Shown: positions 1 through 64,000 of the stretch, piece after piece
How the letters are laid out: each line of letters opens with the position of its first letter
How positions within the stretch are numbered: the stretch's first letter is position 1
DNA from: Dethiobacter alkaliphilus
GTDB lineage: Bacteria; Bacillota; Dethiobacteria; DTU022; UBA8154
Assembly: GCA_016841605.1 (NCBI GenBank)
Contig: JAENYV010000002.1
Coordinates: forward strand, 124,001 to 188,000
Length of the DNA stretch: 64,000 nucleotides
Reading direction: 5' to 3'
Notes under the pieces: generated by a model
Told to the model about the DNA's origin: nothing
The model's input: only the letters and a program-made list of their open reading frames with translations
Databases searched by the model: none
Translations under genes and position numbers: made by a program

Positions 1-1042
1 CCCCATCGTAAAGATTGATTAATCCTCCGCCTCCGCCTTCTGTAATACCGTAAATATTACCGGTTTTAAAGGGGAGAATTCTTTTCATATCCTCAAAAAG
101 TGCGAAAGGGACCGGCTGGGCACCGATAACAATACTTCCGGTAACATGTGAAAAATCGTAATTATTAATATCAATAACTCTTTTTTTAATTGCGTTCACA
201 GAATCGGACATAGTTGGAACAGTAACCCAGCCATTGTTGACTTTTTCTTCACAGATCGTATCCAGTAAATAATTCGGCTTATTTAGTTCCAACAGAATAA
301 TAATCTTTCCGCCGGCAAGGTAAGAGGGAAAAGATAAAAAGAAACTTCCGCTATGATAAAACGGATGCGGCGCCAGATATATGGTCTCTTGACCTTCGCA
401 GTAGGTCAGGGCATTGCCGATACCGATCTGGTAAAGAGTATCATGAGACTGGCAAACGGGTTTCGGAGGGCCTGTCGTTCCGGAGGTAAACATGAGTTCC
501 GCGGGAGCATCTTTCTCTACATCAATCAGAATATCCGCCGGATTACCTGTTTTGATAATATGATCATAAGAAGTCATTCCCTCGGGAACATTATCTCCGA
601 GACAGATATAAGAACAAATACTCTCCATTTCTTTTTTAATAGGTTCGACTTTTGGTAAAAAACCTTCACTTAAAATAAATGCCTTGGGATTGCAGGCATC
701 AGCAGCATACTTAATATCTGCAGAGGCAAAGCGAAAATTAAGGGGAACAGCTACCGCGCCGATTCTTAAAATGGCATGGAATGTTATTACCCATTCCAGG
801 CTGTTCATCTGCAGGTGCAGAACAAAATCATCTTTTTTTACTCCCATCTTCTCCTGCAGATAATTAGCCACCTTATTTGTCTCTTCATTGAACTTTTTCC
901 AGGTCAGCGCCCTTCTTATTTTTTCAGAAGGCTTTAATTCTACGAGAAATTCCTTATCAGGATACTTCTTGGCATTGATAATTCCAAACCGGGCAAAATT
1001 CACTCTTCTCTTAACCTCCTCAGTTGATAATACGGTTTTCAT
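1..1042 (-). CDS. Acyl/aryl-CoA ligase (AMP-forming), C-terminal part outside the window
   Basis: ANL-superfamily ligase, which activates a carboxylic acid with ATP and CoA through an acyl-adenylate. The frame is open from an ATG at 1042 to the window edge with no stop, about 347 codons, so the C-terminal lid domain is missing. It shows the ATP/AMP-binding P-loop (FTSGTTGPPKP, near residue 190) and the later YGITEGG adenylate-binding motif just before the edge. A GGGAG ribosome site lies 7 nt upstream of the ATG. It starts 19 nt after iorB, so it is almost certainly the third gene of the T-box-controlled iorAB operon. Substrate is inferred only: an arylacetate such as phenylacetate would fit the context, but a fatty-acyl ligase is also possible. 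Confidence 0.9.
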   Translation of the reverse strand, partial: MKTVLSTEEVKRRVNFARFGIINAKKYPDKEFLVELKPSEKIRRALTWKKFNEETNKVANYLQEKMGVKKDDFVLHLQMNSLEWVITFHAILRIGAVAVPLNFRFASADIKYAADACNPKAFILSEGFLPKVEPIKKEMESICSYICLGDNVPEGMTSYDHIIKTGNPADILIDVEKDAPAELMFTSGTTGPPKPVCQSHDTLYQIGIGNALTYCEGQETIYLAPHPFYHSGSFFLSFPSYLAGGKIIILLELNKPNYLLDTICEEKVNNGWVTVPTMSDSVNAIKKRVIDINNYDFSHVTGSIVIGAQPVPFALFEDMKRILPFKTGNIYGITEGGGGGLINLYDG

Positions 1043-1061
1043 CTCCAGGCTCCCGGGATCG

Positions 1062-1649
1062 TTACGATATAATTAAAGCCCGACCGGCCAGGAACGCTTT
1101 TTTATTCAGCTCTAAAAATTTTTCGGGCACCAGGCGCTGAATAACTTTCATCCAGACCTCCTCCGCACCGCCCAACAAATTGGAGACAGCACCCAACAAA
1201 ACGACTCCAACCATCGCGGGATTGCCGAGTTCTCCGGCTATCCCGGTCCCTTCAATCCAAATTACACGCCCCCCGGCACCTTTTAACAGGGATTCGATTT
1301 CTTGTTCGGAGGGATATTTTGCTTTGCCCAGATTTACTGCGGGTGGAGGAATCCGGTAGCGGTTTATCAACACTACGGTACCCTCTTTTAAATACAAAGG
1401 CCAACGAGCCGCTTCCAACATCTCAAAGCCTAAAAGGTAGTCGGCTTGTCCCTGTTCCACCAGCGGGGCATAGACTTTCTCGCCCCAGCGAACATGGCTT
1501 TCCACTGTACCTCCTCGCTGGGCCATACCGTGTACTTCGGATTTTTTTACGTCATATCCCAGTTCCAGACCTACTTCCGCCAATATGTTGCTGGCTAGAA
1601 TGGTACCCTGGCCACCCACTCCAGCCATTAAAATGTCAATTTTTTTCAC
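1062..1649 (-). CDS. iorB: Indolepyruvate:ferredoxin oxidoreductase, beta subunit
   Basis: Gamma-domain subunit of the 2-oxoacid:ferredoxin oxidoreductase family, partner of IorA. The complex interconverts aryl pyruvates and arylacetyl-CoA plus CO2 using ferredoxin. The N-terminus carries the typical MAGVGGQGT stretch, followed by the SEVHGMAQRGG motif of the family. I chose the GTG at 1649 because AAAGGAGG sits 8 nt upstream and the resulting 195 residues match the usual length; a longer open frame to 1811 would overlap the end of iorA and adds no family sequence. It follows iorA by 50 nt and precedes the CoA ligase by 19 nt. Confidence 0.93.
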   Translation of the reverse strand: MKKIDILMAGVGGQGTILASNILAEVGLELGYDVKKSEVHGMAQRGGTVESHVRWGEKVYAPLVEQGQADYLLGFEMLEAARWPLYLKEGTVVLINRYRIPPPAVNLGKAKYPSEQEIESLLKGAGGRVIWIEGTGIAGELGNPAMVGVVLLGAVSNLLGGAEEVWMKVIQRLVPEKFLELNKKAFLAGRALIIS

Positions 1650-1699
1650 CCTGCAGGCCTCCTTTGTTCTTTTATTTATTATTTCTAACTCCCGTGCAG

Positions 1700-3463
1700 T
1701 TACCGGGCAATGATCGCTTCGGCAGGGCATACCTGGACGCAAAGACCACAGCCGTTGCACAAGATGGGATCTATTGTTACATAGTCTTCTTCCTGCATAA
1801 GGGGCGAACAACCCAGCTCAAGACAGGTACCGCAGTTTACACAGAGTTCCGGGTCTATTTGGGGAGCCGTTCTTTTTTCTTTGGCGTAAAGAACGCAGGG
1901 GCGCCGGGCTATGATAACGGAGGGTTTGCCGCTTTCCAGGTGATCTTCCAGAGTTTTCGCCAGGCCGTCAAGATCATAAGGATCACAGATATCGACTTTT
2001 TCAAAACCGAGGCTGCGAACGAGCTGCTCCAGGTTTACAGCTTTCGTGGTTTTTTTCTGCAGGGTGATCCCGGTCCCGGGATGCTGCTGATGGCCCGTCA
2101 TGGCCGTGACACTGTTGTCGGCAATAACAACGGTTACGGTGCTTTCGTTATAGAGAACGTCAATCAGGGGATGGATACCGGAATGAAAGAAGGTGGAATC
2201 GCCCAAAACCGCGATGATGCGATCTTTGACCCCGGCTTTGCCAATGCCGTGGGCAACCCCTATGCCGGCACCCATACATCCGGTGGTATGCATGGCGCTG
2301 AGGGGAGGAGCATAGCCCAGGGTATAGCATCCGATATCACCGAGAACCAGGGCACCCGACTCGCGGAATACATGGAACATACCCCGATGTCCGCACCCCG
2401 GACAGAGGATAGGAGGGCGAATGGGGAGCTCTGCCGCCTCTGCGGCAGCCGCCGCGGCTTCCGCACGGGCCGCCGCAGGAGTTGAAATTAGACCTGCAGA
2501 GGCTGAGCGCTCACGTACAAGAGCCGGGCTGAATTCTCCAATGATGGGGAAAATATCTTTTCCTCTGGCTTCAATACCCATAAGCCTGATCTGTTCTTCT
2601 AGAAAAGGATCGAGCTCTTCGATAACAACCACCGTTTTTACCCTGGAAGCAAACTGCTGAAGAAGCTTTGCAGGCAGGGGATAAACCATCCCCAGTTTAA
2701 GAAAGGTAGCCCCCGGAAAGACTTCTCGCGCATACTGGTAGACGGAACCCGCGGCAATAATCCCTATTGTGTCGTCGCCGGGCTCGATCCGGTTGATGGG
2801 GGTGTTTTCCGCATATTCCGCAAGCTTCTTGATGCGCTCTTCTATGACAGGGTGGCGACGACGTGCATTGGCCGGAACCATAACGAATTTAACGGCGTCT
2901 CTTTCATAGAGCGGAGGTTCAGGCGGTGCGGCGGGGGGAGCCTCTTCAGAAATTTCCACAGAAGTCGATGAGTGCGAAAGGCGGGTTACGGTGCGCAGCA
3001 TGACCGGCGTATCAAAGGTTTCACTCATCTCCAGGGCAATTCCGACGAATTGTTTGGCTTCTTCGCTGTCCGCCGGCTCGAGCATCGGTAATTTGGCAAA
3101 TTTGGCGTAGTTGCGGTTGTCCTGTTCGTTCTGGGAACTGTGCATACCGGGATCATCTGCAGTAACCAGTACCAGGCCGCCTTTTAGCCCGGTATAAACC
3201 GCATAAAAGAGGGAATCCGCCGCCACATTTACACCCACATGTTTCATGGATACCAGGGCTCTGGTCCCGGCGTACGCGGCACCAATCCCTACATCCATGG
3301 CGACTTTCTCATTGGGCGCCCACTCGGCAAATACTCCCGGGTATCCGGAAAAATTATCCATAATTTCTGTGCTGGGCGTCCCCGGATAAGCCGCCCCGAC
3401 CCGTACCCCATTTAAGTAGGCACCATACGCTATTGCTTCGTTCCCCGTCATCAATTTCTTCAA
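1700..3463 (-). CDS. iorA: Indolepyruvate:ferredoxin oxidoreductase, alpha subunit
   Basis: TPP-dependent large subunit of IorAB, about 587 residues. The N-terminal pyrimidine-binding domain opens with MTGNEAIAYGA and contains AAYPGTPSTEI. A central Ala-rich linker leads to the TPP domain (CPGCGHRG and GDIGCYTLG, then GDSTFFHSG and ADNSVTAMTG). The C-terminus is a two-cluster ferredoxin domain (CVNCGTC and CNGCGLCVQVC). I favour the TTG at 3463, which has AAGGGG 7 nt upstream; an ATG at 3490 is in frame but would place that site inside the gene. Expression is under a T-box leader, which is unusual for an enzyme best known for aromatic amino-acid breakdown. Confidence 0.95.
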   Translation of the reverse strand: MKKLMTGNEAIAYGAYLNGVRVGAAYPGTPSTEIMDNFSGYPGVFAEWAPNEKVAMDVGIGAAYAGTRALVSMKHVGVNVAADSLFYAVYTGLKGGLVLVTADDPGMHSSQNEQDNRNYAKFAKLPMLEPADSEEAKQFVGIALEMSETFDTPVMLRTVTRLSHSSTSVEISEEAPPAAPPEPPLYERDAVKFVMVPANARRRHPVIEERIKKLAEYAENTPINRIEPGDDTIGIIAAGSVYQYAREVFPGATFLKLGMVYPLPAKLLQQFASRVKTVVVIEELDPFLEEQIRLMGIEARGKDIFPIIGEFSPALVRERSASAGLISTPAAARAEAAAAAAEAAELPIRPPILCPGCGHRGMFHVFRESGALVLGDIGCYTLGYAPPLSAMHTTGCMGAGIGVAHGIGKAGVKDRIIAVLGDSTFFHSGIHPLIDVLYNESTVTVVIADNSVTAMTGHQQHPGTGITLQKKTTKAVNLEQLVRSLGFEKVDICDPYDLDGLAKTLEDHLESGKPSVIIARRPCVLYAKEKRTAPQIDPELCVNCGTCLELGCSPLMQEEDYVTIDPILCNGCGLCVQVCPAEAIIAR

Positions 3464-3501
3464 TGTTATTCCCCTTTCCCAAATACTCATGTATGCTTAA
3501 C

Positions 3502-3544
3502 AAAAAAAATGTTTACTGCATTCATAGGGACGAAAGCAGTAAAC
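3502..3544 (-). terminator. Second intrinsic terminator in the iorA leader
   Basis: Nine-base-pair stem (GTTTACTGC at 3511-3519 pairing with GCAGTAAAC at 3536-3544), followed on the minus strand by a run of eight T at 3502-3509. It lies just downstream of the T-box terminator and about 40 nt before the iorA start, so a transcript that reads through the T-box must still pass it. Confidence 0.65.
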
Positions 3545-3562
3545 ACCCCGGCTTAAAAAGCC

Positions 3563-3885
3563 TGAAAAATAAAATCCGCCCCTCAAGGGGCGGATTATCT
3601 TCCGCGGTACCACCCTAGTTGACCGGCACCGGTCGGCGCCAAATCCTCTTTGGTTTTAAGGAATAAAGATCGCTAAAATATCTTCTTCCTTCTCAAGGAT
3701 AACGGGTGAGGGCCCGTCTACGATCTACTTGCCCCCTTCGGGGTTTCAACCGGAAGCTCCGGAGCGAACTTCGTCTGGTTCCTTCCGGAGGAGCTTACAG
3801 CCTCTGTCTCCCGCCTCTCTGTTGGAAGTACCCCCAGCTTACTTTTCTCCTTCAAAGCTTTTACAGGTATTTATTTGCAAAGACA
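3563..3885 (-). promoter_or_regulatory. T-box riboswitch, apparent phenylalanine (UUC) specifier, upstream of iorAB
   Basis: The minus strand carries the T-box core AGGGTGGTACCGCGG (3602-3616), then a terminator stem ATCCGCCCC/GGGGCGGAT (3573-3594) followed by a T-rich tract. Upstream are a Stem I region with the CAGAGAG-type motif, a GACGGG...CCCGTT hairpin fitting Stem III, and the segment GAAGUUCGCUCCGGAGC. That segment fits the pattern often seen around specifier codons (codon, then a purine, then CUCC-GAGC), which reads UUC (3766-3768) as specifier, i.e. tRNA-Phe. Known for the family: uncharged tRNA stabilises the antiterminator, so the genes are switched on by amino-acid starvation. 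The T-box call is strong; the specifier assignment is by eye. Confidence 0.93.
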
Positions 3886-3891
3886 TATCAT

Positions 3892-3920
3892 ATTTTATAA
3901 TATATTTAGCTCTTACGCAA
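3892..3920 (-). promoter_or_regulatory. Sigma-A-type promoter of the T-box/iorAB operon
   Basis: TTGCGT (3915-3920) and TAAAAT (3892-3897) separated by 17 nt on the minus strand, placed so that transcription would start just before the T-box Stem I. It overlaps the short gap after the amidohydrolase gene, so iorAB is probably a separate transcription unit. Confidence 0.6.
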
Positions 3921-3946
3921 GAAAAATTTTTACTGCTAATTTCCCC

Positions 3947-4777
3947 TTAGAATATTTTCAGCAATTTAGCAGCATTACCCCCCAATATTTTTTCCTTCGC
4001 TTCCTTTGAAAGGGGTAGATGCCTTATTTCCTCAATGTTTTTTTCCAAATCAGGCAGTCCGGGCCAATCAGATCCAAAAAGAACTTTGCCGGATATTTTT
4101 TCAAGTTCCGGAAAGTAATCCATCAATTTTTTTGGAGGAAGCCCGGCTATTTCCATGTAAACATTTTCATGAAGACGGCTCAGGAAAAAGGCACGGTCAT
4201 ACCAAAAACCCCTCCCGCCATGCACAAGAACAATTGTTAGTTCAGGAAAATCGACCGCAACGTCGTCAAAATAGAGCGGATCCCCATATTTTAATCTGGT
4301 ACCTTTAAAAACAGATGATCCCGTATGGAACATAACAGGAATCTGCAGTTTTTCTGCCCTGGCATAAAGAGGATATAAGGTATTATCATTGGGATAAAAG
4401 TGCTGGTACGTGGGATACATCTTCAGGCCGCGGAAACCCATTTCAACCAGTCTAGATAATTCTGAACTCATATCCACAGTCAGAGACGGATTGATACTGG
4501 CAAAAGGAATTAAACTGGGTCGTCCGCTGCAAAAATTAAGAATATGTTCGTTGGAGCATATCCCTGTAACAGCCGGGGTCAACTCTGCTAAAACCACTCC
4601 GTAATCGATTCCGCATTGTTGTAAGTATTCACAAAATAGTCCGGGGTCTTGATACAGGGAAAGAAGTTTATTCCATTTATCCTCTCCATGAATACTTTTA
4701 ATCCATTCAATTATACTACTGTTGAATTGTTCATAGTAAACCGTATGAATATGAAAATCAATAACAGGAGTAAACAT
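3947..4777 (-). CDS. Amidohydrolase family 2 (TIM-barrel) metal-dependent hydrolase or decarboxylase
   Basis: 276-residue amidohydrolase_2-type protein. It shows the N-terminal metal motif DFHIH at residues 7-11, a mid-protein barrel-strand His (MFHTG), a second one (VLVHGG), and the C-terminal FGSDWPG with the catalytic Asp. Family members hydrolyse amides or lactones, or decarboxylate aromatic acids. The gene follows the SDR-thiolase-DUF35 genes on the same strand, after a 183-nt AT-rich gap with a probable terminator, so it may be separately transcribed. The context suggests a role in aromatic or cyclic-acid metabolism, but the substrate cannot be read from the sequence. Confidence 0.85.
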   Translation of the reverse strand: MFTPVIDFHIHTVYYEQFNSSIIEWIKSIHGEDKWNKLLSLYQDPGLFCEYLQQCGIDYGVVLAELTPAVTGICSNEHILNFCSGRPSLIPFASINPSLTVDMSSELSRLVEMGFRGLKMYPTYQHFYPNDNTLYPLYARAEKLQIPVMFHTGSSVFKGTRLKYGDPLYFDDVAVDFPELTIVLVHGGRGFWYDRAFFLSRLHENVYMEIAGLPPKKLMDYFPELEKISGKVLFGSDWPGLPDLEKNIEEIRHLPLSKEAKEKILGGNAAKLLKIF

Positions 4778-4874
4778 GAGCGAAAACTCCTTTTAAATAA
4801 ATAAGTAAACTATTTTTATTAGCACAATTATTTTCCTTATTACGAAAAAGCAAAAGAGTAATGATATTTGCCGG

Positions 4875-4902
4875 AAAAAAAAGGGGAAATTATATTTTTC
4901 CC
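4875..4902 (-). terminator. Intrinsic terminator after the DUF35 gene
   Basis: On the minus strand GGGAAA-loop-TTTCCC (883-902 of the 4 kb block, i.e. 4883-4902) is followed by CTTTTTTTT (4875-4882). It lies in the gap between the DUF35 gene and the amidohydrolase gene. Confidence 0.55.
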
Positions 4903-4960
4903 GCAATATGGTTTGATTCCGTTTTTGTTCCTAATTTATTTATTTATTTTTTTGTCTTTT

Positions 4961-5371
4961 TTAAGCAGGTAAAAATTCATAAGTCAGTTTATCTTCCGGA
5001 AGAGCGAGAGGAGTAACTTTGAGAGCCATTCCTACTTTTACACTGTCTTCAGGGAGATCTTTGCTCAAACGTCCGAAAACTTTAATACCGTCAAAATCCA
5101 CCAAAGCCAGAATATAAGGGACATCCCCTTCAAAGCCGGTAGGAGCGTAATTAACCTTAGTGAAACTAATCAGCGTACCCTGCCCTTTAATTTCAATCCA
5201 TTCAACATCCTTGCTCATGCACCAGGAGCAGTCCGCGCGAGGAGGGAAAAAGACACGCCCGCACAAGTTGCACTTTGTTCCCCTAATCTCTCCTTTTTCC
5301 AGGTAATCAATAAAGTCCGAGGCCCTGGTCTGAGCTGTAAAACTTACCACTCCAAATTTTTCAAATCCCAT
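4961..5371 (-). CDS. DUF35 / Zn-ribbon OB-fold acyl-CoA-associated protein
   Basis: 136 residues. A Zn ribbon with two CxxC pairs (CNLCGRVFFPPRADCSWC, from about residue 34) is followed by an OB-fold (GTLISFTKVNYAP and later ILALVDFDG). Such proteins form complexes with non-decarboxylating thiolases, for example the archaeal thiolase-DUF35 complexes and the BbsA/BbsB benzoylsuccinyl-CoA thiolase, where the small subunit helps bind CoA. The start lies 5 nt after the thiolase stop, so the two are translationally linked and surely partners. Confidence 0.9.
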   Translation of the reverse strand: MGFEKFGVVSFTAQTRASDFIDYLEKGEIRGTKCNLCGRVFFPPRADCSWCMSKDVEWIEIKGQGTLISFTKVNYAPTGFEGDVPYILALVDFDGIKVFGRLSKDLPEDSVKVGMALKVTPLALPEDKLTYEFLPA

Positions 5372-5376
5372 TATTT

Positions 5377-6531
5377 TTACCTCCCCAGTATGACCACATT
5401 GCCGTAAATACCAACCCCACCGATGTTGTGGACCAAACCGATTTCTGCTCCCGGAACCTGAATATCTCCGGCTTCATCCCTCAACTGCAGGACAATAGTC
5501 CGAACCTGGGACCCGCCGGTAGCGCCAATAGGATGCCCTTTAGACAATAACCCGCCGTCAACATTTACGGGAATTTTTCCACCGAGATAAGTTTCGCCAT
5601 TCTGGATTAATTCATTACCTTTACCCGGTTCGGCGAATCCAAGATTTTCATAAGCCATTAACTCGGCGATGGTGAAGCAATCATGAACCTCGGCCACATC
5701 AATATCTTGAGGAGATACACCCGCCATTTCATAAGCGGTCTTGGCTGCTTCCTTAGCAGCGTTCAACCCGGCCAGTGAATCCCGCCCTGTCATGGTCATC
5801 GGAGCCGATGCAGAACCTACGCCCATAACCCAGACAGGCTTCTTGCAAATTTCCTTGGCTTTATCGGCACTCGCCAGAATCATACAGGAGGATCCGTCAG
5901 CATTGGCGCAGCAGTCAAATTTCTTTAATGGGCTGGCAATAGCATCTGCATTTATAACCTGATCAAACTCTACTCCTTTACGAAAAACAGCCCTTTCATT
6001 TAATTGTCCATATTTGGCTGCTTTAACCCTGATTAACGCCAGATCTTTTTCACTGCTTCCATAAGTGTTGAAATGGGCACGCGCGTGCAGGGCGTAATAG
6101 GCAGGCATCATGGTTCCGAAAGGCGATTCCCACATAATATCCGCGCCGCGGCCCATTCGTTCTTGGGAATCAGCCGAAGTTATTTCCGACATTTTTTGAA
6201 AACCAAGGACAACAACAATATCATGTAATCCTGACTTGATCATGGAATAAGCAACTTTAAGTCCGCTAGTACTTGCTGAACAAACCGTTTCAATGGCAAA
6301 TGTTGGCTGAGGGTTCAGTCCCAGGTACTCGGCGATAAGTCCGGAAGGACTCCGTTGCTTATCGTATTCCGGCGCGGTGCAGATCATTGAAGCACCGACG
6401 TCTTCCGGTCCTATCCCGGCATCTTTCATTGCTTCACTGTAAGCATCAAACGCCAACTCCCTGATAGAACCTTGATAGCCTCTGACAAAATAGCTCTGCC
6501 CTACGCCAATGATAGCTACATCTTTAGGCAT
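5377..6531 (-). CDS. Thiolase-family acyl-CoA acetyltransferase (SCP2/SCPx type)
   Basis: 384-residue thiolase. The nucleophilic Cys sits in ETVCSASTSG (near residue 83). The usual pair of C-terminal motifs is present: a VHDCF segment, GHPIGATGG with the active-site His, and HNIGG in place of the second Cys motif, as in SCP2-type thiolases. It cleaves or forms 3-oxoacyl-CoA. It is coupled to the DUF35 gene (5-nt gap) and follows the SDR gene by 43 nt, giving a dehydrogenase-thiolase pair for the last two steps of a beta-oxidation-like sequence. The ATG has a GGGAGG site 7 nt upstream. Confidence 0.93.
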   Translation of the reverse strand: MPKDVAIIGVGQSYFVRGYQGSIRELAFDAYSEAMKDAGIGPEDVGASMICTAPEYDKQRSPSGLIAEYLGLNPQPTFAIETVCSASTSGLKVAYSMIKSGLHDIVVVLGFQKMSEITSADSQERMGRGADIMWESPFGTMMPAYYALHARAHFNTYGSSEKDLALIRVKAAKYGQLNERAVFRKGVEFDQVINADAIASPLKKFDCCANADGSSCMILASADKAKEICKKPVWVMGVGSASAPMTMTGRDSLAGLNAAKEAAKTAYEMAGVSPQDIDVAEVHDCFTIAELMAYENLGFAEPGKGNELIQNGETYLGGKIPVNVDGGLLSKGHPIGATGGSQVRTIVLQLRDEAGDIQVPGAEIGLVHNIGGVGIYGNVVILGR

Positions 6532-6574
6532 GGCTTAACCTCCCTGTCTATTAAAAAGATAACCTAACACTACA

Positions 6575-7321
6575 CTACATCATTACCATTCCGCCGTCGA
6601 TACAAAGAGTCTGCCCCGTAATAATGCTTGACTCATCGGACGCGAAAAAGATAACGGCCGGAGATACTTCTTCCGGTTGGGCAAAACGTCCCAGTGGTAT
6701 CCTCTCCAGATACTTCGCCATAAATTTCGGATCATGGGCGATTTTGGCCGTCATATCCGTATCAGCCAGGGGAACAATCGTGTTAACCCTGATGTTGTAA
6801 CGAGCCAGTTCTTTCGCAGCCGACTTGCTCAGGGCATATACACCGCCTTTGGCTGCCGTATAATTTGCTTGACCGATAGTCCCGACTATACCTGCCGCTG
6901 AGGTAACATTGATAATTGAACCGCTCTTTTGTTCCATCATGGGCTTTGCCACGGCCTGTATGCAGTAGAAAGTACCGGAAAGATTAATTTTAATAATCTG
7001 ATTCCAGTTTTCCTCGGTTGTATTCCACAACATCACTGGTTTACTTATTCCGGCATTGTTAAAAAGGACATCTATTCTTCCAAACTTGTCCAGGACGGCA
7101 TCTACCATTGCAAAAACTTGGTCCCTATCTCCGATATCAACTTGCCGGACAAGCACCTTACGTCCTAAGGCTTCAACATCTTTCACCAGTTGAGAATCAG
7201 CCTGAATGCTCCGGCTTACCAGAGCCAGGTCTGCTCCTTCTTTAGCTAAAGCCAGAGCAACTGTTTCTCCGATCCCTTTTCTGGCCCCTGTTACAAGGAT
7301 AACCTTATCTTTTAAACGCAT
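6575..7321 (-). CDS. Short-chain dehydrogenase/reductase (FabG-like)
   Basis: 248-residue classical SDR. The Rossmann glycine motif is TGARKGIG (near residue 12), followed by NNAG, the active-site Ser in VTSAAG, the YTAAKGG Tyr/Lys pair, and a C-terminal GGMVMM end. It oxidises a 3-hydroxyacyl-CoA or reduces a 3-oxoacyl thioester with NAD(P). I start it at the ATG at 7321, which has GGAGGTG 5 nt upstream; the open frame extends to 7360 without a better site. As first gene of an SDR-thiolase-DUF35 set, a catabolic 3-hydroxyacyl-CoA dehydrogenase role is more likely than fatty-acid synthesis. Confidence 0.9.
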   Translation of the reverse strand: MRLKDKVILVTGARKGIGETVALALAKEGADLALVSRSIQADSQLVKDVEALGRKVLVRQVDIGDRDQVFAMVDAVLDKFGRIDVLFNNAGISKPVMLWNTTEENWNQIIKINLSGTFYCIQAVAKPMMEQKSGSIINVTSAAGIVGTIGQANYTAAKGGVYALSKSAAKELARYNIRVNTIVPLADTDMTAKIAHDPKFMAKYLERIPLGRFAQPEEVSPAVIFFASDESSIITGQTLCIDGGMVMM

Positions 7322-7365
7322 TGTTTCACCTCCTTCCAAAACTGTTCTTACACTTCTCAAGTATC

Positions 7366-7399
7366 ATGTATATATTTCTACAATGTATATATTTCTACA
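7366..7399. repeat. Perfect tandem repeat of a 17-bp unit upstream of the SDR operon
   Basis: ATGTATATATTTCTACA occurs twice back to back (7366-7382 and 7383-7399), 45 nt upstream of the SDR start. The placement suggests an operator or an upstream promoter element; the protein that binds is unknown. Confidence 0.75.
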
Positions 7400-7752
7400 T
7401 TCATTCCTGTTTTCCTCTATGGATGACTCATTAAAGTTCGCGGACTATGAGCCACCGTTATAATTTGAAGATTTTTTTCCGTTGTCAAAAAACAATTTGA
7501 CAACAAGGTCTCGACCATTACTCTTTACCGATAAAGTATGGTAATTCTCTTTGTCGAAGTAAATAATCATAATTGAGGATATGGAGAACAACTATGTCCC
7601 CCGGTTCCAGGCTTAAATAAATTTGCGCCGGAGTACCCCAAAATATCTTTTGCACTCAATAGTCTGGAAAGGGTGAGATTAGCCCTGTGGATTAAACACC
7701 AAAACCGTAAGGATATTGACGGTAGAGAAAAAATTATTATATAATAAATATG

Positions 7753-7789
7753 AGAAATTCAGAATATTTTTAAGAAATTCAGAATATTT
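7753..7789. repeat. Direct repeats with 20-bp period upstream of the response-regulator gene
   Basis: AGAAATTCAGAATATTT occurs at 7753-7769 and 7773-7789. The 20-bp period puts both copies on one face of the helix, and each copy has GAAAT...ATTTC symmetry. This fits a pair of sites for a dimeric regulator, possibly the NarL-type protein encoded about 80 bp downstream. Confidence 0.7.
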
Positions 7790-7869
7790 CAAGGTAATAT
7801 AAAAAGCTGAAAGGCATATTTGCAAATACCACTGTTTAGCTTCTAAACCTGAGCAAGGAGGGTTTCAAA

Positions 7870-8583
7870 TTGACGATAAAGCTTATGATTGTGGACGACC
7901 ATCCCATGGTCAGAGAAGGATTATCGACTATGCTGAAAGCATATGAAGAAATAAATATTACCGGAAGCTGCAGCAACAGTGAAGATGCAATAAAAACAGC
8001 CCTCACCGAAGAACCTGATATTATTTTAATGGACATTAAAATGGAAGGAACAAACGGGATTGAAACAACACGCTTAATCCTTGAGCAAAAGCCCGCCATT
8101 AAAATTATTATTCTCACAGTATTTGAAGATACGGAATCAATTCGCCTGGCTTTACAATCGGGAGCTGTTGGGTATATATTAAAACATGTTTCCGGAGAAA
8201 AACTGCTGGAGACCATCAGGAGGGTTTACCAGGGTGAAACTGTCATTGATCCTTTAGTTTTACAACGCATGGTTCATGACTATATCCTATTAAGTAAAAA
8301 GGTTACGGACAACCGGGAAGAGCAGCAAGATGAAGGGATACAAAAAAAAGAGATCGAGTTAACCCCAAGAGAACAGGAAATCCTTTTTCAGTTGATTAAA
8401 GGCCTAACCAATAAAGAAATTTCCGCGGCAACCAACCTGGCGGTAGATACGGTAAAAACACATTTGCGAAATATTTTTCGCAAACTGGGTGTTAAAAATA
8501 GAGCACAGGCTATTTCCCAGGCTATTAAAATTTATAAAAACCCTCAAAATACGCTTTTTCTTTTTAGTAAGCTTACTAAGTGA
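7870..8583 (+). CDS. NarL/FixJ-family response regulator
   Basis: 237 residues: an N-terminal receiver domain (acidic DD at residues 9-10, phospho-acceptor Asp in LMDIKM near residue 56, Thr in ILTVF, Lys in LKHVSG) joined by a charged linker to a C-terminal LuxR-type HTH (LTPREQEILFQLIKGLTNKEIS, split here at the domain start, then VKTHLRNIFRKLGVKNR). It starts at TTG 7870 with AAGGAGGG 6 nt upstream; no ATG fits. No histidine kinase is adjacent, so it is an orphan in this window. The repeats just upstream suggest autoregulation. Confidence 0.92.
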   Translation: MTIKLMIVDDHPMVREGLSTMLKAYEEINITGSCSNSEDAIKTALTEEPDIILMDIKMEGTNGIETTRLILEQKPAIKIIILTVFEDTESIRLALQSGAVGYILKHVSGEKLLETIRRVYQGETVIDPLVLQRMVHDYILLSKKVTDNREEQQDEGIQKKEIELTPREQEILFQLIKGLTNKEISAATNLAVDTVKTHLRNIFRKLGVKNRAQAISQAIKIYKNPQNTLFLFSKLTK

Positions 8584-8596
8584 GCATAACAGTTTT

Positions 8597-8655
8597 GCGA
8601 AAAAGAAAAACGTTTACAGGGTACTCCTACTCCGGATCCGAGTACCCACGCAAAC
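8597..8655 (-). terminator. Intrinsic terminator of the rpsB-tsf operon
   Basis: Inverted repeat GGGTACTC (8619-8626) / GAGTACCC (8640-8647), extended by an outer CGTTT/AAACG pairing, followed on the minus strand by TTTTTCTTTTT. It lies between the convergent tsf and response-regulator genes and may act in both directions. Confidence 0.7.
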
Positions 8656-8677
8656 GCAGTTATTATAATGATATTTA

Positions 8678-9295
8678 TTATTCGGTTTCCGGATCGGTTC
8701 CCAGGCTTTCGCCCATCTCAAAACGAGCAAAACGACGGATAAGAATATTTTCCCCAATTTTAGCAATCTTCTCCGTTAGGAGTTGTTGAATTGAAAGGTC
8801 CGGATCTTTTACAAATGCCTGCTCTATTAAGCAGTTCTCCTGGTAAAACTTTTCTATCCGGCCTGCTACAATCTTCTCCACAATTTTTTCCGGTTTGCCC
8901 TCATTTAAAGCTTGCTTTCTTAAAATCTCTTTTTCCTTTTCCAGGTCTTCCTGTGGAACATCATCCTTGTTAAGATATGCCGGATTTGTTGCCGCCACCT
9001 GCAAACAGATATCCTTAACAAAAGCGCGAAATTCTTCGTTTCTGGCTACAAAATCCGTCTCGCAATTCACTTCGACAAGAACCCCTACCTTTCCGCCCAT
9101 GTGAATGTAGGAATCAACAATACCCTGACTTGCTGTTCTGCCCGCTCTTTTTGCCGCTTTAGCCAGACCTTTTTCCCGGAGCAGATTAATAGCCTTCTCT
9201 TTATCCCCGTCAACCTCTTGTAAAGCCTTTTTGCATTCCATCATTCCGGCACCTGTTATATCACGAAGTTCTTTAACCATTCCAGCGGTAATCAT
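8678..9295 (-). CDS. tsf: Translation elongation factor Ts
   Basis: EF-Ts, the nucleotide exchange factor of EF-Tu. The N-terminus contains the UBA-like domain and the conserved [19 protein letters not shown] signature, then TDFVARN near residue 80, which contacts EF-Tu. At 205 residues it is the short form common in Clostridia, Thermus and others, without the extended dimerisation and coiled-coil parts of the E. coli protein. It follows rpsB by 49 nt, the usual pairing. Confidence 0.97.
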
Positions 9296-9344
9296 TTTTT
9301 AAAGCACTTCCTTTACATTATTAAATTATTATTATTAAATTACG

Positions 9345-10148
9345 TTAACTTGCCTGACTTTCGTCTTTATCGTTTTTTCCGTCATCGCTCAATTCTTCCT
9401 GTTCCTCAGCAGTTTCTTCTTCTTGACCGGATAACTCTTTCTGTTCTTCTTCTTCGGCCATCTGCTTACCCTGTTTTCCTTCCAGGACCGCCTCAGCCAT
9501 TTTTGAAGTAATCAAACGAACGGCTCTTATTGCATCATCGTTTCCAGGAATTATATAATCAATTTCATCAGGATCACAATTTGTGTCAACAATAGCAACA
9601 ATAGGAATCTCAAGCTTACGAGCTTCGGCCACCGCAATTTTTTCTTTCCGCGGATCGACAATAAACACTGCCGACGGAACATCTTTCATATGTCGTATTC
9701 CGCCTAAAAACTTCAATAATTTTTCTTTTTCATGGTTAAGCTTAATAACTTCTTTCTTGGGCAGTACCTCAAAACGTCCTTCCTCTTCCATTTTTTCCAA
9801 TTCAATTAAACGGTCGATTCGCTTGCGAATTGTATTAAAATTTGTCAACATTCCACCCAGCCAGCGCTGATTGACAAACGGCATCTCACAGCGAAGGGCT
9901 TCTTCCTGAATTGATTCCTGCGCTTGTTTTTTTGTACCTACAAAAAGTACTGTTTCCCCCCGCAAAGCCAGATCCTTGACAAAATTATAAGCGACATCCA
10001 TCAGACGGACGGTTTTCTGGAGATCAATAATATAAATACCGTTCCGCTCCGTAAAAATAAAAGGTCGCATTTTAGGGTTCCAGCGCCTCGTTTGGTGACC
10101 AAAATGAACTCCTGATTCCAATAATTGTTTCATCGACACAACAGCCAT
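9345..10148 (-). CDS. rpsB: 30S ribosomal protein S2
   Basis: S2 with the conserved [22 protein letters not shown] start, the [11 protein letters not shown] block, and the FIVDPRKE and DTNCDP motifs. 267 residues; the last ~40 form a very acidic tail rich in Glu, Asp and Gln beyond the usual end. The start has a GAGGAGG site. It has its own promoter and a ~100-nt leader with a strong hairpin, so it may be autoregulated. Confidence 0.97.
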
Positions 10149-10190
10149 TTTTTTACCTCCTCTGGTATTTTAACCTCCGCCAAAATCATC

Positions 10191-10226
10191 ATTATAAAGA
10201 ACTCCGTTCGAGCACCTCTTTATAAT
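10191..10226 (-). promoter_or_regulatory. Strong hairpin in the rpsB leader
   Basis: Ten-base-pair perfect inverted repeat ATTATAAAGA (10191-10200) / TCTTTATAAT (10217-10226) enclosing 16 nt, between the promoter and the rpsB start, with no T-tract. It could be the S2 autoregulation site; I know of no established Firmicute S2 leader that it matches. Confidence 0.5.
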
Positions 10227-10256
10227 TCCTCTGACGTGCGTTTTAAAACCGGAGAT

Positions 10257-10285
10257 AGTATAACATAAGTTGCAAAAAATAGCAA
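10257..10285 (-). promoter_or_regulatory. Promoter of rpsB-tsf
   Basis: TTGCTA (10280-10285) and TATACT (10257-10262) with a 17-nt spacer on the minus strand, just downstream of the codY terminator. Confidence 0.7.
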
Positions 10286-10325
10286 CACGAGGAGACTTTT
10301 TCAAAAAAGTATTCATAAAAAAGCA

Positions 10326-10355
10326 AAAAAGCAGCCGTTTTTATAGGCTGCTTTT
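10326..10355 (-). terminator. Intrinsic terminator after codY
   Basis: AAAAGCAGCC and GGCTGCTTTT form the stem around a short A/T loop, and the minus strand continues into TTTTTTG. It ends the dprA-to-codY operon. Confidence 0.8.
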
Positions 10356-10367
10356 CGTTATGCTTAT

Positions 10368-11168
10368 TTACTTGTGGTATGTCTTTTTCTTCTTTGCCAG
10401 TTGATCCAAAAGATACGGATTTAATACTTTAATATAGGTACCCTTCATTCCCAGGGATCTGGATTCAATTACACCGGCACTTTCAAACTTTCTTAAAGCA
10501 TTGACGATAACAGACCTTGTAATCCCTAACTGGTCGGCAATCTTACTGGCCACAAGGAGGCCCTCTTCCCCGTTCAACTCTTCAAATATATGCTCGACTG
10601 CTTCCAATTCCGAATACGAAAGTGTTCCAATGGCAAGCTGGACTACCGCTTTATTTCGTGCCTCTTCTTCAATTTTTTCTGCTCTTGCCCTTAAGATCTC
10701 CATACCGACTACAGTTGCCCCATTTTCCGCCAGAATAAGATCCTCGGCTTCAAATGATTCGGCAAAACGGGCTAAAAGCAATGTTCCCAGTCTTTTCCCG
10801 CCACCGATAATAGGAACAACAGTAGTTAACTTATTTGTAAAAAGACAATTTTCCGAATGAAGAAAAACACAGGCATTAGTTTTTTGCGTCAGATTAACTC
10901 TTGTTTCATCATCCCGTAAAAGAAAGTCGTTATATCTTTCCGGAAAGTCACCGTTTTTCAGCACCTGGCTGACCATTAACTCACACTCAAATTCGTCAAC
11001 AATAGCGTAACCAAGAATTTTTCCTTCTCGATTGGCAATATAAACATTTGCCTTTATGACATTCTTTAAAACTTCCGACACTTCAAAAAAATCAACTCTT
11101 TGCCCCGCAGTTTTTTGCAAGATTCTATTAATGCGGCGCGTCTTCTCTAATAATGGAGAAGTAACCAT
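10368..11168 (-). CDS. codY: GTP- and branched-chain-amino-acid-sensing global repressor CodY
   Basis: 266 residues. An N-terminal GAF domain ([18 protein letters not shown] at the start, a [12 protein letters not shown] segment, ERYNDFLL) binds branched-chain amino acids, and a C-terminal winged HTH ([30 protein letters not shown] region) binds DNA; its recognition helix residues are typical. I start it at the ATG at 11168, preceded by GAGGTG at 6 nt; the frame runs on to 11195. Last gene of the dprA-topA-trmFO-xerC-hslVU-codY operon. A CodY regulator would be expected to act on citramalate synthase and other amino-acid genes in this window, which I have not shown. Confidence 0.96.
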
Positions 11169-11217
11169 TTCTTTCACCTCTTTTTCAATTTTCAATTCTT
11201 TCTCAGTAAACTTTACA

Positions 11218-12672
11218 CTACAGTATATATCTACTTAAATCTTTATTTTTAACAATTTCTTTTAATTTATTCTTCACATACTCTCTATTAATGACAATTT
11301 TTTGACCTTTTAATTCCGGTGCATAAAAAGAAACTTCTTCAAGGATTTTTTCCAAGACCGTATGCAAACGTCTCGCACCTATATTTTCCATATTATCGTT
11401 TAACAAACCGGATATTTCTGCAATTTCTTCAATTCCCTCCTCATCGAATTCTATCTTCACCCCCTCCGTGGCCAAGAGAGCAGTGTATTGTTTAATTAAA
11501 GCATTTTCTGTATCTGTTAAAATCTTTTTAAAATCTTCGGCAGACAAATTCTGCAGTTCTACCCGAATAGGAAATCTCCCCTGAAGTTCGGGAATAAGAT
11601 CCGACGGTTTAGAAAAATGAAAAGCACCTGCCGCTATAAAAAGCATATAATCGGTTTTTACAGGACCATACTTCGTCATAACGGTAGAACCCTCGACAAT
11701 AGGAAGAATATCCCTCTGAACCCCTTCTCTGGAAACGTCAGGTCCACTCTTTGAGTTTTCACTTCCGGCAACTTTATCAATTTCATCAAGAAAAACAATA
11801 CCTGACTGTTCTGCCCTATCGATAGCTTCACTAATTACTTCATCCATATTAATAAGCTTCTCCACATCTTCCTGTACAAGAATTTTGCGGGCTTGTTTTA
11901 CCGGTAGTTTTTTTCTCTTTTTTTTCCGAGTGAGAAGATTTCCGAATAAATCCTGCATATTTATCCCAATTTCTTCCCCGCCTAACCCTGAAAATAAATC
12001 CATCATGGGAAAATTGGAGGGGAGGCGATCCTCTACTTCAACTTCAACAATCGTATTCTCTAACTCTCCATCTTTTAATTTTTCTCTCATTAATCTTCTT
12101 TCTTCTTCTCGCGATCGCTTTGACAAATCATCCGATCCTTCATTCCAATTCGTTTCAGTTTGATTTTGGCGATCCCCGGAAGTTGATTGGAAGATAAGAT
12201 CAAAGGGATTGGCTATGGATTTTTTCACTTTTACAGCAGGAACCAGTAAATCCAAAAGCCTTTCCTCGGCAATTTCGAGAGCTTTTTTTTCTACGGTCCG
12301 CGTCTTTTCTTCTTTAACAATCCTTACGGAAGATTCAACAAGCTCTCTAATAATAGAATCCACATCACGACCCACATAACCTACTTCTGTAAATTTGGTC
12401 GCTTCTACCTTCACAAAGGGAGAGTTAACCAGCCTGGCCAGCCTTCGGGCGATTTCTGTTTTGCCGACACCCGTAGGCCCAATCATAATAATGTTTTTCG
12501 GGATAATTTCATTCTTTATTTTTTCCGTGAGGATTCTGCGGCGATAGCGGTTTCTTAAAGCGACAGCAACACTTTTTTTGGCATCCTGCTGTCCAATAAT
12601 GTATTTATCGAGCTCTTCCACTATTTTAATTGGGGTTAATTCTTCTTCCAGGTGTAGCATAAAATATGCCAA
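11218..12672 (-). CDS. hslU: ATP-dependent protease ATPase subunit HslU (ClpY/CodX)
   Basis: AAA+ unfoldase of the HslUV protease, about 484 residues. Walker A is [13 protein letters not shown], Walker B is IVFLDEIDK, and the sensor and C-terminal regions ([24 protein letters not shown]) are present. The central I-domain is longer than average and charged, with an RKKKRKK stretch. Start is uncertain: TTG 12672 has AGGAGG only 3 nt away, the ATG at 12660 has it 15 nt away; both give a normal N-terminus before [17 protein letters not shown]. Confidence 0.95.
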
Positions 12673-12741
12673 AAACCTCCTAAAAAAAATTTTTTTTAAC
12701 CTTACCGAAAGGTCTTTTCACTAAACTCTAGTCTTTACTAT

Positions 12742-13272
12742 TTAAATTTCTTCAATACTAATGTTTTCATTCGTATAAACACAAATTTCCGCAGCGATTA
12801 ATAAAGAGCGTGAGGCAATTTCTGCAGGAGAGAGTTCCGTATTTCTTAGCAGGGCCCTTGCAGCAGCCAGAGCGAAGGCTCCACCGGAACCAATGGCCGC
12901 AATATTGTCATCGGGTTCAATAACCTCTCCTGTTCCCGATAAAACTAATAAGGCATCTGCCGAGGCAACAATCAGCAGCGCTTCCAATCGCCTTAAATAA
13001 CGATCTGCTCTCCATTCTTTGGCAAGTTCTACCGCTGCACGACGTAAATTACCGTGAGAACTCTCCAGCTGTTTTTCAAACTTATCAAAGAGAGTAAAGG
13101 CATCAGCGACTGAACCGGCAAATCCGGCCAAAATTTTATCATGGTACAGCTTTCTTACTTTTCTGGCCTGGTGTTTCATAATAATGTTTCCCGAAAACGT
13201 AACCTGGCCGTCTCCTGCAATCGCTACATTATTGTCTTTTTTTACGGCTAAAATTGTTGTAGCATTAAACAT
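12742..13272 (-). CDS. hslV: ATP-dependent protease peptidase subunit HslV (ClpQ/CodW)
   Basis: Proteasome-beta-like peptidase forming the core of HslUV; 176 residues. The GDGQVTFG-type motif and [15 protein letters not shown] are present. The ATG at 13272 has GAGGT 7 nt upstream; the open frame to 13317 has no site. The encoded start is MFNATTIL, so a four-residue propeptide must be removed to expose the catalytic Thr, unlike the E. coli form (MTTI) and the Ser-started B. subtilis form. It sits upstream of hslU in the same operon. Confidence 0.95.
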
Positions 13273-13328
13273 TGGCAATACCTCGCAATATTTCCAACAT
13301 ATAAAAACTTTCGACAATTTTATATGTT

Positions 13329-14225
13329 TTATGCTCGTGGATGTGTATTTAAATAGGTCCTTTTTAATTCATCCTTAGTAATATGTGTGTATATTTGGGT
13401 AGTTGAGATGGAAACATGCCCTAAAAGGTCCTGTACTGTTCTGAGATCAGCTCCGGCATTTAACATATGGCTGGCAAAAGAATGGCGCAAAACATGAGGG
13501 CTTATGTGGGATCCGGAATTAATTTTTAGGCTGTATTTCGACATCATACGACGGACACTTCTATCGGATAAACGCTGTCCGAACCTGTTCAAAAAAAGCG
13601 CAGGTTCCCGCTCTCCCGATTGACAATTCGCCTCCAACACAGGACGTCCGCTCCTTAAATAAACGGCTACTGCCTGCCTGGCATACTTCCCGATAGGAAC
13701 AATTCGTTCTTTAGCCCCTTTACCCATTACCTTAAGGTAACCATCATCAAGATCTACATCAGCCAAATTTAAACCGGTCATTTCACTAACCCTGATGCCG
13801 GAACCGTATAAAATTTCTAAAATGGCCTTATCCCGCTCGCCAAGAACAGAGCCTTTTTCAGGTGCTTCTAAAAGTTCCAGAACTTCATCAGGATAGAGAA
13901 ATACAGGTAATTTTTTCTTCCTTTTCGGTGTAGAAACTATTTCCCACGAACTATCCTGAAGTTTGCCTTCTCTTTTCAAATATCGCAAAAAAGTTCTTAT
14001 TGCGGAAATCTTTCGGGCAACAGTACTCCTTGCATAACGTTGTTCTTTTAAAAGAGCCAGGAAACGCCGTATAATAAGATAACTTACGCTTTGATATGAT
14101 AGCCCCTGCTGATCAAGAAAACGCAAAAACTGCGAAACGTCCTTTTCATAGCATTGAACAGTCAAAGCAGAAGCATTTTTTTCGATATTCATAAATAGCT
14201 TAAATTTTTCGATGTAATTATCCAT
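13329..14225 (-). CDS. xerC: Tyrosine recombinase XerC
   Basis: 298-residue site-specific recombinase for chromosome-dimer resolution (XerC/CodV type). The SAM-like N-terminal domain is followed by the catalytic domain: Arg in GSGIRVSEM, Lys in [20 protein letters not shown] with His/Arg, LLGHVS and the nucleophilic Tyr in TTQIYTH. The start is chosen as the ATG at 14225 (MDNYIEKF); another in-frame ATG lies at 14246, and the frame extends to 14387 overlapping trmFO. The ribosome site is weak, which fits translational coupling. The gene order next to hslV and topA is the standard Firmicute one. Confidence 0.94.
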
Positions 14226-14265
14226 AGTCCTAGCTTTGTTACCCATCTTAGCATAGTAAGGCTTT

Positions 14266-15582
14266 TTATGCAAGCAATAAACTGAATTTTTTTCTAAAGC
14301 TCGACAATTTCTCCAAACTTCTTTTGGCCAACACTTCTTTTCTCCTTTTTTTGGAAATATTATACAGAAGTGGAGGAAAAAGCCCAAAGTTAATATTCAT
14401 CGGCTGAAAGTTCTGCGGATCTGCAGTTGTAATATAATGGGTCAATGCTCCCAGTGCCGTTTCGGGTGGAAAAACCAGCGGGGCTTTGCCCTTTAAATAA
14501 AAATAAGCGTTTACTCCTGCCGCCAAACCCATGGCAGCCGACTCCACATAACCTTCCACACCGGTAATCTGGCCGGCCCAAAAGATACCGGCATGCTCTT
14601 TCATTTGGAGAGTTGCCTCCAGCAAAAGAGGAGAATTGATAAAAATATTCCGGTGCATAACTCCCAGGCGAACAAACTCGGCCTTTTCCAAACCGGGGAT
14701 TATACTGAAGATACGTTTTTGTTCAGGCCACTTTAGCCGCGTTTGGAATCCGACCATATTGTAAAGAGTCCCCTCCCTGTTGTCCTTTCGCAGCTGAACA
14801 ACGGCATAAGGACGTCTTTCACTATCCGGAACAGTTATCCCCACCGGTTTTAAGGGTCCATAACGGAGCGTATCTTTTCCTCTCTTTGCCATAACTTCAA
14901 TGGGCATACAACCTTCAAAATAAATCTCCTTTTCAAAGTCTTTGGTCAAGGCGGGTTCGCCCCTGATAAGTTCACTCCAAAATAGTTCATATTCTTCTCT
15001 ATTCATGGGGCAGTTCAAATAGTCTTCTCCACCCTTTCCATACCTGGAAGCAAAAAAAACTCTATCCTGATTGATGGATTCATAAGTAACGATCGGGGCC
15101 GCTGCATCATAAAAGTAAAGTTTGCCGAGACCCGTAAAAGATTCAAGAGAGCGAGCCAGACTCACTGAAGTAAGAGGTCCTGTGGCAATAATAACAGGTC
15201 TCTCCTCAGGTAGATGAACTATTTCTTCAGACCGGACTTCCACAAGGGGATGCTTTAAGAGAGACTCGGTAACCCTGCGGGAAAAGTCATCCCTATCCAC
15301 AGCAAGAGCACCACCCGCCGGAATCCGGGATTCAAGGGCACATTTTACAATAAGGGAATTAAGCTGCCGCATTTCTTCTTTCAGCAATCCTACTGCATTA
15401 TGCAGCGAAACGGCACGCAACGAATTGCTGCAAACAAGTTCGGCAAAAAATTCGCTCTGATGAGCCGGAGTCATCTTTTGCGGTCTCATCTCATAAAGAA
15501 CTACCTTGCTCCCTCTTGCGGCAATTTGCCAGGCAGCTTCCGATCCGGCGAGGCCGGCACCGATAACTATTACTTCTTCCAT
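14266..15582 (-). CDS. trmFO: Folate/FAD-dependent tRNA (m5U54) methyltransferase
   Basis: 438 residues. N-terminal FAD-binding fold IVIGAGLAGSEAAWQ, then the family motifs VCSNSLR, GALAVDRD and the C-terminal ITGVEGYVESAAMG. It makes ribothymidine at tRNA position 54 from methylenetetrahydrofolate. Start at ATG 15582 with GGGAG 7 nt upstream; the coding start overlaps the end of topA by 13 nt, so the two are coupled. Confidence 0.96.
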   Translation of the reverse strand: MEEVIVIGAGLAGSEAAWQIAARGSKVVLYEMRPQKMTPAHQSEFFAELVCSNSLRAVSLHNAVGLLKEEMRQLNSLIVKCALESRIPAGGALAVDRDDFSRRVTESLLKHPLVEVRSEEIVHLPEERPVIIATGPLTSVSLARSLESFTGLGKLYFYDAAAPIVTYESINQDRVFFASRYGKGGEDYLNCPMNREEYELFWSELIRGEPALTKDFEKEIYFEGCMPIEVMAKRGKDTLRYGPLKPVGITVPDSERRPYAVVQLRKDNREGTLYNMVGFQTRLKWPEQKRIFSIIPGLEKAEFVRLGVMHRNIFINSPLLLEATLQMKEHAGIFWAGQITGVEGYVESAAMGLAAGVNAYFYLKGKAPLVFPPETALGALTHYITTADPQNFQPMNINFGLFPPLLYNISKKRRKEVLAKRSLEKLSSFRKKFSLLLA

Positions 15583-17660
15583 TGATTTTCTCCCGTCTCT
15601 TGTGCCTCTTGGAAACCGCATTCCTTATTGCTGCAGCGAAGGGTAGTGCCGCCGCGAAGTTTTTTTTCAACCATAAAAGAACCGCACTGGGGACATTTTT
15701 TATCTACAGGCTTATCCCAGGAGACAAATTTACACTCCGGGTAATTATTACATCCATAAAAAATCTTCCTTCTTTTTGTCCTCCGTTCGACAATCTCACC
15801 TTGACACAGTGGACATGTAACCCCTGTACTTGCTTTGGGCTGTTTCGTAAAACGGCACTCGGGAAAACCGGGACAAGCCAAGAATGTTCCATAGCGGCCA
15901 AATTTCTTCACCAAATTTTTACCGCAAAGGGGACATACCTCTCCGGTCTCTTCATCCTCCAATTCAATACTTTCCATTTTTTCAACGGCAACCTGTAAAC
16001 GATCACGAAACGGTCCGTAAAAATCATGGAGAACCCGTAAACCTGAATACTGACCGGACTCCACTTTATCCAGTTTATTCTCCAACTGTGCAGTAAAATC
16101 AATATCTATGATCTCCGGAAAAAATTGTTTCATTAAATCAACAATAATGAAACCCAGTTCTGTCGGCTTAAAAGCCTTTTCTTCCTTCAATACATAACCT
16201 CTGCTCTGAATGGTTTCAATAATAGGAGAATAAGTGCTGGGTCTGCCAATTTCTTTGTTTTCCAAAGTTTTAACTAAAGATGCCTCTGAAAATCTGGCAG
16301 GAGGCTGTGTAAAATGCTGCTCAGGCTTTAAAGAGCAAAGCTTAACGAGCTGTCCTTCGTTAAGGGGAGGAATGCGTTTTTCCTTGTCTTTATCTTCTTT
16401 GTCTCCATAAATAATCGTAAAACCGGGAAATTTTAGCGTTGACCCGCTTGCTTTGAAAAGATATTCATCCGCAACAATATCCACTTTCACCTGTTCCAGC
16501 AATGCGGCCGCCATTTCGCTGGCAATAAATCGTTCCCAGATTAGTTTATATAATCTGTACTGATCTCTGCTTAAAAATTTTTTCATTTGCTCCGGTTCTC
16601 TTAAAACCGAGGTCGGCCTGATTGCCTCATGGGCTTCCTGAGCACCTTTAGGAGCTGCAAAGTTTCTTGTTTTTTGGGGCAGGAAATGCTCACCAAATTT
16701 TTCCTTAATATAAAGTCCGGCTTCCTCCCGAGCGATAGGAGAAATTTTTGTTGCATCCGTTCTCATATAAGTAATTAATCCTGTTGCTTCTTTTCTCGGT
16801 CCGACCTCTATGCCCTCATAAAGTTGCTGAGCTAAAAACATTGTTCTTTTTGTGGTAAAACCGAGCCTTGTCGAAGCGTCCTGCTGCAAGGAACTTGTTG
16901 TAAAGGGCGGCGCGGGATTGCGTTTTCTTTCCTGAACCTTTATTTTTTTAACAAAATATGAAGATCCCTCCAGCTGCTTTAATATTTCCTTTACCTGAGC
17001 CTCGGCAGGAAGCTTTATTTTTTTATCTTTGCCGAAAAATTTGGCTTCAAAGAGCTCCCCGCCGGACGGTTCCTGAAAGATCCCTTCAATTGTCCAGTAT
17101 TCCTCGGGAACAAATGCTTGGATCTCTTGTTCCCTGTCGCAAATTAAACGGACAGCCACAGATTGGACTCTTCCTGCACTGAGCCCTTTGCGCACCCGCT
17201 CCCAGAGCAACGGACTAATCAAATATCCAACCAGGCGATCAAGGATGCGCCTTGCCTGTTGGGCCTCAATTTTATGAAAGTCCAGCAGTTGTGGATTTGA
17301 AAATGCGTTTTTAATTGCTAATTTAGTTATTTCGTGGAACTCAACCCTGCACGGAGTTTCTGAAGAAAGACCCAGGGAATTACTGAGATGCCAGCTTATT
17401 GCCTCTCCTTCCCGGTCAGGGTCTGTTGCCAGAAAAATATTCTTAGCTTTTTTACCGGCATCTTTTAACTCCTTCAGAATTTTCCCTTTTCCTCGTATTG
17501 TAATATATTTAGCCTTAAATTCATTCTCCGGCTCAATCCCCAGACGACTTTTCGGCAAGTCCACCAGGTGTCCCATAGAAGCTTTCACCAGATAGTTTCT
17601 CCCGAGAAATTTGCTAATAGTCCTGGCCTTGGCCGGAGACTCCACAATCACCAGATCCAT
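15570..17660 (-). CDS. topA: DNA topoisomerase I
   Basis: 696 residues, type IA topoisomerase that relaxes negative supercoils. The TOPRIM domain starts at residue 1 (LVIVESPAKARTISKFL), with DPDREGEAISWHL, and the active-site Tyr is in GLITYMRTDATKIS. Three C-terminal four-Cys zinc ribbons (CPLCGKN, CPLCQGE, CPQCGSF starts) bind single-stranded DNA. GGAGGTG lies 5 nt before the ATG. It is 12 nt downstream of dprA. Confidence 0.97.
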   Translation of the reverse strand: MDLVIVESPAKARTISKFLGRNYLVKASMGHLVDLPKSRLGIEPENEFKAKYITIRGKGKILKELKDAGKKAKNIFLATDPDREGEAISWHLSNSLGLSSETPCRVEFHEITKLAIKNAFSNPQLLDFHKIEAQQARRILDRLVGYLISPLLWERVRKGLSAGRVQSVAVRLICDREQEIQAFVPEEYWTIEGIFQEPSGGELFEAKFFGKDKKIKLPAEAQVKEILKQLEGSSYFVKKIKVQERKRNPAPPFTTSSLQQDASTRLGFTTKRTMFLAQQLYEGIEVGPRKEATGLITYMRTDATKISPIAREEAGLYIKEKFGEHFLPQKTRNFAAPKGAQEAHEAIRPTSVLREPEQMKKFLSRDQYRLYKLIWERFIASEMAAALLEQVKVDIVADEYLFKASGSTLKFPGFTIIYGDKEDKDKEKRIPPLNEGQLVKLCSLKPEQHFTQPPARFSEASLVKTLENKEIGRPSTYSPIIETIQSRGYVLKEEKAFKPTELGFIIVDLMKQFFPEIIDIDFTAQLENKLDKVESGQYSGLRVLHDFYGPFRDRLQVAVEKMESIELEDEETGEVCPLCGKNLVKKFGRYGTFLACPGFPECRFTKQPKASTGVTCPLCQGEIVERRTKRRKIFYGCNNYPECKFVSWDKPVDKKCPQCGSFMVEKKLRGGTTLRCSNKECGFQEAQETGENQWKK

Positions 17661-17672
17661 TGAACACCTCCA

Positions 17673-18773
17673 CTATATCCTCAGATAATATTTTCCGGGA
17701 AGCTGCCTGATTTTACCGCTTAGCTCCAACTCCAAGAGTAAAACAGATACCTCGGCAGGGCTTTTTTTGCTCTGGAGAATTATCTCTTCAAGCAAAAGGG
17801 GTTCATAAGGAATAAGATCAAGTAAGTCATTCCCTTTTCCTGCAATGTTCTGTTGGGAGGGTACTGCTTCCGGCAGGCTTTCCCTGCTCAGCGGTATTAT
17901 AATTTCTTCCAAAATATCTTCAACCGTTTCAACAAGCTTTGCTCCTTCTTTTACAAGTTTATGACATCCTCTACTGAAAGGACTTCCTACTGCACCGGGT
18001 ACTGCAAAAACTTCCCGTCCCTGCTCAACGGCAAAACCTGCTGTAATAAGAGAACCGCTTCTTGCACTTGCCTCTACTACCAGCGTTCCAAGTGTAAGTC
18101 CGCTAATAATACGGTTTCTTTGGGGAAAGTGCTTCGGCATCGGTCCAACGCCGGGTGGAAACTCGCTGACAACGACGCCCCTTTCTGAAATTCTTTCTTT
18201 GAGATTACGGTTTTCAGCAGGATAACAAATATTCAAACCGCAACCTAAAACAGCCGCTGTTTTACCTTCTCCTTCCAGAGCGCCCCTGTGTGCCCAGGTA
18301 TCAATACCCCTGGCCATACCGCTAACTATCGTTAAACCATAGTTTGCTAATTTACCGGCAAATTTATAAGCAATTTCTTTTCCGTACACAGTATGGCGTC
18401 TGCTGCCCACGATCGCCAGGCAGGAATTTTCCAGAACACCAAGGTCCCCCTCGTAGTAAAGTAAAGGAGGCGGATCATAAATTTCCTTTAGTAAATACGG
18501 ATAACCCGGTTCATCCCAGGTCACAACGGAAATATTTTTTTTCGTTACTTCTTCCCAGGTTTGGTAAGGATCGATTTTTGAACGTTCTCTCAAAAACTCT
18601 TCGACCACGGAAGGACCAAAGTTCTCCAGACGAAGTAGTTCTTCCCTGGAGGCTTGCCATGCGTTGAAAGGTGTTTGATAATGGTCGATGAGCCTTTTTA
18701 TTCTCCTGGGGCCCAAAGAAGGAATTAGTTTTAGCGCGTGATAATACATCTTGTTAATTTCTTCCCGAACCAC
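17673..18773 (-). CDS. dprA: DNA-processing protein DprA (Smf)
   Basis: 366 residues. N-terminal SAM/HhH-like domain, central Rossmann-like domain (IVGSRRHTVYGKE, IVSGMARGIDTWAHRGAL, CYPAENRNL, GSLITAGFAVEQGREVFAVPG) that binds single-stranded DNA and loads RecA in transformation, and a C-terminal winged-helix DML1-like domain. GTG start at 18773 with AAGGAG 6 nt upstream. First gene of the operon leading to codY. Confidence 0.95.
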   Translation of the reverse strand: MVREEINKMYYHALKLIPSLGPRRIKRLIDHYQTPFNAWQASREELLRLENFGPSVVEEFLRERSKIDPYQTWEEVTKKNISVVTWDEPGYPYLLKEIYDPPPLLYYEGDLGVLENSCLAIVGSRRHTVYGKEIAYKFAGKLANYGLTIVSGMARGIDTWAHRGALEGEGKTAAVLGCGLNICYPAENRNLKERISERGVVVSEFPPGVGPMPKHFPQRNRIISGLTLGTLVVEASARSGSLITAGFAVEQGREVFAVPGAVGSPFSRGCHKLVKEGAKLVETVEDILEEIIIPLSRESLPEAVPSQQNIAGKGNDLLDLIPYEPLLLEEIILQSKKSPAEVSVLLLELELSGKIRQLPGKYYLRI

Positions 18774-18787
18774 CGTTTACTCCTTTC

Positions 18788-18827
18788 GAAAAAAGAAATA
18801 TTGAAGCGGCTCATGAATTAAAGCCGC
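18788..18827 (-). terminator. Probable terminator after the aminomutase gene
   Basis: GCGGCT (18806-18811) / AGCCGC (18822-18827) hairpin, followed on the minus strand by TTCAATATTTCTTTTTT. Weak stem but correctly placed between the aminomutase gene and dprA. Confidence 0.45.
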
Positions 18828-18839
18828 GCAAGTTTGCTT

Positions 18840-20096
18840 TTAAGTATTTTCTTCATAATTAACATTATCATATTCAATAATTCGGTTTTCCCAGGTTCTG
18901 ATTACTAATTTATTTGCGCCCATAGAAACGAGATATTCGGCCAGCATAGGCGTTTTGCCGTATCCTTGAGGTGCATTAACAATGTATGTGGGAATCGCCA
19001 AACCTGAAGTAAAACCTCTCAATTTTTCCATTATTTCTATACCTTCTTCCACACGGGTCCGAAAATGCCGGGTTCCTTTAACTCCTTTAGCATGAAAAAT
19101 ATAATAAGGTCTGACCATAATCTTGAGCAATTCCTGGTTTAATTTCCGCATAACAAAGGGGTGGTTATTAATTCCTTTTAACAATACTGCCTGGTTACCG
19201 AGGTTAATACCACACCTGGCCAGAGCCAGACAAGCATCTCTGGAATCAGGAGTAATTTCCAGGGGATGATTAAAATGGATATTAACATAAAGAGGCATAT
19301 GACGGCTTAAAATCTCACAAAGCTCTGTTGTAATCCGATAAGGTAAAGTAACCGGGACCCTGGTCCCCAGCCTTTTCATCTCCACATGGGGAATATGATC
19401 CAGCTCTGTTAAAAGCCAATCCAGAGTCTTGTCCGCAAGCATCAGACCGTCTCCCCCGGTTAGAAGCACATCTCTGATTTCTTCGTTCTCGGCAACATAC
19501 TGTAATGCGGCTTTCAGTTTGTCACGGGAAGTATGATAATCCACTTCACCGATATTTCTTCTCCTCTGGCAGTGACGGCAGTAGCCGGCACACTGATTTG
19601 TTACATTAATAATCAAACGGTCCGGATAACGCCTTGTAACGGCAGGAGCAGGCGAAGTAAATTCTTCGAACATAGGGTCCAAAACCCCGGATTCATCCTC
19701 ATATTCCTGTATAGACGGTATAGACTGGAGATAGACCGGGTCATCATGAAGCTTCTCAGGGTCAATCAGGCTTAGATAATAAGGAACTACCGCCCAACGA
19801 AATTTGCTCCCTGTCAGAGAAATTTCCTCCATCTTCCCGGCAGATAAGGGTAAAATCCTGCTTAAAGTATCCACATCCTCTATGCGGTTCCCTATCTGCC
19901 ATTTCCAATCTCTCCATTTTTTTTCCGTTACACCGAATATACTGCGAATTTTATCCTGCCTCTTCCGTATTTCTTCCCACTCTTTCATGCCCGTCCGTAT
20001 TGTCTTACTGTATTCCAGATACTCTTTGATGCTGTCTTTTAATTCACCGGCCCGCTTTAAAGCATGGTTTCGCATATTTTCTTTACTTTTTGGCAT
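18840..20096 (-). CDS. eam: Glutamate 2,3-aminomutase (radical SAM, PLP)
   Basis: 418 residues, KamA family. The radical-SAM cluster motif is CAGYCRHC (Cys169, 173, 176), LLTGGDGL follows, and the PLP Lys is in QGYGKTP (Lys381). In lysine 2,3-aminomutase two Asp residues hold the substrate side-chain amine; here these positions are Lys337 (FHAKG) and Asn374 (VNAPQ), with the same 37-residue spacing as the Lys/Asn pair reported for Clostridium difficile glutamate 2,3-aminomutase. Predicted reaction: L-glutamate to beta-glutamate, a known compatible solute. ATG 20096 is favoured over 20120, since the latter lies in the promoter -10. Not in operon with panBCD. Confidence 0.88.
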   Translation of the reverse strand: MPKSKENMRNHALKRAGELKDSIKEYLEYSKTIRTGMKEWEEIRKRQDKIRSIFGVTEKKWRDWKWQIGNRIEDVDTLSRILPLSAGKMEEISLTGSKFRWAVVPYYLSLIDPEKLHDDPVYLQSIPSIQEYEDESGVLDPMFEEFTSPAPAVTRRYPDRLIINVTNQCAGYCRHCQRRRNIGEVDYHTSRDKLKAALQYVAENEEIRDVLLTGGDGLMLADKTLDWLLTELDHIPHVEMKRLGTRVPVTLPYRITTELCEILSRHMPLYVNIHFNHPLEITPDSRDACLALARCGINLGNQAVLLKGINNHPFVMRKLNQELLKIMVRPYYIFHAKGVKGTRHFRTRVEEGIEIMEKLRGFTSGLAIPTYIVNAPQGYGKTPMLAEYLVSMGANKLVIRTWENRIIEYDNVNYEENT

Positions 20097-20118
20097 CACA
20101 ATCACTCTTTCAATACAC

Positions 20119-20146
20119 ATTATATAGTTGTTTATATTTTCGTAAA
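20119..20146 (-). promoter_or_regulatory. Probable promoter of the aminomutase gene
   Basis: TTTACG (20141-20146) and TATAAT (20119-20124) with a 16-nt spacer on the minus strand. The start point would fall about 15 nt before the ATG at 20096. Confidence 0.5.
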
Positions 20147-20175
20147 AGCTAAATTATTATATCATATTTCAAAAA

Positions 20176-20216
20176 AAAGAACAAACCAGTAATTTGCTAA
20201 ATGCTAAATACTGGTT
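20176..20216 (-). terminator. Terminator of the pantothenate operon
   Basis: AACCAGTA (20184-20191) pairs with TACTGGTT (20209-20216); the minus strand continues TGTTCTTTTTTTT. It lies downstream of panD. Confidence 0.55.
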
Positions 20217-20342
20217 AAATCTTTTCGTAGTTTTCTCTGTTATTCAAATTTATTAAAGAATTAGAAAAGCAGGCGGGCTACTTCCATCAGAATGAGAAAA
20301 TTTTCCGACAGGTTCTTCAGGTTTAAGCTTGTTGAAACGGCT

Positions 20343-20708
20343 TTACTCTCTGCCGGCAATTTCCGTTACTTTGTTTTTTTCATCAACAAAAACAATTTTA
20401 GGACTAAAAGTTTGCAACTCTTCCCGGGAAAAACATCCATAGCTAATAATGATCACCGTATCCCCGGGTTGCACCAGGCGAGCAGCCGCACCGTTGAGGC
20501 AGATATCCCCTTTCCCCCGTTCACCGGTAATAACATACGTCTCCAGCCGGGCACCATTATTATTGTTGACAACCTGGACTCTTTCATAAGGAAGGATATC
20601 CGCCTTTTCCATGAGATCCTCGTCAATGGTTATACTCCCCACATAGTTCAAGTTTGCATCGGTTACTGTTGCCCTGTGAATTTTTGATTTACACATAAAC
20701 CGCCACAA
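20343..20708 (-). CDS. panD: Aspartate 1-decarboxylase
   Basis: Pyruvoyl enzyme making beta-alanine for pantothenate; 121 residues. The self-cleavage site is YVGSITID (Gly-Ser bond), followed by the conserved [11 protein letters not shown] and [11 protein letters not shown] blocks. The start is TTG at 20708: GGAGGTG lies 8 nt upstream, at the very end of panC, and the resulting N-terminus ([16 protein letters not shown]) aligns with the B. subtilis protein from its first residue. Coupled to panC by a 5-nt gap. Confidence 0.96.
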
Positions 20709-20713
20709 AGCTC

Positions 20714-21559
20714 TTACACCTCCACAAAAATATTATCTATTAGACGGGTCGTCCCAAATTTAACTGCAACTGCTACAAGGCATCGGCCTTTTATAGATTT
20801 AAGCGGTTTAAGTTCTTCCGTATCGACAATCTCCAAATAGTCTACTACGGCACCTCGTGCCGAGCAAATTAAATCTTCCATATTTTTTCCGATAATGAGA
20901 GGATCTCTCTCACCGCGGGCAACAAGTTCCCGGGCAAGTAACAAACTTTTGTAAAGGACAGGAGCTTCTTCCCGCTCCCCGGAATTCAAATATTTATTGC
21001 GAGAACTCATAGCCAGTCCATCCGCCTCCCGGACGGTGGGAAGAATAAACAAATCCAGGTCCATATTTAAGTCCTGAACCATCTTCTTTAAAACCAGGGC
21101 CTGCTGGGCATCTTTTTGGCCGAAATAAGCCTTATGGGGGGAAACCAGATTAAAAAGTTTGGCAACTACGGTAGTCACTCCACGAAAATGTCCCGGCCGT
21201 GATGCACCACAGAGACCTTCGGTCAAGCGATCAACATCAACAAATGTGGCATAACCCGGCGGATACATATCCTTTGCCGCGGGCACAAAAATCAGATCGC
21301 AACCCGCGGAGTCAGCCAACTCCCTGTCCCTTTCCAGATCGCGGGGATATCGCTCAAAATCTTCTCCGACGCCAAATTGCAGGGGATTAACAAAAATACT
21401 TATCACGACAAAATCATTTTCCGACTTGGCCGTCCGAACCAGGGAGAGATGCCCTTCGTGCAAAAAACCCATTGTCGGGACAAAACCGACGGTCATCCCT
21501 TTATTCTTCAAATCCCTGATAATTTCTTTGACGACATCAAGTTCTCTTACAACCTGCAA
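20714..21559 (-). CDS. panC: Pantothenate synthetase
   Basis: 281 residues. Joins pantoate and beta-alanine with ATP. The [10 protein letters not shown] motif (HIGH-like), [16 protein letters not shown] and the AMSSRNKYL lid motif are all visible. The TTG at 21559 is chosen since GGAGG is 8 nt upstream; the GTG at 21568 overlaps that site. Lies 23 nt after panB. Confidence 0.96.
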
Positions 21560-21582
21560 GCTTATCACCTCCGCAAAAAGAA

Positions 21583-22425
21583 CTACCCTTCCAGCAAGCC
21601 GGCCAAGGCCTCTTCAGACATAGTATAGGTGTGTCTCTCTTCCGGAAAGGAACTGTCTTTTACCTCCGAAATGTACTCGTGGACCCCTTTTAACATTACG
21701 TCCCGGGCTGGAGCGTACTGCTTGACAAATTTTGGTCTCTTTCCCGTATAAAGACCCATAACATCATGATAGACCAAAACCTGACCATCACAGAATTTTC
21801 CTGCGCCGATACCGATAACGGGGATGGACAACTTTTCCGTAACAATTTTGGCCAGCTGCCAGGGAACGCATTCCAGAACCACCATAAACGCGCCCGCTGC
21901 CTCCAGGGCGAAAGCATCTTCAATTATTTTCCTGGCCACTGTCGGATCTCTACCCTGAACTCTATACCCTCCCAATTGACCTACCGACTGAGGTGTCAGC
22001 CCAAGATGACCCACAACAGGAATTCCCGTTTGCGTCATACTTTTTACCGCGTCAATAATCTCCAATCCACCCTCAACCTTTACAGCTTGTGCGCCCGTTT
22101 GCTGAATGATCCTGCCGGCATTGCGCAGGGCATCTTCGGCATTAACTTGGTACGTTAAAAAAGGCATGTCAACAATGACTAACGCCCTCTCACTGCCTCT
22201 GACGGCCGCACTGCCATGGTGAATCATATCGTCCAGGGTAACGGAAAGGGTATCCTTATAGCCCAGTACCACATTCCCGAGAGAATCACCCACAAGAATC
22301 GTCTCGGCTCCGGCTTCGTCAACCAACTGTGCAGTAGGATAATCGTAAGCAGTTATCATGGCGATCTTTTCATTTTTTTGCTTCATTTCCTTTAAAGCCA
22401 GGGTAGTAAGCCGTTTATCGGCCAC
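21583..22425 (-). CDS. panB: 3-methyl-2-oxobutanoate hydroxymethyltransferase
   Basis: 280 residues, ketopantoate synthesis from 2-oxoisovalerate and methylene-THF. Shows MITAYDYPTAQLVDEAG, VGDSLGNVVLGY (metal Asp), VKVEGG, GHLGLTPQS and IGIGAG. GTG start with GGAGG 8 nt upstream, overlapping the end of the DUF2520 gene by 11 nt, so the two are co-translated. Confidence 0.97.
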   Translation of the reverse strand: MADKRLTTLALKEMKQKNEKIAMITAYDYPTAQLVDEAGAETILVGDSLGNVVLGYKDTLSVTLDDMIHHGSAAVRGSERALVIVDMPFLTYQVNAEDALRNAGRIIQQTGAQAVKVEGGLEIIDAVKSMTQTGIPVVGHLGLTPQSVGQLGGYRVQGRDPTVARKIIEDAFALEAAGAFMVVLECVPWQLAKIVTEKLSIPVIGIGAGKFCDGQVLVYHDVMGLYTGKRPKFVKQYAPARDVMLKGVHEYISEVKDSSFPEERHTYTMSEEALAGLLEG

Positions 22426-23302
22426 TATGATTACCTCCTTGCAGCAAAGTTTTTAACTCATCTTCCTCGGCTCTTTCTAATGTTCCCTTCCTCACTGCCA
22501 GTCCGGCAGTGTAAAGTCCCATTTGTTTATAAATTGAAACCAATTCAGGGAGCAGAATCTTCATTTTGGCGAGGTGAGCTTGGATTGTGGGGATATCCCC
22601 CCGGGCAATAGGACCGGTCAGGGCCTTTTCCGGACCAATCTCCCGGATATTATGTAAAGTGCCGAAAATTAAAGGTGAAAGGGCTTCAAATGCTTTTTCA
22701 GCAGGAATATCCATAACCGAAAAACATTGTAAAGCAATATCCGTTAAGGAAACCAGATAATTAGAGGCTATGCAGGCTGCCGCGTGATAAAGTTCCTTCA
22801 TCTCCGTGGGGATAAAAAGGAGTTTTCCCTGTAACGTGTCAACCAAATCTTGAGCCAGCGGAAAAGATTCCTCGTCCCCTTCCACTGCAAAAAAAGTACC
22901 CGGAAGGCAACTGAGACCTTCTTCAAGCGCGGGAAATGACTGCAACGGATGGAACGAAAGGACATAAGCACCTTCCCGGCGGGCAGAAGAGAGAATGTTT
23001 GAACTATGAGCACCGCTGGTATGTAAAACAACCTGCCCTTTCCGGAAACCTCCCCTTACCGCCATAAGCTTGCAAACATCCTCAATGAGACGATCAGGTG
23101 TCGTTAGAAAAACAATCTCCGCTTCCCTGGAGGCCAGCTCCGGTTGAGGATAAACGGGACATTGCAATAAATGAGCCGCCTTTTTACCGGAGTCATCCGT
23201 TCGGCAAACAACACCTGTTATGGGGTATCCTTTCTTCATTAAAGCGTACCCCAAAACTTTTCCCACATTTCCCGCTCCGATAATAGCAATTTTCTTTACC
23301 AT
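22415..23302 (-). CDS. Rossmann-like DUF2520 protein, candidate ketopantoate reductase replacement
   Basis: 295 residues. N-terminal NAD(P)-binding fold KIAIIGAGNVGKVLGYAL with a second-strand VCRTDD; a middle FHPLQSF motif; C-terminal all-helical DUF2520 domain (LYHAAACIASNYLVSL). Related in shape to 6-phosphogluconate and ketopantoate reductases. It overlaps panB by 11 nt and heads the panB-panC-panD operon, where no panE or ilvC is seen. Inference: it reduces ketopantoate, the only step not otherwise encoded here. ATG 23302 has a GAGGG site 7 nt upstream. Confidence 0.85.
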   Translation of the reverse strand: MVKKIAIIGAGNVGKVLGYALMKKGYPITGVVCRTDDSGKKAAHLLQCPVYPQPELASREAEIVFLTTPDRLIEDVCKLMAVRGGFRKGQVVLHTSGAHSSNILSSARREGAYVLSFHPLQSFPALEEGLSCLPGTFFAVEGDEESFPLAQDLVDTLQGKLLFIPTEMKELYHAAACIASNYLVSLTDIALQCFSVMDIPAEKAFEALSPLIFGTLHNIREIGPEKALTGPIARGDIPTIQAHLAKMKILLPELVSIYKQMGLYTAGLAVRKGTLERAEEDELKTLLQGGNHSGR

Positions 23303-23640
23303 GGCCAATCCCTCAGTCAACAGTCTAAAGTCCACGGTCAAAAGCAATTAGGAAAACCTTTTGACTTGTTTGATCCCGTCTTTTAACTTTTAGCTTTCAG
23401 CTTTCGAAATCAGGCCTGAAAATAAAATATGCCTTCCTGCCGCGGGCAAGAAGGCACATGCAATTTCCCTCTGTACCTTCCGTCCCGGTCCTCTTCGGCT
23501 CCAGGCAGAATCAATATAGAAAGTAAAAACCTGTCCAGGAGAATAAAACGCAGGTGCAGGACACAGTTCCCACCCCGCGCTTTATTCTATCATGTTTTTT
23601 CGGCCTTTGCAAGATATTCCATGGTTTTTTTTCAGCCTTT
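23303..23640 (-). other. Leader/intergenic region before the pantothenate operon
   Basis: 338 bp between the third M42 gene and the DUF2520 gene. The M42-proximal 180 nt contain several pairing segments on the minus strand (CTGTGTC with GGTACAG; CAGG with CCTG) ending in a strong terminator. It may be just the 3' end of the M42 operon, or a structured leader of the pan operon; pan-motif RNAs are known upstream of panB in Firmicutes, but I could not verify the motif. Confidence 0.35.
23430..23458 (-). terminator. Strong intrinsic terminator between the M42 and pan operons
   Basis: Eleven-base-pair stem GCCTTCTTGCC / GGCAGGAAGGC with a CGC loop, followed on the minus strand by ATATTTTATTTT. 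It ends the M42 operon or attenuates the pan operon. Confidence 0.75.
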
Positions 23641-24642
23641 TTACCACTTCTCTTTTAAAAGCTCAACCAGGAGAGAAATTCCTCCTTCCACATCAGCCAG
23701 GTCCACCATTTCTCCGGGGGTATGAAGATAGCGGCAGGGAATGGAAAGTGCTCCGGAGGGTACCCCTCCCCTGGCGAGATGAATACTGCCGGCATCTGTT
23801 CCGCCCCTCTCCAATACCTCAAGCTGGTAGGGATTATGCATCCTCTCTGCTGTTTGGACCATCCGCTGAACAACTGTCGGGTGACAGATTACTGAAGAAT
23901 CTTTAATTTTAATCGCCGGCCCTTTCCCCAAGAACATATCCATTTTAAACTCCGGCTCCGGAGTGTCGCCTGTTCTGGTTACATCAACAGCCAGACCATA
24001 GTCGGGATTAAGCTCATAGGAAACGGTTCTCGCGCCCCTGAGGCCCACTTCTTCCTGAGTCGTAAAAACAAAATAAACTTCATTGGGCAAAGAAGATGGA
24101 ACGTTTTTTAATACCTGAAGCAATAAGGCGCAACCTGCACGGTTATCCAGAGATTTGGCCGTCACACGGGATCCCATACGGTGAAAAACTGGATAAAACG
24201 TTGCTGTTTGTCCGATTTTTACCCTTTTTAAAGCTTCATCCCGGCTTGTTGCCCCGATATCGATATAATACCGGCTAAAACCCGCATCTTCTTTTTCCCT
24301 TATCTTATCCCGGCCGATGATTCCTGCAGTTCCGTCACTAAAGATAACCCTTGTACCAAGAAGGATCTCTTTATTTATCCCGCCAATTTCACTGAAGCGT
24401 AAAAAACCGTTCTCTTCTACAAAGGTGACCATCAATCCGATTTCGTCCATATGCGCGGCAAGTAAAATCTTTTTCCCGGCAGGATTTCTTTTTGCCACAA
24501 CCAAATTCCCCAAGGCATCCACAAATAGCTCCTCACCGAAAGCTTCCGCTTCCTGCCGGATAAAAGAACGGATTTTTTCCTCATAACCGGCAGGACTAGA
24601 AATATTTGTTAAATTCTCCAGTAAATCGAATAGCTCTTTCAC
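23641..24642 (-). CDS. M42-family aminopeptidase/endoglucanase-like hydrolase, third copy
   Basis: 333 residues of the TET-peptidase family (PF05343). Metal ligands are in AAHMDEIGL, LDNRAGCA and TQEEVGLRGA, and in the VDVTRTGD and GTDAGSIHL segments. Members are large homo-oligomeric, co-catalytic metal aminopeptidases that trim short peptides. Its start directly follows the stop of the second copy. Base usage like its neighbours. The substrate preference of each copy cannot be told. Confidence 0.93.
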   Translation of the reverse strand: MKELFDLLENLTNISSPAGYEEKIRSFIRQEAEAFGEELFVDALGNLVVAKRNPAGKKILLAAHMDEIGLMVTFVEENGFLRFSEIGGINKEILLGTRVIFSDGTAGIIGRDKIREKEDAGFSRYYIDIGATSRDEALKRVKIGQTATFYPVFHRMGSRVTAKSLDNRAGCALLLQVLKNVPSSLPNEVYFVFTTQEEVGLRGARTVSYELNPDYGLAVDVTRTGDTPEPEFKMDMFLGKGPAIKIKDSSVICHPTVVQRMVQTAERMHNPYQLEVLERGGTDAGSIHLARGGVPSGALSIPCRYLHTPGEMVDLADVEGGISLLVELLKEKW

Positions 24643-25668
24643 TTAGAACAACCCCTTTCCTGCAACCGACCTGATAAACCCTCCTGCTATTTCTACCAGG
24701 TGTCTTAAGTCATTAAGATTTATGAGAGATGCAGGAGCATGAAGATAACGGCAAGGAGTCGAGATAACCCCTGTGGGCACGCCGCTCCGGGACTGGGAGA
24801 TAGCTCCCGCATCAGTATAGTTTCCCAAAAAACGACGAAACTGATAGGGTATTTTTTCTACTTCCGCGACTTCAATTAACCGTTCCAGCAATTGCGGGTG
24901 AACAATGACAGATTCGTCCCGGATCGTCAAAGCCGGGCCTTTCCCCAGGGTAGTCGCCTCATTATGTTCTTTAACTTCGGCAAAATCAGCCGCTGTAGTC
25001 GTTTCGATTACCAGCGCCACTTTGGGGTTTATACGGTAAGCGGCGACTTTTGCACCCCGCATTCCGACTTCCTCCTGTACTGTAAAAACGGCAGTAAAAC
25101 CGCAATCAAATTTTCTGCTTAACAACTCCAGAAGAGCAGCACAGCCGGCCCGGTTATCCAGTGCTTTTCCTTTAAAAATGCTCCCCCAGCTCTCCGCTTC
25201 CGTGTCAAAGGAAACAAAATCGCCCGGTTTAACAACTTTCTCTGCATCTTCTTTATTCTTTGCGCCGATGTCTATGTATAGATTATCAACTTCCAGGGCT
25301 TTTTCCCGCTCCCCTTTTTTCTGCAAGTGAACCGCTTTGGCGCCGATAACACCGCGGATGCCGTCTGTTCCTATTCTTACCGGTTTACTGATCAGACTTT
25401 TTTCATCAACACCTCCGACCTTGTAAAACCGCAGATGTCCGCTCTTTTCCACAGATGATACCATTAAACCCACTTCATCCATATGCGCGGCAATCATTAA
25501 CTCCGGGTTTTTATCCTTTCTCTGTCCTTCCTTGACGGCAAAAAGATTACCCATTGTATCCGTAAAATTTTTAATCCCCATTTCCAAAAGTTTTTCCCGG
25601 ATAAAATTCCTGACCTTTGTTTCATCTCCTGAAATACCCGGCATTGCCGACAGTTCTTTTAAAAACAT
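24643..25668 (-). CDS. M42-family aminopeptidase/endoglucanase-like hydrolase, second copy
   Basis: 341 residues. Same metal motifs as its neighbours: AAHMDEVGLM, LDNRAGCAAL, VQEEVGMRGA, and a C-terminal TDAGAISQ. It overlaps the first copy by 10 nt and abuts the third, so all three are made together. Sequence differs enough from both neighbours to be an old duplication rather than a recent one. Confidence 0.93.
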   Translation of the reverse strand: MFLKELSAMPGISGDETKVRNFIREKLLEMGIKNFTDTMGNLFAVKEGQRKDKNPELMIAAHMDEVGLMVSSVEKSGHLRFYKVGGVDEKSLISKPVRIGTDGIRGVIGAKAVHLQKKGEREKALEVDNLYIDIGAKNKEDAEKVVKPGDFVSFDTEAESWGSIFKGKALDNRAGCAALLELLSRKFDCGFTAVFTVQEEVGMRGAKVAAYRINPKVALVIETTTAADFAEVKEHNEATTLGKGPALTIRDESVIVHPQLLERLIEVAEVEKIPYQFRRFLGNYTDAGAISQSRSGVPTGVISTPCRYLHAPASLINLNDLRHLVEIAGGFIRSVAGKGLF

Positions 25669-26711
25669 GATAGACCCTCCACAAATGAGCGGTTCAAACC
25701 TGCAATAAAATAAGCCAGCAGCCTGCCACCACTTTTTATATCTTCCAGATCCACGAGTTCTACCGAGGTGTGCATATAGCGCAGGGGAATAGAAAGAAGC
25801 CCTGCCGGAACACCTTCCAGGCTGACTTGAATAGACCGTGCATCTGTACCTGTCGGCCCGGTTGAAAAATCCTTTTGACAGGGCAAATGATATTCGCGGG
25901 CGGTCTCCTGCAATTTTCCAGCTATCTGAGGGTGAATATTCGGTCCGTAAGCAATTACCGGACCCTCTCCCAGGGAGGAGACCTCATGTTCCGCAGCTCC
26001 GGGAAAAGTCCCGTGACAGACATCCACAGCAATACCCAGATCAGGTGCAATGCCAAAAGTCGAAACAACTGCGCCTCTTGTTCCAACCTCTTCCTGAACG
26101 GTTGCCACCAAAAAAATCTCGGCGTTATGACGAAGCCGCGTCAGCTCCCTCGCACACTCCCATAAAACAGCTAAACCGGCTCTATCATCCAGCGCTTTTC
26201 CCGCGCGGCACTCTCCCTGCAGGGACAGGAAATTTCTTTTTATGGCAGCGACAGTCCCCACCGGAACCCTCTCACGCAAGATTTCCGGGGAAAGACCTGT
26301 ATCGATAAACAGATCTTCCATCTTCACCGCCTTGCCTTTCTCGTCCTCTTTCCACAGATGGGCCGGCTTAAAACCAATCAAGCCGTATGTAAGTTCACGG
26401 CCTCGGAGGGTGACATCCTGGCCGGGCAGGGTACGGGGATCGAAACCTCCCAGAGAAGAAAAGCTTAAAAAACCCTTTTCGTCAATCCGGGTAGTGATTA
26501 AGCCGATTTCATCCATGTGAGCACAAAGCATCACCCGGAGAGCATCTTCTCCGCTTCCTTTCTTATAAAAAAAACGGTTTCCCAGGTTATCTTTGCGGAC
26601 CTCATCTACTAAAGGCGCAAAAGCCCCGGCCAAATAGTCGCCAATCGTGTCCTCATAACCTGAAACCCCGTCTTTTTGTGTTATTTCCTGTAAAAAATTG
26701 TGCAGATCCAT
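25659..26711 (-). CDS. M42-family aminopeptidase/endoglucanase-like hydrolase, first copy
   Basis: 350 residues. Motifs CAHMDEIGLI, LDDRAGLAV, VQEEVGTRGA, VDVCHGTFP and TGTDARSIQ. It is the first of three tandem M42 genes. Co-translation suggests that the three products may co-assemble, as heteromeric TET particles do in some archaea; that is inference. Confidence 0.93.
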   Translation of the reverse strand: MDLHNFLQEITQKDGVSGYEDTIGDYLAGAFAPLVDEVRKDNLGNRFFYKKGSGEDALRVMLCAHMDEIGLITTRIDEKGFLSFSSLGGFDPRTLPGQDVTLRGRELTYGLIGFKPAHLWKEDEKGKAVKMEDLFIDTGLSPEILRERVPVGTVAAIKRNFLSLQGECRAGKALDDRAGLAVLWECARELTRLRHNAEIFLVATVQEEVGTRGAVVSTFGIAPDLGIAVDVCHGTFPGAAEHEVSSLGEGPVIAYGPNIHPQIAGKLQETAREYHLPCQKDFSTGPTGTDARSIQVSLEGVPAGLLSIPLRYMHTSVELVDLEDIKSGGRLLAYFIAGLNRSFVEGLSCF

Positions 26712-26913
26712 CCAACGACCCTCCTTAAATTCAGTCCATTGTCCGTTTGAACCTTCTCCACAGCTTCGTAAATTTTCTCTTCACTTTCGTATACGCCAGG
26801 CACTCAGGTGAAGCGCCGGGCAAGGTGCGACTTTTCCCGGCCGTGCAAAGTCCCGGCGAAGCACAGACCGGAAGCTTACCTGTCCGTTCTTAGTATCCGA
26901 CTTATTAGTCAGT
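26712..26913. other. Intergenic region with GC-rich hairpin
   Basis: 202 bp without a gene. CGCCGGG (26814-26820) and CCCGGCG (26852-26858) enclose a nested GACTTT/AAAGTC pair, a stable hairpin without T-tract. The segment CTTTCGTATACGC beside it also occurs on the opposite strand near 34355-34367. Confidence 0.4.
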
Positions 26914-28020
26914 TTATCCGGTTTTAAAGAGGTTGTTTTTTTCAAGAGCAATCTGCAAACCTGCCGCAAGTCGGTACACTTTTTCTGCCTGGATTTGGCT
27001 CAAAGTGGCTGTACCGCAGCTTGGTGTTATCAGATACTGTTTACTTAACAGTTCCGGGGAAACTCCTCTCCTGGAAAGGCGTTCAATGCCATGAAAAAAT
27101 TTTTCCTGCAAAGAAAGGATATCCTCCCTTTCAATGGCTTCCGAAGTCGGAACCAGGCCCCAGGCCAGAATACCGCCCCTTTGTAAAAAAGATTCTACAT
27201 CTTCAGCATAAACCAGCAGGGAATCAAAATATGCATAGGCATCAAAATTTACGATCTCAAAGGGAAGATTGAAAAGAATAGACCAATCAACCCCTGAACA
27301 ACTGTGAACCCCGGCAATACCTCCCTCTTCCTGAACGGCATAAATAATTTCCTCCAGGCTCGCAGCAATCTCCTCAGCGGAAAGAGATGCATATGTCGAT
27401 TGTCCGAATGAAAGGAGGGCCGGCTCATCAATAAATATAATAACCGGAAGGGGAAACTTTTTTAAAGCCCTCACCTGAAATCTGGCATGTAAAGCCAAAC
27501 TTTTAACCAGAATATCACGTAAACTATCATGATAAAAAGCTGCCTTCCCCTCTCCGGAAGTTATCTGTAAGCCGAGAGAAAGAGGCCCGCTAATCTGCCC
27601 TTTGACAAAAAGGGGGCTCCCTGCCTGAGAACGCCAATCTTCCTCTAAAAATGCATAAAAACCCCTGGCCCCATCACGGGGAAAAGCAAATGATTTAATA
27701 ACCCGGTCTTGACTTTCTCCGCTCTCCTGGGCATCAAGGTAAAGCTGGTAAAATTCCTGTTCCCTTTCCGGCCAGTCTTCTTCCATATTATAAAAAAAAG
27801 GGGCTTCCCCCTTTTTTAACCCCAGGATATTTAATTTCATCAGCGGGGTTAAATACTGCCTGGAAAAACCCTCTTCTCCGCCAAGTTTCGGCAACTGCGG
27901 CCAGTGGGGCCCTTGTGCCAAATTATCCTTAATGAGCTTTAAAGCAGCGGAAACATCCTCATGGGGCATACTGCCGATCCCTGTCGCCGAACCGTAAAGA
28001 AATTCCTTTCCTGTAGACAT
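26914..28020 (-). CDS. MetE-like / UROD-fold methyltransferase-type protein
   Basis: 368 residues, related to the C-terminal half of cobalamin-independent methionine synthase and to the uroporphyrinogen-decarboxylase superfamily. Features: GSATGIGSMPHED at the start, FVKGQISGPLSLG, FIDEPALLS, GVHSCSGVDWSIL with His and Cys metal-ligand candidates, and a late LITPSCGTA with another Cys. These fit a zinc-dependent thiol-methyl or corrinoid-linked transferase. The ATG at 28020 has GGGAGG 10 nt upstream; the open frame beyond it is only the palindrome. The real substrate is unknown. Confidence 0.8.
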   Translation of the reverse strand: MSTGKEFLYGSATGIGSMPHEDVSAALKLIKDNLAQGPHWPQLPKLGGEEGFSRQYLTPLMKLNILGLKKGEAPFFYNMEEDWPEREQEFYQLYLDAQESGESQDRVIKSFAFPRDGARGFYAFLEEDWRSQAGSPLFVKGQISGPLSLGLQITSGEGKAAFYHDSLRDILVKSLALHARFQVRALKKFPLPVIIFIDEPALLSFGQSTYASLSAEEIAASLEEIIYAVQEEGGIAGVHSCSGVDWSILFNLPFEIVNFDAYAYFDSLLVYAEDVESFLQRGGILAWGLVPTSEAIEREDILSLQEKFFHGIERLSRRGVSPELLSKQYLITPSCGTATLSQIQAEKVYRLAAGLQIALEKNNLFKTG

Positions 28021-28040
28021 TAAAAACCAACCTCCCGTCT

Positions 28041-28110
28041 GAGTCAGGGGACGGTTCCTTGTCTCTGCTTGCCGACCGGCAAGCAGAGACAAGGAACCGT
28101 CCCCTGACTC
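28041..28110. repeat. 70-bp perfect palindrome, REP-like element
   Basis: Two 34-bp arms (28041-28074 and 28077-28110) are exact inverted copies around a 2-nt centre. The arm contains AGGGGACGGTTCCTTGTC, clearly related to the AGGGGGACGGTTCTTGCGG elements at 49.5 and 51.95 kb. It sits between the cimA stop (7 nt away) and the MetE-like gene start, and in RNA would form one very stable hairpin. Confidence 0.92.
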
Positions 28111-28116
28111 ATCATC

Positions 28117-29769
28117 TCACTTTGCTTCGATACGCTCTTCTTCCCAGGCCAGTTCCTGCAGGGCCTTTCTTACTTCCTCCACAGAAGAACTGTGATCGCA
28201 GAGCAATCCGTATTCAATACTATCGACCAGAGCTATCCAACTGGCTTCAATAATATTTTCTGAAACGCCCACAGTCCCCCACTTTTTCTTCCCATTCTGG
28301 GAGGTAATTAAGACCCTTACCCTTGCCGCGGTCCCGTCTTTCCCATCCATCACCCGAACCTTATAATCAATTAATTTCATCTTTTTTATTTCCGGATAAA
28401 ATTCCTCAAGGGCTTTACGCAAGGCATTATCCATGGCATTTACCGGACCTTTTCCCTCCGCGGCCGTGTGGACAATACGGTTTTCCACTCTGACCTTAAT
28501 GGTAGCTTCAACGTAAAGTTCATCTCCCCGCCTCTGCTTATCAACAATAACTCGAATTCCATCCAGATTAAAGAGAGGCTTGTATGTGTTCAGTGTCTTC
28601 CAAATCAGCAATTCAAAAGACCCGTCCGCACCTTCAAATTGATATCCTTCATGTTCCATCTTTTTCAGGTTGTTTAAGACCTCTTTTGCTTCAGGAAAAT
28701 GGTTATTAAGAATTTCAATTTTATTTTCCCTGGCTTTAAAAAGAATATTACTTTTGCCGGCCAATTCCGAGACGAGAACCCGTCTCCTGTTTCCCACTTC
28801 ATCGGGATTGGCATGTTCGTAAGTTTGTGTATGTTTCGTCACCGCATCAACATGAATCCCCCCTTTATGGGTAAAAGCGTTCCTCCCAACATAGGGCTGA
28901 TTATCCTGGGGAATCATATTGGCCAGTTCCGCCACAATCTTGGACATTTTGGTCAACTTTTTCAACTGCCATGCTTGTAATTTGGTAAAATTAAGTTTCA
29001 GATGAATATTGGGGATAATGATACATAAATCGGCATTCCCGCATCGTTCTCCATATCCGTTAATCGTTCCCTGAACGTGAACCGCACCGCTTTGCAGGGC
29101 AATGATGGAATTGGCAATGCTCATTCCGCTATCATTATGGGCATGAATTCCCAGAGGGATATCCAGTTCTTTTTTTACTTCCCGGATAACCTTCCGAATA
29201 TCCAGGGGCATTGTCCCGCCATTCGTATCACATAAAACAACGGTATCCGCTCCGTTTTCCGCTGCTGCACTGATAGTATCCAGCGTATAACGGGGATTGC
29301 TTTTATATCCGTCAAAGAAATGCTCGGCATCAAAAACAACTTTCCGGCCTTTCTTTTTCAAGTAAGAGACTGTATCTCCGATCATAGCCAAATTTTCTTC
29401 CATGGTCGTCCCCAGAGCATGGGAAACATGAAAGTCCCAACTCTTGCCCACAACAGTAACGACAGGTGTATTGGCTTCCAGCAAAGCTCTGACATTGTCA
29501 TCCGAGGAAGCAATGGAATGGGCATGCCGGGTGCTGCCGAAAGCGGCAATTTTAATCTGCCGGAGAGATATTTCCTGAATACGGTTAAAAAACTCCATAT
29601 CCTTGGGATTGGAACCTGGCCATCCCCCTTCGACATAATCGATACCCATTTCATCCAGCAGTTTAACAATCTGTATTTTATCTGCAACAGAAAAGGAAAT
29701 TCCTTCTCTTTGAGCACCGTCTCGCAATGTCGTATCGTAAATTTCTACATTAGTAATTGGTGTATCCAT
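28117..29769 (-). CDS. cimA: (R)-citramalate synthase
   Basis: 550 residues, DRE-TIM metallolyase. YDTTLRDGAQREG at residue 11 carries the catalytic/metal residues; GGWPGSNPKD, CDTNGGTMP and GIHAHNDSGMSIANS (metal His pair) follow. The sequence matches the CimA/CimB subtype rather than LeuA. The C-terminal regulatory domain (from about residue 400) carries feedback control in this family. It condenses pyruvate and acetyl-CoA for isoleucine synthesis independent of threonine. Ends 7 nt before the palindrome. Confidence 0.93.
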   Translation of the reverse strand: MDTPITNVEIYDTTLRDGAQREGISFSVADKIQIVKLLDEMGIDYVEGGWPGSNPKDMEFFNRIQEISLRQIKIAAFGSTRHAHSIASSDDNVRALLEANTPVVTVVGKSWDFHVSHALGTTMEENLAMIGDTVSYLKKKGRKVVFDAEHFFDGYKSNPRYTLDTISAAAENGADTVVLCDTNGGTMPLDIRKVIREVKKELDIPLGIHAHNDSGMSIANSIIALQSGAVHVQGTINGYGERCGNADLCIIIPNIHLKLNFTKLQAWQLKKLTKMSKIVAELANMIPQDNQPYVGRNAFTHKGGIHVDAVTKHTQTYEHANPDEVGNRRRVLVSELAGKSNILFKARENKIEILNNHFPEAKEVLNNLKKMEHEGYQFEGADGSFELLIWKTLNTYKPLFNLDGIRVIVDKQRRGDELYVEATIKVRVENRIVHTAAEGKGPVNAMDNALRKALEEFYPEIKKMKLIDYKVRVMDGKDGTAARVRVLITSQNGKKKWGTVGVSENIIEASWIALVDSIEYGLLCDHSSSVEEVRKALQELAWEEERIEAK

Positions 29770-30007
29770 AGGACCTCCAAAGGCATCAAGGTAATTAGAA
29801 ATATTATACTACAAGCCCCGCAGCGTGTCTACCTGCCGAAAGAAATATTCGCCATTTACACATCCCGCTCTCTTTTTTAGTCTGCAATTTTCGCCTAATA
29901 ATTTTTTTATCTTGAAGTAAACTGAAAAACTTTCCTGAGAAGATATTGCATAGTCGTTTTTTTCAAGGAAAAGCTATATTTGAACTTAAACTGAAAGGAG
30001 GGATATC

Positions 30008-30241
30008 GTGCAAGGAACGAGAACAGCAATCCGCAACATCGGGAAAGCAGAATTTATGTCCATCTTTCACCAGTATCAGGGTGAATCGCTCTGCTCCAAA
30101 AAATTGAGCTTTTACAGCAACCAGTGCCAGGACCCTGCGATGAAAAATATTATTAATCAGATGAGTAGCCAGTGCCAAAACCGGGCAAATCGCCTGGCAA
30201 CATTTTTACAGGAAGCCGGGGGCAGCCAGTTCCTCTCCTAA
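30008..30241 (+). CDS. Small coat-like protein, CotF-type neighbour
   Basis: 77 residues, helical, Gln/Asn-rich with two Cys (QCQDPAMKN, QCQNRANRL). GTG start with AAAGGAGGG 6 nt upstream. It precedes the CotF-like gene by 45 nt and is likely co-transcribed. I do not recognise a named family with certainty; a role in the spore coat is inferred from the neighbour and the composition. Confidence 0.65.
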   Translation: MQGTRTAIRNIGKAEFMSIFHQYQGESLCSKKLSFYSNQCQDPAMKNIINQMSSQCQNRANRLATFLQEAGGSQFLS

Positions 30242-30286
30242 AACTTGAACGATAAAAATATCAAATTAAAAGAAAGGAGGCTGTCA

Positions 30287-30529
30287 ATGCAGTACCAACA
30301 ACTTAGTGACAAGGATATAGCGGGCGATATTTTAACAGGCGTCAAGTATATGTCCCAGGGTTATATGCACGCTCTTTTGGAGTCCCAGGATCAAAATCTG
30401 AGACAAACATTTAAAGATTATCACGACCAGTGTTTGAATGATCAGTACAGGCTTTTCCAGCTTATGCAGCAAAACGGATGGTATAAAGTTCCCATGATTC
30501 TGGATGAAAGCATGCAGCAAAATATTTAA
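30287..30529 (+). CDS. Spore coat protein, CotF-like
   Basis: 80 residues. The pattern DKDIAGDILTGVKYMSQGY...ALLESQDQNLRQ...HQCLNDQYRLFQLMQQNGWY resembles the ferritin-like helical CotF family, shortened. ATG with AAAGGAGG 6 nt upstream; an earlier in-frame start at 30245 lacks a site. A strong terminator follows 12 nt later, so the two small genes form a unit, consistent with a sporulating organism. Confidence 0.78.
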   Translation: MQYQQLSDKDIAGDILTGVKYMSQGYMHALLESQDQNLRQTFKDYHDQCLNDQYRLFQLMQQNGWYKVPMILDESMQQNI

Positions 30530-30540
30530 CCGGATAACGC

Positions 30541-30580
30541 AATGCAACCCGCGTCCTTATAAGCGGGTTGCATTTTTTTT
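30541..30580 (+). terminator. Intrinsic terminator after the coat-like genes
   Basis: Stem ATGCAACCCGC / GCGGGTTGCAT with a 10-nt loop, followed by TTTTTTT. Confidence 0.92.
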
Positions 30581-30703
30581 AACTTCAACCCTCTTATTGA
30601 AGGAAAAAGCAAGGAAATCTTTGTAAAAAAAAAGGGTTTTTTTTTATCCTGGAGAAAAGGTAATAATACAGCCTATTTACCTTGATGAAAGGAGATTTCC
30701 TTT

Positions 30704-31516
30704 TTGCTTTTTATAGGAACAGCAGGTTTCAGTTACCGGGACTGGATCGGAACGTTTTATCCACAGGGCACAACTTCCGAAAAAATGCTTGAATTTTATG
30801 CATCAGAGTTTTCTTTTGTGGAAATTAATTCAACTTATTACCGTCTTCCTCACTGGAAAACGATCGATTCAATGGAAAAAAAGACGCCTCCCGGTTTTCA
30901 ATTTGTTTTTAAAACACATGGGTCCGTTACTCATGAAAGAAGTGCCGACTCTTTTACAAACTGCCGGTTGCTTTGTCAAGCCCTGGAACCTGTCATTGAT
31001 GCAGGCAAAATAGGAGGGATACTGGCACAATTTCCCTATTCTTTTCAAAACAACGAAGAAAATCGCAATTATCTCCTGGCCTTGAAAGAAAAACTGGACC
31101 CCTTACCTCTTATCCTGGAATTTCGCCGCTCTGACTGGCAAACGCCTCCTCTTTATTCTTTCCTGCAGCAGAACAACATAGCCTGCGCCTGTGTTGATGA
31201 GCCGCAGTTAAAGGGGTTGCTTAAACCTTCAGCTGTTAAAACATCGGCTATTTCCTATCTGCGCTTTCACGGGCGCAACAGGGCAAAATGGTGGAACCAT
31301 AAAAAACCGTATGAAAGATACGACTATCTTTACAATCAGACCGAACTCCGGGAATGGGTACCCGACATTAAAAAACTTTTACAAAAAGACGGTACGTTTT
31401 TTATCTCCTTCAACAACCATTTTCAAGCCCAGGCAGTCATAAATGCTCGAATGATGCAAACAATCCTGAAAGAGGTGCTGAAAAATGAAGGAGTTTCCCC
31501 GGAACAAGAAAGATAA
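30704..31516 (+). CDS. DUF72 (YecE-like) protein
   Basis: 270 residues, TIM-barrel DUF72 family of unknown biochemical function. Family motifs: GTAGFSYRDW at the start, FVEINSTYYRLP, FKTHGSVTHE, LILEFRRSDW, YLRFHGRN and the final FNNHFQAQAV. TTG start at 30704 with AAAGGAG 9 nt upstream. It overlaps the following helicase gene by 32 nt, so the two are translationally linked. Confidence 0.9.
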   Translation: MLFIGTAGFSYRDWIGTFYPQGTTSEKMLEFYASEFSFVEINSTYYRLPHWKTIDSMEKKTPPGFQFVFKTHGSVTHERSADSFTNCRLLCQALEPVIDAGKIGGILAQFPYSFQNNEENRNYLLALKEKLDPLPLILEFRRSDWQTPPLYSFLQQNNIACACVDEPQLKGLLKPSAVKTSAISYLRFHGRNRAKWWNHKKPYERYDYLYNQTELREWVPDIKKLLQKDGTFFISFNNHFQAQAVINARMMQTILKEVLKNEGVSPEQER

Positions 31517-33458
31517 CGACTGGTACAAAAGATTAAAAGAAGAATTAAATCCTGAGCAGTATTTATTCGTTACGCAAAGAAGTTCGGCGATTCTCGGCAT
31601 TGCCGGCCCCGGCTCCGGGAAGACCAGAGCTCTTACCTATAGGGTCGCCAACCTTCTGTATGAAAATGTGCCCCCCGAAAAGATTCTTTTAGTGACCTTC
31701 ACTAATAAAGCGGCAGAAGAAATGAAAAAGCGGGTCAAAGAAATTTTGGGCTATCTGCCCACAGGATTGTGGGCAGGAACATTCCACAGTATTGGGGCAA
31801 GGGTCCTTCGACGTCATGCGCTCCTGGCAGGAAGAGAAGCCAACTTTTCCATCCTTGACGAGGATGACAGGGAAAGAATGTTAAAATCGATTCTGGCGGC
31901 CTTAAAGCTTAAACTCGCACCGAAAGAAAAAGACCTTTTTTTAAAAAAAAGAGTTGCCGGGAAAATACTCAGCCTGAGCAGAAACTCCAACACCGAACTT
32001 GGAACATATATTGAAAACAATAATGCCGAAATGGTGAAGTATATTCCACTTTTCCGGGAGATGGAAACTCTTTACGAAGAGAAAAAGCGCCTGGCCAATG
32101 CCTTCGACTTTGACGATCTGCTTATCCGTTGGTTAAAACTTCTTGAGGAAAACGAACACCTCAAAAAGTATTATCAAGAGCAATTTGAACATATACTGGT
32201 AGATGAGTATCAGGATACAAATGCCATCCAGGACAGGCTTATTCTTCTGTTAGGAGAAAAAAGTTCAATTTGTCTTGTGGGAGATGACGCTCAGTCCATT
32301 TATAGTTTTCGTTGTGCCGAAATCGGCAATATTCTTAATTTCCCGGAGCACAAACCATCATGCACCATCGTTAAACTGATCCGAAATTATCGCAGCATAC
32401 CGGAGATTCTGGAGTTGGCCAATTGCTCCATTGCACAAAACAGAAACCAATTTCCCAAAGAGCTTCAGACAATCCGGCCATCCGGAGAAAAACCACAGGT
32501 ATTTCTGGCTAAAAATAATCTAGAAGAAGCAAACTTTATTGCCGATAAAATTTTAGAACTTTATGATGAAGGAGAAGAATTAAATCAAATCGCTGTTTTA
32601 TACCGCAGTTCTTACCTTTCTCAGGAATTAGAAATGGCCCTGCTCAGAAGAGCAATACCCTACCTTACTTTTGGCGGTTTAAAGTTTCTTCAGCGGGCTC
32701 ATATCAAGGATATCATTGCCTGGCTGAAAATAATAGAGAATCCCCGAGACGAGCTTTCATGGCAGCGGATCGCCCTGATGCACAACGGGATTGGCGAAGC
32801 GACATTTCAGGATATTTGGGCCCTTCTACGGGCTTTTCCCGACCCTCTGGAAGCAGCCATTCAGGAAAAAGTATCCCCCAGGCGGGGGGCAAAAGGATGG
32901 AAGATATTAACTACCACCCTTCGGCAGCTCACGGCAGCAGGTAAGGAAAATGTTTCCTACTTAATCCAGGCGATCATGGAAAGTCCTTATAAAGAATACC
33001 TGGCTCAGAAATATCCGGAAGACTACATTGAACGAAGCATGGGGATAGAACGATTGGCAGCCTATGGGGCACGCTTCGCTTCACTACAGGAATTCCTGGA
33101 ATCATTCTTGCTGGAAGAAACACTTATTGTGGAGAGTGTGAAAGAAGAAAAACCGGAAAATGATTATTTAACCCTTTCCACGATCCACAGCGCAAAGGGA
33201 AAAGAATGGAAAACCATTTTTCTCATAGGCCTGAATGAAGGGCGGTTTCCTTCATCTCCAGGAAGTAAAAATCTTGATGAGGAAAGACGATTATTCTATG
33301 TTGCCGTAACCAGGGCTAAAGATAACCTCTTTTTGACTTGCGCGGAAGACGACTTCCGGGGCTGGGGAAATTATTTCGGCGGTCCTTCCGTTTTTCTTAA
33401 AGAGCTGCCCCTGCACTGCTACGAGTGCTCTGAACGTATGGATGAAAATTATTTTTAA
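31485..33458 (+). CDS. UvrD/Rep-family superfamily 1 DNA helicase
   Basis: 657 residues. Motif Q/I GIAGPGSGKTRAL, TFTNKAAEEMKKR (Ia), GTFHSIGARVLRR, motif II VDEYQDTNAIQ, motif III GDDAQSIYSFR, NYRSIPEIL (IV), LSTIHSAKGKEWKTIFLIGLNEG (V), and VAVTRAKDNL (VI). It is shorter than PcrA (about 730 aa) and lacks the long C-terminal tail, so it may be a UvrD paralogue rather than PcrA itself. GAGGTG lies 7 nt before the ATG. Confidence 0.92.
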   Translation: MKEFPRNKKDNDWYKRLKEELNPEQYLFVTQRSSAILGIAGPGSGKTRALTYRVANLLYENVPPEKILLVTFTNKAAEEMKKRVKEILGYLPTGLWAGTFHSIGARVLRRHALLAGREANFSILDEDDRERMLKSILAALKLKLAPKEKDLFLKKRVAGKILSLSRNSNTELGTYIENNNAEMVKYIPLFREMETLYEEKKRLANAFDFDDLLIRWLKLLEENEHLKKYYQEQFEHILVDEYQDTNAIQDRLILLLGEKSSICLVGDDAQSIYSFRCAEIGNILNFPEHKPSCTIVKLIRNYRSIPEILELANCSIAQNRNQFPKELQTIRPSGEKPQVFLAKNNLEEANFIADKILELYDEGEELNQIAVLYRSSYLSQELEMALLRRAIPYLTFGGLKFLQRAHIKDIIAWLKIIENPRDELSWQRIALMHNGIGEATFQDIWALLRAFPDPLEAAIQEKVSPRRGAKGWKILTTTLRQLTAAGKENVSYLIQAIMESPYKEYLAQKYPEDYIERSMGIERLAAYGARFASLQEFLESFLLEETLIVESVKEEKPENDYLTLSTIHSAKGKEWKTIFLIGLNEGRFPSSPGSKNLDEERRLFYVAVTRAKDNLFLTCAEDDFRGWGNYFGGPSVFLKELPLHCYECSERMDENYF

Positions 33459-33482
33459 TTATTATTCAATGAGGGAAAGCCA

Positions 33483-34220
33483 GTGATTCAAAAAAATATT
33501 TTTCGTGAAAATGAACGTATCGAAGTTTTAGATGATATTCAAAAAATTTATTATAAAAGCATTATCCAGGAAGTAAATACGGATAATATTGCCATCGGTG
33601 TCCCCATGGGCAAGCAGGGACAACTTTTCTTGTACGGAACCGAAGAGCGGACTTTTAGATTTATCTATAACAATACTCAGTATTTTTTCAAAAGTAAAGT
33701 TCTGGGACGTAAATACAGCGGCCGTATTCCCCTTTACTTGATTGCCTGGCCGGATGAGATAAAACGGGTCCAACAAAGAGCATTTTTTCGCTTTCCCTGT
33801 TCTTTTAAAATAGAGTATTGGATCCTGCAGATAAGTAATGATGTTGAAGAAAACTTTTTTGATGAAGCTGAAGAGGCCGGAGTCAAAGCAGAGAACGAAC
33901 GGCCTCTTGAAGAACAAATTGAATCCCTGGGACCGCCTGAAAAGGGACTGATGGCAGATATTAGCGGCGGCGGACTGCAACTGGTAACCAATTACAGAAT
34001 TCCGAAAGGAAGCATCCTCTACTTGCGTCTTTCCATGCACAGCAAGAAAGAAAAAAAACTTTTTCAACTTAAGGGAAAAGTTGTCTGGGCCGGTGATCCC
34101 AGAAACGAAAAAATAAAACGTTTTCGCCATGCAGTCGAATTTTTGGATATTGATGAAAAGCTCAGAGAAGATATCATCCGTTTTATTTTTGTCCTATCAC
34201 GGGAAAGAATTACCCTTTAA
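33483..34220 (+). CDS. PilZ-domain c-di-GMP-binding protein (YcgR-like)
   Basis: 245 residues. An N-terminal YcgR-like flagellar-brake domain is followed by a PilZ domain whose two signature motifs are intact: QQRAFFRFP (RxxxR, near residue 96-102) and DISGGGLQL (DxSxxG, near residue 158). These bind cyclic di-GMP. An acidic insert of about 35 residues (EEAEEAGVKAENE) separates the two. GTG start. It lies 22 nt after the helicase, in the same operon by position. Confidence 0.9.
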   Translation: MIQKNIFRENERIEVLDDIQKIYYKSIIQEVNTDNIAIGVPMGKQGQLFLYGTEERTFRFIYNNTQYFFKSKVLGRKYSGRIPLYLIAWPDEIKRVQQRAFFRFPCSFKIEYWILQISNDVEENFFDEAEEAGVKAENERPLEEQIESLGPPEKGLMADISGGGLQLVTNYRIPKGSILYLRLSMHSKKEKKLFQLKGKVVWAGDPRNEKIKRFRHAVEFLDIDEKLREDIIRFIFVLSRERITL

Positions 34221-34432
34221 CACTTCACATGGAAAAACGGCCATCCTTTCAGGGGCCGAAAAATATGCCCCCTGTTCTCAGGCCGCTTCTCGACGATCTT
34301 AATAATACACAGTGAAAAAGAGTAATTAGCGATGGATGTTGCTCCGAACGCCTCGCGTATACGAAAGCAAAAGGAAATTAGCGGTTTAGTAAAACAAGCA
34401 ATTTTTAGCTGTAGTTCTCATTAATATTTGCC
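34221..34432. other. Convergent intergenic region
   Basis: 212 bp between the PilZ gene and hcp, which end toward one another. A weak GGGGC/GCCCC hairpin near 34250 could serve as terminator. It also carries the CTTTCGTATACGC segment shared with the 26.8-kb gap. Nothing else is visible. Confidence 0.4.
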
Positions 34433-36064
34433 CTACTTATTCAAGATCTCAGCCAGGTCTTCATCCGGGGTGGAGATGGTTTTTACCTGAAAGTTTTCAA
34501 CAAGAACATTCAGCACATTAGGCGTAATAAAAGCCGGAAGGCTCGGACCCAGCCGGATGTTTTTAACCCCCAGATGGAAAAGAGTGAGCAGAATGGCAAC
34601 CGCCTTTTGCTCATACCAGGAAATAATCATGGAAAGAGGCAGGTCGTTAACACCGCAATCAAAAGCCCCGGAGAGAGCTACCGCAACCTGAATGGCCGAA
34701 TAAGCATCATTGCATTGCCCCATATCCAACAACCTGGGAATACCCCCGATATCACCCATTTTCTTGTCAAAAAAACGGAATTTGCCGCAGGCAAGGGTAA
34801 GCACAATAGCATCACATGGAACTTTTTCCACAAATTCGCTGTAATAACTGCGCCCCGGTTTGGCTCCATCGCATCCCGCCACCAGGAAAAAATGTTTGAC
34901 AGCACCCGTTTTAACAGCTTCAATTACCTTATCGGCCACACCAAGGACCGCATTACGGGCAAAGCCGACCATAACACTACCCCGGTCTTCATCTGACGGA
35001 AAACCGGACATAGACAACGCTTTTTCAATTGCCGGAACAAAATTATCTCCCTCAAGATGCGTCACTCCAGGCCAACCGACCATGGCAACGGTAAAAATAT
35101 TGGCAAAGTAAGAGTCCCTGGGCTCCTGAATACAATTAGTTGTCATCACAATCGCCCCGGGAAACTCCGCAAATTCTTTTTTCTGGTTTTGCCAAGCTGT
35201 CCCGAAATGTCCGTAAAAATGCGCATATTTTTTCAACTCTGGATAACCGTGGGCAGGAAGCATTTCCCCATGGGTATAAACGTAAATGCCCTTATCCTTC
35301 GTTTGCTCCAAAATTGTCTTCAGATCTTTTAAATCATGACCTGAAACCAGGATACACTTTCCTTTTTTATGTCCGAGGGGAACTTCTGTGGGAACCGGAT
35401 GGCCAAAAGAACCCGTATTACCCGCATCCAGCAGTTCCATAGCCCGCAGGTTAACCTCCCCGCACTTGAGAACAAGGCTTATCCATTCATCCAGGGTAAA
35501 ATTGCCGCCGGCCAGAGCGGACAATGCTTCATGGAGAAAGGCATAAACTGCATCGTCTTCCTGCCCGAGTAAGGCAGCATGGTGTGCATACGCGGCCACA
35601 CCTTTAATACCAAACAAAAGTATCTGCTGAAGGGACCGGATATCCTCGGAGGCTTCATTCTCCCAGGGTGAACCTATCTCTTCTCCCTGCTTAACAAGAC
35701 CCTCCGGATCGCTTGCTCCTTTAAAGCGGGCCGAAGGATGAGCAAAATCTACCTTCCCACCGGCTTTCCCCACTTTTTCCCTGAAGCTTTCCGTTAGTTC
35801 CATGCTTTCCCTTATAAAAACTTCAAATCTGGCAGCATCAAAGTTTACATTCGTTAAGGTAGAAAACAGGCTTTCAGAAGTAAAATGGTTGACATCCGCA
35901 TCCACAACTCCAACTTTTCGCCCCTCTTCAGCATAAAGCGAGAGCCCCTTCAGTGCATGGATAAGCAAATCCTGCAATGCAGCCACATCGGGCTTTTTCC
36001 CGCAGACTCCCCTGATTGTACAACCTGTCCCCCTGGCAGTTTCTTCACATTGATGGCAAAACAT
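34433..36064 (-). CDS. hcp: Hybrid-cluster protein (hydroxylamine reductase)
   Basis: 543 residues. N-terminal iron-sulfur motif with Cys3, Cys6, Cys15 and Cys21 (MFCHQCEE...GCTIRGVCGK). The hybrid-cluster ligands lie later (TTNCIQEP, VAGCDGAKPGRSYY, LACGKFRF, DMGQCNDAYSA). Such proteins act in nitric-oxide and nitrosative-stress defence; hydroxylamine reduction is the classical in vitro activity. The gene follows the Rrf2-type regulator by 31 nt in the same direction, so the regulator likely controls both. Confidence 0.95.
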   Translation of the reverse strand: MFCHQCEETARGTGCTIRGVCGKKPDVAALQDLLIHALKGLSLYAEEGRKVGVVDADVNHFTSESLFSTLTNVNFDAARFEVFIRESMELTESFREKVGKAGGKVDFAHPSARFKGASDPEGLVKQGEEIGSPWENEASEDIRSLQQILLFGIKGVAAYAHHAALLGQEDDAVYAFLHEALSALAGGNFTLDEWISLVLKCGEVNLRAMELLDAGNTGSFGHPVPTEVPLGHKKGKCILVSGHDLKDLKTILEQTKDKGIYVYTHGEMLPAHGYPELKKYAHFYGHFGTAWQNQKKEFAEFPGAIVMTTNCIQEPRDSYFANIFTVAMVGWPGVTHLEGDNFVPAIEKALSMSGFPSDEDRGSVMVGFARNAVLGVADKVIEAVKTGAVKHFFLVAGCDGAKPGRSYYSEFVEKVPCDAIVLTLACGKFRFFDKKMGDIGGIPRLLDMGQCNDAYSAIQVAVALSGAFDCGVNDLPLSMIISWYEQKAVAILLTLFHLGVKNIRLGPSLPAFITPNVLNVLVENFQVKTISTPDEDLAEILNK

Positions 36065-36095
36065 CAGTTAATTCCTCCCTTTTTACTCTTTTCTT

Positions 36096-36521
36096 TTACT
36101 CTTTTTCTTTTTCTTTTTCCGGGTCTGCTACCAGATCGGCAAAAGTATCTTTCTTTAACTCGGCAAGCATGGCTTCCTGCGCCCGTTTTAAAACACGGCG
36201 CACCGGACAAATATTCATATTCGGACAATAACCGGATTCCGTTAAACAAACATTAAGACCCAACCTCCCTTCCGTTACTGTAAGTACATCGGCGATAGTA
36301 ATTTTATCGGGAGAAACAGCAAGACGCACCCCCCCCTGGCTTCCCCGCTGAGTTGTCACCAGGCCTGCACGGGCTAGCAGCTGGATAGTTTTTGTTAAAA
36401 AAACTTCCGGAACATCCTGCTTCTGAGAAATATCCCTGGTCTGAAGTATGGTTCCCAAGGGAACTTTCGATAGCTCTATAAGTGTCCGGATGGCATACTC
36501 TGTCTGACGCGTAATCTGCAT
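36096..36521 (-). CDS. Rrf2-family transcriptional regulator, likely Fe-S and NO sensing
   Basis: 141 residues. Winged HTH with MQITRQTEYAIRTLIELS and ISQKQDVPEVFLTKTIQ, then GSQGGVRLAVSP, typical of Rrf2. Three Cys in NVCLTESGYCPNMNICPVRR are spaced C-x6-C-x5-C, suitable for an iron-sulfur cluster, but not the exact spacing of IscR (C-x5-C-x7-C) or NsrR (C-x8-C). C-terminal tail of alternating Lys/Glu. Operonic with hcp, which points to nitrosative-stress control. Confidence 0.9.
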   Translation of the reverse strand: MQITRQTEYAIRTLIELSKVPLGTILQTRDISQKQDVPEVFLTKTIQLLARAGLVTTQRGSQGGVRLAVSPDKITIADVLTVTEGRLGLNVCLTESGYCPNMNICPVRRVLKRAQEAMLAELKKDTFADLVADPEKEKEKE

Positions 36522-36565
36522 CTTTTATACTCCTTTAACTGGATAAATTATGTCCTATTTGTCTT

Positions 36566-36594
36566 ATTTTATTTTAATTTTTCCCCCCTGTCAA
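36566..36594 (-). promoter_or_regulatory. Promoter of the rrf2-hcp operon
   Basis: TTGACA (36589-36594) and TAAAAT (36566-36571) with a 17-nt spacer. The following GGACATAATTTATCC segment (36541-36555) has partial dyad symmetry and is a candidate operator. Confidence 0.65.
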
Positions 36595-36756
36595 TACAAA
36601 ACTTCTGATTATGTGTATTTCTTATGTAAAAAATTTTGTAACCGCCCTGTTTTTTGTTACGATAAATAAAAAGTTAATGTTATACTTATACTGTTAATTT
36701 AACCGTAGATTAATTATTGATCGAAGGAATATTCGCAAGGAAGGGATGATAATTAT

Positions 36757-37176
36757 ATGCAGATGATCATCAAAATACCGACAAATCGCCGGGAAGAACT
36801 TTACGATATTACGTCGGAAGTTAAACGGATAGTGAGCGAGACGAGAGTTCAATACGGTTTAGTTAATATTTATGTCCGCGGGGCGACAGCAGCAATCATG
36901 ATCCAGGAAAACTGGGATACGAGCGTGCAAACCGACCTGTTAAATCTTCTTCGCAGACTCATTCCCCAAGGGGTTTGGGAACACGACAGACAGGACGGGA
37001 ATGGCGATGCCCATCTGAAATCGGGCCTTATCGGACCCAGTGAAACAGTCCCTATTATTGATTCTGTGCTGGGCCTTTCCACCTGGCAAAACATCTATTT
37101 ATGCGAGTTTGACGGTCCCAGAGCCAATCGCGAAATAGTCATTACCATAATTTCGCATAATTTCGGGACACGTTGA
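36757..37176 (+). CDS. yjbQ: YjbQ-family protein (UPF0047)
   Basis: 139 residues, UPF0047 family, which has weak thiamine-phosphate-synthase-like activity in some members. Visible family motifs are VRGATAAIMIQENWD, DGNGDAHLKSGLIGPSETVPI (central) and the C-terminal QNIYLCEFDGPR. Full family length. It is transcribed divergently from rrf2 with 235 bp between. True cellular function is unknown. Confidence 0.9.
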   Translation: MQMIIKIPTNRREELYDITSEVKRIVSETRVQYGLVNIYVRGATAAIMIQENWDTSVQTDLLNLLRRLIPQGVWEHDRQDGNGDAHLKSGLIGPSETVPIIDSVLGLSTWQNIYLCEFDGPRANREIVITIISHNFGTR

Positions 37177-37325
37177 AAATTTTTAACACTCTTCTAAAAC
37201 ATTTCGGCACAAAGCGCGCCGACGTTTAGCGGAACATTCAAACGGTGCTCAGTTGGAGCTTATTTGTGTTTCCAAGTTCCTTTGGGCCTCCGCTTGTATG
37301 GCCTAAACCTCTTTTAAGACAAGGA

Positions 37326-37799
37326 TTAATCCCTGCCGTCTTCTTCACCCTGTTTGTTTTCAAAATTCTTTTCAACTTCAAACAGCTCATCCATATTAAT
37401 TCTATTGCCGAAAATATCTTGTATTTTTTGCCTTGCTTTTATTTTTACATCTTTATCGATATGAATAGCAACAGAAGAAAGAGCAATTGCTAATGCTCCG
37501 AGGTCGTCTGCATAACCTCCAACAGGAACAAAATCAGGAATTGCATCGAAAGGTAAAATGAAGTAGCCTAAGGCTCCAACAATTACCGTTTTTGCCCATG
37601 GAGGGACTGAAGGTTTTTGCATCGTATAATAGAGCAACAGAGTAGCATATATAACTTTACCTCCAATATTTGTAGCTACTTTTTTTATCTTGTTCCAGAA
37701 GTTTTTTTCAGAATATTCTTTGGAATGCTTAACCAAATAATCAGAAGTAATTTTTATCATCCTTTCTTCTTTAATTTCGGATAATAAATACTTCCACAT
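37326..37799 (-). CDS. YkvA-like DUF1232 protein
   Basis: 157 residues. The DUF1232 core is seen in YYTMQKPSVPPWAKTVIVGALGYFILPFDAIPDFVPVGGYADDLGAL (split here into its landmarks: a hydrophobic segment and the ILPFDAIPDFVPV signature). Probably membrane-associated. Start uncertain: ATG 37799, or ATG 37760 (MIKITSDYLV), which has GAAAGG immediately upstream. Function unknown. Confidence 0.85.
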   Translation of the reverse strand: MWKYLLSEIKEERMIKITSDYLVKHSKEYSEKNFWNKIKKVATNIGGKVIYATLLLYYTMQKPSVPPWAKTVIVGALGYFILPFDAIPDFVPVGGYADDLGALAIALSSVAIHIDKDVKIKARQKIQDIFGNRINMDELFEVEKNFENKQGEEDGRD

Positions 37800-37888
37800 A
37801 AATTATAAACATCCTCTTAAAGTTTCTACCAATATTTTCTTTTTACTCTGCTTTTTGGATAAACTCATTGCCATTTTCGTCATAAATA

Positions 37889-37915
37889 TAAAGCCCGGGA
37901 TAAACCCGGGCTTTA
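37889..37915 (-). terminator. Intrinsic terminator after the BamA-like gene
   Basis: Stem AAAGCCCGGG (37891-37900) / CCCGGGCTTT (37906-37915), continuing into ATATTTATG on the minus strand. T-tract is interrupted, but stem is strong and placement correct. Confidence 0.7.
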
Positions 37916-37941
37916 ATAAAACACCGTATGTTATCTTAATT

Positions 37942-39090
37942 TTACTTTGGCTTCGGCATAACCGCTTCAAACATTTCGGCATCATAAGGATGACCTTTGG
38001 CCAACATCTGCCTTAGCTTAATTATATCGGCATCCCTGGTACCCGTTAGCTTGGCGGTATTAAATCCAGTCATGCCCATATCAAATTCTCCATACATTTG
38101 CGCGTTGGCGGCCCACCACCAGATAATCTCGGCTTTGGTTCTCTCATAGGCCATTTTCTTCTCGGCTCTTAACATGTTCAGTGAAACTCCAACCTGCTGG
38201 GGATACAGATTGGCGAATGTCCAAACGACTTCATCGACTGCCTGATCCAGCATCGAAGTATCCCTTTCCAGTGACTTAGCCAAAGCTTTTGCCTCTTTTA
38301 AATCGTTACCGGTTTTATATTCACCGTATACTATTTGGCCATCGTCAACCCACTTATCCGTAACGACTTCCGGGTTTCTCACAAATTTACCGTCTTGCTT
38401 GAGCACGGGTTCAACTCTGTGGATATAATTTTTGCGCAGCATCTTGTAAGCACTCATCTGCTCTGCACAACCAACGGTATTCCACACCGCATCTTCGATA
38501 GTCATAGAAACCGACTTAAACTGAACTGCTCCGCCCATCGCCGTGGAACCATGCTTTGGTCCTACCTGACCAAAACTGGCGGTATCGGCCGCGATGGTCA
38601 AGTCGCAGCAACCGCTGATTTCTTCGCCGCCGCCGATACTCATACCCTGCACCCGGCGGATAAAAGGCTTGGACGAGGTCCAAACTGCATTAAAGGCATC
38701 CCAGTATACCTGCATATATTCCTGGCAATCCATCGGCCTGCCGATCATGTATTCCGAATACTCCGGAACGTTACCGCCCGTGCAGAAAAACCTGTCGCCT
38801 GCACCGGTAAGAACAACGGCAACCACGCTCGGGTCATGAGAGGCTTTATTAAAAGCGCAGGCAGCTCCGGCTAACATATCAAGGTTGTAAGAGTTCCCCT
38901 GCTTTTCATTATCCAGAATTACATAAGCTACATATAGTCCCTCTACGGGTTCTTTTGTTTTAGGATTAATTAAAGGTCTTTTTTCAAGGACAGTACGCGG
39001 GGGTGCTGCTAGTTGTAAAAGATCCTCCCTGGCGATCGAGAAATCCATCCTGCTTTCTTTCGGTGCTCTAGGTATCCAATCTAATGCCAT
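37942..39090 (-). CDS. BamA-like 6-oxocyclohex-1-ene-1-carbonyl-CoA hydrolase homologue (crotonase fold)
   Basis: 382 residues, longer than ordinary enoyl-CoA hydratases (about 260) and equal to BamA/Oah length. BamA-type features: GNSYNLDML, FFCTGGNVPEYSEY, GMSIGGGEEISGCCD, FGQVGPKHGS, KQDGKFVRNPEVVTD, GEYKTGNDLKEA and the C-terminal FNTAKLTGTRDAD...LRQMLAKGHPYD...MPKPK. BamA opens the alicyclic ring formed from benzoyl-CoA in anaerobic degraders. It is a close but not certain match, and no benzoyl-CoA reductase lies in the window. It has its own terminator and a long upstream gap, so it is monocistronic. GAAGGAGG lies 12 nt before the ATG. Confidence 0.8.
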   Translation of the reverse strand: MALDWIPRAPKESRMDFSIAREDLLQLAAPPRTVLEKRPLINPKTKEPVEGLYVAYVILDNEKQGNSYNLDMLAGAACAFNKASHDPSVVAVVLTGAGDRFFCTGGNVPEYSEYMIGRPMDCQEYMQVYWDAFNAVWTSSKPFIRRVQGMSIGGGEEISGCCDLTIAADTASFGQVGPKHGSTAMGGAVQFKSVSMTIEDAVWNTVGCAEQMSAYKMLRKNYIHRVEPVLKQDGKFVRNPEVVTDKWVDDGQIVYGEYKTGNDLKEAKALAKSLERDTSMLDQAVDEVVWTFANLYPQQVGVSLNMLRAEKKMAYERTKAEIIWWWAANAQMYGEFDMGMTGFNTAKLTGTRDADIIKLRQMLAKGHPYDAEMFEAVMPKPK

Positions 39091-39955
39091 ATCTTTTTAT
39101 ATCCTCCTTCAAATAATAATTTTGTTTGTTTCTTTAAACATACTGGAAATACTGAATTTGCCTCAGTCTTTAAACCACCTCCCTTTTTCTATTTTCATAC
39201 ATACTCAATTAATTAAAGAGGTTCAAGAAAACTAATCGCTCTTTCATCATTAAATAATACTCTAGAGCCAATATTTTTTTCTTCTTGTTACCTCTTTTGT
39301 CCTAAAACACTTAATAGCCGGTGGAGACGATTCTGGGTGCACTATGGGTGCACCTGCCGCCAAAATATAACACTAGTGTGTTAATACTTCTAAATGCGAA
39401 CGCCACACAATATGTATGATATCTTTTGATACATAGAATAAAATTTTATTATATAAAATTATTAAATAAAACTTTATTCTTAGACACTCTACAGAATAGC
39501 ACAGTAACAATATGTAGTCAAGTTTTTTTTGAGCCAAGCCATTTGCGTTGTACTCATTTTTTCGTTTAGCAAAAAAAAAATCACTCCAAATTTGCTGTTT
39601 TCATAAACGTCTTTTCCCAAACTAGTAAGCCTAATACCCACCACATCGATATTGACATTTTATAGCTAACCCGTACCGTTTAAGTATAGCCCGTACTCAT
39701 TAAATCAACTATTTCAAATACCTCAGCAAAATAAATCCTGATTTTATCAGAGCATCATGTCCTGAAAACTCGGGTTTTTGTTCCTTAATCCATATTAAGC
39801 ATCCCCTCCAAAAAGTAAAATTATTACCAACCTACCGTTTATTTTATTTGTGACAAAATTAATGGCAGCGTCACTGATCTGAATTAATAGAAGTCGTATT
39901 AGATCTGCACTGGAAGGAAACCCTCTTGTCCGGAAAATTTAGATTGTTTTCGCCA
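39091..39955. other. Long AT-rich gap before the Kai operon's kinase gene end
   Basis: 865 bp without a supported gene. Contents: a candidate promoter for the BamA-like gene near 39190-39230 (TTGAAC, 17 nt, TATGTA on the minus strand), direct repeat GGGTGCAC-TAT-GGGTGCAC near 39335-39355, a short dyad TAACAC-TAGT-GTGTTA near 39367-39382, and a 15-bp imperfect inverted repeat GAATAAAATTTTATT / AATAAAACTTTATTC near 39436-39480. No insertion-sequence end was recognised. Confidence 0.45.
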
Positions 39956-42724
39956 TTAGAATAAGATATTCTTTATCGTCTCAGATAACTTTTCCAGGGT
40001 GAAGGGCTTCTTTACCGCCGCCTTGAAACCGTAATCGCCAAAGCTCACCAAAATCGGATCGTTGGAGTAGCCGCTGGCGACGATGGCCTTCACCCCGGGA
40101 TCCAGCTTTAGCATTTCCTTAATGGTCTGCTTGCCGCCCATGCCGCCCGGGATCGTCAGGTCCAGGATCACAAGGTTGAAGGGTTGGTTTTGCTCCAGGG
40201 CACGGGTGAATAGTTCTACGGCTTGTCCGCCGTTCCGGGATAAAGTAACGTCATAGCCGAGGGTGGTTAAGGTTTCGCCTGTAGCGGTAAGCAGGTCCTC
40301 CTCATCATCCATGATCAATATTTTACCTTTACCCTGAAAAACGGTATCCTTTACGGAGGAATTCGTTGCAGCCGGGGAAATAGCGGGGAGAAAGATATAA
40401 AAGCTGGTCCCCACACCCATTTCAGACTCTACTTTTAAGTGGCCATCGTGCTTTTTAATGATGGAATAGGAGGTGGCCAGGCCCAGGCCGCGTCCTTTGT
40501 CTTTCGTGGTAAAGAAGGGGTCGAAAATTTTGGGCAGGTATTTAGCAGGGATCCCTGTGCCTCCGTCCCTGATTGTAATTTTTACATAAGGGCCTTGCGG
40601 CAGCGGCAAAGAGGAATCTGCCGGGGAAGTGTTTTCCGCCCGGACTTGCAGGGCTCCCCCTTCGGGCATGGCCTGTACGGCATTGATGGCAATGTTATTC
40701 AAGACCTGGCTGAGCTGGCCCGCGTCAGCATACACCATATGCAGTCCAGCGTCGATGATAATGTCGGGGTGGACCTGGGATCCGCTTAAGGCAAATTTGA
40801 TATCATCCATAATTAACTGCTTGATGGATATTTTTTCTTTAAACGGTGCTCCCCCCCGGGCAAAGGTGAAAAGTTGGTTGGAGAGGTCCTTGGCACGCAA
40901 CGTTGCCTTCTCCATATTCGCCAGTTTTTCCTCTATCTTGGCTTTATCATCTTTAAATAGCTTAGCCAGACTGATATTGGCCAGAAAAGTTGCCAGGTAG
41001 TTGTTGAAATCATGGGCGATGCCGCCGGCGAGGAGGCCGATAGCTTCTAGTTTATCTGCTTTAAGCATTTCTTCTTCCATTTTTTTAAATTCGGTAATAT
41101 CGGTCAATAAAGCAAGAATGGCGGAACTGCCTCCCCACTCTATTTTGGCCGAGTTCTCCTGGATGTGTCTGGTGTTACCGTCACAGGCTATAAGCCTGTA
41201 AATGAAAGGATTTTCAGGTTTACCTTTGATCAATCTTTTTTTAGGACGTTCCAGGATAAGATACCTGTCGTCGGGGTGGATAAACTCAAGAAACGGCAGC
41301 GAGGTTATTCTATCCGCGGAACAGGAGAATACTTGTTCAGCCATGGGATTGGCAAATTTTATGATGCCGTCTTTAATTACAATAATGGACTCATTGGCGT
41401 TTTCCACAAGGGAGCGATAGAGCTCTTCGCTTTCCTGTAAGGCTCTCTCTGCCTGCTTGCGTTCTTTTATTTCCTGCTGCAATATCTCATTAGTACGAGT
41501 AAGTTGGGCTGTACGTTCAGTGACCTTATGCTCAAGCTGATCATGTGCTTTTTGCAAGGCTTCTTCGGCAAAATTACGTTCAATCAAATCGGCGGCCTGC
41601 CGTGCCAAAACGTCGAGGCTGCGTATTTCGCCTTCCGTCAGTTCATGGGGCTCGCGCCAGTGCGTGGAGATCATACCCAGCACGGCGCCTGAGCGGGAAA
41701 GCAGGGGTGTTGTCTGCACCGCGCGGATACCGGCTTGCCGGTATTGCTCGAGAACATCACTGCCGGCTATGTAATCGCATTGCAGCACGTCCGCGTAGAC
41801 AACTCTCCGGCGTGTCTTTAAGGCCAGGCCGCAAGAGCTCCGCGAATGCGGGGTTATCCACTCCCAACATCCGGTATCGAACTCGCCGAAGCCGTAATCC
41901 CTGAGCAGATAGAGCTCACCTTCTGTCCCACGCTCGGGATGAAACCGTTGAATGGTGGCGAAATCGGAACGCATGATCTTAAGCATCGTAGCGAGGAGCT
42001 GGTCGTAAAGCGCTTCGACATTGTCGGCCCGGATCAGCTGCGTGCTGAGTTCCTGCAGTAATTCGGCAGTCTCCAGTTCCCTGGCCAGCTGCTGCTCACT
42101 TTTGCGCAGCGCCTCCTCAATCCGCTTTTGTTCTTCGATTAATCGCAACAGGGTGCGGCGCGAGCGCTCAGATGCCTCCATCTTGGCACGTGCTATTCTT
42201 TCAGCATGAACTATCTCCTCCATGCATTTATGCTCGGTCAGGTCGGTTACCACCACACAGATATTTTCAGGCACACCGTCCAGTTGCAAATTTATCAGGG
42301 AGAGCTGGGCCGGTACCAGGCCACCGTCTCCATCAATAAGGTTTAGTCCTGCCAGGCGCCGCCGGCCGTGCTCTTTATCCAGTAATGTTTGAAGCTTCTC
42401 CCGGTCGGCAGGACTGATCCAATCAAGGAGCGACGAACCGAGCACTTTTTCCAGCGGCTTTTGGAGCATTTGGGCAAAGCGCCGGTTGGCATAGAGAATG
42501 ATGCTTTCCCTGGTCATGGTGAGCGCACCTTCACTCATGTTCTCGATCAGTAGCCGGAAGGGCTGATCCGCGCCCTTGAGGGTGAATATCTGTTCACCTT
42601 GCTCGGTAGAGATGACCAGCGCGTCTACCCCGCCGCTGTGAATGGCGCGCAGTGTCCCTTCAGCTTCCTCCAGCCTTGCACGCAGACTAATAATTTCGTG
42701 CTCTAATTGCATTTTTTTGACCAT
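39956..42724 (-). CDS. Kai-operon hybrid sensor histidine kinase (PAS-GAF-PAS-HisKA-HATPase-REC)
   Basis: 922 residues, no transmembrane segment seen, so cytoplasmic. Order: N-terminal coiled coil (1-30), PAS (about 50-165), GAF (about 220-385), linker coiled coil, PAS (about 430-545), HisKA with His571 in GGIAHDFNN, N-box NNIAINAVQ, G-boxes DGGTGIP (720-726) and GRGLGLA (744-750), and a C-terminal receiver with Asp806/807, phospho-acceptor Asp855 and Lys906. It is 54 nt downstream of the second kaiB in the kaiC-kaiB-kaiB operon, so it is the likely output or input partner. Visibly GC-richer than genes around the operon. Confidence 0.92.
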   Translation of the reverse strand: MVKKMQLEHEIISLRARLEEAEGTLRAIHSGGVDALVISTEQGEQIFTLKGADQPFRLLIENMSEGALTMTRESIILYANRRFAQMLQKPLEKVLGSSLLDWISPADREKLQTLLDKEHGRRRLAGLNLIDGDGGLVPAQLSLINLQLDGVPENICVVVTDLTEHKCMEEIVHAERIARAKMEASERSRRTLLRLIEEQKRIEEALRKSEQQLARELETAELLQELSTQLIRADNVEALYDQLLATMLKIMRSDFATIQRFHPERGTEGELYLLRDYGFGEFDTGCWEWITPHSRSSCGLALKTRRRVVYADVLQCDYIAGSDVLEQYRQAGIRAVQTTPLLSRSGAVLGMISTHWREPHELTEGEIRSLDVLARQAADLIERNFAEEALQKAHDQLEHKVTERTAQLTRTNEILQQEIKERKQAERALQESEELYRSLVENANESIIVIKDGIIKFANPMAEQVFSCSADRITSLPFLEFIHPDDRYLILERPKKRLIKGKPENPFIYRLIACDGNTRHIQENSAKIEWGGSSAILALLTDITEFKKMEEEMLKADKLEAIGLLAGGIAHDFNNYLATFLANISLAKLFKDDKAKIEEKLANMEKATLRAKDLSNQLFTFARGGAPFKEKISIKQLIMDDIKFALSGSQVHPDIIIDAGLHMVYADAGQLSQVLNNIAINAVQAMPEGGALQVRAENTSPADSSLPLPQGPYVKITIRDGGTGIPAKYLPKIFDPFFTTKDKGRGLGLATSYSIIKKHDGHLKVESEMGVGTSFYIFLPAISPAATNSSVKDTVFQGKGKILIMDDEEDLLTATGETLTTLGYDVTLSRNGGQAVELFTRALEQNQPFNLVILDLTIPGGMGGKQTIKEMLKLDPGVKAIVASGYSNDPILVSFGDYGFKAAVKKPFTLEKLSETIKNILF

Positions 42725-42778
42725 ACTTAGTCTTCCTTCATTTTAAATTAAGAAAAAGAACGTAAGTAATAAGGATTG

Positions 42779-43144
42779 CTACTTTTTTCGCAAACCCATC
42801 CCCACCAGCACCCGTTCTGTGTCCGACATATCACCGATAATACGGCGTAACGGCAGGGGCAGTTTCTTGATTAGCGTAGGTGCGGCAATGATCTGTTCTT
42901 TTTTAGCCAGGCCCGGCTGCTGGTAGATGTCAATCACTTCAAGTTCGTAACGGCCCTGTAGGCGTTCTTCACAAATTTTTTTTATGTTGGCCACGGAACG
43001 GGCAGAAGCAGGCGTAGTGCCTGTTACGAACAGCCGCAGTACATAAATGGTCTGCAACGGTTCAGCCAGGGCACGCTCAAATGCTTTGGTACTGTCACTA
43101 GTCTTCTTCTGTCTGGTCATCCCTGTACACCCTCCCTTATTCAT
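42779..43144 (-). CDS. kaiB: KaiB-family protein, second copy
   Basis: 121 residues. A ~30-residue basic and polar N-terminal extension precedes the KaiB core [21 protein letters not shown], with [39 protein letters not shown] and RVLVGMGL. KaiB switches between a tetramer and a thioredoxin-like monomer that binds KaiC. It overlaps the first kaiB by 8 nt. Compared with that copy, the core is similar but with clear differences, so this is an established paralogue. The start ATG has GGAGG 5 nt upstream, inside the end of the first kaiB. Confidence 0.93.
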
Positions 43145-43481
43145 TTTCGCCTCCGGAGCAGAGCGGTTTCAGGTCCAATCCCACCAGCACCCGCTCTGTA
43201 TTCGAGAGGTCGCCGATGATCTTGCGCAGCGGTGGCGGCAGTTTACGCACCAGGGTAGGGATGGCCAGAATCTGATCGCCCCTTGCCAGTTGCGGGTTCT
43301 CCAACAAATCAATCACTTCAATGGTATATCTGCCCTGCAAATGTTCTTCACAGATGGCCTTGAGATTGGCAAAAGCAGCAAGAGATTTAGGGGTTTGCCC
43401 GGCTACGTAGAGACGCAGGTTCCACATTCTTTCCAATTCTTCCGGCATTATCTCAGCCGTCTTACTGTTTGAGTCAGTCAT
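43137..43481 (-). CDS. kaiB: KaiB-family protein, first copy
   Basis: 114 residues. KaiB core: [68 protein letters not shown], all characteristic of the thioredoxin-like fold. About 17 extra N-terminal residues and a short tail (CSGGENE). The start overlaps the kaiC stop by 4 nt (ATGA), the tightest coupling, so it is surely the partner of this KaiC. Confidence 0.95.
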
Positions 43482-45187
43482 TTACATACCCCCTGGTTGG
43501 TTTCATCGGCATGACGTTTTTTCGCCATCTCCACACGGTCCTGCAGCAGGCGCGTCTCTTGCTGTTGTTCCTGGGCGATAGTCTGTATAAGCTCTGTCTC
43601 CTCGTCTGAAAAAGCTGCACGCAGGGCGACAATCTGTGCTTCCAGCGCCTGCCGCTTGCGCTCCAGTTCGCGCCGGCGGCGCTCCATCTCCTGCTGCCTC
43701 ACCAGTTTGGCAGCTTGCTCCCGCGCCTCCTGTTCCAGGCGCGCCGAGCCGGTCAGCACGCCGCCGGGCCCCACATACACATCCACCATATCAAGGCCTT
43801 GGTCGGTGATTAAAAATTCGCGAATCTGGTTGGAATGGGCCATACCCCGCGACTTGAGGATATACATGCCCCGGTTGCGCTCACCACTGTTATCAATATC
43901 GCGCAACAGCAACCAGGTATCAATGAGGGAGGAGATGGCGGTATCGGTGTGCTCAAGCGGGCTGCCGCCGGCAGTCAGGCTTGTGAACATTACAGTGGCG
44001 CCTTTTTCCTTGAGGAAATCTACCAGACGTATCAGCATGGACTTGACTTCGAATTCGTTGTCTATGGTGACAAAGGCATTGATGGGGTCAACAATGACGA
44101 TCTCCGGTTGAAACTTGTTGATGAGCTTGTACATCTTTGCCAGGTGCATCTCCAGCCCGTACATAACGGGACGGGTAGCCTCAAAACGAAAAAGGTCCTT
44201 TTCCACCCAGGGCTGCAAGTCAATACCGATTGAGCGCATGTTACGTATGACCTGCCCGGGCGATTCCTCGAAAGCGAAATAAAGCACCCGCTCCCCCCGC
44301 TTACACGCTGCCTCGGCAAAATGTGCCGCCATGCTCGATTTGCCGGTACCGGTAGTGCCGGAGACGAGCAAGGTGCTGCCGCGGTAATATCCCCCGCATC
44401 CCAGCATTGTATCCAGGCGAGGGATACCGCTGGAGACACGTTCTGCGGAAGCCGCATAATACAGACCCAGCGAAGTGATGGGCATTACTACGATACCCTG
44501 CTCGTCAATGAGGAACGGGTACTCGTTGGTGCCGTGTATGGAGCCGCGATACTTGACGACGCGCAGGCGCCGCGTGGAAACCTGTTCAATGACACGGTGA
44601 TCAAGAAGGATCACGCAGTCTGAAACGTACTCTTCCAGGCCGTGACGCGTAAGCGTACCCTCGCCGCGCTCACCGGTGATCACAGCGGTGACGCCCTTGT
44701 CCTTGAGCCAGCGGAAGAGGCGCCGCAGTTCGGCGCGCAGGATGTGCGGGTTGGGCAAGCCGGAAAAAAGCGTCTCCACCGTATCCAGCACCACACGTTT
44801 AGCGCCGATGGAATCAATAGCATGTCCCAGGCGGATAAATAAGCCTTCCAGGTTGTACTCGCCCGTTTCCTGGATCTCCTCGCGGGCTATGTGCACAAAA
44901 TCCACCAGCAGCTTCTTGTTTGCAATCAGGTCCGGCAAGTCAAAGCCGAGGGAGGCCACGTTTTGGATCAGTTCGTCCTCGGTCTCTTCAAAGGCCACGA
45001 AAACGCCCGGCTCATCGAATAAGGTAGCGCCGCGTACCAGAAATTCCATGGCCAGCAGCGTTTTACCGCTGCCTGCTGTGCCGCATAACAATGTTGGACG
45101 GCCCTGCGGCAAGCCGCCGTTTAGAACTCCATCCAGGCCCTGAATACCGGTGGACGCTTTAGGGAATAGCATCAATAGTTCTGACAC
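43478..45187 (-). CDS. kaiC: KaiC-family circadian clock ATPase/kinase with C-terminal coiled coil
   Basis: 569 residues from the GTG at 45187 (GGAG 8 nt upstream; the frame goes on to a TTG at 45226 without a site). CI domain: Walker A GTAGSGKT (36-43), catalytic Glu67-Glu68, Walker B near 132-135. CII domain: Walker A GTTGTGKS (277-284), Glu307-Glu308, Walker B IVIVD (363-367), and the phosphosite dyad Ser419-Ser420 (AISSLIDT) where cyanobacterial KaiC has Ser431-Thr432. The tail beyond CII (about 484-562) is a long Glu/Arg/Gln coiled coil not found in the cyanobacterial protein. Heads the operon kaiC-kaiB-kaiB-kinase; no kaiA. Confidence 0.95.
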
Positions 45188-45243
45188 ATTTTTATCTCCT
45201 CGTATAATAGATTTTGTAACACCCAATCAATCAACCTCTCATC

Positions 45244-45271
45244 ATATTACGGTAACTTTTTTTACTTACAA
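45244..45271 (-). promoter_or_regulatory. Candidate promoter of the kai operon
   Basis: TTGTAA (45266-45271) and TAATAT (45244-45249) with a 16-nt spacer, giving a leader of about 50 nt before the GTG at 45187. Confidence 0.4.
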
Positions 45272-45403
45272 TAATGACAAAAATTCTACATTAAGAATTT
45301 TTGCTTAAAATAATTGGCTTAGCCGCTTACCTGGGTTCAAATATTTACTGTCTATAGCGAAAAATGGTAAATTGTAATTTATTGTTATCCCCTAAATAAC
45401 ACC

Positions 45404-45427
45404 AAAACTACCCCTGAGAGTAGTTTT
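45404..45427. repeat. 8-bp inverted repeat upstream of kaiC
   Basis: AAAACTAC (45404-45411) and GTAGTTTT (45420-45427) are perfect inverted copies around 8 nt. There is no T-tract on the minus strand. It may be an operator about 130 bp upstream of the candidate kaiC promoter. Confidence 0.5.
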
Positions 45428-45667
45428 ATACTTGTTATAGCAATATGTCTGATTATAACAGTTCATAACTGAACGTATTACAGCAATTCCACTATTCGCC
45501 AAACTGCGGCGATCTTCCTTCTTACCCCCAAAAAAAATGAGCTTCCTCTTTGAGCTTCCTTTTTCTTACCGAAGACTAAACAGAAAACCATAAAAAGGGC
45601 GGCTTCTTGATGTTCTTTGGATATACCATGCTGAGACTTGTAATATTCAGGAATTTTTATTAACGAT

Positions 45668-46390
45668 TTATTCTATTCCATACTTACCCGGTTTTTCTTC
45701 CCTTTTTCTTTTCATGGAAACAAACAAGTATCCTTGGGTATCAAGACCGGCGTAAAAAACCTCTTTGGGGCTGTTAATACCTCTTTGTCTTAATTGCTCT
45801 CCCAGCCAACTTTCATCTAAGTGTGCATCGGCCAAATTTTCATGCATAACTTCCCTATCGATAATTATGTCTTTAGTTAAGCCTTTATATGTTGAAGAGA
45901 TATTTAAATCTGAAGGTGTCACCGGTTGTTTTTGGGATTTCGGCAGGACTGATAATGAACCATCGGTTTCCAATAAGGCGAACTCTACATCCGCAATGTT
46001 AAATATGTTCTTCTTCCTAAGGAGCAGCATTAACTCCGGTATATTTAAACGTTCCTTTTTTAGGTTTTCCTCTACAATTTTTCCGTTCTCGATGGCAACA
46101 ATTGGCTCGGAACTCAACAGTTTTTTCCAAGGATTACTCTGTAATTGCATAAGACCTGTCAATACTGTCATGAATGATATGGTTATTAGAATTACAATCC
46201 CGGATATCAAAGAGTTGCTACCGGTTAAGACAAAGCCGCTAGCAGTTACGGAGCCGATAGTGACTCCAACGATAAAGTCAAAAAATGTCATCTGTGATAT
46301 TAGTTTTTTGCCCATTAACCTAGCCAAAAGCATAAGCAATATAAATGCTAGAATGGCTCTTAAAAAAGATGAAAATATTATCTCATTCAA
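45668..46390 (-). CDS. DUF421 (YetF-like) membrane protein
   Basis: 240 residues. Three N-terminal hydrophobic segments (roughly 8-25, 35-57 and 62-82) including LARLMGKKLISQMTFFDFIVGVTIGS, then the soluble DUF421 domain (RLNIPELMLLLRKKNIFNIADVEFALLETDGSLSVL, in pieces: LLRKK, DVEFALLE, GSLSVLPK). Family function is unclear; members associate with stress and sporulation in Bacilli. Second of two paralogues, 46 nt downstream of the first. Confidence 0.92.
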   Translation of the reverse strand: MNEIIFSSFLRAILAFILLMLLARLMGKKLISQMTFFDFIVGVTIGSVTASGFVLTGSNSLISGIVILITISFMTVLTGLMQLQSNPWKKLLSSEPIVAIENGKIVEENLKKERLNIPELMLLLRKKNIFNIADVEFALLETDGSLSVLPKSQKQPVTPSDLNISSTYKGLTKDIIIDREVMHENLADAHLDESWLGEQLRQRGINSPKEVFYAGLDTQGYLFVSMKRKREEKPGKYGIE

Positions 46391-46436
46391 TCTTTATACC
46401 TCTTCACGTTATTTTGTCTCGATCTGCCCTAATTTC

Positions 46437-47138
46437 TTATATTACAGGCGGAGTTCCTCCGGCATTATTTCCCTTATTATGGTACAGGTCCAAGTATAGT
46501 TTTCCCTGGGTATCGAGTTCCGCTATAAATACATCCTTACTATTAACCCTCGCCTTTTTAAGTTCTTGTTGCAACCAGTTTTCGTCCAGTTTAGCATATT
46601 GTAAGTTTTTCGCTACAATCTCGCCTTCTATAATCAGCGGCAAGGCTAATCCTTCATATTGGGTGTTGATTTGTAGGTCTTTAGGTTTTACCGGTCGTTC
46701 TTGGGACTTAGGAAAAACAGATAGTTGACCGTTTGGTTCAAAAATAGCGAATTCCACCTCTGCTATTGAAGCATACCCCTTACTTCGTATTAGCGACATT
46801 AAAAAAGTAATATTCATTTTGTTTCTTTTTAGCTCATCCCTATCGACCTTGCCGTTTGCTACCACAATACTGGGTTTCATATCGAAGTTATAGAACTTCT
46901 TATTTAGCGAGAGCAATCCAATTATTACTGTCATAAAGGCTAGTGTTAAAACTCCAACTGTAGCTTTGGACGGTATCTTATATACCAGGGGTTCTGCTGC
47001 GACGGTTGTTAATAAGAGCAGCCCGGCAATCTCGTAGCTTGTCATTTGAGCAATACTTTTTTTACCGATAATTCTTAAACCTAACCAAGTCACCAAAAGC
47101 ATGAAAACAGCTCGAGTTATGTAAACAAGAATTTCCAC
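46437..47138 (-). CDS. DUF421 (YetF-like) membrane protein, paralogue
   Basis: 233 residues; same architecture as its neighbour: three N-terminal membrane segments with GLRIIGKKSIAQMTSYEIAGLLLL, then a cytosolic domain with SLIRSKGYASIAEVEFAIFEPNGQLSVFPKSQ (landmarks RSKGY, EVEFAIFE, QLSVFPKS). It follows the DUF4363 gene by 16 nt. The pair differ throughout, so the duplication is old. Confidence 0.92.
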   Translation of the reverse strand: MEILVYITRAVFMLLVTWLGLRIIGKKSIAQMTSYEIAGLLLLTTVAAEPLVYKIPSKATVGVLTLAFMTVIIGLLSLNKKFYNFDMKPSIVVANGKVDRDELKRNKMNITFLMSLIRSKGYASIAEVEFAIFEPNGQLSVFPKSQERPVKPKDLQINTQYEGLALPLIIEGEIVAKNLQYAKLDENWLQQELKKARVNSKDVFIAELDTQGKLYLDLYHNKGNNAGGTPPVI

Positions 47139-47154
47139 AGATGTTCTTCCTCTC

Positions 47155-47529
47155 TTAGGGTTCGGGTACGACTTTCCTAAAGTTTTTCCAGTGTGCCGCG
47201 ATCAGTCTTGACATCTGAACAGCAGTTGAGGCATCTCTAATTTGGACTGCACCTTTTAAGCTCTCTATTGAGTTGGTCATATCCGAAAAATCCTGTTCAC
47301 CATTATTTAAGGAAACCAGATATTTTACGCTCTTCCAAATACCGTTAAAGTCTTGTAACAATTTATTGGCTTTTTCCCAATTATCTTGTTCTACTGCCTG
47401 TTGAAAATCAATCATCGTATTTTCAATATGGTTTCCTCTGTCATAACCGTAGTTCTGCGTTAAGAAAAAAATAATAAAAAGGGTAATTATAACAACTCCT
47501 AGTCCCCAAGTAATCCTTTTATCACTCAC
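47155..47529 (-). CDS. DUF4363 membrane-anchored protein
   Basis: 124 residues. One N-terminal transmembrane segment (about 9-24) followed by an extracytoplasmic helical domain rich in Trp and Lys (EQDNWEKANKLLQDF; AHWKNFRKV). DUF4363 genes commonly sit next to DUF421 genes in Firmicutes, as here, so the product likely interacts with the two DUF421 proteins. First gene of the unit. Confidence 0.85.
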   Translation of the reverse strand: MSDKRITWGLGVVIITLFIIFFLTQNYGYDRGNHIENTMIDFQQAVEQDNWEKANKLLQDFNGIWKSVKYLVSLNNGEQDFSDMTNSIESLKGAVQIRDASTAVQMSRLIAAHWKNFRKVVPEP

Positions 47530-47757
47530 TCGACGAACCCCCTTTTCTTGTATATAATTCTTCCCGGACTATGAGAAGTTATTAATACTAAATTTTGTCT
47601 GAAAAACCTAACTCCTTTCCTACTATTTTTACATAAAAAAGGACGCTCTTGGGAGCAATCTTTTAGACAACACATATAGCCGGGAGCCGGTTCTCATACT
47701 TTAATTCTTGCTTTATCTACATTTTTCATTGCTGTATATTTTAAACTATTGTCCATA

Positions 47758-49041
47758 TCATGACTGTTTAGCTATTACCCGAAGCCTTTTTATTTTTCTT
47801 GCTTCCATCTCCGAAACTTCGAAATCATATCCGTCCCAGTTTACGATTTCACCTTGCTTTGGAAGATGACCCAACTTCTCCAAGATAAAGCCGGCCACAG
47901 TCTCATATTCCCTTGGCCAACCTGTATTCTTTAAATTAAGCATTTCAATAACATCTTGAATTGGAGTATCACCCTCAACTACCCATTGTCCCAGTTCAGT
48001 TTTCTTAATTAGCTTCTGCTCTTCTACTACTTCACCAATTATTTCTTCTACGAGATCCCCTCTAGTAACTAACCCCGCCATCCCGCCATATTCGTCAACG
48101 ACGATAGCCATTTCCATATCTTCGTGGTGCAACTCCTTTAACAACTCTACGGCTGATTTTGTTTCAGGGACAAATAGTGTGGGCTGCATAAGTTCTTCTA
48201 TTGTTTGTCCCTGATTCCGATTACTAACCGCATTGCAAACCAAATCCCGTAAACTGACTATCCCAAGAATATCGTCATAATCTTTCTTGTACACCGGAAA
48301 AGTATCATATTTTAAATTACATACCTTCTGTAAAGCATCAGTTGCATTCTCGGATGCATGCAGGTAGAATACCTCCGTTCTAGGCACCATCACCTGTCGT
48401 ACCACCTGGTCCCCAAAGTTAAAAACTCCTTCAATCATACTTTTTTCCTCTGTCGGAAGAGTACGGTGCTCAGCAATATAAATACGGATTTCATCTTCGG
48501 AAATTTCTTTTTCCTGATGCTTTGTACTTCCCCCTAAGAGGCGAACCACTATGTTAGTAGATAGAGTTAGAAATCGAGTGATAGGTAAGGTCACCACAGC
48601 AATTAAATTGATCGGCCTGGCTACAATTAGTGCAATTTTTTCCGACCACTGCATGGCAAGCCGTTTTGGAGCCAACTCCCCAAAAACAAGGGTTATATAT
48701 GAAATAATCAAGGTTACAATAAATATGCCTAAAGTATCCGCATATGCAGCCTGAACACCTAAACTTTGGAACACCCGAGTCAAACCCTTTGATAAACCCA
48801 CTGCTGCTGTGGCACTTGCCATGAATCCCGCTAGAGTTATACCCACCTGTATTGTTGACAAAAATAGGCTTGGATCTTCAAGCAACCGTATAAGCATTGC
48901 AGCTGATCGGTTACCTTCCTCTCTTAATTGTTCAACCTTCACCCTTCGGGAAGATATTACTGCTATCTCACTCGCCGCAAAAAAAGCATTAAGCAGGACA
49001 AGTAAAATTATTAGAAGAATTCCCACCCAGTTAACTGACAA
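47758..49041 (-). CDS. CNNM/CBS-domain (HlyC/CorC-type) transporter-like protein
   Basis: 427 residues. N-terminal CNNM domain with four hydrophobic segments (LLIILLVLLNAFFAASEIA; AGFMASATA; IFIVTLIISYITLVFGELAPKRLA, in parts), a paired CBS domain (VMVPRTEVFYL, YDTFPVYKKD, GIVSLRDL; MAIVVDEYGGMAGLVTRGDLVEEIIGE) and a C-terminal CorC_HlyC domain (VEGDTPIQDV, ETVAGFI). Members are linked to magnesium or sodium efflux or related stress resistance. The GDLVEEI and DEYGG motifs are intact. Own promoter expected upstream. Confidence 0.93.
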   Translation of the reverse strand: MSVNWVGILLIILLVLLNAFFAASEIAVISSRRVKVEQLREEGNRSAAMLIRLLEDPSLFLSTIQVGITLAGFMASATAAVGLSKGLTRVFQSLGVQAAYADTLGIFIVTLIISYITLVFGELAPKRLAMQWSEKIALIVARPINLIAVVTLPITRFLTLSTNIVVRLLGGSTKHQEKEISEDEIRIYIAEHRTLPTEEKSMIEGVFNFGDQVVRQVMVPRTEVFYLHASENATDALQKVCNLKYDTFPVYKKDYDDILGIVSLRDLVCNAVSNRNQGQTIEELMQPTLFVPETKSAVELLKELHHEDMEMAIVVDEYGGMAGLVTRGDLVEEIIGEVVEEQKLIKKTELGQWVVEGDTPIQDVIEMLNLKNTGWPREYETVAGFILEKLGHLPKQGEIVNWDGYDFEVSEMEARKIKRLRVIAKQS

Positions 49042-49276
49042 TAATGCTTCCTCCCTCTTTATTCAACATTCATTAATATTATAGGCCCATACCAGTGGAA
49101 TAAAGTTAAAGGGTATGCTTTTAAAAGATAAAGAGAATAAGGAGAACTCTCAATTCATGCTCTCCGCATACTTAACTGTTTTTTTGACTAGTAATCAACC
49201 AATCGCCTCTAAGTAGTATCTGCTTTAGCTAAATTTTAATATTCGTATTCATTAAACGAACAAAAATAAGGAGCAT

Positions 49277-49478
49277 GGAGTAGGGCATTCCATAAACCCC
49301 TCCCCCGTGACTACAGGCGCAAAAAGGAGATCAATACGGTTCTACTGGAGATCACCGAAGAAGTCTGCCGCAGAAACAGAATATTTAACAAAGCAGGACG
49401 CGTCGTTAACGTTTACTTCCGGGGGGCGGACTTTGACTTGCCCACCGGCTTTTCTCGGAAAAAACGGCTGCCTGAACC
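49277..49478 (+). pseudogene. Truncated, decayed duplicate of the dinB/umuC gene
   Basis: 202 bp matching the 3' half of the intact Y-family polymerase gene at 51411-51609 with around 90% identity by eye, with small indels at the start. The translation of the match reads EITEEVCRR, NKAGRVVNVYFRGADFDLPTGFS, in the same order as in the intact gene. It runs straight into the REP-like repeats. No start codon or flanking polymerase sequence is present. Confidence 0.9.
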
Positions 49479-49502
49479 GGGTGACCAAGGGAGTGACCAG
49501 GG

Positions 49503-49564
49503 GGAGTGACCAGGGGGACGGTTCTTGCGGTTTGGAGTGACCAGGGGGACGGTTCTTGCGGTTT
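49503..49564. repeat. REP-like 31-bp tandem repeat
   Basis: The unit GGAGTGACCAGGGGGACGGTTCTTGCGGTTT (49503-49533) is repeated exactly at 49534-49564, and a partial unit (GGGAGTGACCAGGG) precedes it near 49489-49502. Its core matches the element in the cca gene end and resembles the palindrome at 28041. It starts directly at the end of the dinB fragment. Confidence 0.92.
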
Positions 49565-49816
49565 AACATGTTTGAACATGTTTGCATTCAAATTTACGAA
49601 TAGTAAACAGAAGAAGAAAACCTATCAATAATATATGCTATCTATCTTACATTCAACAACCTAAATGTTGCCAATTGCAGTATTAAGATAGGGGTTCCAA
49701 TTTAAGAAAAAAATTTATAAAAAGTTATAATAAATCTTACCATTAAACCGTTTGAAGAAAAATGTCATGACAATTAATAATACTGAGTACCTGATATTAA
49801 AAAAGTGCTTTCTTCA
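49565..49816. other. Gap after the REP repeats
   Basis: 252 AT-rich bp between the tandem repeats and the secreted-protein pseudogene. I see no gene and no clear regulatory element. Confidence 0.5.
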
Positions 49817-50196
49817 TCACCCCGCATAGGCGTAAAAAAATGTCATAAGCCTATAATTTATAACCCTTATTTACGTACCAACTATCTGTCCAAAATCTCG
49901 TTGTTCCTTCATAGTCCTGTGTCCAGTCCTTTACTGTAACCCATGTATTATTTTCTTGGCGTTGAAGATATGCGGAGATGCTTACACTATCCATCCCGCT
50001 ATATGGATATGTATGAAGTCATATTTGCTTGTCCTGCTCTATTGATGCTTAGAACATTGCTTATACGATGAATTAGTGTCCAACGTGGAGAATTATAAAA
50101 CTCATGGGCTACTTCTTGTTCAGCTGCGATAGCCAAGCTGAACATACAGAGCATAAACATTAACGTCAAGCAAAGTATAAAAATCTTCTTAAACAC
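49817..50196 (-). pseudogene. Frameshifted small secreted protein (DUF6147-like)
   Basis: The GTG at 50196 opens a signal peptide (MFKKIFILCLTLMFMLCMFS, then LAIAAEQE). The frame stops at 49999. If the frame is shifted after TSYIS, it goes on as YSGMDSVSISAYLQRQ, NNTWVTVKDWT, FWTDSWYVNKGYK; a second shift at GYK continues YRLMTFFYAYAG and then a stop at 49817. Together they give a complete ~125-residue exported protein of the kind I know as DUF6147-like. Two frameshifts in one small gene indicate a pseudogene, or assembly error. Confidence 0.8.
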
Positions 50197-50197
50197 A

Positions 50198-50251
50198 AAA
50201 TCACCTCCTTTTCTTGGTTCTATTAATAAAAACCGGTAAAGGAGGTGATTT
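50198..50251 (-). promoter_or_regulatory. Hairpin sequestering the ribosome site of the secreted-protein gene
   Basis: AAATCACCTCCTTT (50198-50211, plus strand) is a perfect 14-bp inverted match to AAAGGAGGTGATTT (50238-50251). On the minus strand the upstream arm would mask the AAAGGAGGTGATTT ribosome site of the gene starting at 50196, with a 26-nt loop. Confidence 0.7.
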
Positions 50252-50283
50252 GTTACAAGATTTATAACTTTTTAAGATTTTTT

Positions 50284-50439
50284 TTATTTCATACTCTCAG
50301 CTATCTTGACTAGTTCATCTTTAAGCAGTTGTGCGCTTAGCAAGTAAATATTTTCATCATGCTTGTATATTAAAGTAGCTATATTGTTTTTTTCAAAGTA
50401 TTCAGCGGGTTGGTCATTTACCATTATCTGTATAAGCAT
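50284..50439 (-). pseudogene. Remnant of a DUF4367-type C-terminus
   Basis: A 51-codon stretch from an ATG at 50439 reads MLIQIMVNDQPAEYFEKNN and then IATLIYKHDENIYLLS, ending ELVKIAESMK. The ending resembles the C-terminus of DUF4367 proteins. No signal, start site or upstream family sequence is present, so I treat it as a remnant of a larger gene. Confidence 0.6.
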
Positions 50440-50583
50440 CCTCACTATCTTCGCCGGCAACAAGACCTCCTGACAAATTTGCTGACCGTCATGAAGCAAG
50501 CTCCTTTGCTGCAGACACAACAATTTTAGTTAGTCCAAGTACATCCTAAAATGACTAGAATAAATAATTAATCGAATATATGC

Positions 50584-50612
50584 TTGTATTTTTTGCCGCC
50601 CCCTGCTATAAT
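50584..50612 (+). promoter_or_regulatory. Promoter of the Y-family polymerase gene
   Basis: TTGTAT (50584-50589) and TATAAT (50607-50612) with 17-nt spacing; the SOS box overlaps the expected start point. Confidence 0.8.
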
Positions 50613-50615
50613 AAT

Positions 50616-50629
50616 AGAACATAAGTTCT
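50616..50629 (+). promoter_or_regulatory. LexA (DinR) SOS box
   Basis: AGAACATAAGTTCT fits the Firmicute LexA consensus GAAC-N4-GTTC exactly, 26 nt before the polymerase start, immediately after the -10 box. LexA bound here would block transcription until DNA damage. Confidence 0.9.
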
Positions 50630-50654
50630 CTATTGCGGAGGCATAAAAAAGTTT

Positions 50655-51896
50655 ATGAATAATAATTCCAGGGTTATCCTTCTGGCTGATATGGAATCCT
50701 TTTATGCCGGCGTGGAAGTTGTCCGGAATCCTTCGCTCCAAGGAAAGCCGGTCGTGGTTTGCGGAGACCCGGACCGCCGTCATGGGGTCGTCCTGGCGGC
50801 AAGCAAGGAGGCCAAAGCATTCGCCATTAAGACCGGTATGGCCGCGGGTGAATGCACAAAACTCTGCCCGAACCTGGTCTTTGTCCGTCCCCACATGCAG
50901 GAGTATATTAAAACTTCACTGGCCCTGACACGGGTCTTTGAAGAGTTTACGGACCGGATTTCCCCTTACTCCATTGACGAACAGTTTCTGGATATAACCG
51001 GGTGCGAGAAGCTGTTCGGCGGCCCGGAAACAACGGCCCTGAGAATTATCGATAGAATATGGGAAACAATGCACATCCGCTGCCGGATTGGAATAGGTGA
51101 AAATCCCCTGCAGGCCAAAATGGCCTGCGATTGTTTTGCCAAGAAAAATGGAAAAGGGATTTTTCGTCTTTCCCATAAAAATTATGCCGATCATACCTGG
51201 CCCCTTCCCATTAGAAGTCTCTTTGGAGTGGGAAACCGTATGGAGCGAAATTTATTCAACATCGGTGTCAGGGCTATCGGACACCTGGCTCTTCTTTCCA
51301 GGGAAACGCTGAAATCCCGGTGGGGTATAAACGGAGAAGTTCTCTGGCTTAATGCCCACGGGATTGATTACTCCACAGTCAATCCTCCCCGCGGGGAAGA
51401 TCACCGCAAGGGAGTAGGGCATTCCATAACCCTCCCCCGTGACTACAGGCGCGAAGAGGAGATCGATACGGTTCTACTGGAGATCACTGAAGAAGTCTGC
51501 CGCAGGACCAGAATATTTAACAAAGCAGGACGCGTCGTCAACGTTTACTGCCGGGGCGCGGACTTTGACTTGCCCACCGGCTTTTCCCGGCAAAAACGGC
51601 TGCCTGAACCCACCGCGATGACCATGGATGTGTATCCCATTGTCCGGAAAGTTTTTTATGCCCACTGGGACCGCAGACCCGTCAGAACTCTGGGCGTAAG
51701 CCTGACGGGTTTAATGGATTTTAAAGAGCTGCAGCTTTCTCTTCTGGAAGATAAAGAAAAAAAAATAGCCCTCAGCAGGGCTATGGATCTGATCCGGGAC
51801 CGTTTTGGAATCACCGGTTTGTTCAGACTATCATCGTTAACTCCCGGAGGGCTGCTCTTTGAAAGGGCGAATAAAATAGGAGGCCACGAAGCCTAA
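50655..51896 (+). CDS. Y-family DNA polymerase (UmuC/YqjW type)
   Basis: 413 residues. The palm motif is LLADMESFYA with Asp11 and Glu13, and YSIDEQFLDITG with the catalytic Asp-Glu pair; the Gln after SIDE is the UmuC/YqjW pattern rather than DinB (SIDEAFLD). Fingers and thumb regions follow (GIGENPLQAKMACD; GVGNRMERNLFNIGV; the little-finger region RVVNVYCRGADFDLPTGFS). It is error-prone translesion synthesis, SOS-induced. The ATG at 50655 has CGGAGG 8 nt upstream. A broken piece of this gene lies at 49277. Confidence 0.93.
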   Translation: MNNNSRVILLADMESFYAGVEVVRNPSLQGKPVVVCGDPDRRHGVVLAASKEAKAFAIKTGMAAGECTKLCPNLVFVRPHMQEYIKTSLALTRVFEEFTDRISPYSIDEQFLDITGCEKLFGGPETTALRIIDRIWETMHIRCRIGIGENPLQAKMACDCFAKKNGKGIFRLSHKNYADHTWPLPIRSLFGVGNRMERNLFNIGVRAIGHLALLSRETLKSRWGINGEVLWLNAHGIDYSTVNPPRGEDHRKGVGHSITLPRDYRREEEIDTVLLEITEEVCRRTRIFNKAGRVVNVYCRGADFDLPTGFSRQKRLPEPTAMTMDVYPIVRKVFYAHWDRRPVRTLGVSLTGLMDFKELQLSLLEDKEKKIALSRAMDLIRDRFGITGLFRLSSLTPGGLLFERANKIGGHEA

Positions 51897-51938
51897 CTTC
51901 AGGGGTTGTGCATTCAGGTTATTCTTGTACACTCTTTG

Positions 51939-53387
51939 CTATTTTGGGCAACCGCAAGAACCGTCCCCCTGGTTTCCCGCTTTTTTTTGCACAGCAGCCT
52001 TAAGCTCTTCCGGGGTGTTCTTAATTCTTCCCGTCTGGACATCCACCAGTAAATCATGCAAAATTTTTCCCACAACCGGCCCCCTGCCGATCTTTTCCAC
52101 AATCTCATCTCCGGAAATATTTAATTCATAAGGATAAAATATTATGCCGGAGACAATCTTTGAAAACCGGGAGAGCAAGAAGTGGAAGTAAAGCGCAGAG
52201 GTTTCTCTGCCCTTTGCAGCGTCGTCAGCCCGGCCCAGCAAAAACAGTTGCCGCGCGGCTTCCATAAACTCATTACGGTTGGCAAAATCCCGGGATCTTC
52301 TGATTGCCCATCTGGTTAATCTTTGGAGGTCGTCGCTTGGGAGATTTTGATGATTTTTTACCAGCCAGACGATCCTCTGAGAATCTTTTGGGGAAACTCT
52401 TAACCTTCCCAGTATTCTTTTTGCCATCTCGGCACCGGCAAGAGGGTGACCGCGGTCGGAAATCTCCCCCCGCCTGTTGAGGGATCTGATGCCCGGCTTC
52501 CCTTTGGCAACATCATGCAGGAGAGCAGCCCAGCGCGGGATCGGAACAGGAGGCACCTCATCCACTGTCCTGAGAATGTGAGTTAATACATCATATTGAT
52601 GATAACGGGGGTTCTGAGCAACTCCATCCAATTGCATAATTTCCGGTAAAAAGGCAACCCGAAATTTTCTTCCCCCCTGTTTTACTGAGCATGACAGGCC
52701 TAGTACTCCCGTATCGGCCAGCAAACGTAGCCCCTGTGAAGGTTGAGGGGCTAAAAGGATTTTTTCAAATTCATCTTTCACTCTTTCTACAGAAAGATTC
52801 TGGAATCTTTTCTGAATAATTTCACTCGACATCGCTGCGCGGATCTTTCCGTCTAAAGCAAAACCTGTTTGGACAACAAAGCGGGAGGCCCGCAAGACCC
52901 GGAGCGGGTCCTCCGAAAAACGAGCCTCAGGATTTCCGATACATTGTATAATTCTATTTTTAATATCATTAATACCGTCGAAAGGGTCGATAAGCTTCCC
53001 ATCTTTGTCCATGGCTACTGCATTCATGGTAAAATCACGGCGGGCCAAATCCTTGTAAAGGTCGCCAACAAAAGCAACTCTTTCCGGTCGGTGCGGGTCT
53101 TCACCGTAATTTTCGGTCCGCATGGCGGCCACTTCATATTTTTTCTTGCCGATGACAATATTAATAATCCCGAAAGCTTCGCCGTGCTTCCGGACTTTCC
53201 AACCGGCTTCCAATGCCTCGGAAACAATTTGCTCCGGTTTCCGGTCGGTCACAAAATCATAATCCGCAGGCTGCCTGGACATGAGCAAGTCCCGGACAGA
53301 ACCGCCGACCAGGTAGCACTGATACCCTCCCCGGCACATTCTTTCCATGATTTCTTTGCTCTCTTTGGGAATCTGAGGCAACGACAA
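51939..53387 (-). CDS. cca: CCA-adding tRNA nucleotidyltransferase / poly(A) polymerase family
   Basis: 482 residues. Nucleotidyltransferase domain: YLVGGSVRDLLM and ADYDFVTD (DxD), then RRDFTMNAVA, RFSEDPLRVLRASRF. An HD-type domain follows (AALLHDVAKGKPG; DRGHPLAGAEMAKRIL). It adds or repairs the tRNA CCA end. The last ten residues (NQGDGSCGCPK) are encoded by the REP-like element at 51950-51972, so the natural C-terminus was probably replaced by insertion. It precedes the rnhB operon end. Confidence 0.92.
   Translation of the reverse strand: MSLPQIPKESKEIMERMCRGGYQCYLVGGSVRDLLMSRQPADYDFVTDRKPEQIVSEALEAGWKVRKHGEAFGIINIVIGKKKYEVAAMRTENYGEDPHRPERVAFVGDLYKDLARRDFTMNAVAMDKDGKLIDPFDGINDIKNRIIQCIGNPEARFSEDPLRVLRASRFVVQTGFALDGKIRAAMSSEIIQKRFQNLSVERVKDEFEKILLAPQPSQGLRLLADTGVLGLSCSVKQGGRKFRVAFLPEIMQLDGVAQNPRYHQYDVLTHILRTVDEVPPVPIPRWAALLHDVAKGKPGIRSLNRRGEISDRGHPLAGAEMAKRILGRLRVSPKDSQRIVWLVKNHQNLPSDDLQRLTRWAIRRSRDFANRNEFMEAARQLFLLGRADDAAKGRETSALYFHFLLSRFSKIVSGIIFYPYELNISGDEIVEKIGRGPVVGKILHDLLVDVQTGRIKNTPEELKAAVQKKAGNQGDGSCGCPK
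51950..51972. repeat. REP-like element inside the cca gene end
   Basis: Twenty-three bases, read on the minus strand as CCAGGGGGACGGTTCTTGCG plus GTT, are identical to the core of the 31-bp tandem units at 49503-49564. It is read through by the last codons of cca. Confidence 0.9.
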
Positions 53388-53407
53388 TTAAGTCCACCTT
53401 ACTTAAG

Positions 53408-54205
53408 TTAATCTTGCATCCGGAAAGTCCTGCGGTGCAGTTCTGAAAGACCTAAGGATTTAATCGCTTGGCGGTGTTCGGCAGTAGGATATCCCTTGTT
53501 TTTGGCAAAACCGTAGCCGGGGTAAAGCTCTTCATATTTCTCCATTATGCGGTCCCTTGTTACCTTGGCGATAATGGATGCCGCGGCAATGGAAAGGCAG
53601 AATCTGTCTCCGCCTTTGACCGCTTCCTGGGGAACGCTGACTCCGGGTATGCTGAAGCTGCCGTCAATAAGGATAAAGTCGGGGTGGGGGCTTAATTGTT
53701 CCACAGCCTGTTTCATCGCTTGCAGGGAAGCCTTATGAATATTAATATCATCGATAATAGCTGCATTGACAATTCCCAGGCCTACAGCCGTCGAATGCTT
53801 TCGGATATTCTGATAAAGTTTTTCCCGTTTTTGTGCCGAAAGCTGTTTGGAATCATCGACTTCCCGCCAGGTATCCAGGGTTTTTTCCTGACCCAGGATA
53901 ACAGCGGCAGCAACGACGGGACCGGCAAGAGGACCTCTCCCTGCTTCATCTACTCCGGCGACAGCCGGATACCCCTTTTCCCAAAGCTGTTTTTCCCTCC
54001 GGCCCATTCTCCACAGCCGTTCTTTTTCTTCCAGGAGCCGTTTTCGGCGCATAAGATAACGGGCCAACAGTTCCCTTACTCCCGACCGCCGGTCCCGTTG
54101 CAGCAGGAGAAGCTCTTCGTCGGGAAGGTTTTCAGCCGGCAAAAGATAATTTCGTATTTCTTCGATTGTCCAGGTTGAAAAAGGAGGTTGTCGGGAATTT
54201 TTCAT
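53408..54205 (-). CDS. rnhB: Ribonuclease HII
   Basis: 265 residues with the ~70-residue N-terminal helical extension usual for Firmicute RNase HII. Active-site motif GVDEAGRGPLAGPV (Asp-Glu), VDDSKQLS, and later ILIDGSFSIPG with the second Asp, then AAASIIAKVTRDR. It removes RNA primers and misincorporated ribonucleotides. The ATG overlaps the end of rbgA by 4 nt. Confidence 0.96.
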   Translation of the reverse strand: MKNSRQPPFSTWTIEEIRNYLLPAENLPDEELLLLQRDRRSGVRELLARYLMRRKRLLEEKERLWRMGRREKQLWEKGYPAVAGVDEAGRGPLAGPVVAAAVILGQEKTLDTWREVDDSKQLSAQKREKLYQNIRKHSTAVGLGIVNAAIIDDINIHKASLQAMKQAVEQLSPHPDFILIDGSFSIPGVSVPQEAVKGGDRFCLSIAAASIIAKVTRDRIMEKYEELYPGYGFAKNKGYPTAEHRQAIKSLGLSELHRRTFRMQD

Positions 54206-55035
54206 ACGGGAGGTCTCTCCAGGGTTATTGGGCCGAGAACTCCCTTGCGAAAGTCACTGAGAAGCAACTGGCTGGTTTTGAGGATGTCTACTTCCGCCCC
54301 TTTTTTAAAACAGCCCCTTGCTTTTCCTATCTCGACCATTATTTCCAAACAGTTTTCCAGATCCGGTTGGAGCGAATAAAAATTTTCCAGTATTCTGCGC
54401 GTTTTCTCTCTCGCCAAAAACTGCATCACCAGCCAGACGGCTGCATTTTCCACATCATAAGCACCCTGTGCCAGCGAACCGATAACGCCCAGCGAAAGAA
54501 GGCTCTCTTCATTCCGGAGAAAGGGAGACAAGAAACCTGGAGTATCAAGGAGGTCCCAGCCTGCCCGCAGTTTAATCCATTGGGCACCCCTGGTAATCCC
54601 TGGCATATTTCCGGTCCTTGCCACAGACTTTTGCAGCAACCGGTTAAGGATTGTGGACTTTCCCACATTAGGAATTCCGACCACCATCATGCGAAAGGAC
54701 CTTTTATATTTCGTCAAGCGGGGACGAAGGAAGTCCAGAAGTTTTTCCATCTGTATTACTTCAGCTTTCCTTTTCGCATTAAAAGCTAAAACGGGCCGTT
54801 TTTCCCCGGCTAAAAAATTTAACCAGCAGCCCGTTATTTCCTTCTCTGCCAAATCGGCTTTGTTTAAAATGACAATCCGCTTTTTTGGACCAAGCATTTT
54901 CAGTAATCGTGGATTGCGGCTGCTTGCCGGTAAACGGGCGTCCAGCACTTCAAGAACAAGATCGACCAGTTCAAGATTTTCTTGAAGTCTTTTTTCCTCC
55001 TTCAGCAAGAACCCTGAGATTTGTTTTTTTTTCAT
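54202..55035 (-). CDS. rbgA: Ribosome biogenesis GTPase A (YlqF/RbgA)
   Basis: Circularly permuted GTPase for late 50S assembly: G4 NKAD near residue 70, G1 GIPNVGKST, PGITRGAQW, G3 DTPG, and the C-terminal ANTAR-like helical domain (about 200-277). The usual RbgA N-terminus with WFPGHM is not seen: the reading frame starts MKKKQISGFLLKEEK and aligns with the family only from ENLELVDLVLEVLDAR onward. Start uncertain (ATG 55035 or TTG 55050). Confidence 0.92.
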   Translation of the reverse strand: MKKKQISGFLLKEEKRLQENLELVDLVLEVLDARLPASSRNPRLLKMLGPKKRIVILNKADLAEKEITGCWLNFLAGEKRPVLAFNAKRKAEVIQMEKLLDFLRPRLTKYKRSFRMMVVGIPNVGKSTILNRLLQKSVARTGNMPGITRGAQWIKLRAGWDLLDTPGFLSPFLRNEESLLSLGVIGSLAQGAYDVENAAVWLVMQFLAREKTRRILENFYSLQPDLENCLEIMVEIGKARGCFKKGAEVDILKTSQLLLSDFRKGVLGPITLERPPV

Positions 55036-55090
55036 GTAAAGATAATCCAACTCCCGGAACAGTATAATCAATCAGAAGAGATGACTGAAC

Positions 55091-55642
55091 TTACTTCGGA
55101 CTTAAAAGCCGGCCTTCAAAAGGCGGCCAGAAAACGACAATTGCTTTCCCCTTCACTTTTTCCCGGGACACATACCCCACCGCGGGATCCCGGCTATCCA
55201 TACTGTTCCCCCTGTTATCTCCCAGAACAAAAATATGCCCTTCGGGAATTGTCACAGGCCCGAAATTCATCATCTGGTAGCCTTCAATATACGGTTCATC
55301 CAGCGCAACATTGTTCACAAATAACTTGCCCCCTGAGATTTCCACGATGTCTCCTTCTACGGCAACGACCCGTTTGATGAAATCCCGCTGGGGTGAAAAG
55401 CTGAAAACGATGATATCACCTTTTTGCGGCTCATTAAAAAAATAAGTGGCCTTATTGACAATCAAGCGCTCGTGATTCTGCAAAGTCGGGTACATGGAAC
55501 TTCCCTCTACCAGAAAAACCTCAAAGAGAAATAGCCTGATAAAAATTGCGATTATAACGGCCAGAACAATAGATCTGGTCCACTCTTTCGCTTCTCTGAT
55601 TAACGCTTTTTTCCTGTTTTCATTTGATTCATTGCTCTCCAT
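55091..55642 (-). CDS. lepB: Signal peptidase I
   Basis: 183 residues. One N-terminal transmembrane segment (about 24-42), catalytic Ser in VEGSSMYPTL (Ser51 region), catalytic Lys in RDFIKRVVAVEGD, and the conserved GDNRGNSMDSRDPAVGYV. It removes Sec signal peptides. Lies 56 nt upstream of rbgA in the operon order rplS-lepB-rbgA-rnhB. Confidence 0.96.
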   Translation of the reverse strand: MESNESNENRKKALIREAKEWTRSIVLAVIIAIFIRLFLFEVFLVEGSSMYPTLQNHERLIVNKATYFFNEPQKGDIIVFSFSPQRDFIKRVVAVEGDIVEISGGKLFVNNVALDEPYIEGYQMMNFGPVTIPEGHIFVLGDNRGNSMDSRDPAVGYVSREKVKGKAIVVFWPPFEGRLLSPK

Positions 55643-55676
55643 AAGCTAAATCCCGACCTTTAAATGTTAGATATAG

Positions 55677-56027
55677 TTAATATCTCCGCTCTTTAATTCT
55701 TGCGGCTTTTCCTCTCCGTTCTCTCAGGTAGTAGAGTTTTGCACGCCTTACTTTACCTCTGCGCATAACTTCTATTTTTTCGATTTTTGGGGAATTAATG
55801 GGGAAAGAGCGTTCCACGCCGACCCCGTAGGAAACTCGGCGCACGGTGAAAGACTCGCTGAGGCCGGTTCCTTTCTGTTTAATGACTGTCCCCTCAAAGA
55901 CCTGAACCCTTTCCCGGTTTCCTTCAATAACCTTGAAATAAACCCTTACAGTATCCCCGGGGGAAAATTTTGGAATCTGTTCTTTATCCTTTAAATACTC
56001 TTTTTCTGCATACTTGATTAAATCCAT
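55677..56027 (-). CDS. rplS: 50S ribosomal protein L19
   Basis: 116 residues, conserved [42 protein letters not shown] and the C-terminal [16 protein letters not shown]. The 75-nt gap before it could hold an L19-type leader, which I could not confirm. Confidence 0.97.
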
Positions 56028-56103
56028 TTTCCTAATGCTCCTTTCTTATCCAGGTTATTCTTTGCGCAAATATGCCGATAGTTTCCCTTTAATTGTCTAA
56101 CTT

Positions 56104-56796
56104 TTATTTTTTTAATATATCCGGGCGGTTTTTAAGCGTCAGCCGCAGGGATTCCTCATATCGCCAGCGTTTAATAAGTTCATGATTTCCGGAAAGCAAA
56201 ACTTCCGGAACATTCATTCCCAGGTAATCCCGGGGGCGGGTATACTGCGGGTATTCCAGCAGTCCACCTGAAAAAGTCTCCTCTTCTAAGGATAGTTCAT
56301 TTAAAACCCCCGGAATAAGCCTGACTACGGCATCAACCAAAACCATCGCGGGAAGTTCGCCGCCCGTCAGTACATAATCCCCGATGGAAATCTCTTCGGA
56401 AGCCAAATATTGATGCACTCTTTCGTCAATACCTTCGTAATGACCACAGAGCACGATCAGATGGTCCGATTTACTCAGTTGCTTTGCTTTCTCCTGGTTA
56501 AGAAGCCTCCCCCGGGGCGACATCAGAATTACCCGGCAAGATTCAGGGTTCTCATCTTCGTTTTGCAAAAAATCGACCGCTGCAAAAAACGGTTCCGGCT
56601 TCATAACCATCCCCGCACCGCCTCCAAAGGGGGTATCATCTACCCGACGATGCTTATCTGCGCTAAAATCCCGCAGATCAGTCACCCTGAGGCGGACCAG
56701 GCCTTTTTCTTCCGCTCTTTTAATGATGCTTTCGCTAAAAACTCCGGAAAACATAGCCGGAAAAATGGTAACAATATCAATTAACATGGTATCCAC
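56104..56796 (-). CDS. trmD: tRNA (guanine37-N1)-methyltransferase
   Basis: 230 residues, SPOUT-fold. [10 protein letters not shown], the conserved [14 protein letters not shown], and the trefoil-knot region [11 protein letters not shown] with LSGNHELI later. It methylates G37 to prevent frameshifting. GTG at 56796 is chosen (AAGGA at 8 nt); the ATG at 56787 is an alternative. Follows rimM by 15 nt. Confidence 0.96.
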
Positions 56797-56811
56797 ACCA
56801 CAATTTCCTTT

Positions 56812-57366
56812 TTACTCATCCACCAGGCCCGGAGGCAGCTTTACCAGGAGATAGCCTTTTTCCAGGTTAATCTCCTGGACAACCGTTTTGAGTGCAGGAA
56901 TCAGAATCTGTTTCCCGCTTTTTTTACCGGCGTTTTTACCGGCACTTTCACTTTCTTCTTCAGTCTTAACGACATAGACATCATTACCCCCGGTTCTCAG
57001 GATCTCCTCCACAATGCCCAGTTTTTCCCCCTCGACTGTTAAGGTATCCAGACCGATAATTTGATCAAAATAATACGCTCCTTCCGGCAATGGTACTCGC
57101 TCAGACGACAGTATCTTGACCATCATTCCGGTTAGTGCGCCGGCATCATCCCTGGTCTCGCACCCTTCAAATTGCAATACCCATAAATATTTATGAATAA
57201 AAGCCTTTTTGACCACTTTAAAGCCGCGATAATCTTTCCCTTCCAGCAAGACCTTTTCGAGAAGATGGCATCGTTCCGGAAAATCTGAATAAGGATATAC
57301 TTTAACTTCGCCCTTTAAGCCGAATGGAGCGACTATTTTTCCAATGGTTACCAGTTCAGACTCCAT
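56812..57366 (-). CDS. rimM: 16S rRNA processing protein RimM
   Basis: 184 residues. N-terminal RimM domain with GKIVAPFGLKGEVKV, linked to a PRC-barrel-like C-terminal domain (YYFDQIIGLDTLTVEGEKLG; LIPALKTVVQEINLEKG, in parts). A Lys/Gly-rich stretch near residue 145 is unusual but does not break the frame. Assists 30S head maturation with S19. Confidence 0.95.
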   Translation of the reverse strand: MESELVTIGKIVAPFGLKGEVKVYPYSDFPERCHLLEKVLLEGKDYRGFKVVKKAFIHKYLWVLQFEGCETRDDAGALTGMMVKILSSERVPLPEGAYYFDQIIGLDTLTVEGEKLGIVEEILRTGGNDVYVVKTEEESESAGKNAGKKSGKQILIPALKTVVQEINLEKGYLLVKLPPGLVDE

Positions 57367-57389
57367 TTTTCTTTCCTTATTTTCTTTTT

Positions 57390-57620
57390 CTACTGAATAA
57401 TTTCCACCATGACCCTTTTATTTTCTTTAATCGCGGCGGCATTTACCACAGTACGGATAGCCTTGGCAATACGGCCCTGTTTGCCGATAACCTTACCCAT
57501 ATCATCCTGGGCAACCCGGAGTTCCAGAATTACGGAGCGCTCTCCTTCAACTTGAGTTACATCCACTTGTTCGGGATAATCAACCAGCGCTTTGGCAATA
57601 TACTCCACCAGTTCCTTCAT
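57390..57620 (-). CDS. khpA: KH-domain RNA-binding protein KhpA (YlqC)
   Basis: 76 residues, single KH domain with [17 protein letters not shown] (the GxxG loop is GKQG). Acts with KhpB in translation and division control in Firmicutes. The ATG at 57620 is chosen with AGGAG 11 nt upstream; the frame runs on to 57644. Between rpsP and rimM, the standard place. Confidence 0.95.
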
Positions 57621-57644
57621 TTTTGCTTCAGCTCCTGTACACAA

Positions 57645-57893
57645 TTATTTAACCTGAAATTCCGCTTTGGCAAATAAAGCCTTGACGGTATCTGAAGGTT
57701 GTGCACCTTTAGAAAGCCAACTCTTTGCCTTTTCCATGTCGATTTCAATTGTTGTCGGATCTGTTGTAGGATTATAATATCCGATCTCCTCAATAAACCT
57801 GCCATCTCTGGGAGATCTGGAATCAGCGACAACAATACGATAAAAAGGCTTTTTCTTTGCTCCCATTCTTTTTAATCTGATACGGACCGGCAA
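57645..57893 (-). CDS. rpsP: 30S ribosomal protein S16
   Basis: 82 residues. [40 protein letters not shown] is the family core (landmarks KRMGAKKKP and [10 protein letters not shown]). The TTG at 57893 gives the normal N-terminus and has GGGGAGGTG 7 nt upstream, so earlier starts are rejected. Confidence 0.96.
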
Positions 57894-57928
57894 AACGAAA
57901 CACCTCCCCAAGTTTTATTTCTTTTTTT

Positions 57929-59278
57929 CTATTTAAAAGGAAAGAGGCCTTTTTGTTTGCGTAACCTCCCCTTTTCCAACGCACCCAACTGTTTAAACAT
58001 TTTTTTCATCTGATCAAACTGTTTTAAAAGCCGATTAATATCCTGGACTGATGTACCGCTCCCCAGGGCAATACGGCGTTTCCTGCTGCTGTTAATAATC
58101 TCCGGCTGCTGTCTCTCGTCCCTGGTCATAGATTTAATGATTGCTTCCACACGGTCCAGTTGTTTCTCATCCAGGGATAGATTTTTTAATCCTTTGCCCA
58201 TTGTATTAATACCGGGGATCATCTCCAATATATTTTCCAAAGGTCCCATTTTTTTAACCTGCTGGAGCTGATCCAGGAAATCTTCCAGAGTTAAGGACTG
58301 ACTTCTCAGCTTTTTCTCCAGTTCACGGCTTTTTTCTTGATCTACAACCTCCTGGGCTTTTTCGATCAGGGAGAGAACATCTCCCATCCCCAGTATCCTG
58401 GAGGCCATCCTTTCCGGGAAAAAGGGTTCAAAAGCTTCGATTTTTTCCCCAAAAGCGGCAAATTTAACGGGACAGCCCGTCACCTGACGGACGGAAAGAG
58501 CCGCGCCGCCCCTGGTATCTCCATCAAGTTTGGTCAGAATAATTCCTGTCAGCTGCAAGCGCTCGTGAAAAGAGCGGGCTACATTGACGGCATCCTGCCC
58601 GGTCATGGCATCCACAACCAGGAGAATTTCCAGGGGATCCACGTTCTCTTTAATCCTTTCCAGCTCTCCCATCAGCTCTTCATCAATATGGAGTCTGCCG
58701 GCAGTATCAATTAACAGATAGTCGTTTCCCTTCTGATCTGCTTCCCGCAGCGCCTGGCGAGCGATCTTGACAGGATCATCTTTCCCCATACTGAAAACAG
58801 GAATACCTGCTTCCTTTCCCAGAATCTTGAGCTGGTCAATAGCTGCCGGACGGTAGACGTCCCCGGCAACCAGCAGAGGATTGGAACCGTTTTTTTTCAG
58901 ATAAACAGACAGTTTAGCCGCAGTGGTTGTCTTCCCGGAACCCTGCAAGCCCACCAGCATTATCGCCCCCGGAGAACGTCCGCGCTCCGGAGAAACAATT
59001 TTGCTCTGGGTTTCTCCCATCAGCTTAACCAGTTCTTCATGAACTATTTTGACAACCTGCTGCCCGGGGGTAAGGCTTTGTAAGACCTCCGCACCGATAG
59101 CCCGCTCTTTCAAGGAAGTCACAAATTCTTTCACAACCTTGTAGTTCACATCGGCTTCCAGCAGAGCAAGCCGGACTTCCCGTAAAGCCAGGTCCACATC
59201 TTTCTCTCCGAGCTTGCCTTTTCGCTTTAATTTGCGAAAAGTTTCCTGTAATTTTTCTGATAACCCGCTGAATAACAA
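57929..59278 (-). CDS. ffh: Signal recognition particle protein Ffh
   Basis: 449 residues. N domain (LREVRLALLEADVNYK), G domain with GLQGSGKTTTAAKL, DTAGRLHIDEE, TKLDGDTRGGAAL, and the Met-rich M domain (GPLENILEMIPGIN, MIPGIN, DQMKKMFKQLG). TTG start, aligned with the family. AAAGGAGG lies 26 nt upstream, but a CCCG/CGGG hairpin in between could shorten the gap. Confidence 0.95.
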   Translation of the reverse strand: MLFSGLSEKLQETFRKLKRKGKLGEKDVDLALREVRLALLEADVNYKVVKEFVTSLKERAIGAEVLQSLTPGQQVVKIVHEELVKLMGETQSKIVSPERGRSPGAIMLVGLQGSGKTTTAAKLSVYLKKNGSNPLLVAGDVYRPAAIDQLKILGKEAGIPVFSMGKDDPVKIARQALREADQKGNDYLLIDTAGRLHIDEELMGELERIKENVDPLEILLVVDAMTGQDAVNVARSFHERLQLTGIILTKLDGDTRGGAALSVRQVTGCPVKFAAFGEKIEAFEPFFPERMASRILGMGDVLSLIEKAQEVVDQEKSRELEKKLRSQSLTLEDFLDQLQQVKKMGPLENILEMIPGINTMGKGLKNLSLDEKQLDRVEAIIKSMTRDERQQPEIINSSRKRRIALGSGTSVQDINRLLKQFDQMKKMFKQLGALEKGRLRKQKGLFPFK

Positions 59279-59312
59279 AATGTTTACCCGAAGATACCGG
59301 GACTGCCTCCTT

Positions 59313-59654
59313 TTAGCTTTCCATCAGAACTTTTTGCACGATATCCTTTATTTTTTCAATATCTTGGGAGTTTAATGCCCCATTAGCCAGCAAATCCAGG
59401 ATTTTCCGGCCTTCTTTTTTTCTTTGCAAGAAGGTTTCATAAAGGTTAAGTTTTGCTTCCCATCTCTCCAGCGCCCGGATAGCCCGGGAAAGAATATCAT
59501 GTACAGCCTGCCTGGAAATATTTAACTGATCGGCGATCTCGCCCAAGGAAAAATTTTCCTTGTAATACATTTCCACGATGCTCTTTTGCTTTTTCGTCAA
59601 TAATTGATCATAAAAATCAATCAGGTAATTAATTCTGTTTACCTTCGCTAACAT
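59313..59654 (-). CDS. ylxM: SRP-operon HTH protein YlxM
   Basis: 113 residues, UPF0122, sigma-70 region-4-like HTH (SIVEMYYKENFSLGEIADQLNISRQAVHDILSRA, landmarks SLGEIA and SRQAVHD). Regulatory partner of the SRP genes; stop is 34 nt before ffh. Confidence 0.94.
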   Translation of the reverse strand: MLAKVNRINYLIDFYDQLLTKKQKSIVEMYYKENFSLGEIADQLNISRQAVHDILSRAIRALERWEAKLNLYETFLQRKKEGRKILDLLANGALNSQDIEKIKDIVQKVLMES

Positions 59655-59702
59655 TTATACACCAATCCCGCTGTAAAGTAAAGTCCCTTTACAGTTTTTT
59701 TT

Positions 59703-60608
59703 TTAAACCAGCAAAGCTTCCGCAAAACCGGCAGGATCAAAGGGATGCAAATCTTCTTTCTTTTCTCCCACCCCAATCATCTTGACAGGAAGGCCGGTCA
59801 TTTCTTTTATGGCGATGACAATCCCTCCTCTGGCTGTCCCGTCAAGCTTTGTCAGGATAATTCCTGAAAGGGGGATAGCTTCTTGAAAAAGCAGGGCCTG
59901 TGCAATGCCGTTCTGCCCGGTCGTGGCATCCAGGACCAGTAAGGTTTCATGGGGAGCGTCGGGGATAACCTTGCCGATAACACGGTAAATTTTTTTAACT
60001 TCCTCAACCAAATTTTTTTTCGTATGCAGCCGGCCGGCAGTATCGCAAAGTAAAATGTCGACCTTTCTGGAAACTGCCGCATTCACAGCATCAAAAATAA
60101 CGGCAGAGGGATCCCCTCCGGTCTGATGCTTGATTAGTCCGGCCCCCACAGCCTCAGACCAGTGTTCCAGTTGTTCAATAGCAGCAGCTCGAAAGGTGTC
60201 CCCCGCTGCCAGCAAGACTTTTTTCCCCTCCTGGGAGAAAGAATAGGCCATTTTTGCTGCTGTTGTTGTTTTACCCACTCCGTTCACTCCCAGCAAAAGA
60301 TACACTGCCGGTGAGGAAACCGGGACTTTAAGGGTAATATCTTCATTACTACCCATCATTTCAGCAATCAATTCTTTTAAAAGTATTCTTGCTTTCTCCG
60401 CCTCTTTAACTTTGCCTTTACTTATTTTTTCCCGCAGTGCCGCATTGACCTTGAGAGTTGTCTCCACACCGACATCTGCAGAGATTAAAATTTCTTCAAG
60501 TTCTTCGTAAAATTCTTCTGTTATTTCCCTTTTGACAAAAAGGTCCTCCATCCTATTTTTTAAAGCTTCTCTGGTTTTCTGCAAGCCCTTCTTAAAAAAA
60601 TCAAGCAC
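59703..60608 (-). CDS. ftsY: SRP receptor FtsY
   Basis: 301 residues. NG-domain GTPase without a long acidic A-domain: LGVNGVGKTTTAAKMA, DTAGRLHTKKNLVEE, TKLDGTARGGIVIA, GVGEKKEDLHPFD. Interacts with Ffh at the membrane. It follows smc by 6 nt. Confidence 0.96.
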   Translation of the reverse strand: MLDFFKKGLQKTREALKNRMEDLFVKREITEEFYEELEEILISADVGVETTLKVNAALREKISKGKVKEAEKARILLKELIAEMMGSNEDITLKVPVSSPAVYLLLGVNGVGKTTTAAKMAYSFSQEGKKVLLAAGDTFRAAAIEQLEHWSEAVGAGLIKHQTGGDPSAVIFDAVNAAVSRKVDILLCDTAGRLHTKKNLVEEVKKIYRVIGKVIPDAPHETLLVLDATTGQNGIAQALLFQEAIPLSGIILTKLDGTARGGIVIAIKEMTGLPVKMIGVGEKKEDLHPFDPAGFAEALLV

Positions 60609-60614
60609 TCTTTT

Positions 60615-63600
60615 TCACCCTGCTTTTTTCGTTAAATTCAAAGATAATACCTTGGAGACCCCCTGTTCTTCCATCGTAACTCCATAAAGCACATCCGCTT
60701 CTTCCATCGTCTTTTGACGATGGGTAATGAGGATAAACTGTGTCTTCCCGGAATACTTTTTCAGAAAGCCGATAAAACGTTCAATATTACTGTCATCCAG
60801 TGAAGAATCTATTTCATCCAAAACACAGAAAGGAGCAGGTTTGTACCGCAGGACCGCAAATAGTAAGGCAATAGCTGTTAAAGCCTTTTCCCCGCCCGAC
60901 AGGAGAGAAATGTTTTGGAGTTTTTTGCCCGGTGGTTGAGCGATAATTTCCAAACCTGATTCCAGGACATTTTCAGGATCAAGCAGTTTGATAAAAGCTT
61001 GCCCGCCCCCAAAAAGCCCCGTAAAAGTATCGAGAAAAAATTTTTCTATGGAATGTAATGCCTGCAAGAAACGTTTTTCCATTTCCTGATCCAACTCTTT
61101 CATGACCTTGCGCATGCCTTTTTCCCCCTGGGAAAGATCCTTCTGCTGATTTTCAAGAAACAGTATTCTTTCCTGCAGTCTTTCATATTCTTCAACAGCA
61201 CCCATATTAACGTCGCCGAGAGCAGCTATTTGTTCGGCGAGGGAATCCCTTTCCGCCTGCAATTGTTCTTCATTTTCATCTACCTTTAGACGGGCAACAG
61301 ATGGGGGGTCTACTCCAAATTTATCCATGTAGTGCTCTTTTAAATAGCGGTTTTCTTCCACCAGCTGAGTCTTTTCCAAATTAAACTGGTAAAAACGCCT
61401 TTCAAACCTTTCCAGAGATCTCTGTTCCTTCTCTTTGCCGGCCTCCAGCTCTTCTTTGTTCCGGCGGCAAAGATTAAGCTCCCGGGAGAGGCGCTGAAGA
61501 TTCTCTTCTGCCAGGTTTAGTTCACTTTTTTCTTTCTCCAGCTTTTGGGCCAGTTCATTTTGTTTAACTTCCAATTTATTCATCTCCGCAAGGGCACCTG
61601 CCCGTTCAGCGGAAAGATTTCCGGCGAGGTTGGAAAGGCGTTCTTTCTCCTGAGATTGTCGTCTTACGAGCTCCTGACAGGAACTTTCCTTTTCTTGCAA
61701 CGCGGAAAATTTAATACGTATTTCCATCAGTTCTTCTTCTAATTTTTTGCTTTCTTTTTCTTCCTGACTTACCCGCTGCCCTGTCTGCGCTAATTCTTTG
61801 GCTAATTTTTCCAGCATTTGCCGGTTTTCTTCGAGTTCAAAAGAGCTTTTTTGCCCCTGGTCTTTTAACAGACCGTATTTAACTTCAAGGGAATTTTTAT
61901 CTTGCTCCAGCTCTTTTAACTCATTGACAATCCTTTCCCTTTCAAAACGGCAGGTCTCTAGTAGTCTCTGTTTTTCCAGCACTTCCTTTTCCATTGACTT
62001 TCGCTTTAAGTCCAGAGAATTTATTTCTTCACTCAGTTCCGTCAGTTTCTTATTGTTTTTATCCAGTTCCTTTTTTTCGTCTTCCAGATGTTTCTCGAAG
62101 CTTTCTATATCTTCTTGAAGTATGGTCAGTTCCCGTTTCCTTTGCAGAAATCCCGACCGTTCTCCGGACTGCAAACCTCCTGAAATGGCGCCCCCCGGCG
62201 TAATCATCTCCCCGTCCAAAGTGACGATCCTCCAACCTCCCCTGTCCTTGCGCAGTATCAGCAGGGCCTTTTCCAGATTCTCGGCTAGAAGCACACCCCC
62301 CAACAAATATTCGACGGCTTTTTTAAATTTGTCCGGGACTGTGACAACTTTAGAAGCAACCCCCAGAAAACCGTCTACAATTTGCGGAATTTCTCTCCGG
62401 TGGGGAGTTTTCAGTAAATTTAAAGGTAAAAAAGTTGCCCTGCCGGCCTTTTTTTCTTTTAAATAGGCAATCGCCTTACGGGCAGCCCTGTCATCTTCCA
62501 CCACAATAAACTGAACCGAAGCCCCCAAAGCAACCTCAACAGCTTTTTCAAAATTTTGGGATACATTAATTAAACCGGCTACCGGACCGAAAATACCTTC
62601 CAACATAGAACCATGGGAGGAAGCTTGCATAACAGCCCTTACTCCACCGGTATACGACGTTAACTCTTCTTCATTTTCCCGCAGCAATTTTAAGCGGCTG
62701 TTCTTTTTTTCCATTTCCCGAATTGAGCGAAGATAACTTTCTTTTTGTGCATTACAACGATGCGCTAAATCCTGAAAGTATTTCTCCCGAAGCTGGAATT
62801 CCTTTTCAAGGTCATTCTGCCCGGTTTTCAGTCGGGCCAAAAGACCCTGGGAATTCTCCTCTTCTTTTTCCCATTTTCCCTTTTCCTGCCTTTTGTTCTC
62901 CTGCTTTTTTTGCAACTCGCTCAATCTTTCCTGCAACTCGCGGCAGCGCAATTTATTGTCTTGAATGGATTGTTCCATCACTGCTCCTCCGGAAGAAAGC
63001 TCAGTCAACTGTTCTTTCAGTTTTTCCCGGGAGGCAAGAAGACTGCCGCTTCTTAAAGATTTAAGGCGATTTTGCACATTAATGGCTTTCTGCCCGGTGT
63101 ATTCTTGTTCCTTTTGAACATTTTGCAGTTCTTCTTTATTTTGCAGAAGAGTTTTTTCCAAGCCCTCAAGACGCAACTGCACCTCCTGAAAAGCTTCTTC
63201 TTTTAAAATACTTCTCTCCCGGGCAAATTTTTTTTGCTCTTGAACCAGACCGCATGTATGGCGTAATTCTTCAACCTCAGTTCGTCGCTGCTGAAAACTT
63301 TTTTGTTTTTCCTCCACTTCTTGGAAAGCGCGTGCTTCATCCTGAACCAGAACACCTAATCTTTCGGTGAGATTTTGCAAATTTATTTTTTTATCCTGCA
63401 GCAACACTTCTAATCGTTCCAATTCACCAGTAACTTTGGCAATAGAGCTTTCGTTCATAACCCGACGCAGTTCAAAAAGTTTTAGCTCCCTCTCCTGCAA
63501 TTGTGACTGAATTTCCCTGTATTTTCCCGCCTGATCTGCCGCCTGAGATAAATGATTTTTCCGGTCCTTTAGTTCCGCTAGAAGATCTTCCAGACGGATC

Positions 63601-64000
63601 ATATTTCTTTTCATCTCTTCCAGCCTGGAACCGGTCTCTTTTTTCTTCTGTTTATACTTATGAATTTCTGCAGCTTCCTCAAATATCTCTCTCCGCTCCT
63701 CTGATCTGGCATTAATAATCTGTTCTACCCGTCCCTGGCCGACAAGAGAATAAGTTTCCGTACCGATACCCGTATCCCAAAAAAGTTCAAGAATATCTTT
63801 TAATCTACAGGAAGTTTTATTCAAATAGTATTCCCCTTCTCCCGACCTGTACATCCTCCTGGTAATTGCTACCTCAGTATAATCCAGGGGCAGAGATTTA
63901 TCGACATCATCCAAAACCAGTGAAACCTCGGCAAAGTTCAATGCTTTGCGCTGGGCGGTTCCATTAAACATCAACTCTTCCATTTTTGTCCCGCGCATCG
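60615..64000 (-). CDS. smc: Chromosome-partition protein SMC, N-terminal part outside the window
   Basis: The frame is open to the window edge, about 1127 codons, missing the first tens of residues with Walker A. Visible: N-terminal ATPase part (SLVLDDVDKSLP, YLNKTSCRLKDI, GQGRVEQIINARSEERR), two long coiled coils, a hinge (EGIFGPVAGLINVSQNFEKAVEVALGASVQFIV, in parts), and the C-terminal signature LSGGEKALTAIALLFA with Walker B VLDEIDSSLDD. It condenses and separates the chromosome. The ATG near 63998 is not the true start. Confidence 0.97.
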   Translation of the reverse strand, partial: MRGTKMEELMFNGTAQRKALNFAEVSLVLDDVDKSLPLDYTEVAITRRMYRSGEGEYYLNKTSCRLKDILELFWDTGIGTETYSLVGQGRVEQIINARSEERREIFEEAAEIHKYKQKKKETGSRLEEMKRNMIRLEDLLAELKDRKNHLSQAADQAGKYREIQSQLQERELKLFELRRVMNESSIAKVTGELERLEVLLQDKKINLQNLTERLGVLVQDEARAFQEVEEKQKSFQQRRTEVEELRHTCGLVQEQKKFARERSILKEEAFQEVQLRLEGLEKTLLQNKEELQNVQKEQEYTGQKAINVQNRLKSLRSGSLLASREKLKEQLTELSSGGAVMEQSIQDNKLRCRELQERLSELQKKQENKRQEKGKWEKEEENSQGLLARLKTGQNDLEKEFQLREKYFQDLAHRCNAQKESYLRSIREMEKKNSRLKLLRENEEELTSYTGGVRAVMQASSHGSMLEGIFGPVAGLINVSQNFEKAVEVALGASVQFIVVEDDRAARKAIAYLKEKKAGRATFLPLNLLKTPHRREIPQIVDGFLGVASKVVTVPDKFKKAVEYLLGGVLLAENLEKALLILRKDRGGWRIVTLDGEMITPGGAISGGLQSGERSGFLQRKRELTILQEDIESFEKHLEDEKKELDKNNKKLTELSEEINSLDLKRKSMEKEVLEKQRLLETCRFERERIVNELKELEQDKNSLEVKYGLLKDQGQKSSFELEENRQMLEKLAKELAQTGQRVSQEEKESKKLEEELMEIRIKFSALQEKESSCQELVRRQSQEKERLSNLAGNLSAERAGALAEMNKLEVKQNELAQKLEKEKSELNLAEENLQRLSRELNLCRRNKEELEAGKEKEQRSLERFERRFYQFNLEKTQLVEENRYLKEHYMDKFGVDPPSVARLKVDENEEQLQAERDSLAEQIAALGDVNMGAVEEYERLQERILFLENQQKDLSQGEKGMRKVMKELDQEMEKRFLQALHSIEKFFLDTFTGLFGGGQAFIKLLDPENVLESGLEIIAQPPGKKLQNISLLSGGEKALTAIALLFAVLRYKPAPFCVLDEIDSSLDDSNIERFIGFLKKYSGKTQFILITHRQKTMEEADVLYGVTMEEQGVSKVLSLNLTKKAG

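Follow-up and report, generated by a model that had tools for sequence, protein, structure and literature searches.

The window, i.e. the 64,000-nt stretch of DNA analyzed here (contig C8:124001-188000), belongs to a genome of 4.07 Mb in 36 contigs. Close to its start, a T-box leader RNA on the minus strand precedes the three genes iorA, iorB and ligF, in this order (Table 1). A cmscan of the window matched the entire T-box model RF00230 (model positions 1-219) with 102.7 bits and an E-value of 1.5e-21, compared to a gathering score of 93. The first-pass annotation had claimed a Phe T-box ahead of iorAB and a CoA ligase and had proposed comparing the leader with the T-box covariance model. This comparison confirmed the claim: the specifier reads UUC (Phe), and the T-box upstream of iorA-iorB-ligF is genuine. 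Minimum-energy folding of the leader alone did not clearly recover the T-box structure (z -2.0); the evidence is the match to the covariance model.

Table 1 Features of the T-box leader and the operon that follows it (window coordinates).
Feature	Position	Strand	Basis and remarks
T-box leader RNA (Phe): Stem I, Stem II/III region, antiterminator	3583..3864	-	cmscan RF00230; 14-member alignment A1
Specifier codon UUC (Phe), within GAAGUUCGCU	3766..3768	-	position set by RF00230 alignment; invariant in 14 homologous leaders
T-box core AGGGUGGUACCGCG	3603..3616	-	sequence
Bulge UGGU, complements ACCA 3′ end of tRNA-Phe	3612-3609	-	sequence
Intrinsic terminator hairpin, alternative to antiterminator	3573..3596	-	10 pairs, 7 GC, T tail; fold z -2.8
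iorA, indolepyruvate (arylpyruvate):ferredoxin oxidoreductase alpha	1700..3490	-	TIGR03336 680.5 bits; start may be TTG at 3463
iorB, second IOR subunit	1062..1649	-	NF005322 237.6 bits, PF01558; start set by homologues
ligF, AMP-forming acyl-CoA ligase, 5′ part	2..1042	-	PF00501, PF13193; gene runs on to contig C8:123423

The UUC specifier is directly followed by a purine on its 3′ side, as is usual in T-boxes. Family search and ARAGORN identified the tRNA-Phe of the genome, which has a GAA anticodon, discriminator A and the 3′ end ...GGCACCA; both the specifier and the UGGU bulge match it. The 5′ arm of the terminator hairpin is also part of the antiterminator, and a T tract comes after the hairpin. 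We infer that the operon is induced by uncharged tRNA-Phe, which would pair with the specifier and the bulge, stabilize the antiterminator and thereby allow transcription of iorA-iorB-ligF.

The genome contains 15 complete T-boxes, and a sixteenth entry is a partial match. Elsewhere in the genome, UUC specifiers precede pheS-pheT and a DAHP synthase-pheA pair (aroF-pheA). The other specifiers are UAC (the DAHP synthase-tyrA pair, aroF-tyrA), AUC (ileS), UGG (trpE, trpD and a trpB-like gene), CUC (leuA), CGC (argC) and GUC (ilvE); those outside ten printed alignments were read from the leader by eye. Because the specifiers of ten other T-boxes in the same genome fit their genes, the UUC reading is trustworthy. 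The ordinary Phe pathway (aroF-pheA) is thus present under its own UUC T-box, and salvage is not required for Phe prototrophy. A Tyr (UAC) T-box (L005) lies ahead of the TRAP transporter DctP-Q-M (L103:2275-5490), a candidate importer of tyrosine or a hydroxyaryl acid. A probable UUC T-box (L013, read by eye) ahead of a TrpX-like ABC transporter (L102:1862-4785) suggests that this transporter carries Phe rather than Trp.

IorA scores above the equivalog cut-off of the NCBIfam model TIGR03336 (650.9 bits) and contains a TPP motif and two Fe-S cysteine motifs. IorB is barely above the cut-off of NF005322 (237) and below that of TIGR03334 (168.7 versus 205.8); its ORF as listed begins about 162 nt too early, with the homologous part starting at about 1649. 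The complete LigF has 539 aa (L017:15042-13423, corresponding to contig C8 125042-123423). It contains the motifs TSGTTGPPK, YGITE, TGD, DRKKD and GKIDK, with A3, A5, A8 and A10 all present, and these adenylate-forming core motifs together with the catalytic lysine identify it as an AMP-forming acyl-CoA ligase. LigF is FadD-like and lacks the characteristics of the PaaK type (TIGR02155 above cut-off, about 430 aa, PF14535). None of the curated substrate-specific families matched LigF above cut-off. The solved structures closest to it are FadD13, FadD5, and 4-coumarate- and anthranilate-CoA ligases, and PDB searches with LigF, IorA and the symporter described below indicated no substrate.

The CoA ligase had been placed beside iorAB in the T-box operon, and this arrangement holds: ligF starts 20 nt past iorB, and a terminator follows ligF. 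This terminator lies 69-100 nt past the stop codon, just outside the window (L017:13354-13323; fold z -5.8); a simple terminator scan did not pick up the hairpin. Further downstream follow genes for a PaaK-like ligase, itself below the TIGR02155 cut-off, two BadF/BzdQ-like ATPases, a dienoyl-CoA hydratase-like protein and a 6-hydroxycyclohexene-carbonyl-CoA dehydrogenase. We considered the PaaK-like and benzoyl-CoA genes as members of the operon and rejected them because of the strong terminator after ligF and a gap of 268 nt; they are probably separate units. The operon contains no aminotransferase gene.

The genome carries a second copy of the leader on contig C24, in front of a gene that stands alone and encodes a 515-aa putative sodium:solute symporter; the two copies share 85% identity over 450 nt, promoter region included. 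The best NCBIfam matches of this protein are SSS models (E-value 1e-30), below the curated cut-offs. Searching 71 genomes of the order with a 441-nt query, we identified 14 complete leader homologues in ten genomes and one more that is cut by a contig end. All 14, and also the cut one, have the specifier region GAAGTTC. Six precede LigF without a visible iorAB nearby (G053, G054, G055, G056, G068 and G070, with the contigs of G056 and G070 ending inside LigF), three precede LigF and iorAB in two gene orders (LigF first in G055, iorAB first in G000 and G051), and five precede the putative sodium:solute symporter (G000, G051, G052, G056 and G045). The search for further T-box-iorAB arrangements, as the first-pass annotation had proposed, therefore yielded the same leader class ahead of the ligase, iorAB and the symporter, and ahead of nothing else among full-length homologues.

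Outside the specifier, the leaders vary, with a mean column identity of 71% in the 14-member alignment A1. In the structure that RNAalifold itself predicted from this alignment, which is not the Rfam structure, 22 pairs are kept through two-sided changes. The symporters of G000 and G056 are only 53% identical, and both retained the leader. With 14 homologous leaders, all UUC, and a restricted set of target genes, the association between T-box and genes goes beyond chance. In one genome that is 97% complete (G052; L139, L199 and L201), prephenate dehydratase (PF00800) was not found, yet the leader-symporter unit is present. This organism may need to import or salvage precursors of Phe, or the gene may fall into an assembly gap.

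The best explanation, to which we assign a probability of about 0.77, is that the Phe-specific T-box places an operon for arylacetate salvage under the control of Phe starvation, through uptake, CoA activation, reductive carboxylation and transamination. Upon Phe starvation, more uncharged tRNA-Phe would allow the genes for LigF, IorAB and the symporter to be transcribed together, with the second leader copy switching on the sodium:solute symporter simultaneously. The symporter would import phenylacetate, and LigF would convert it to phenylacetyl-CoA at the expense of ATP. IorAB would then carboxylate phenylacetyl-CoA reductively to phenylpyruvate, using reduced ferredoxin, and an unlinked aminotransferase would form phenylalanine. 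We infer here the ligase substrate, the direction and the transport; Phe or phenylpyruvate may be the substrate of the symporter instead.

The predicted induction on starvation and the AMP-forming type of the ligase argue for the synthetic direction. For Bacteroides, it was likewise argued that an AMP-forming ligase beside an IOR favors synthesis, and the co-located ligase was assayed there as an arylacetate-CoA ligase (PMC13285125). Phenylacetate has been described as a Phe source in rumen cultures (PMC7356843), and aryl acids as aromatic amino acid precursors in Methanococcus maripaludis, in work to which PMC4162585 refers. The anabolic interpretation of iorAB-LigF is supported at the level of sequence and strengthened by the 14 UUC leaders and by the separate branch of T-box ligases described below.

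The same genes might serve a more general aromatic salvage, with IOR and LigF accepting phenyl-, hydroxyphenyl- and indoleacetate and with Phe charging as a mere regulatory readout. Such breadth would agree with the activity of IORs on phenyl-, hydroxyphenyl- and indolepyruvate (PMC13285125) and with the listing of the Geobacter iorAB-paaK genes under tryptophan (PMC2700814). It is rather unlikely, however, given the UUC specifier in 14/14 leaders and the presence of the genome's Tyr and Trp T-boxes on other genes. We give least credence to a degradative operon (phenylpyruvate to phenylacetyl-CoA) whose T-box would be an accident of leader spread or would have another purpose, such as a phenylpyruvate drain. 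IorAB is catabolic in archaea and was proposed to be so in Desulfococcus (PMC5109826), and iorAB-LigF is surrounded by benzoyl-CoA-pathway genes. But induction by Phe starvation would then aggravate the starvation, the ligase is AMP-forming, neither ADP-forming nor kinase-coupled, and the leader was retained over the ligase, the symporter and two separate iorAB arrangements.

Relatives without the T-box have a conserved operon encoding an SDR, a thiolase, a DUF35 protein, an amidohydrolase, a D-2-hydroxyacid dehydrogenase, two 2-hydroxyacyl-CoA dehydratase subunits, IorA, IorB and LigF. It reads as a route from phenylacetate via phenylpyruvate, phenyllactate and cinnamoyl-CoA to benzoyl-CoA. 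Operons with the D-2-hydroxyacid dehydrogenase, 2-hydroxyacyl-CoA dehydratase, iorAB, ligase and thiolase/DUF35 genes occur at L134:3690-14668, L142:635-11988, L140, L143, L147 and others; the one at L134 additionally holds a 3-hydroxyacyl-CoA dehydrogenase and an enoyl-CoA hydratase. In the window, the flanking SDR, thiolase, DUF35 and amidohydrolase genes are kept, while the dehydrogenase and dehydratase genes are missing, their site being occupied by the T-box leader. In G055, a truncated dehydratase-subunit gene (residues 247-402, 89% identical to G056) lies between ligF and iorA. The window genome has two other iorAB copies (contig C13, 90% and 86% identical). Neither is preceded by a T-box, and both lie among genes for a 2-hydroxyacid dehydrogenase, a dehydratase, a further ligase, and proteins of beta-oxidation or a TRAP transporter.

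The phylogeny of LigF contains two supported branches, one of ligases from catabolic operons (100/99) and the other (98/94) comprising all nine T-box ligases and one G052 ligase located at a contig start. For IorA, a single clade of the T-box proteins was rejected (AU test, p=3e-9), and the T-box IorA of G055 is nearest to the catabolic IorA of G056 and G068. Together with the different gene orders, iorAB-ligF versus ligF-iorAB, this suggests that iorAB was recruited at least twice. Judged from these sequences, there was either such double recruitment or gene conversion, and iorAB under Phe control would recur on both accounts. The ligase would then be the old core of the regulon, into which iorAB was drawn at least twice from the degradation-type operon.

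These data also bear on the substrate of LigF. The ligase might act on another aryl acid (e.g. benzoate, phenylpropionate or cinnamate), with the symporter importing Phe and the membership of iorAB being secondary. That six leaders precede LigF without iorAB beside it, two of them at cut contig ends, counts against the arylacetate salvage reading and in favor of such a substrate, as does the lack of a match to a substrate-specific family or structure. We nevertheless regard this as quite improbable, because LigF paralogues adjoin iorB in degradation-type operons of at least fourteen loci and because iorAB was apparently brought under the T-box twice. Moreover, we know of no route to Phe from benzoyl-, phenylpropionyl- or cinnamoyl-type CoA esters.

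Within the preferred reading of Phe-controlled arylacetate salvage, we tentatively consider a further possibility. The operon may be the biosynthetic offshoot of an undescribed CO2-fixing degradation, in which phenylacetate is activated to phenylacetyl-CoA, carboxylated to phenylpyruvate and converted via phenyllactate and cinnamoyl-CoA to benzoyl-CoA; the middle genes would have been lost and the Phe T-box gained, at least twice. Part of a route of the phenylacetate-to-benzoyl-CoA type has been called unclear in a sulfate reducer (PMC5109826).

The leader resembles other T-boxes (RF00230) on aromatic amino acid genes of Bacillota in its canonical architecture, UUC specifier and terminator/antiterminator switch. 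Known Phe T-boxes were found in a survey on transporters, tRNA ligases and biosynthesis genes (PMC2494555), whereas the target here is a proposed reductive-carboxylation salvage operon with a presumed transporter; the text of that survey does not mention a ferredoxin oxidoreductase or a CoA ligase as a T-box target. The aryl-acid route of methanogens (Methanothermobacter, and the IOR of Methanococcus maripaludis) likewise uses IOR to form arylpyruvate from arylacetyl-CoA and CO2, but the system described here is bacterial, with a co-transcribed AMP-forming FadD-like ligase and predicted control by tRNA charging. In Bacteroides, an IOR gene also lies beside an AMP-forming ligase and a biosynthetic role was proposed, although no T-box was described (PMC13285125). 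Geobacter has iorAB with a phenylacetate-CoA-ligase gene and a conserved 5′ element upstream, assigned to amino acid (Trp) biosynthesis (PMC2700814). That element was not described as a T-box, and the ligase is of the PaaK type, in contrast to the FadD-like LigF. Searches of the open full-text literature yielded no report of a T-box ahead of iorAB or an aryl-CoA ligase. Methanogens are known to use the pathway and Bacteroides has been proposed to do so; its tRNA-controlled form appears to be new within the open literature searched. Beyond the first-pass annotation, our analysis adds the symporter, the two iorAB copies without a T-box, the aroF-pheA UUC T-box and the suggested derivation from a degradation-type operon.

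Thermodynamic arguments are usually invoked to decide if a bacterial IorAB serves degradation or synthesis. In the present case, the regulation itself points to the product, since a tRNA-Phe sensor stands over the ligase, the oxidoreductase and the transporter. In this family of uncultured anaerobic bacteria, the three leader-controlled components look like a dedicated phenylacetate-to-Phe route rebuilt from a degradation pathway. They provide an opportunity to test if Bacillota form an amino acid from a waste acid by reductive carboxylation. They also suggest a candidate function for an uncharacterized clade of ligases and for a putative SSS symporter, and illustrate how a degradation operon may be rebuilt for synthesis.

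Several other T-boxes looked relevant and were set aside. In six Desulfotomaculum/Thermincola-like loci, T-boxes lie 2-5 kb upstream of paaK-iorAB; we rejected them as support for Phe control because they carry a GCC (Ala) specifier and precede genes for an AsnC regulator and an aminotransferase. The Ala T-box, the AsnC-type regulator and the class I aminotransferase occur at L036, L037, L039, L044, L048 and L060, where paaK-iorAB or iorAB alone follows the aminotransferase on the same strand, and alanine control of iorAB is possible in these six Bacillota loci. The regulator-aminotransferase pair of the window genome (L001/L100) has a GCC T-box too, and no iorAB. A UUC T-box upstream of a catabolic-type operon (L031:1709-2459) was considered as a counter-example and dismissed, since the gene behind it is a separate one that stands alone, codes for a 128-aa protein without a Pfam family and is followed by a terminator-like hairpin of its own. 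Apart from T-boxes, the window contains a pan motif (RF01749), a leader RNA of pantothenate genes, at 23476-23576 on the minus strand (45.7 bits).
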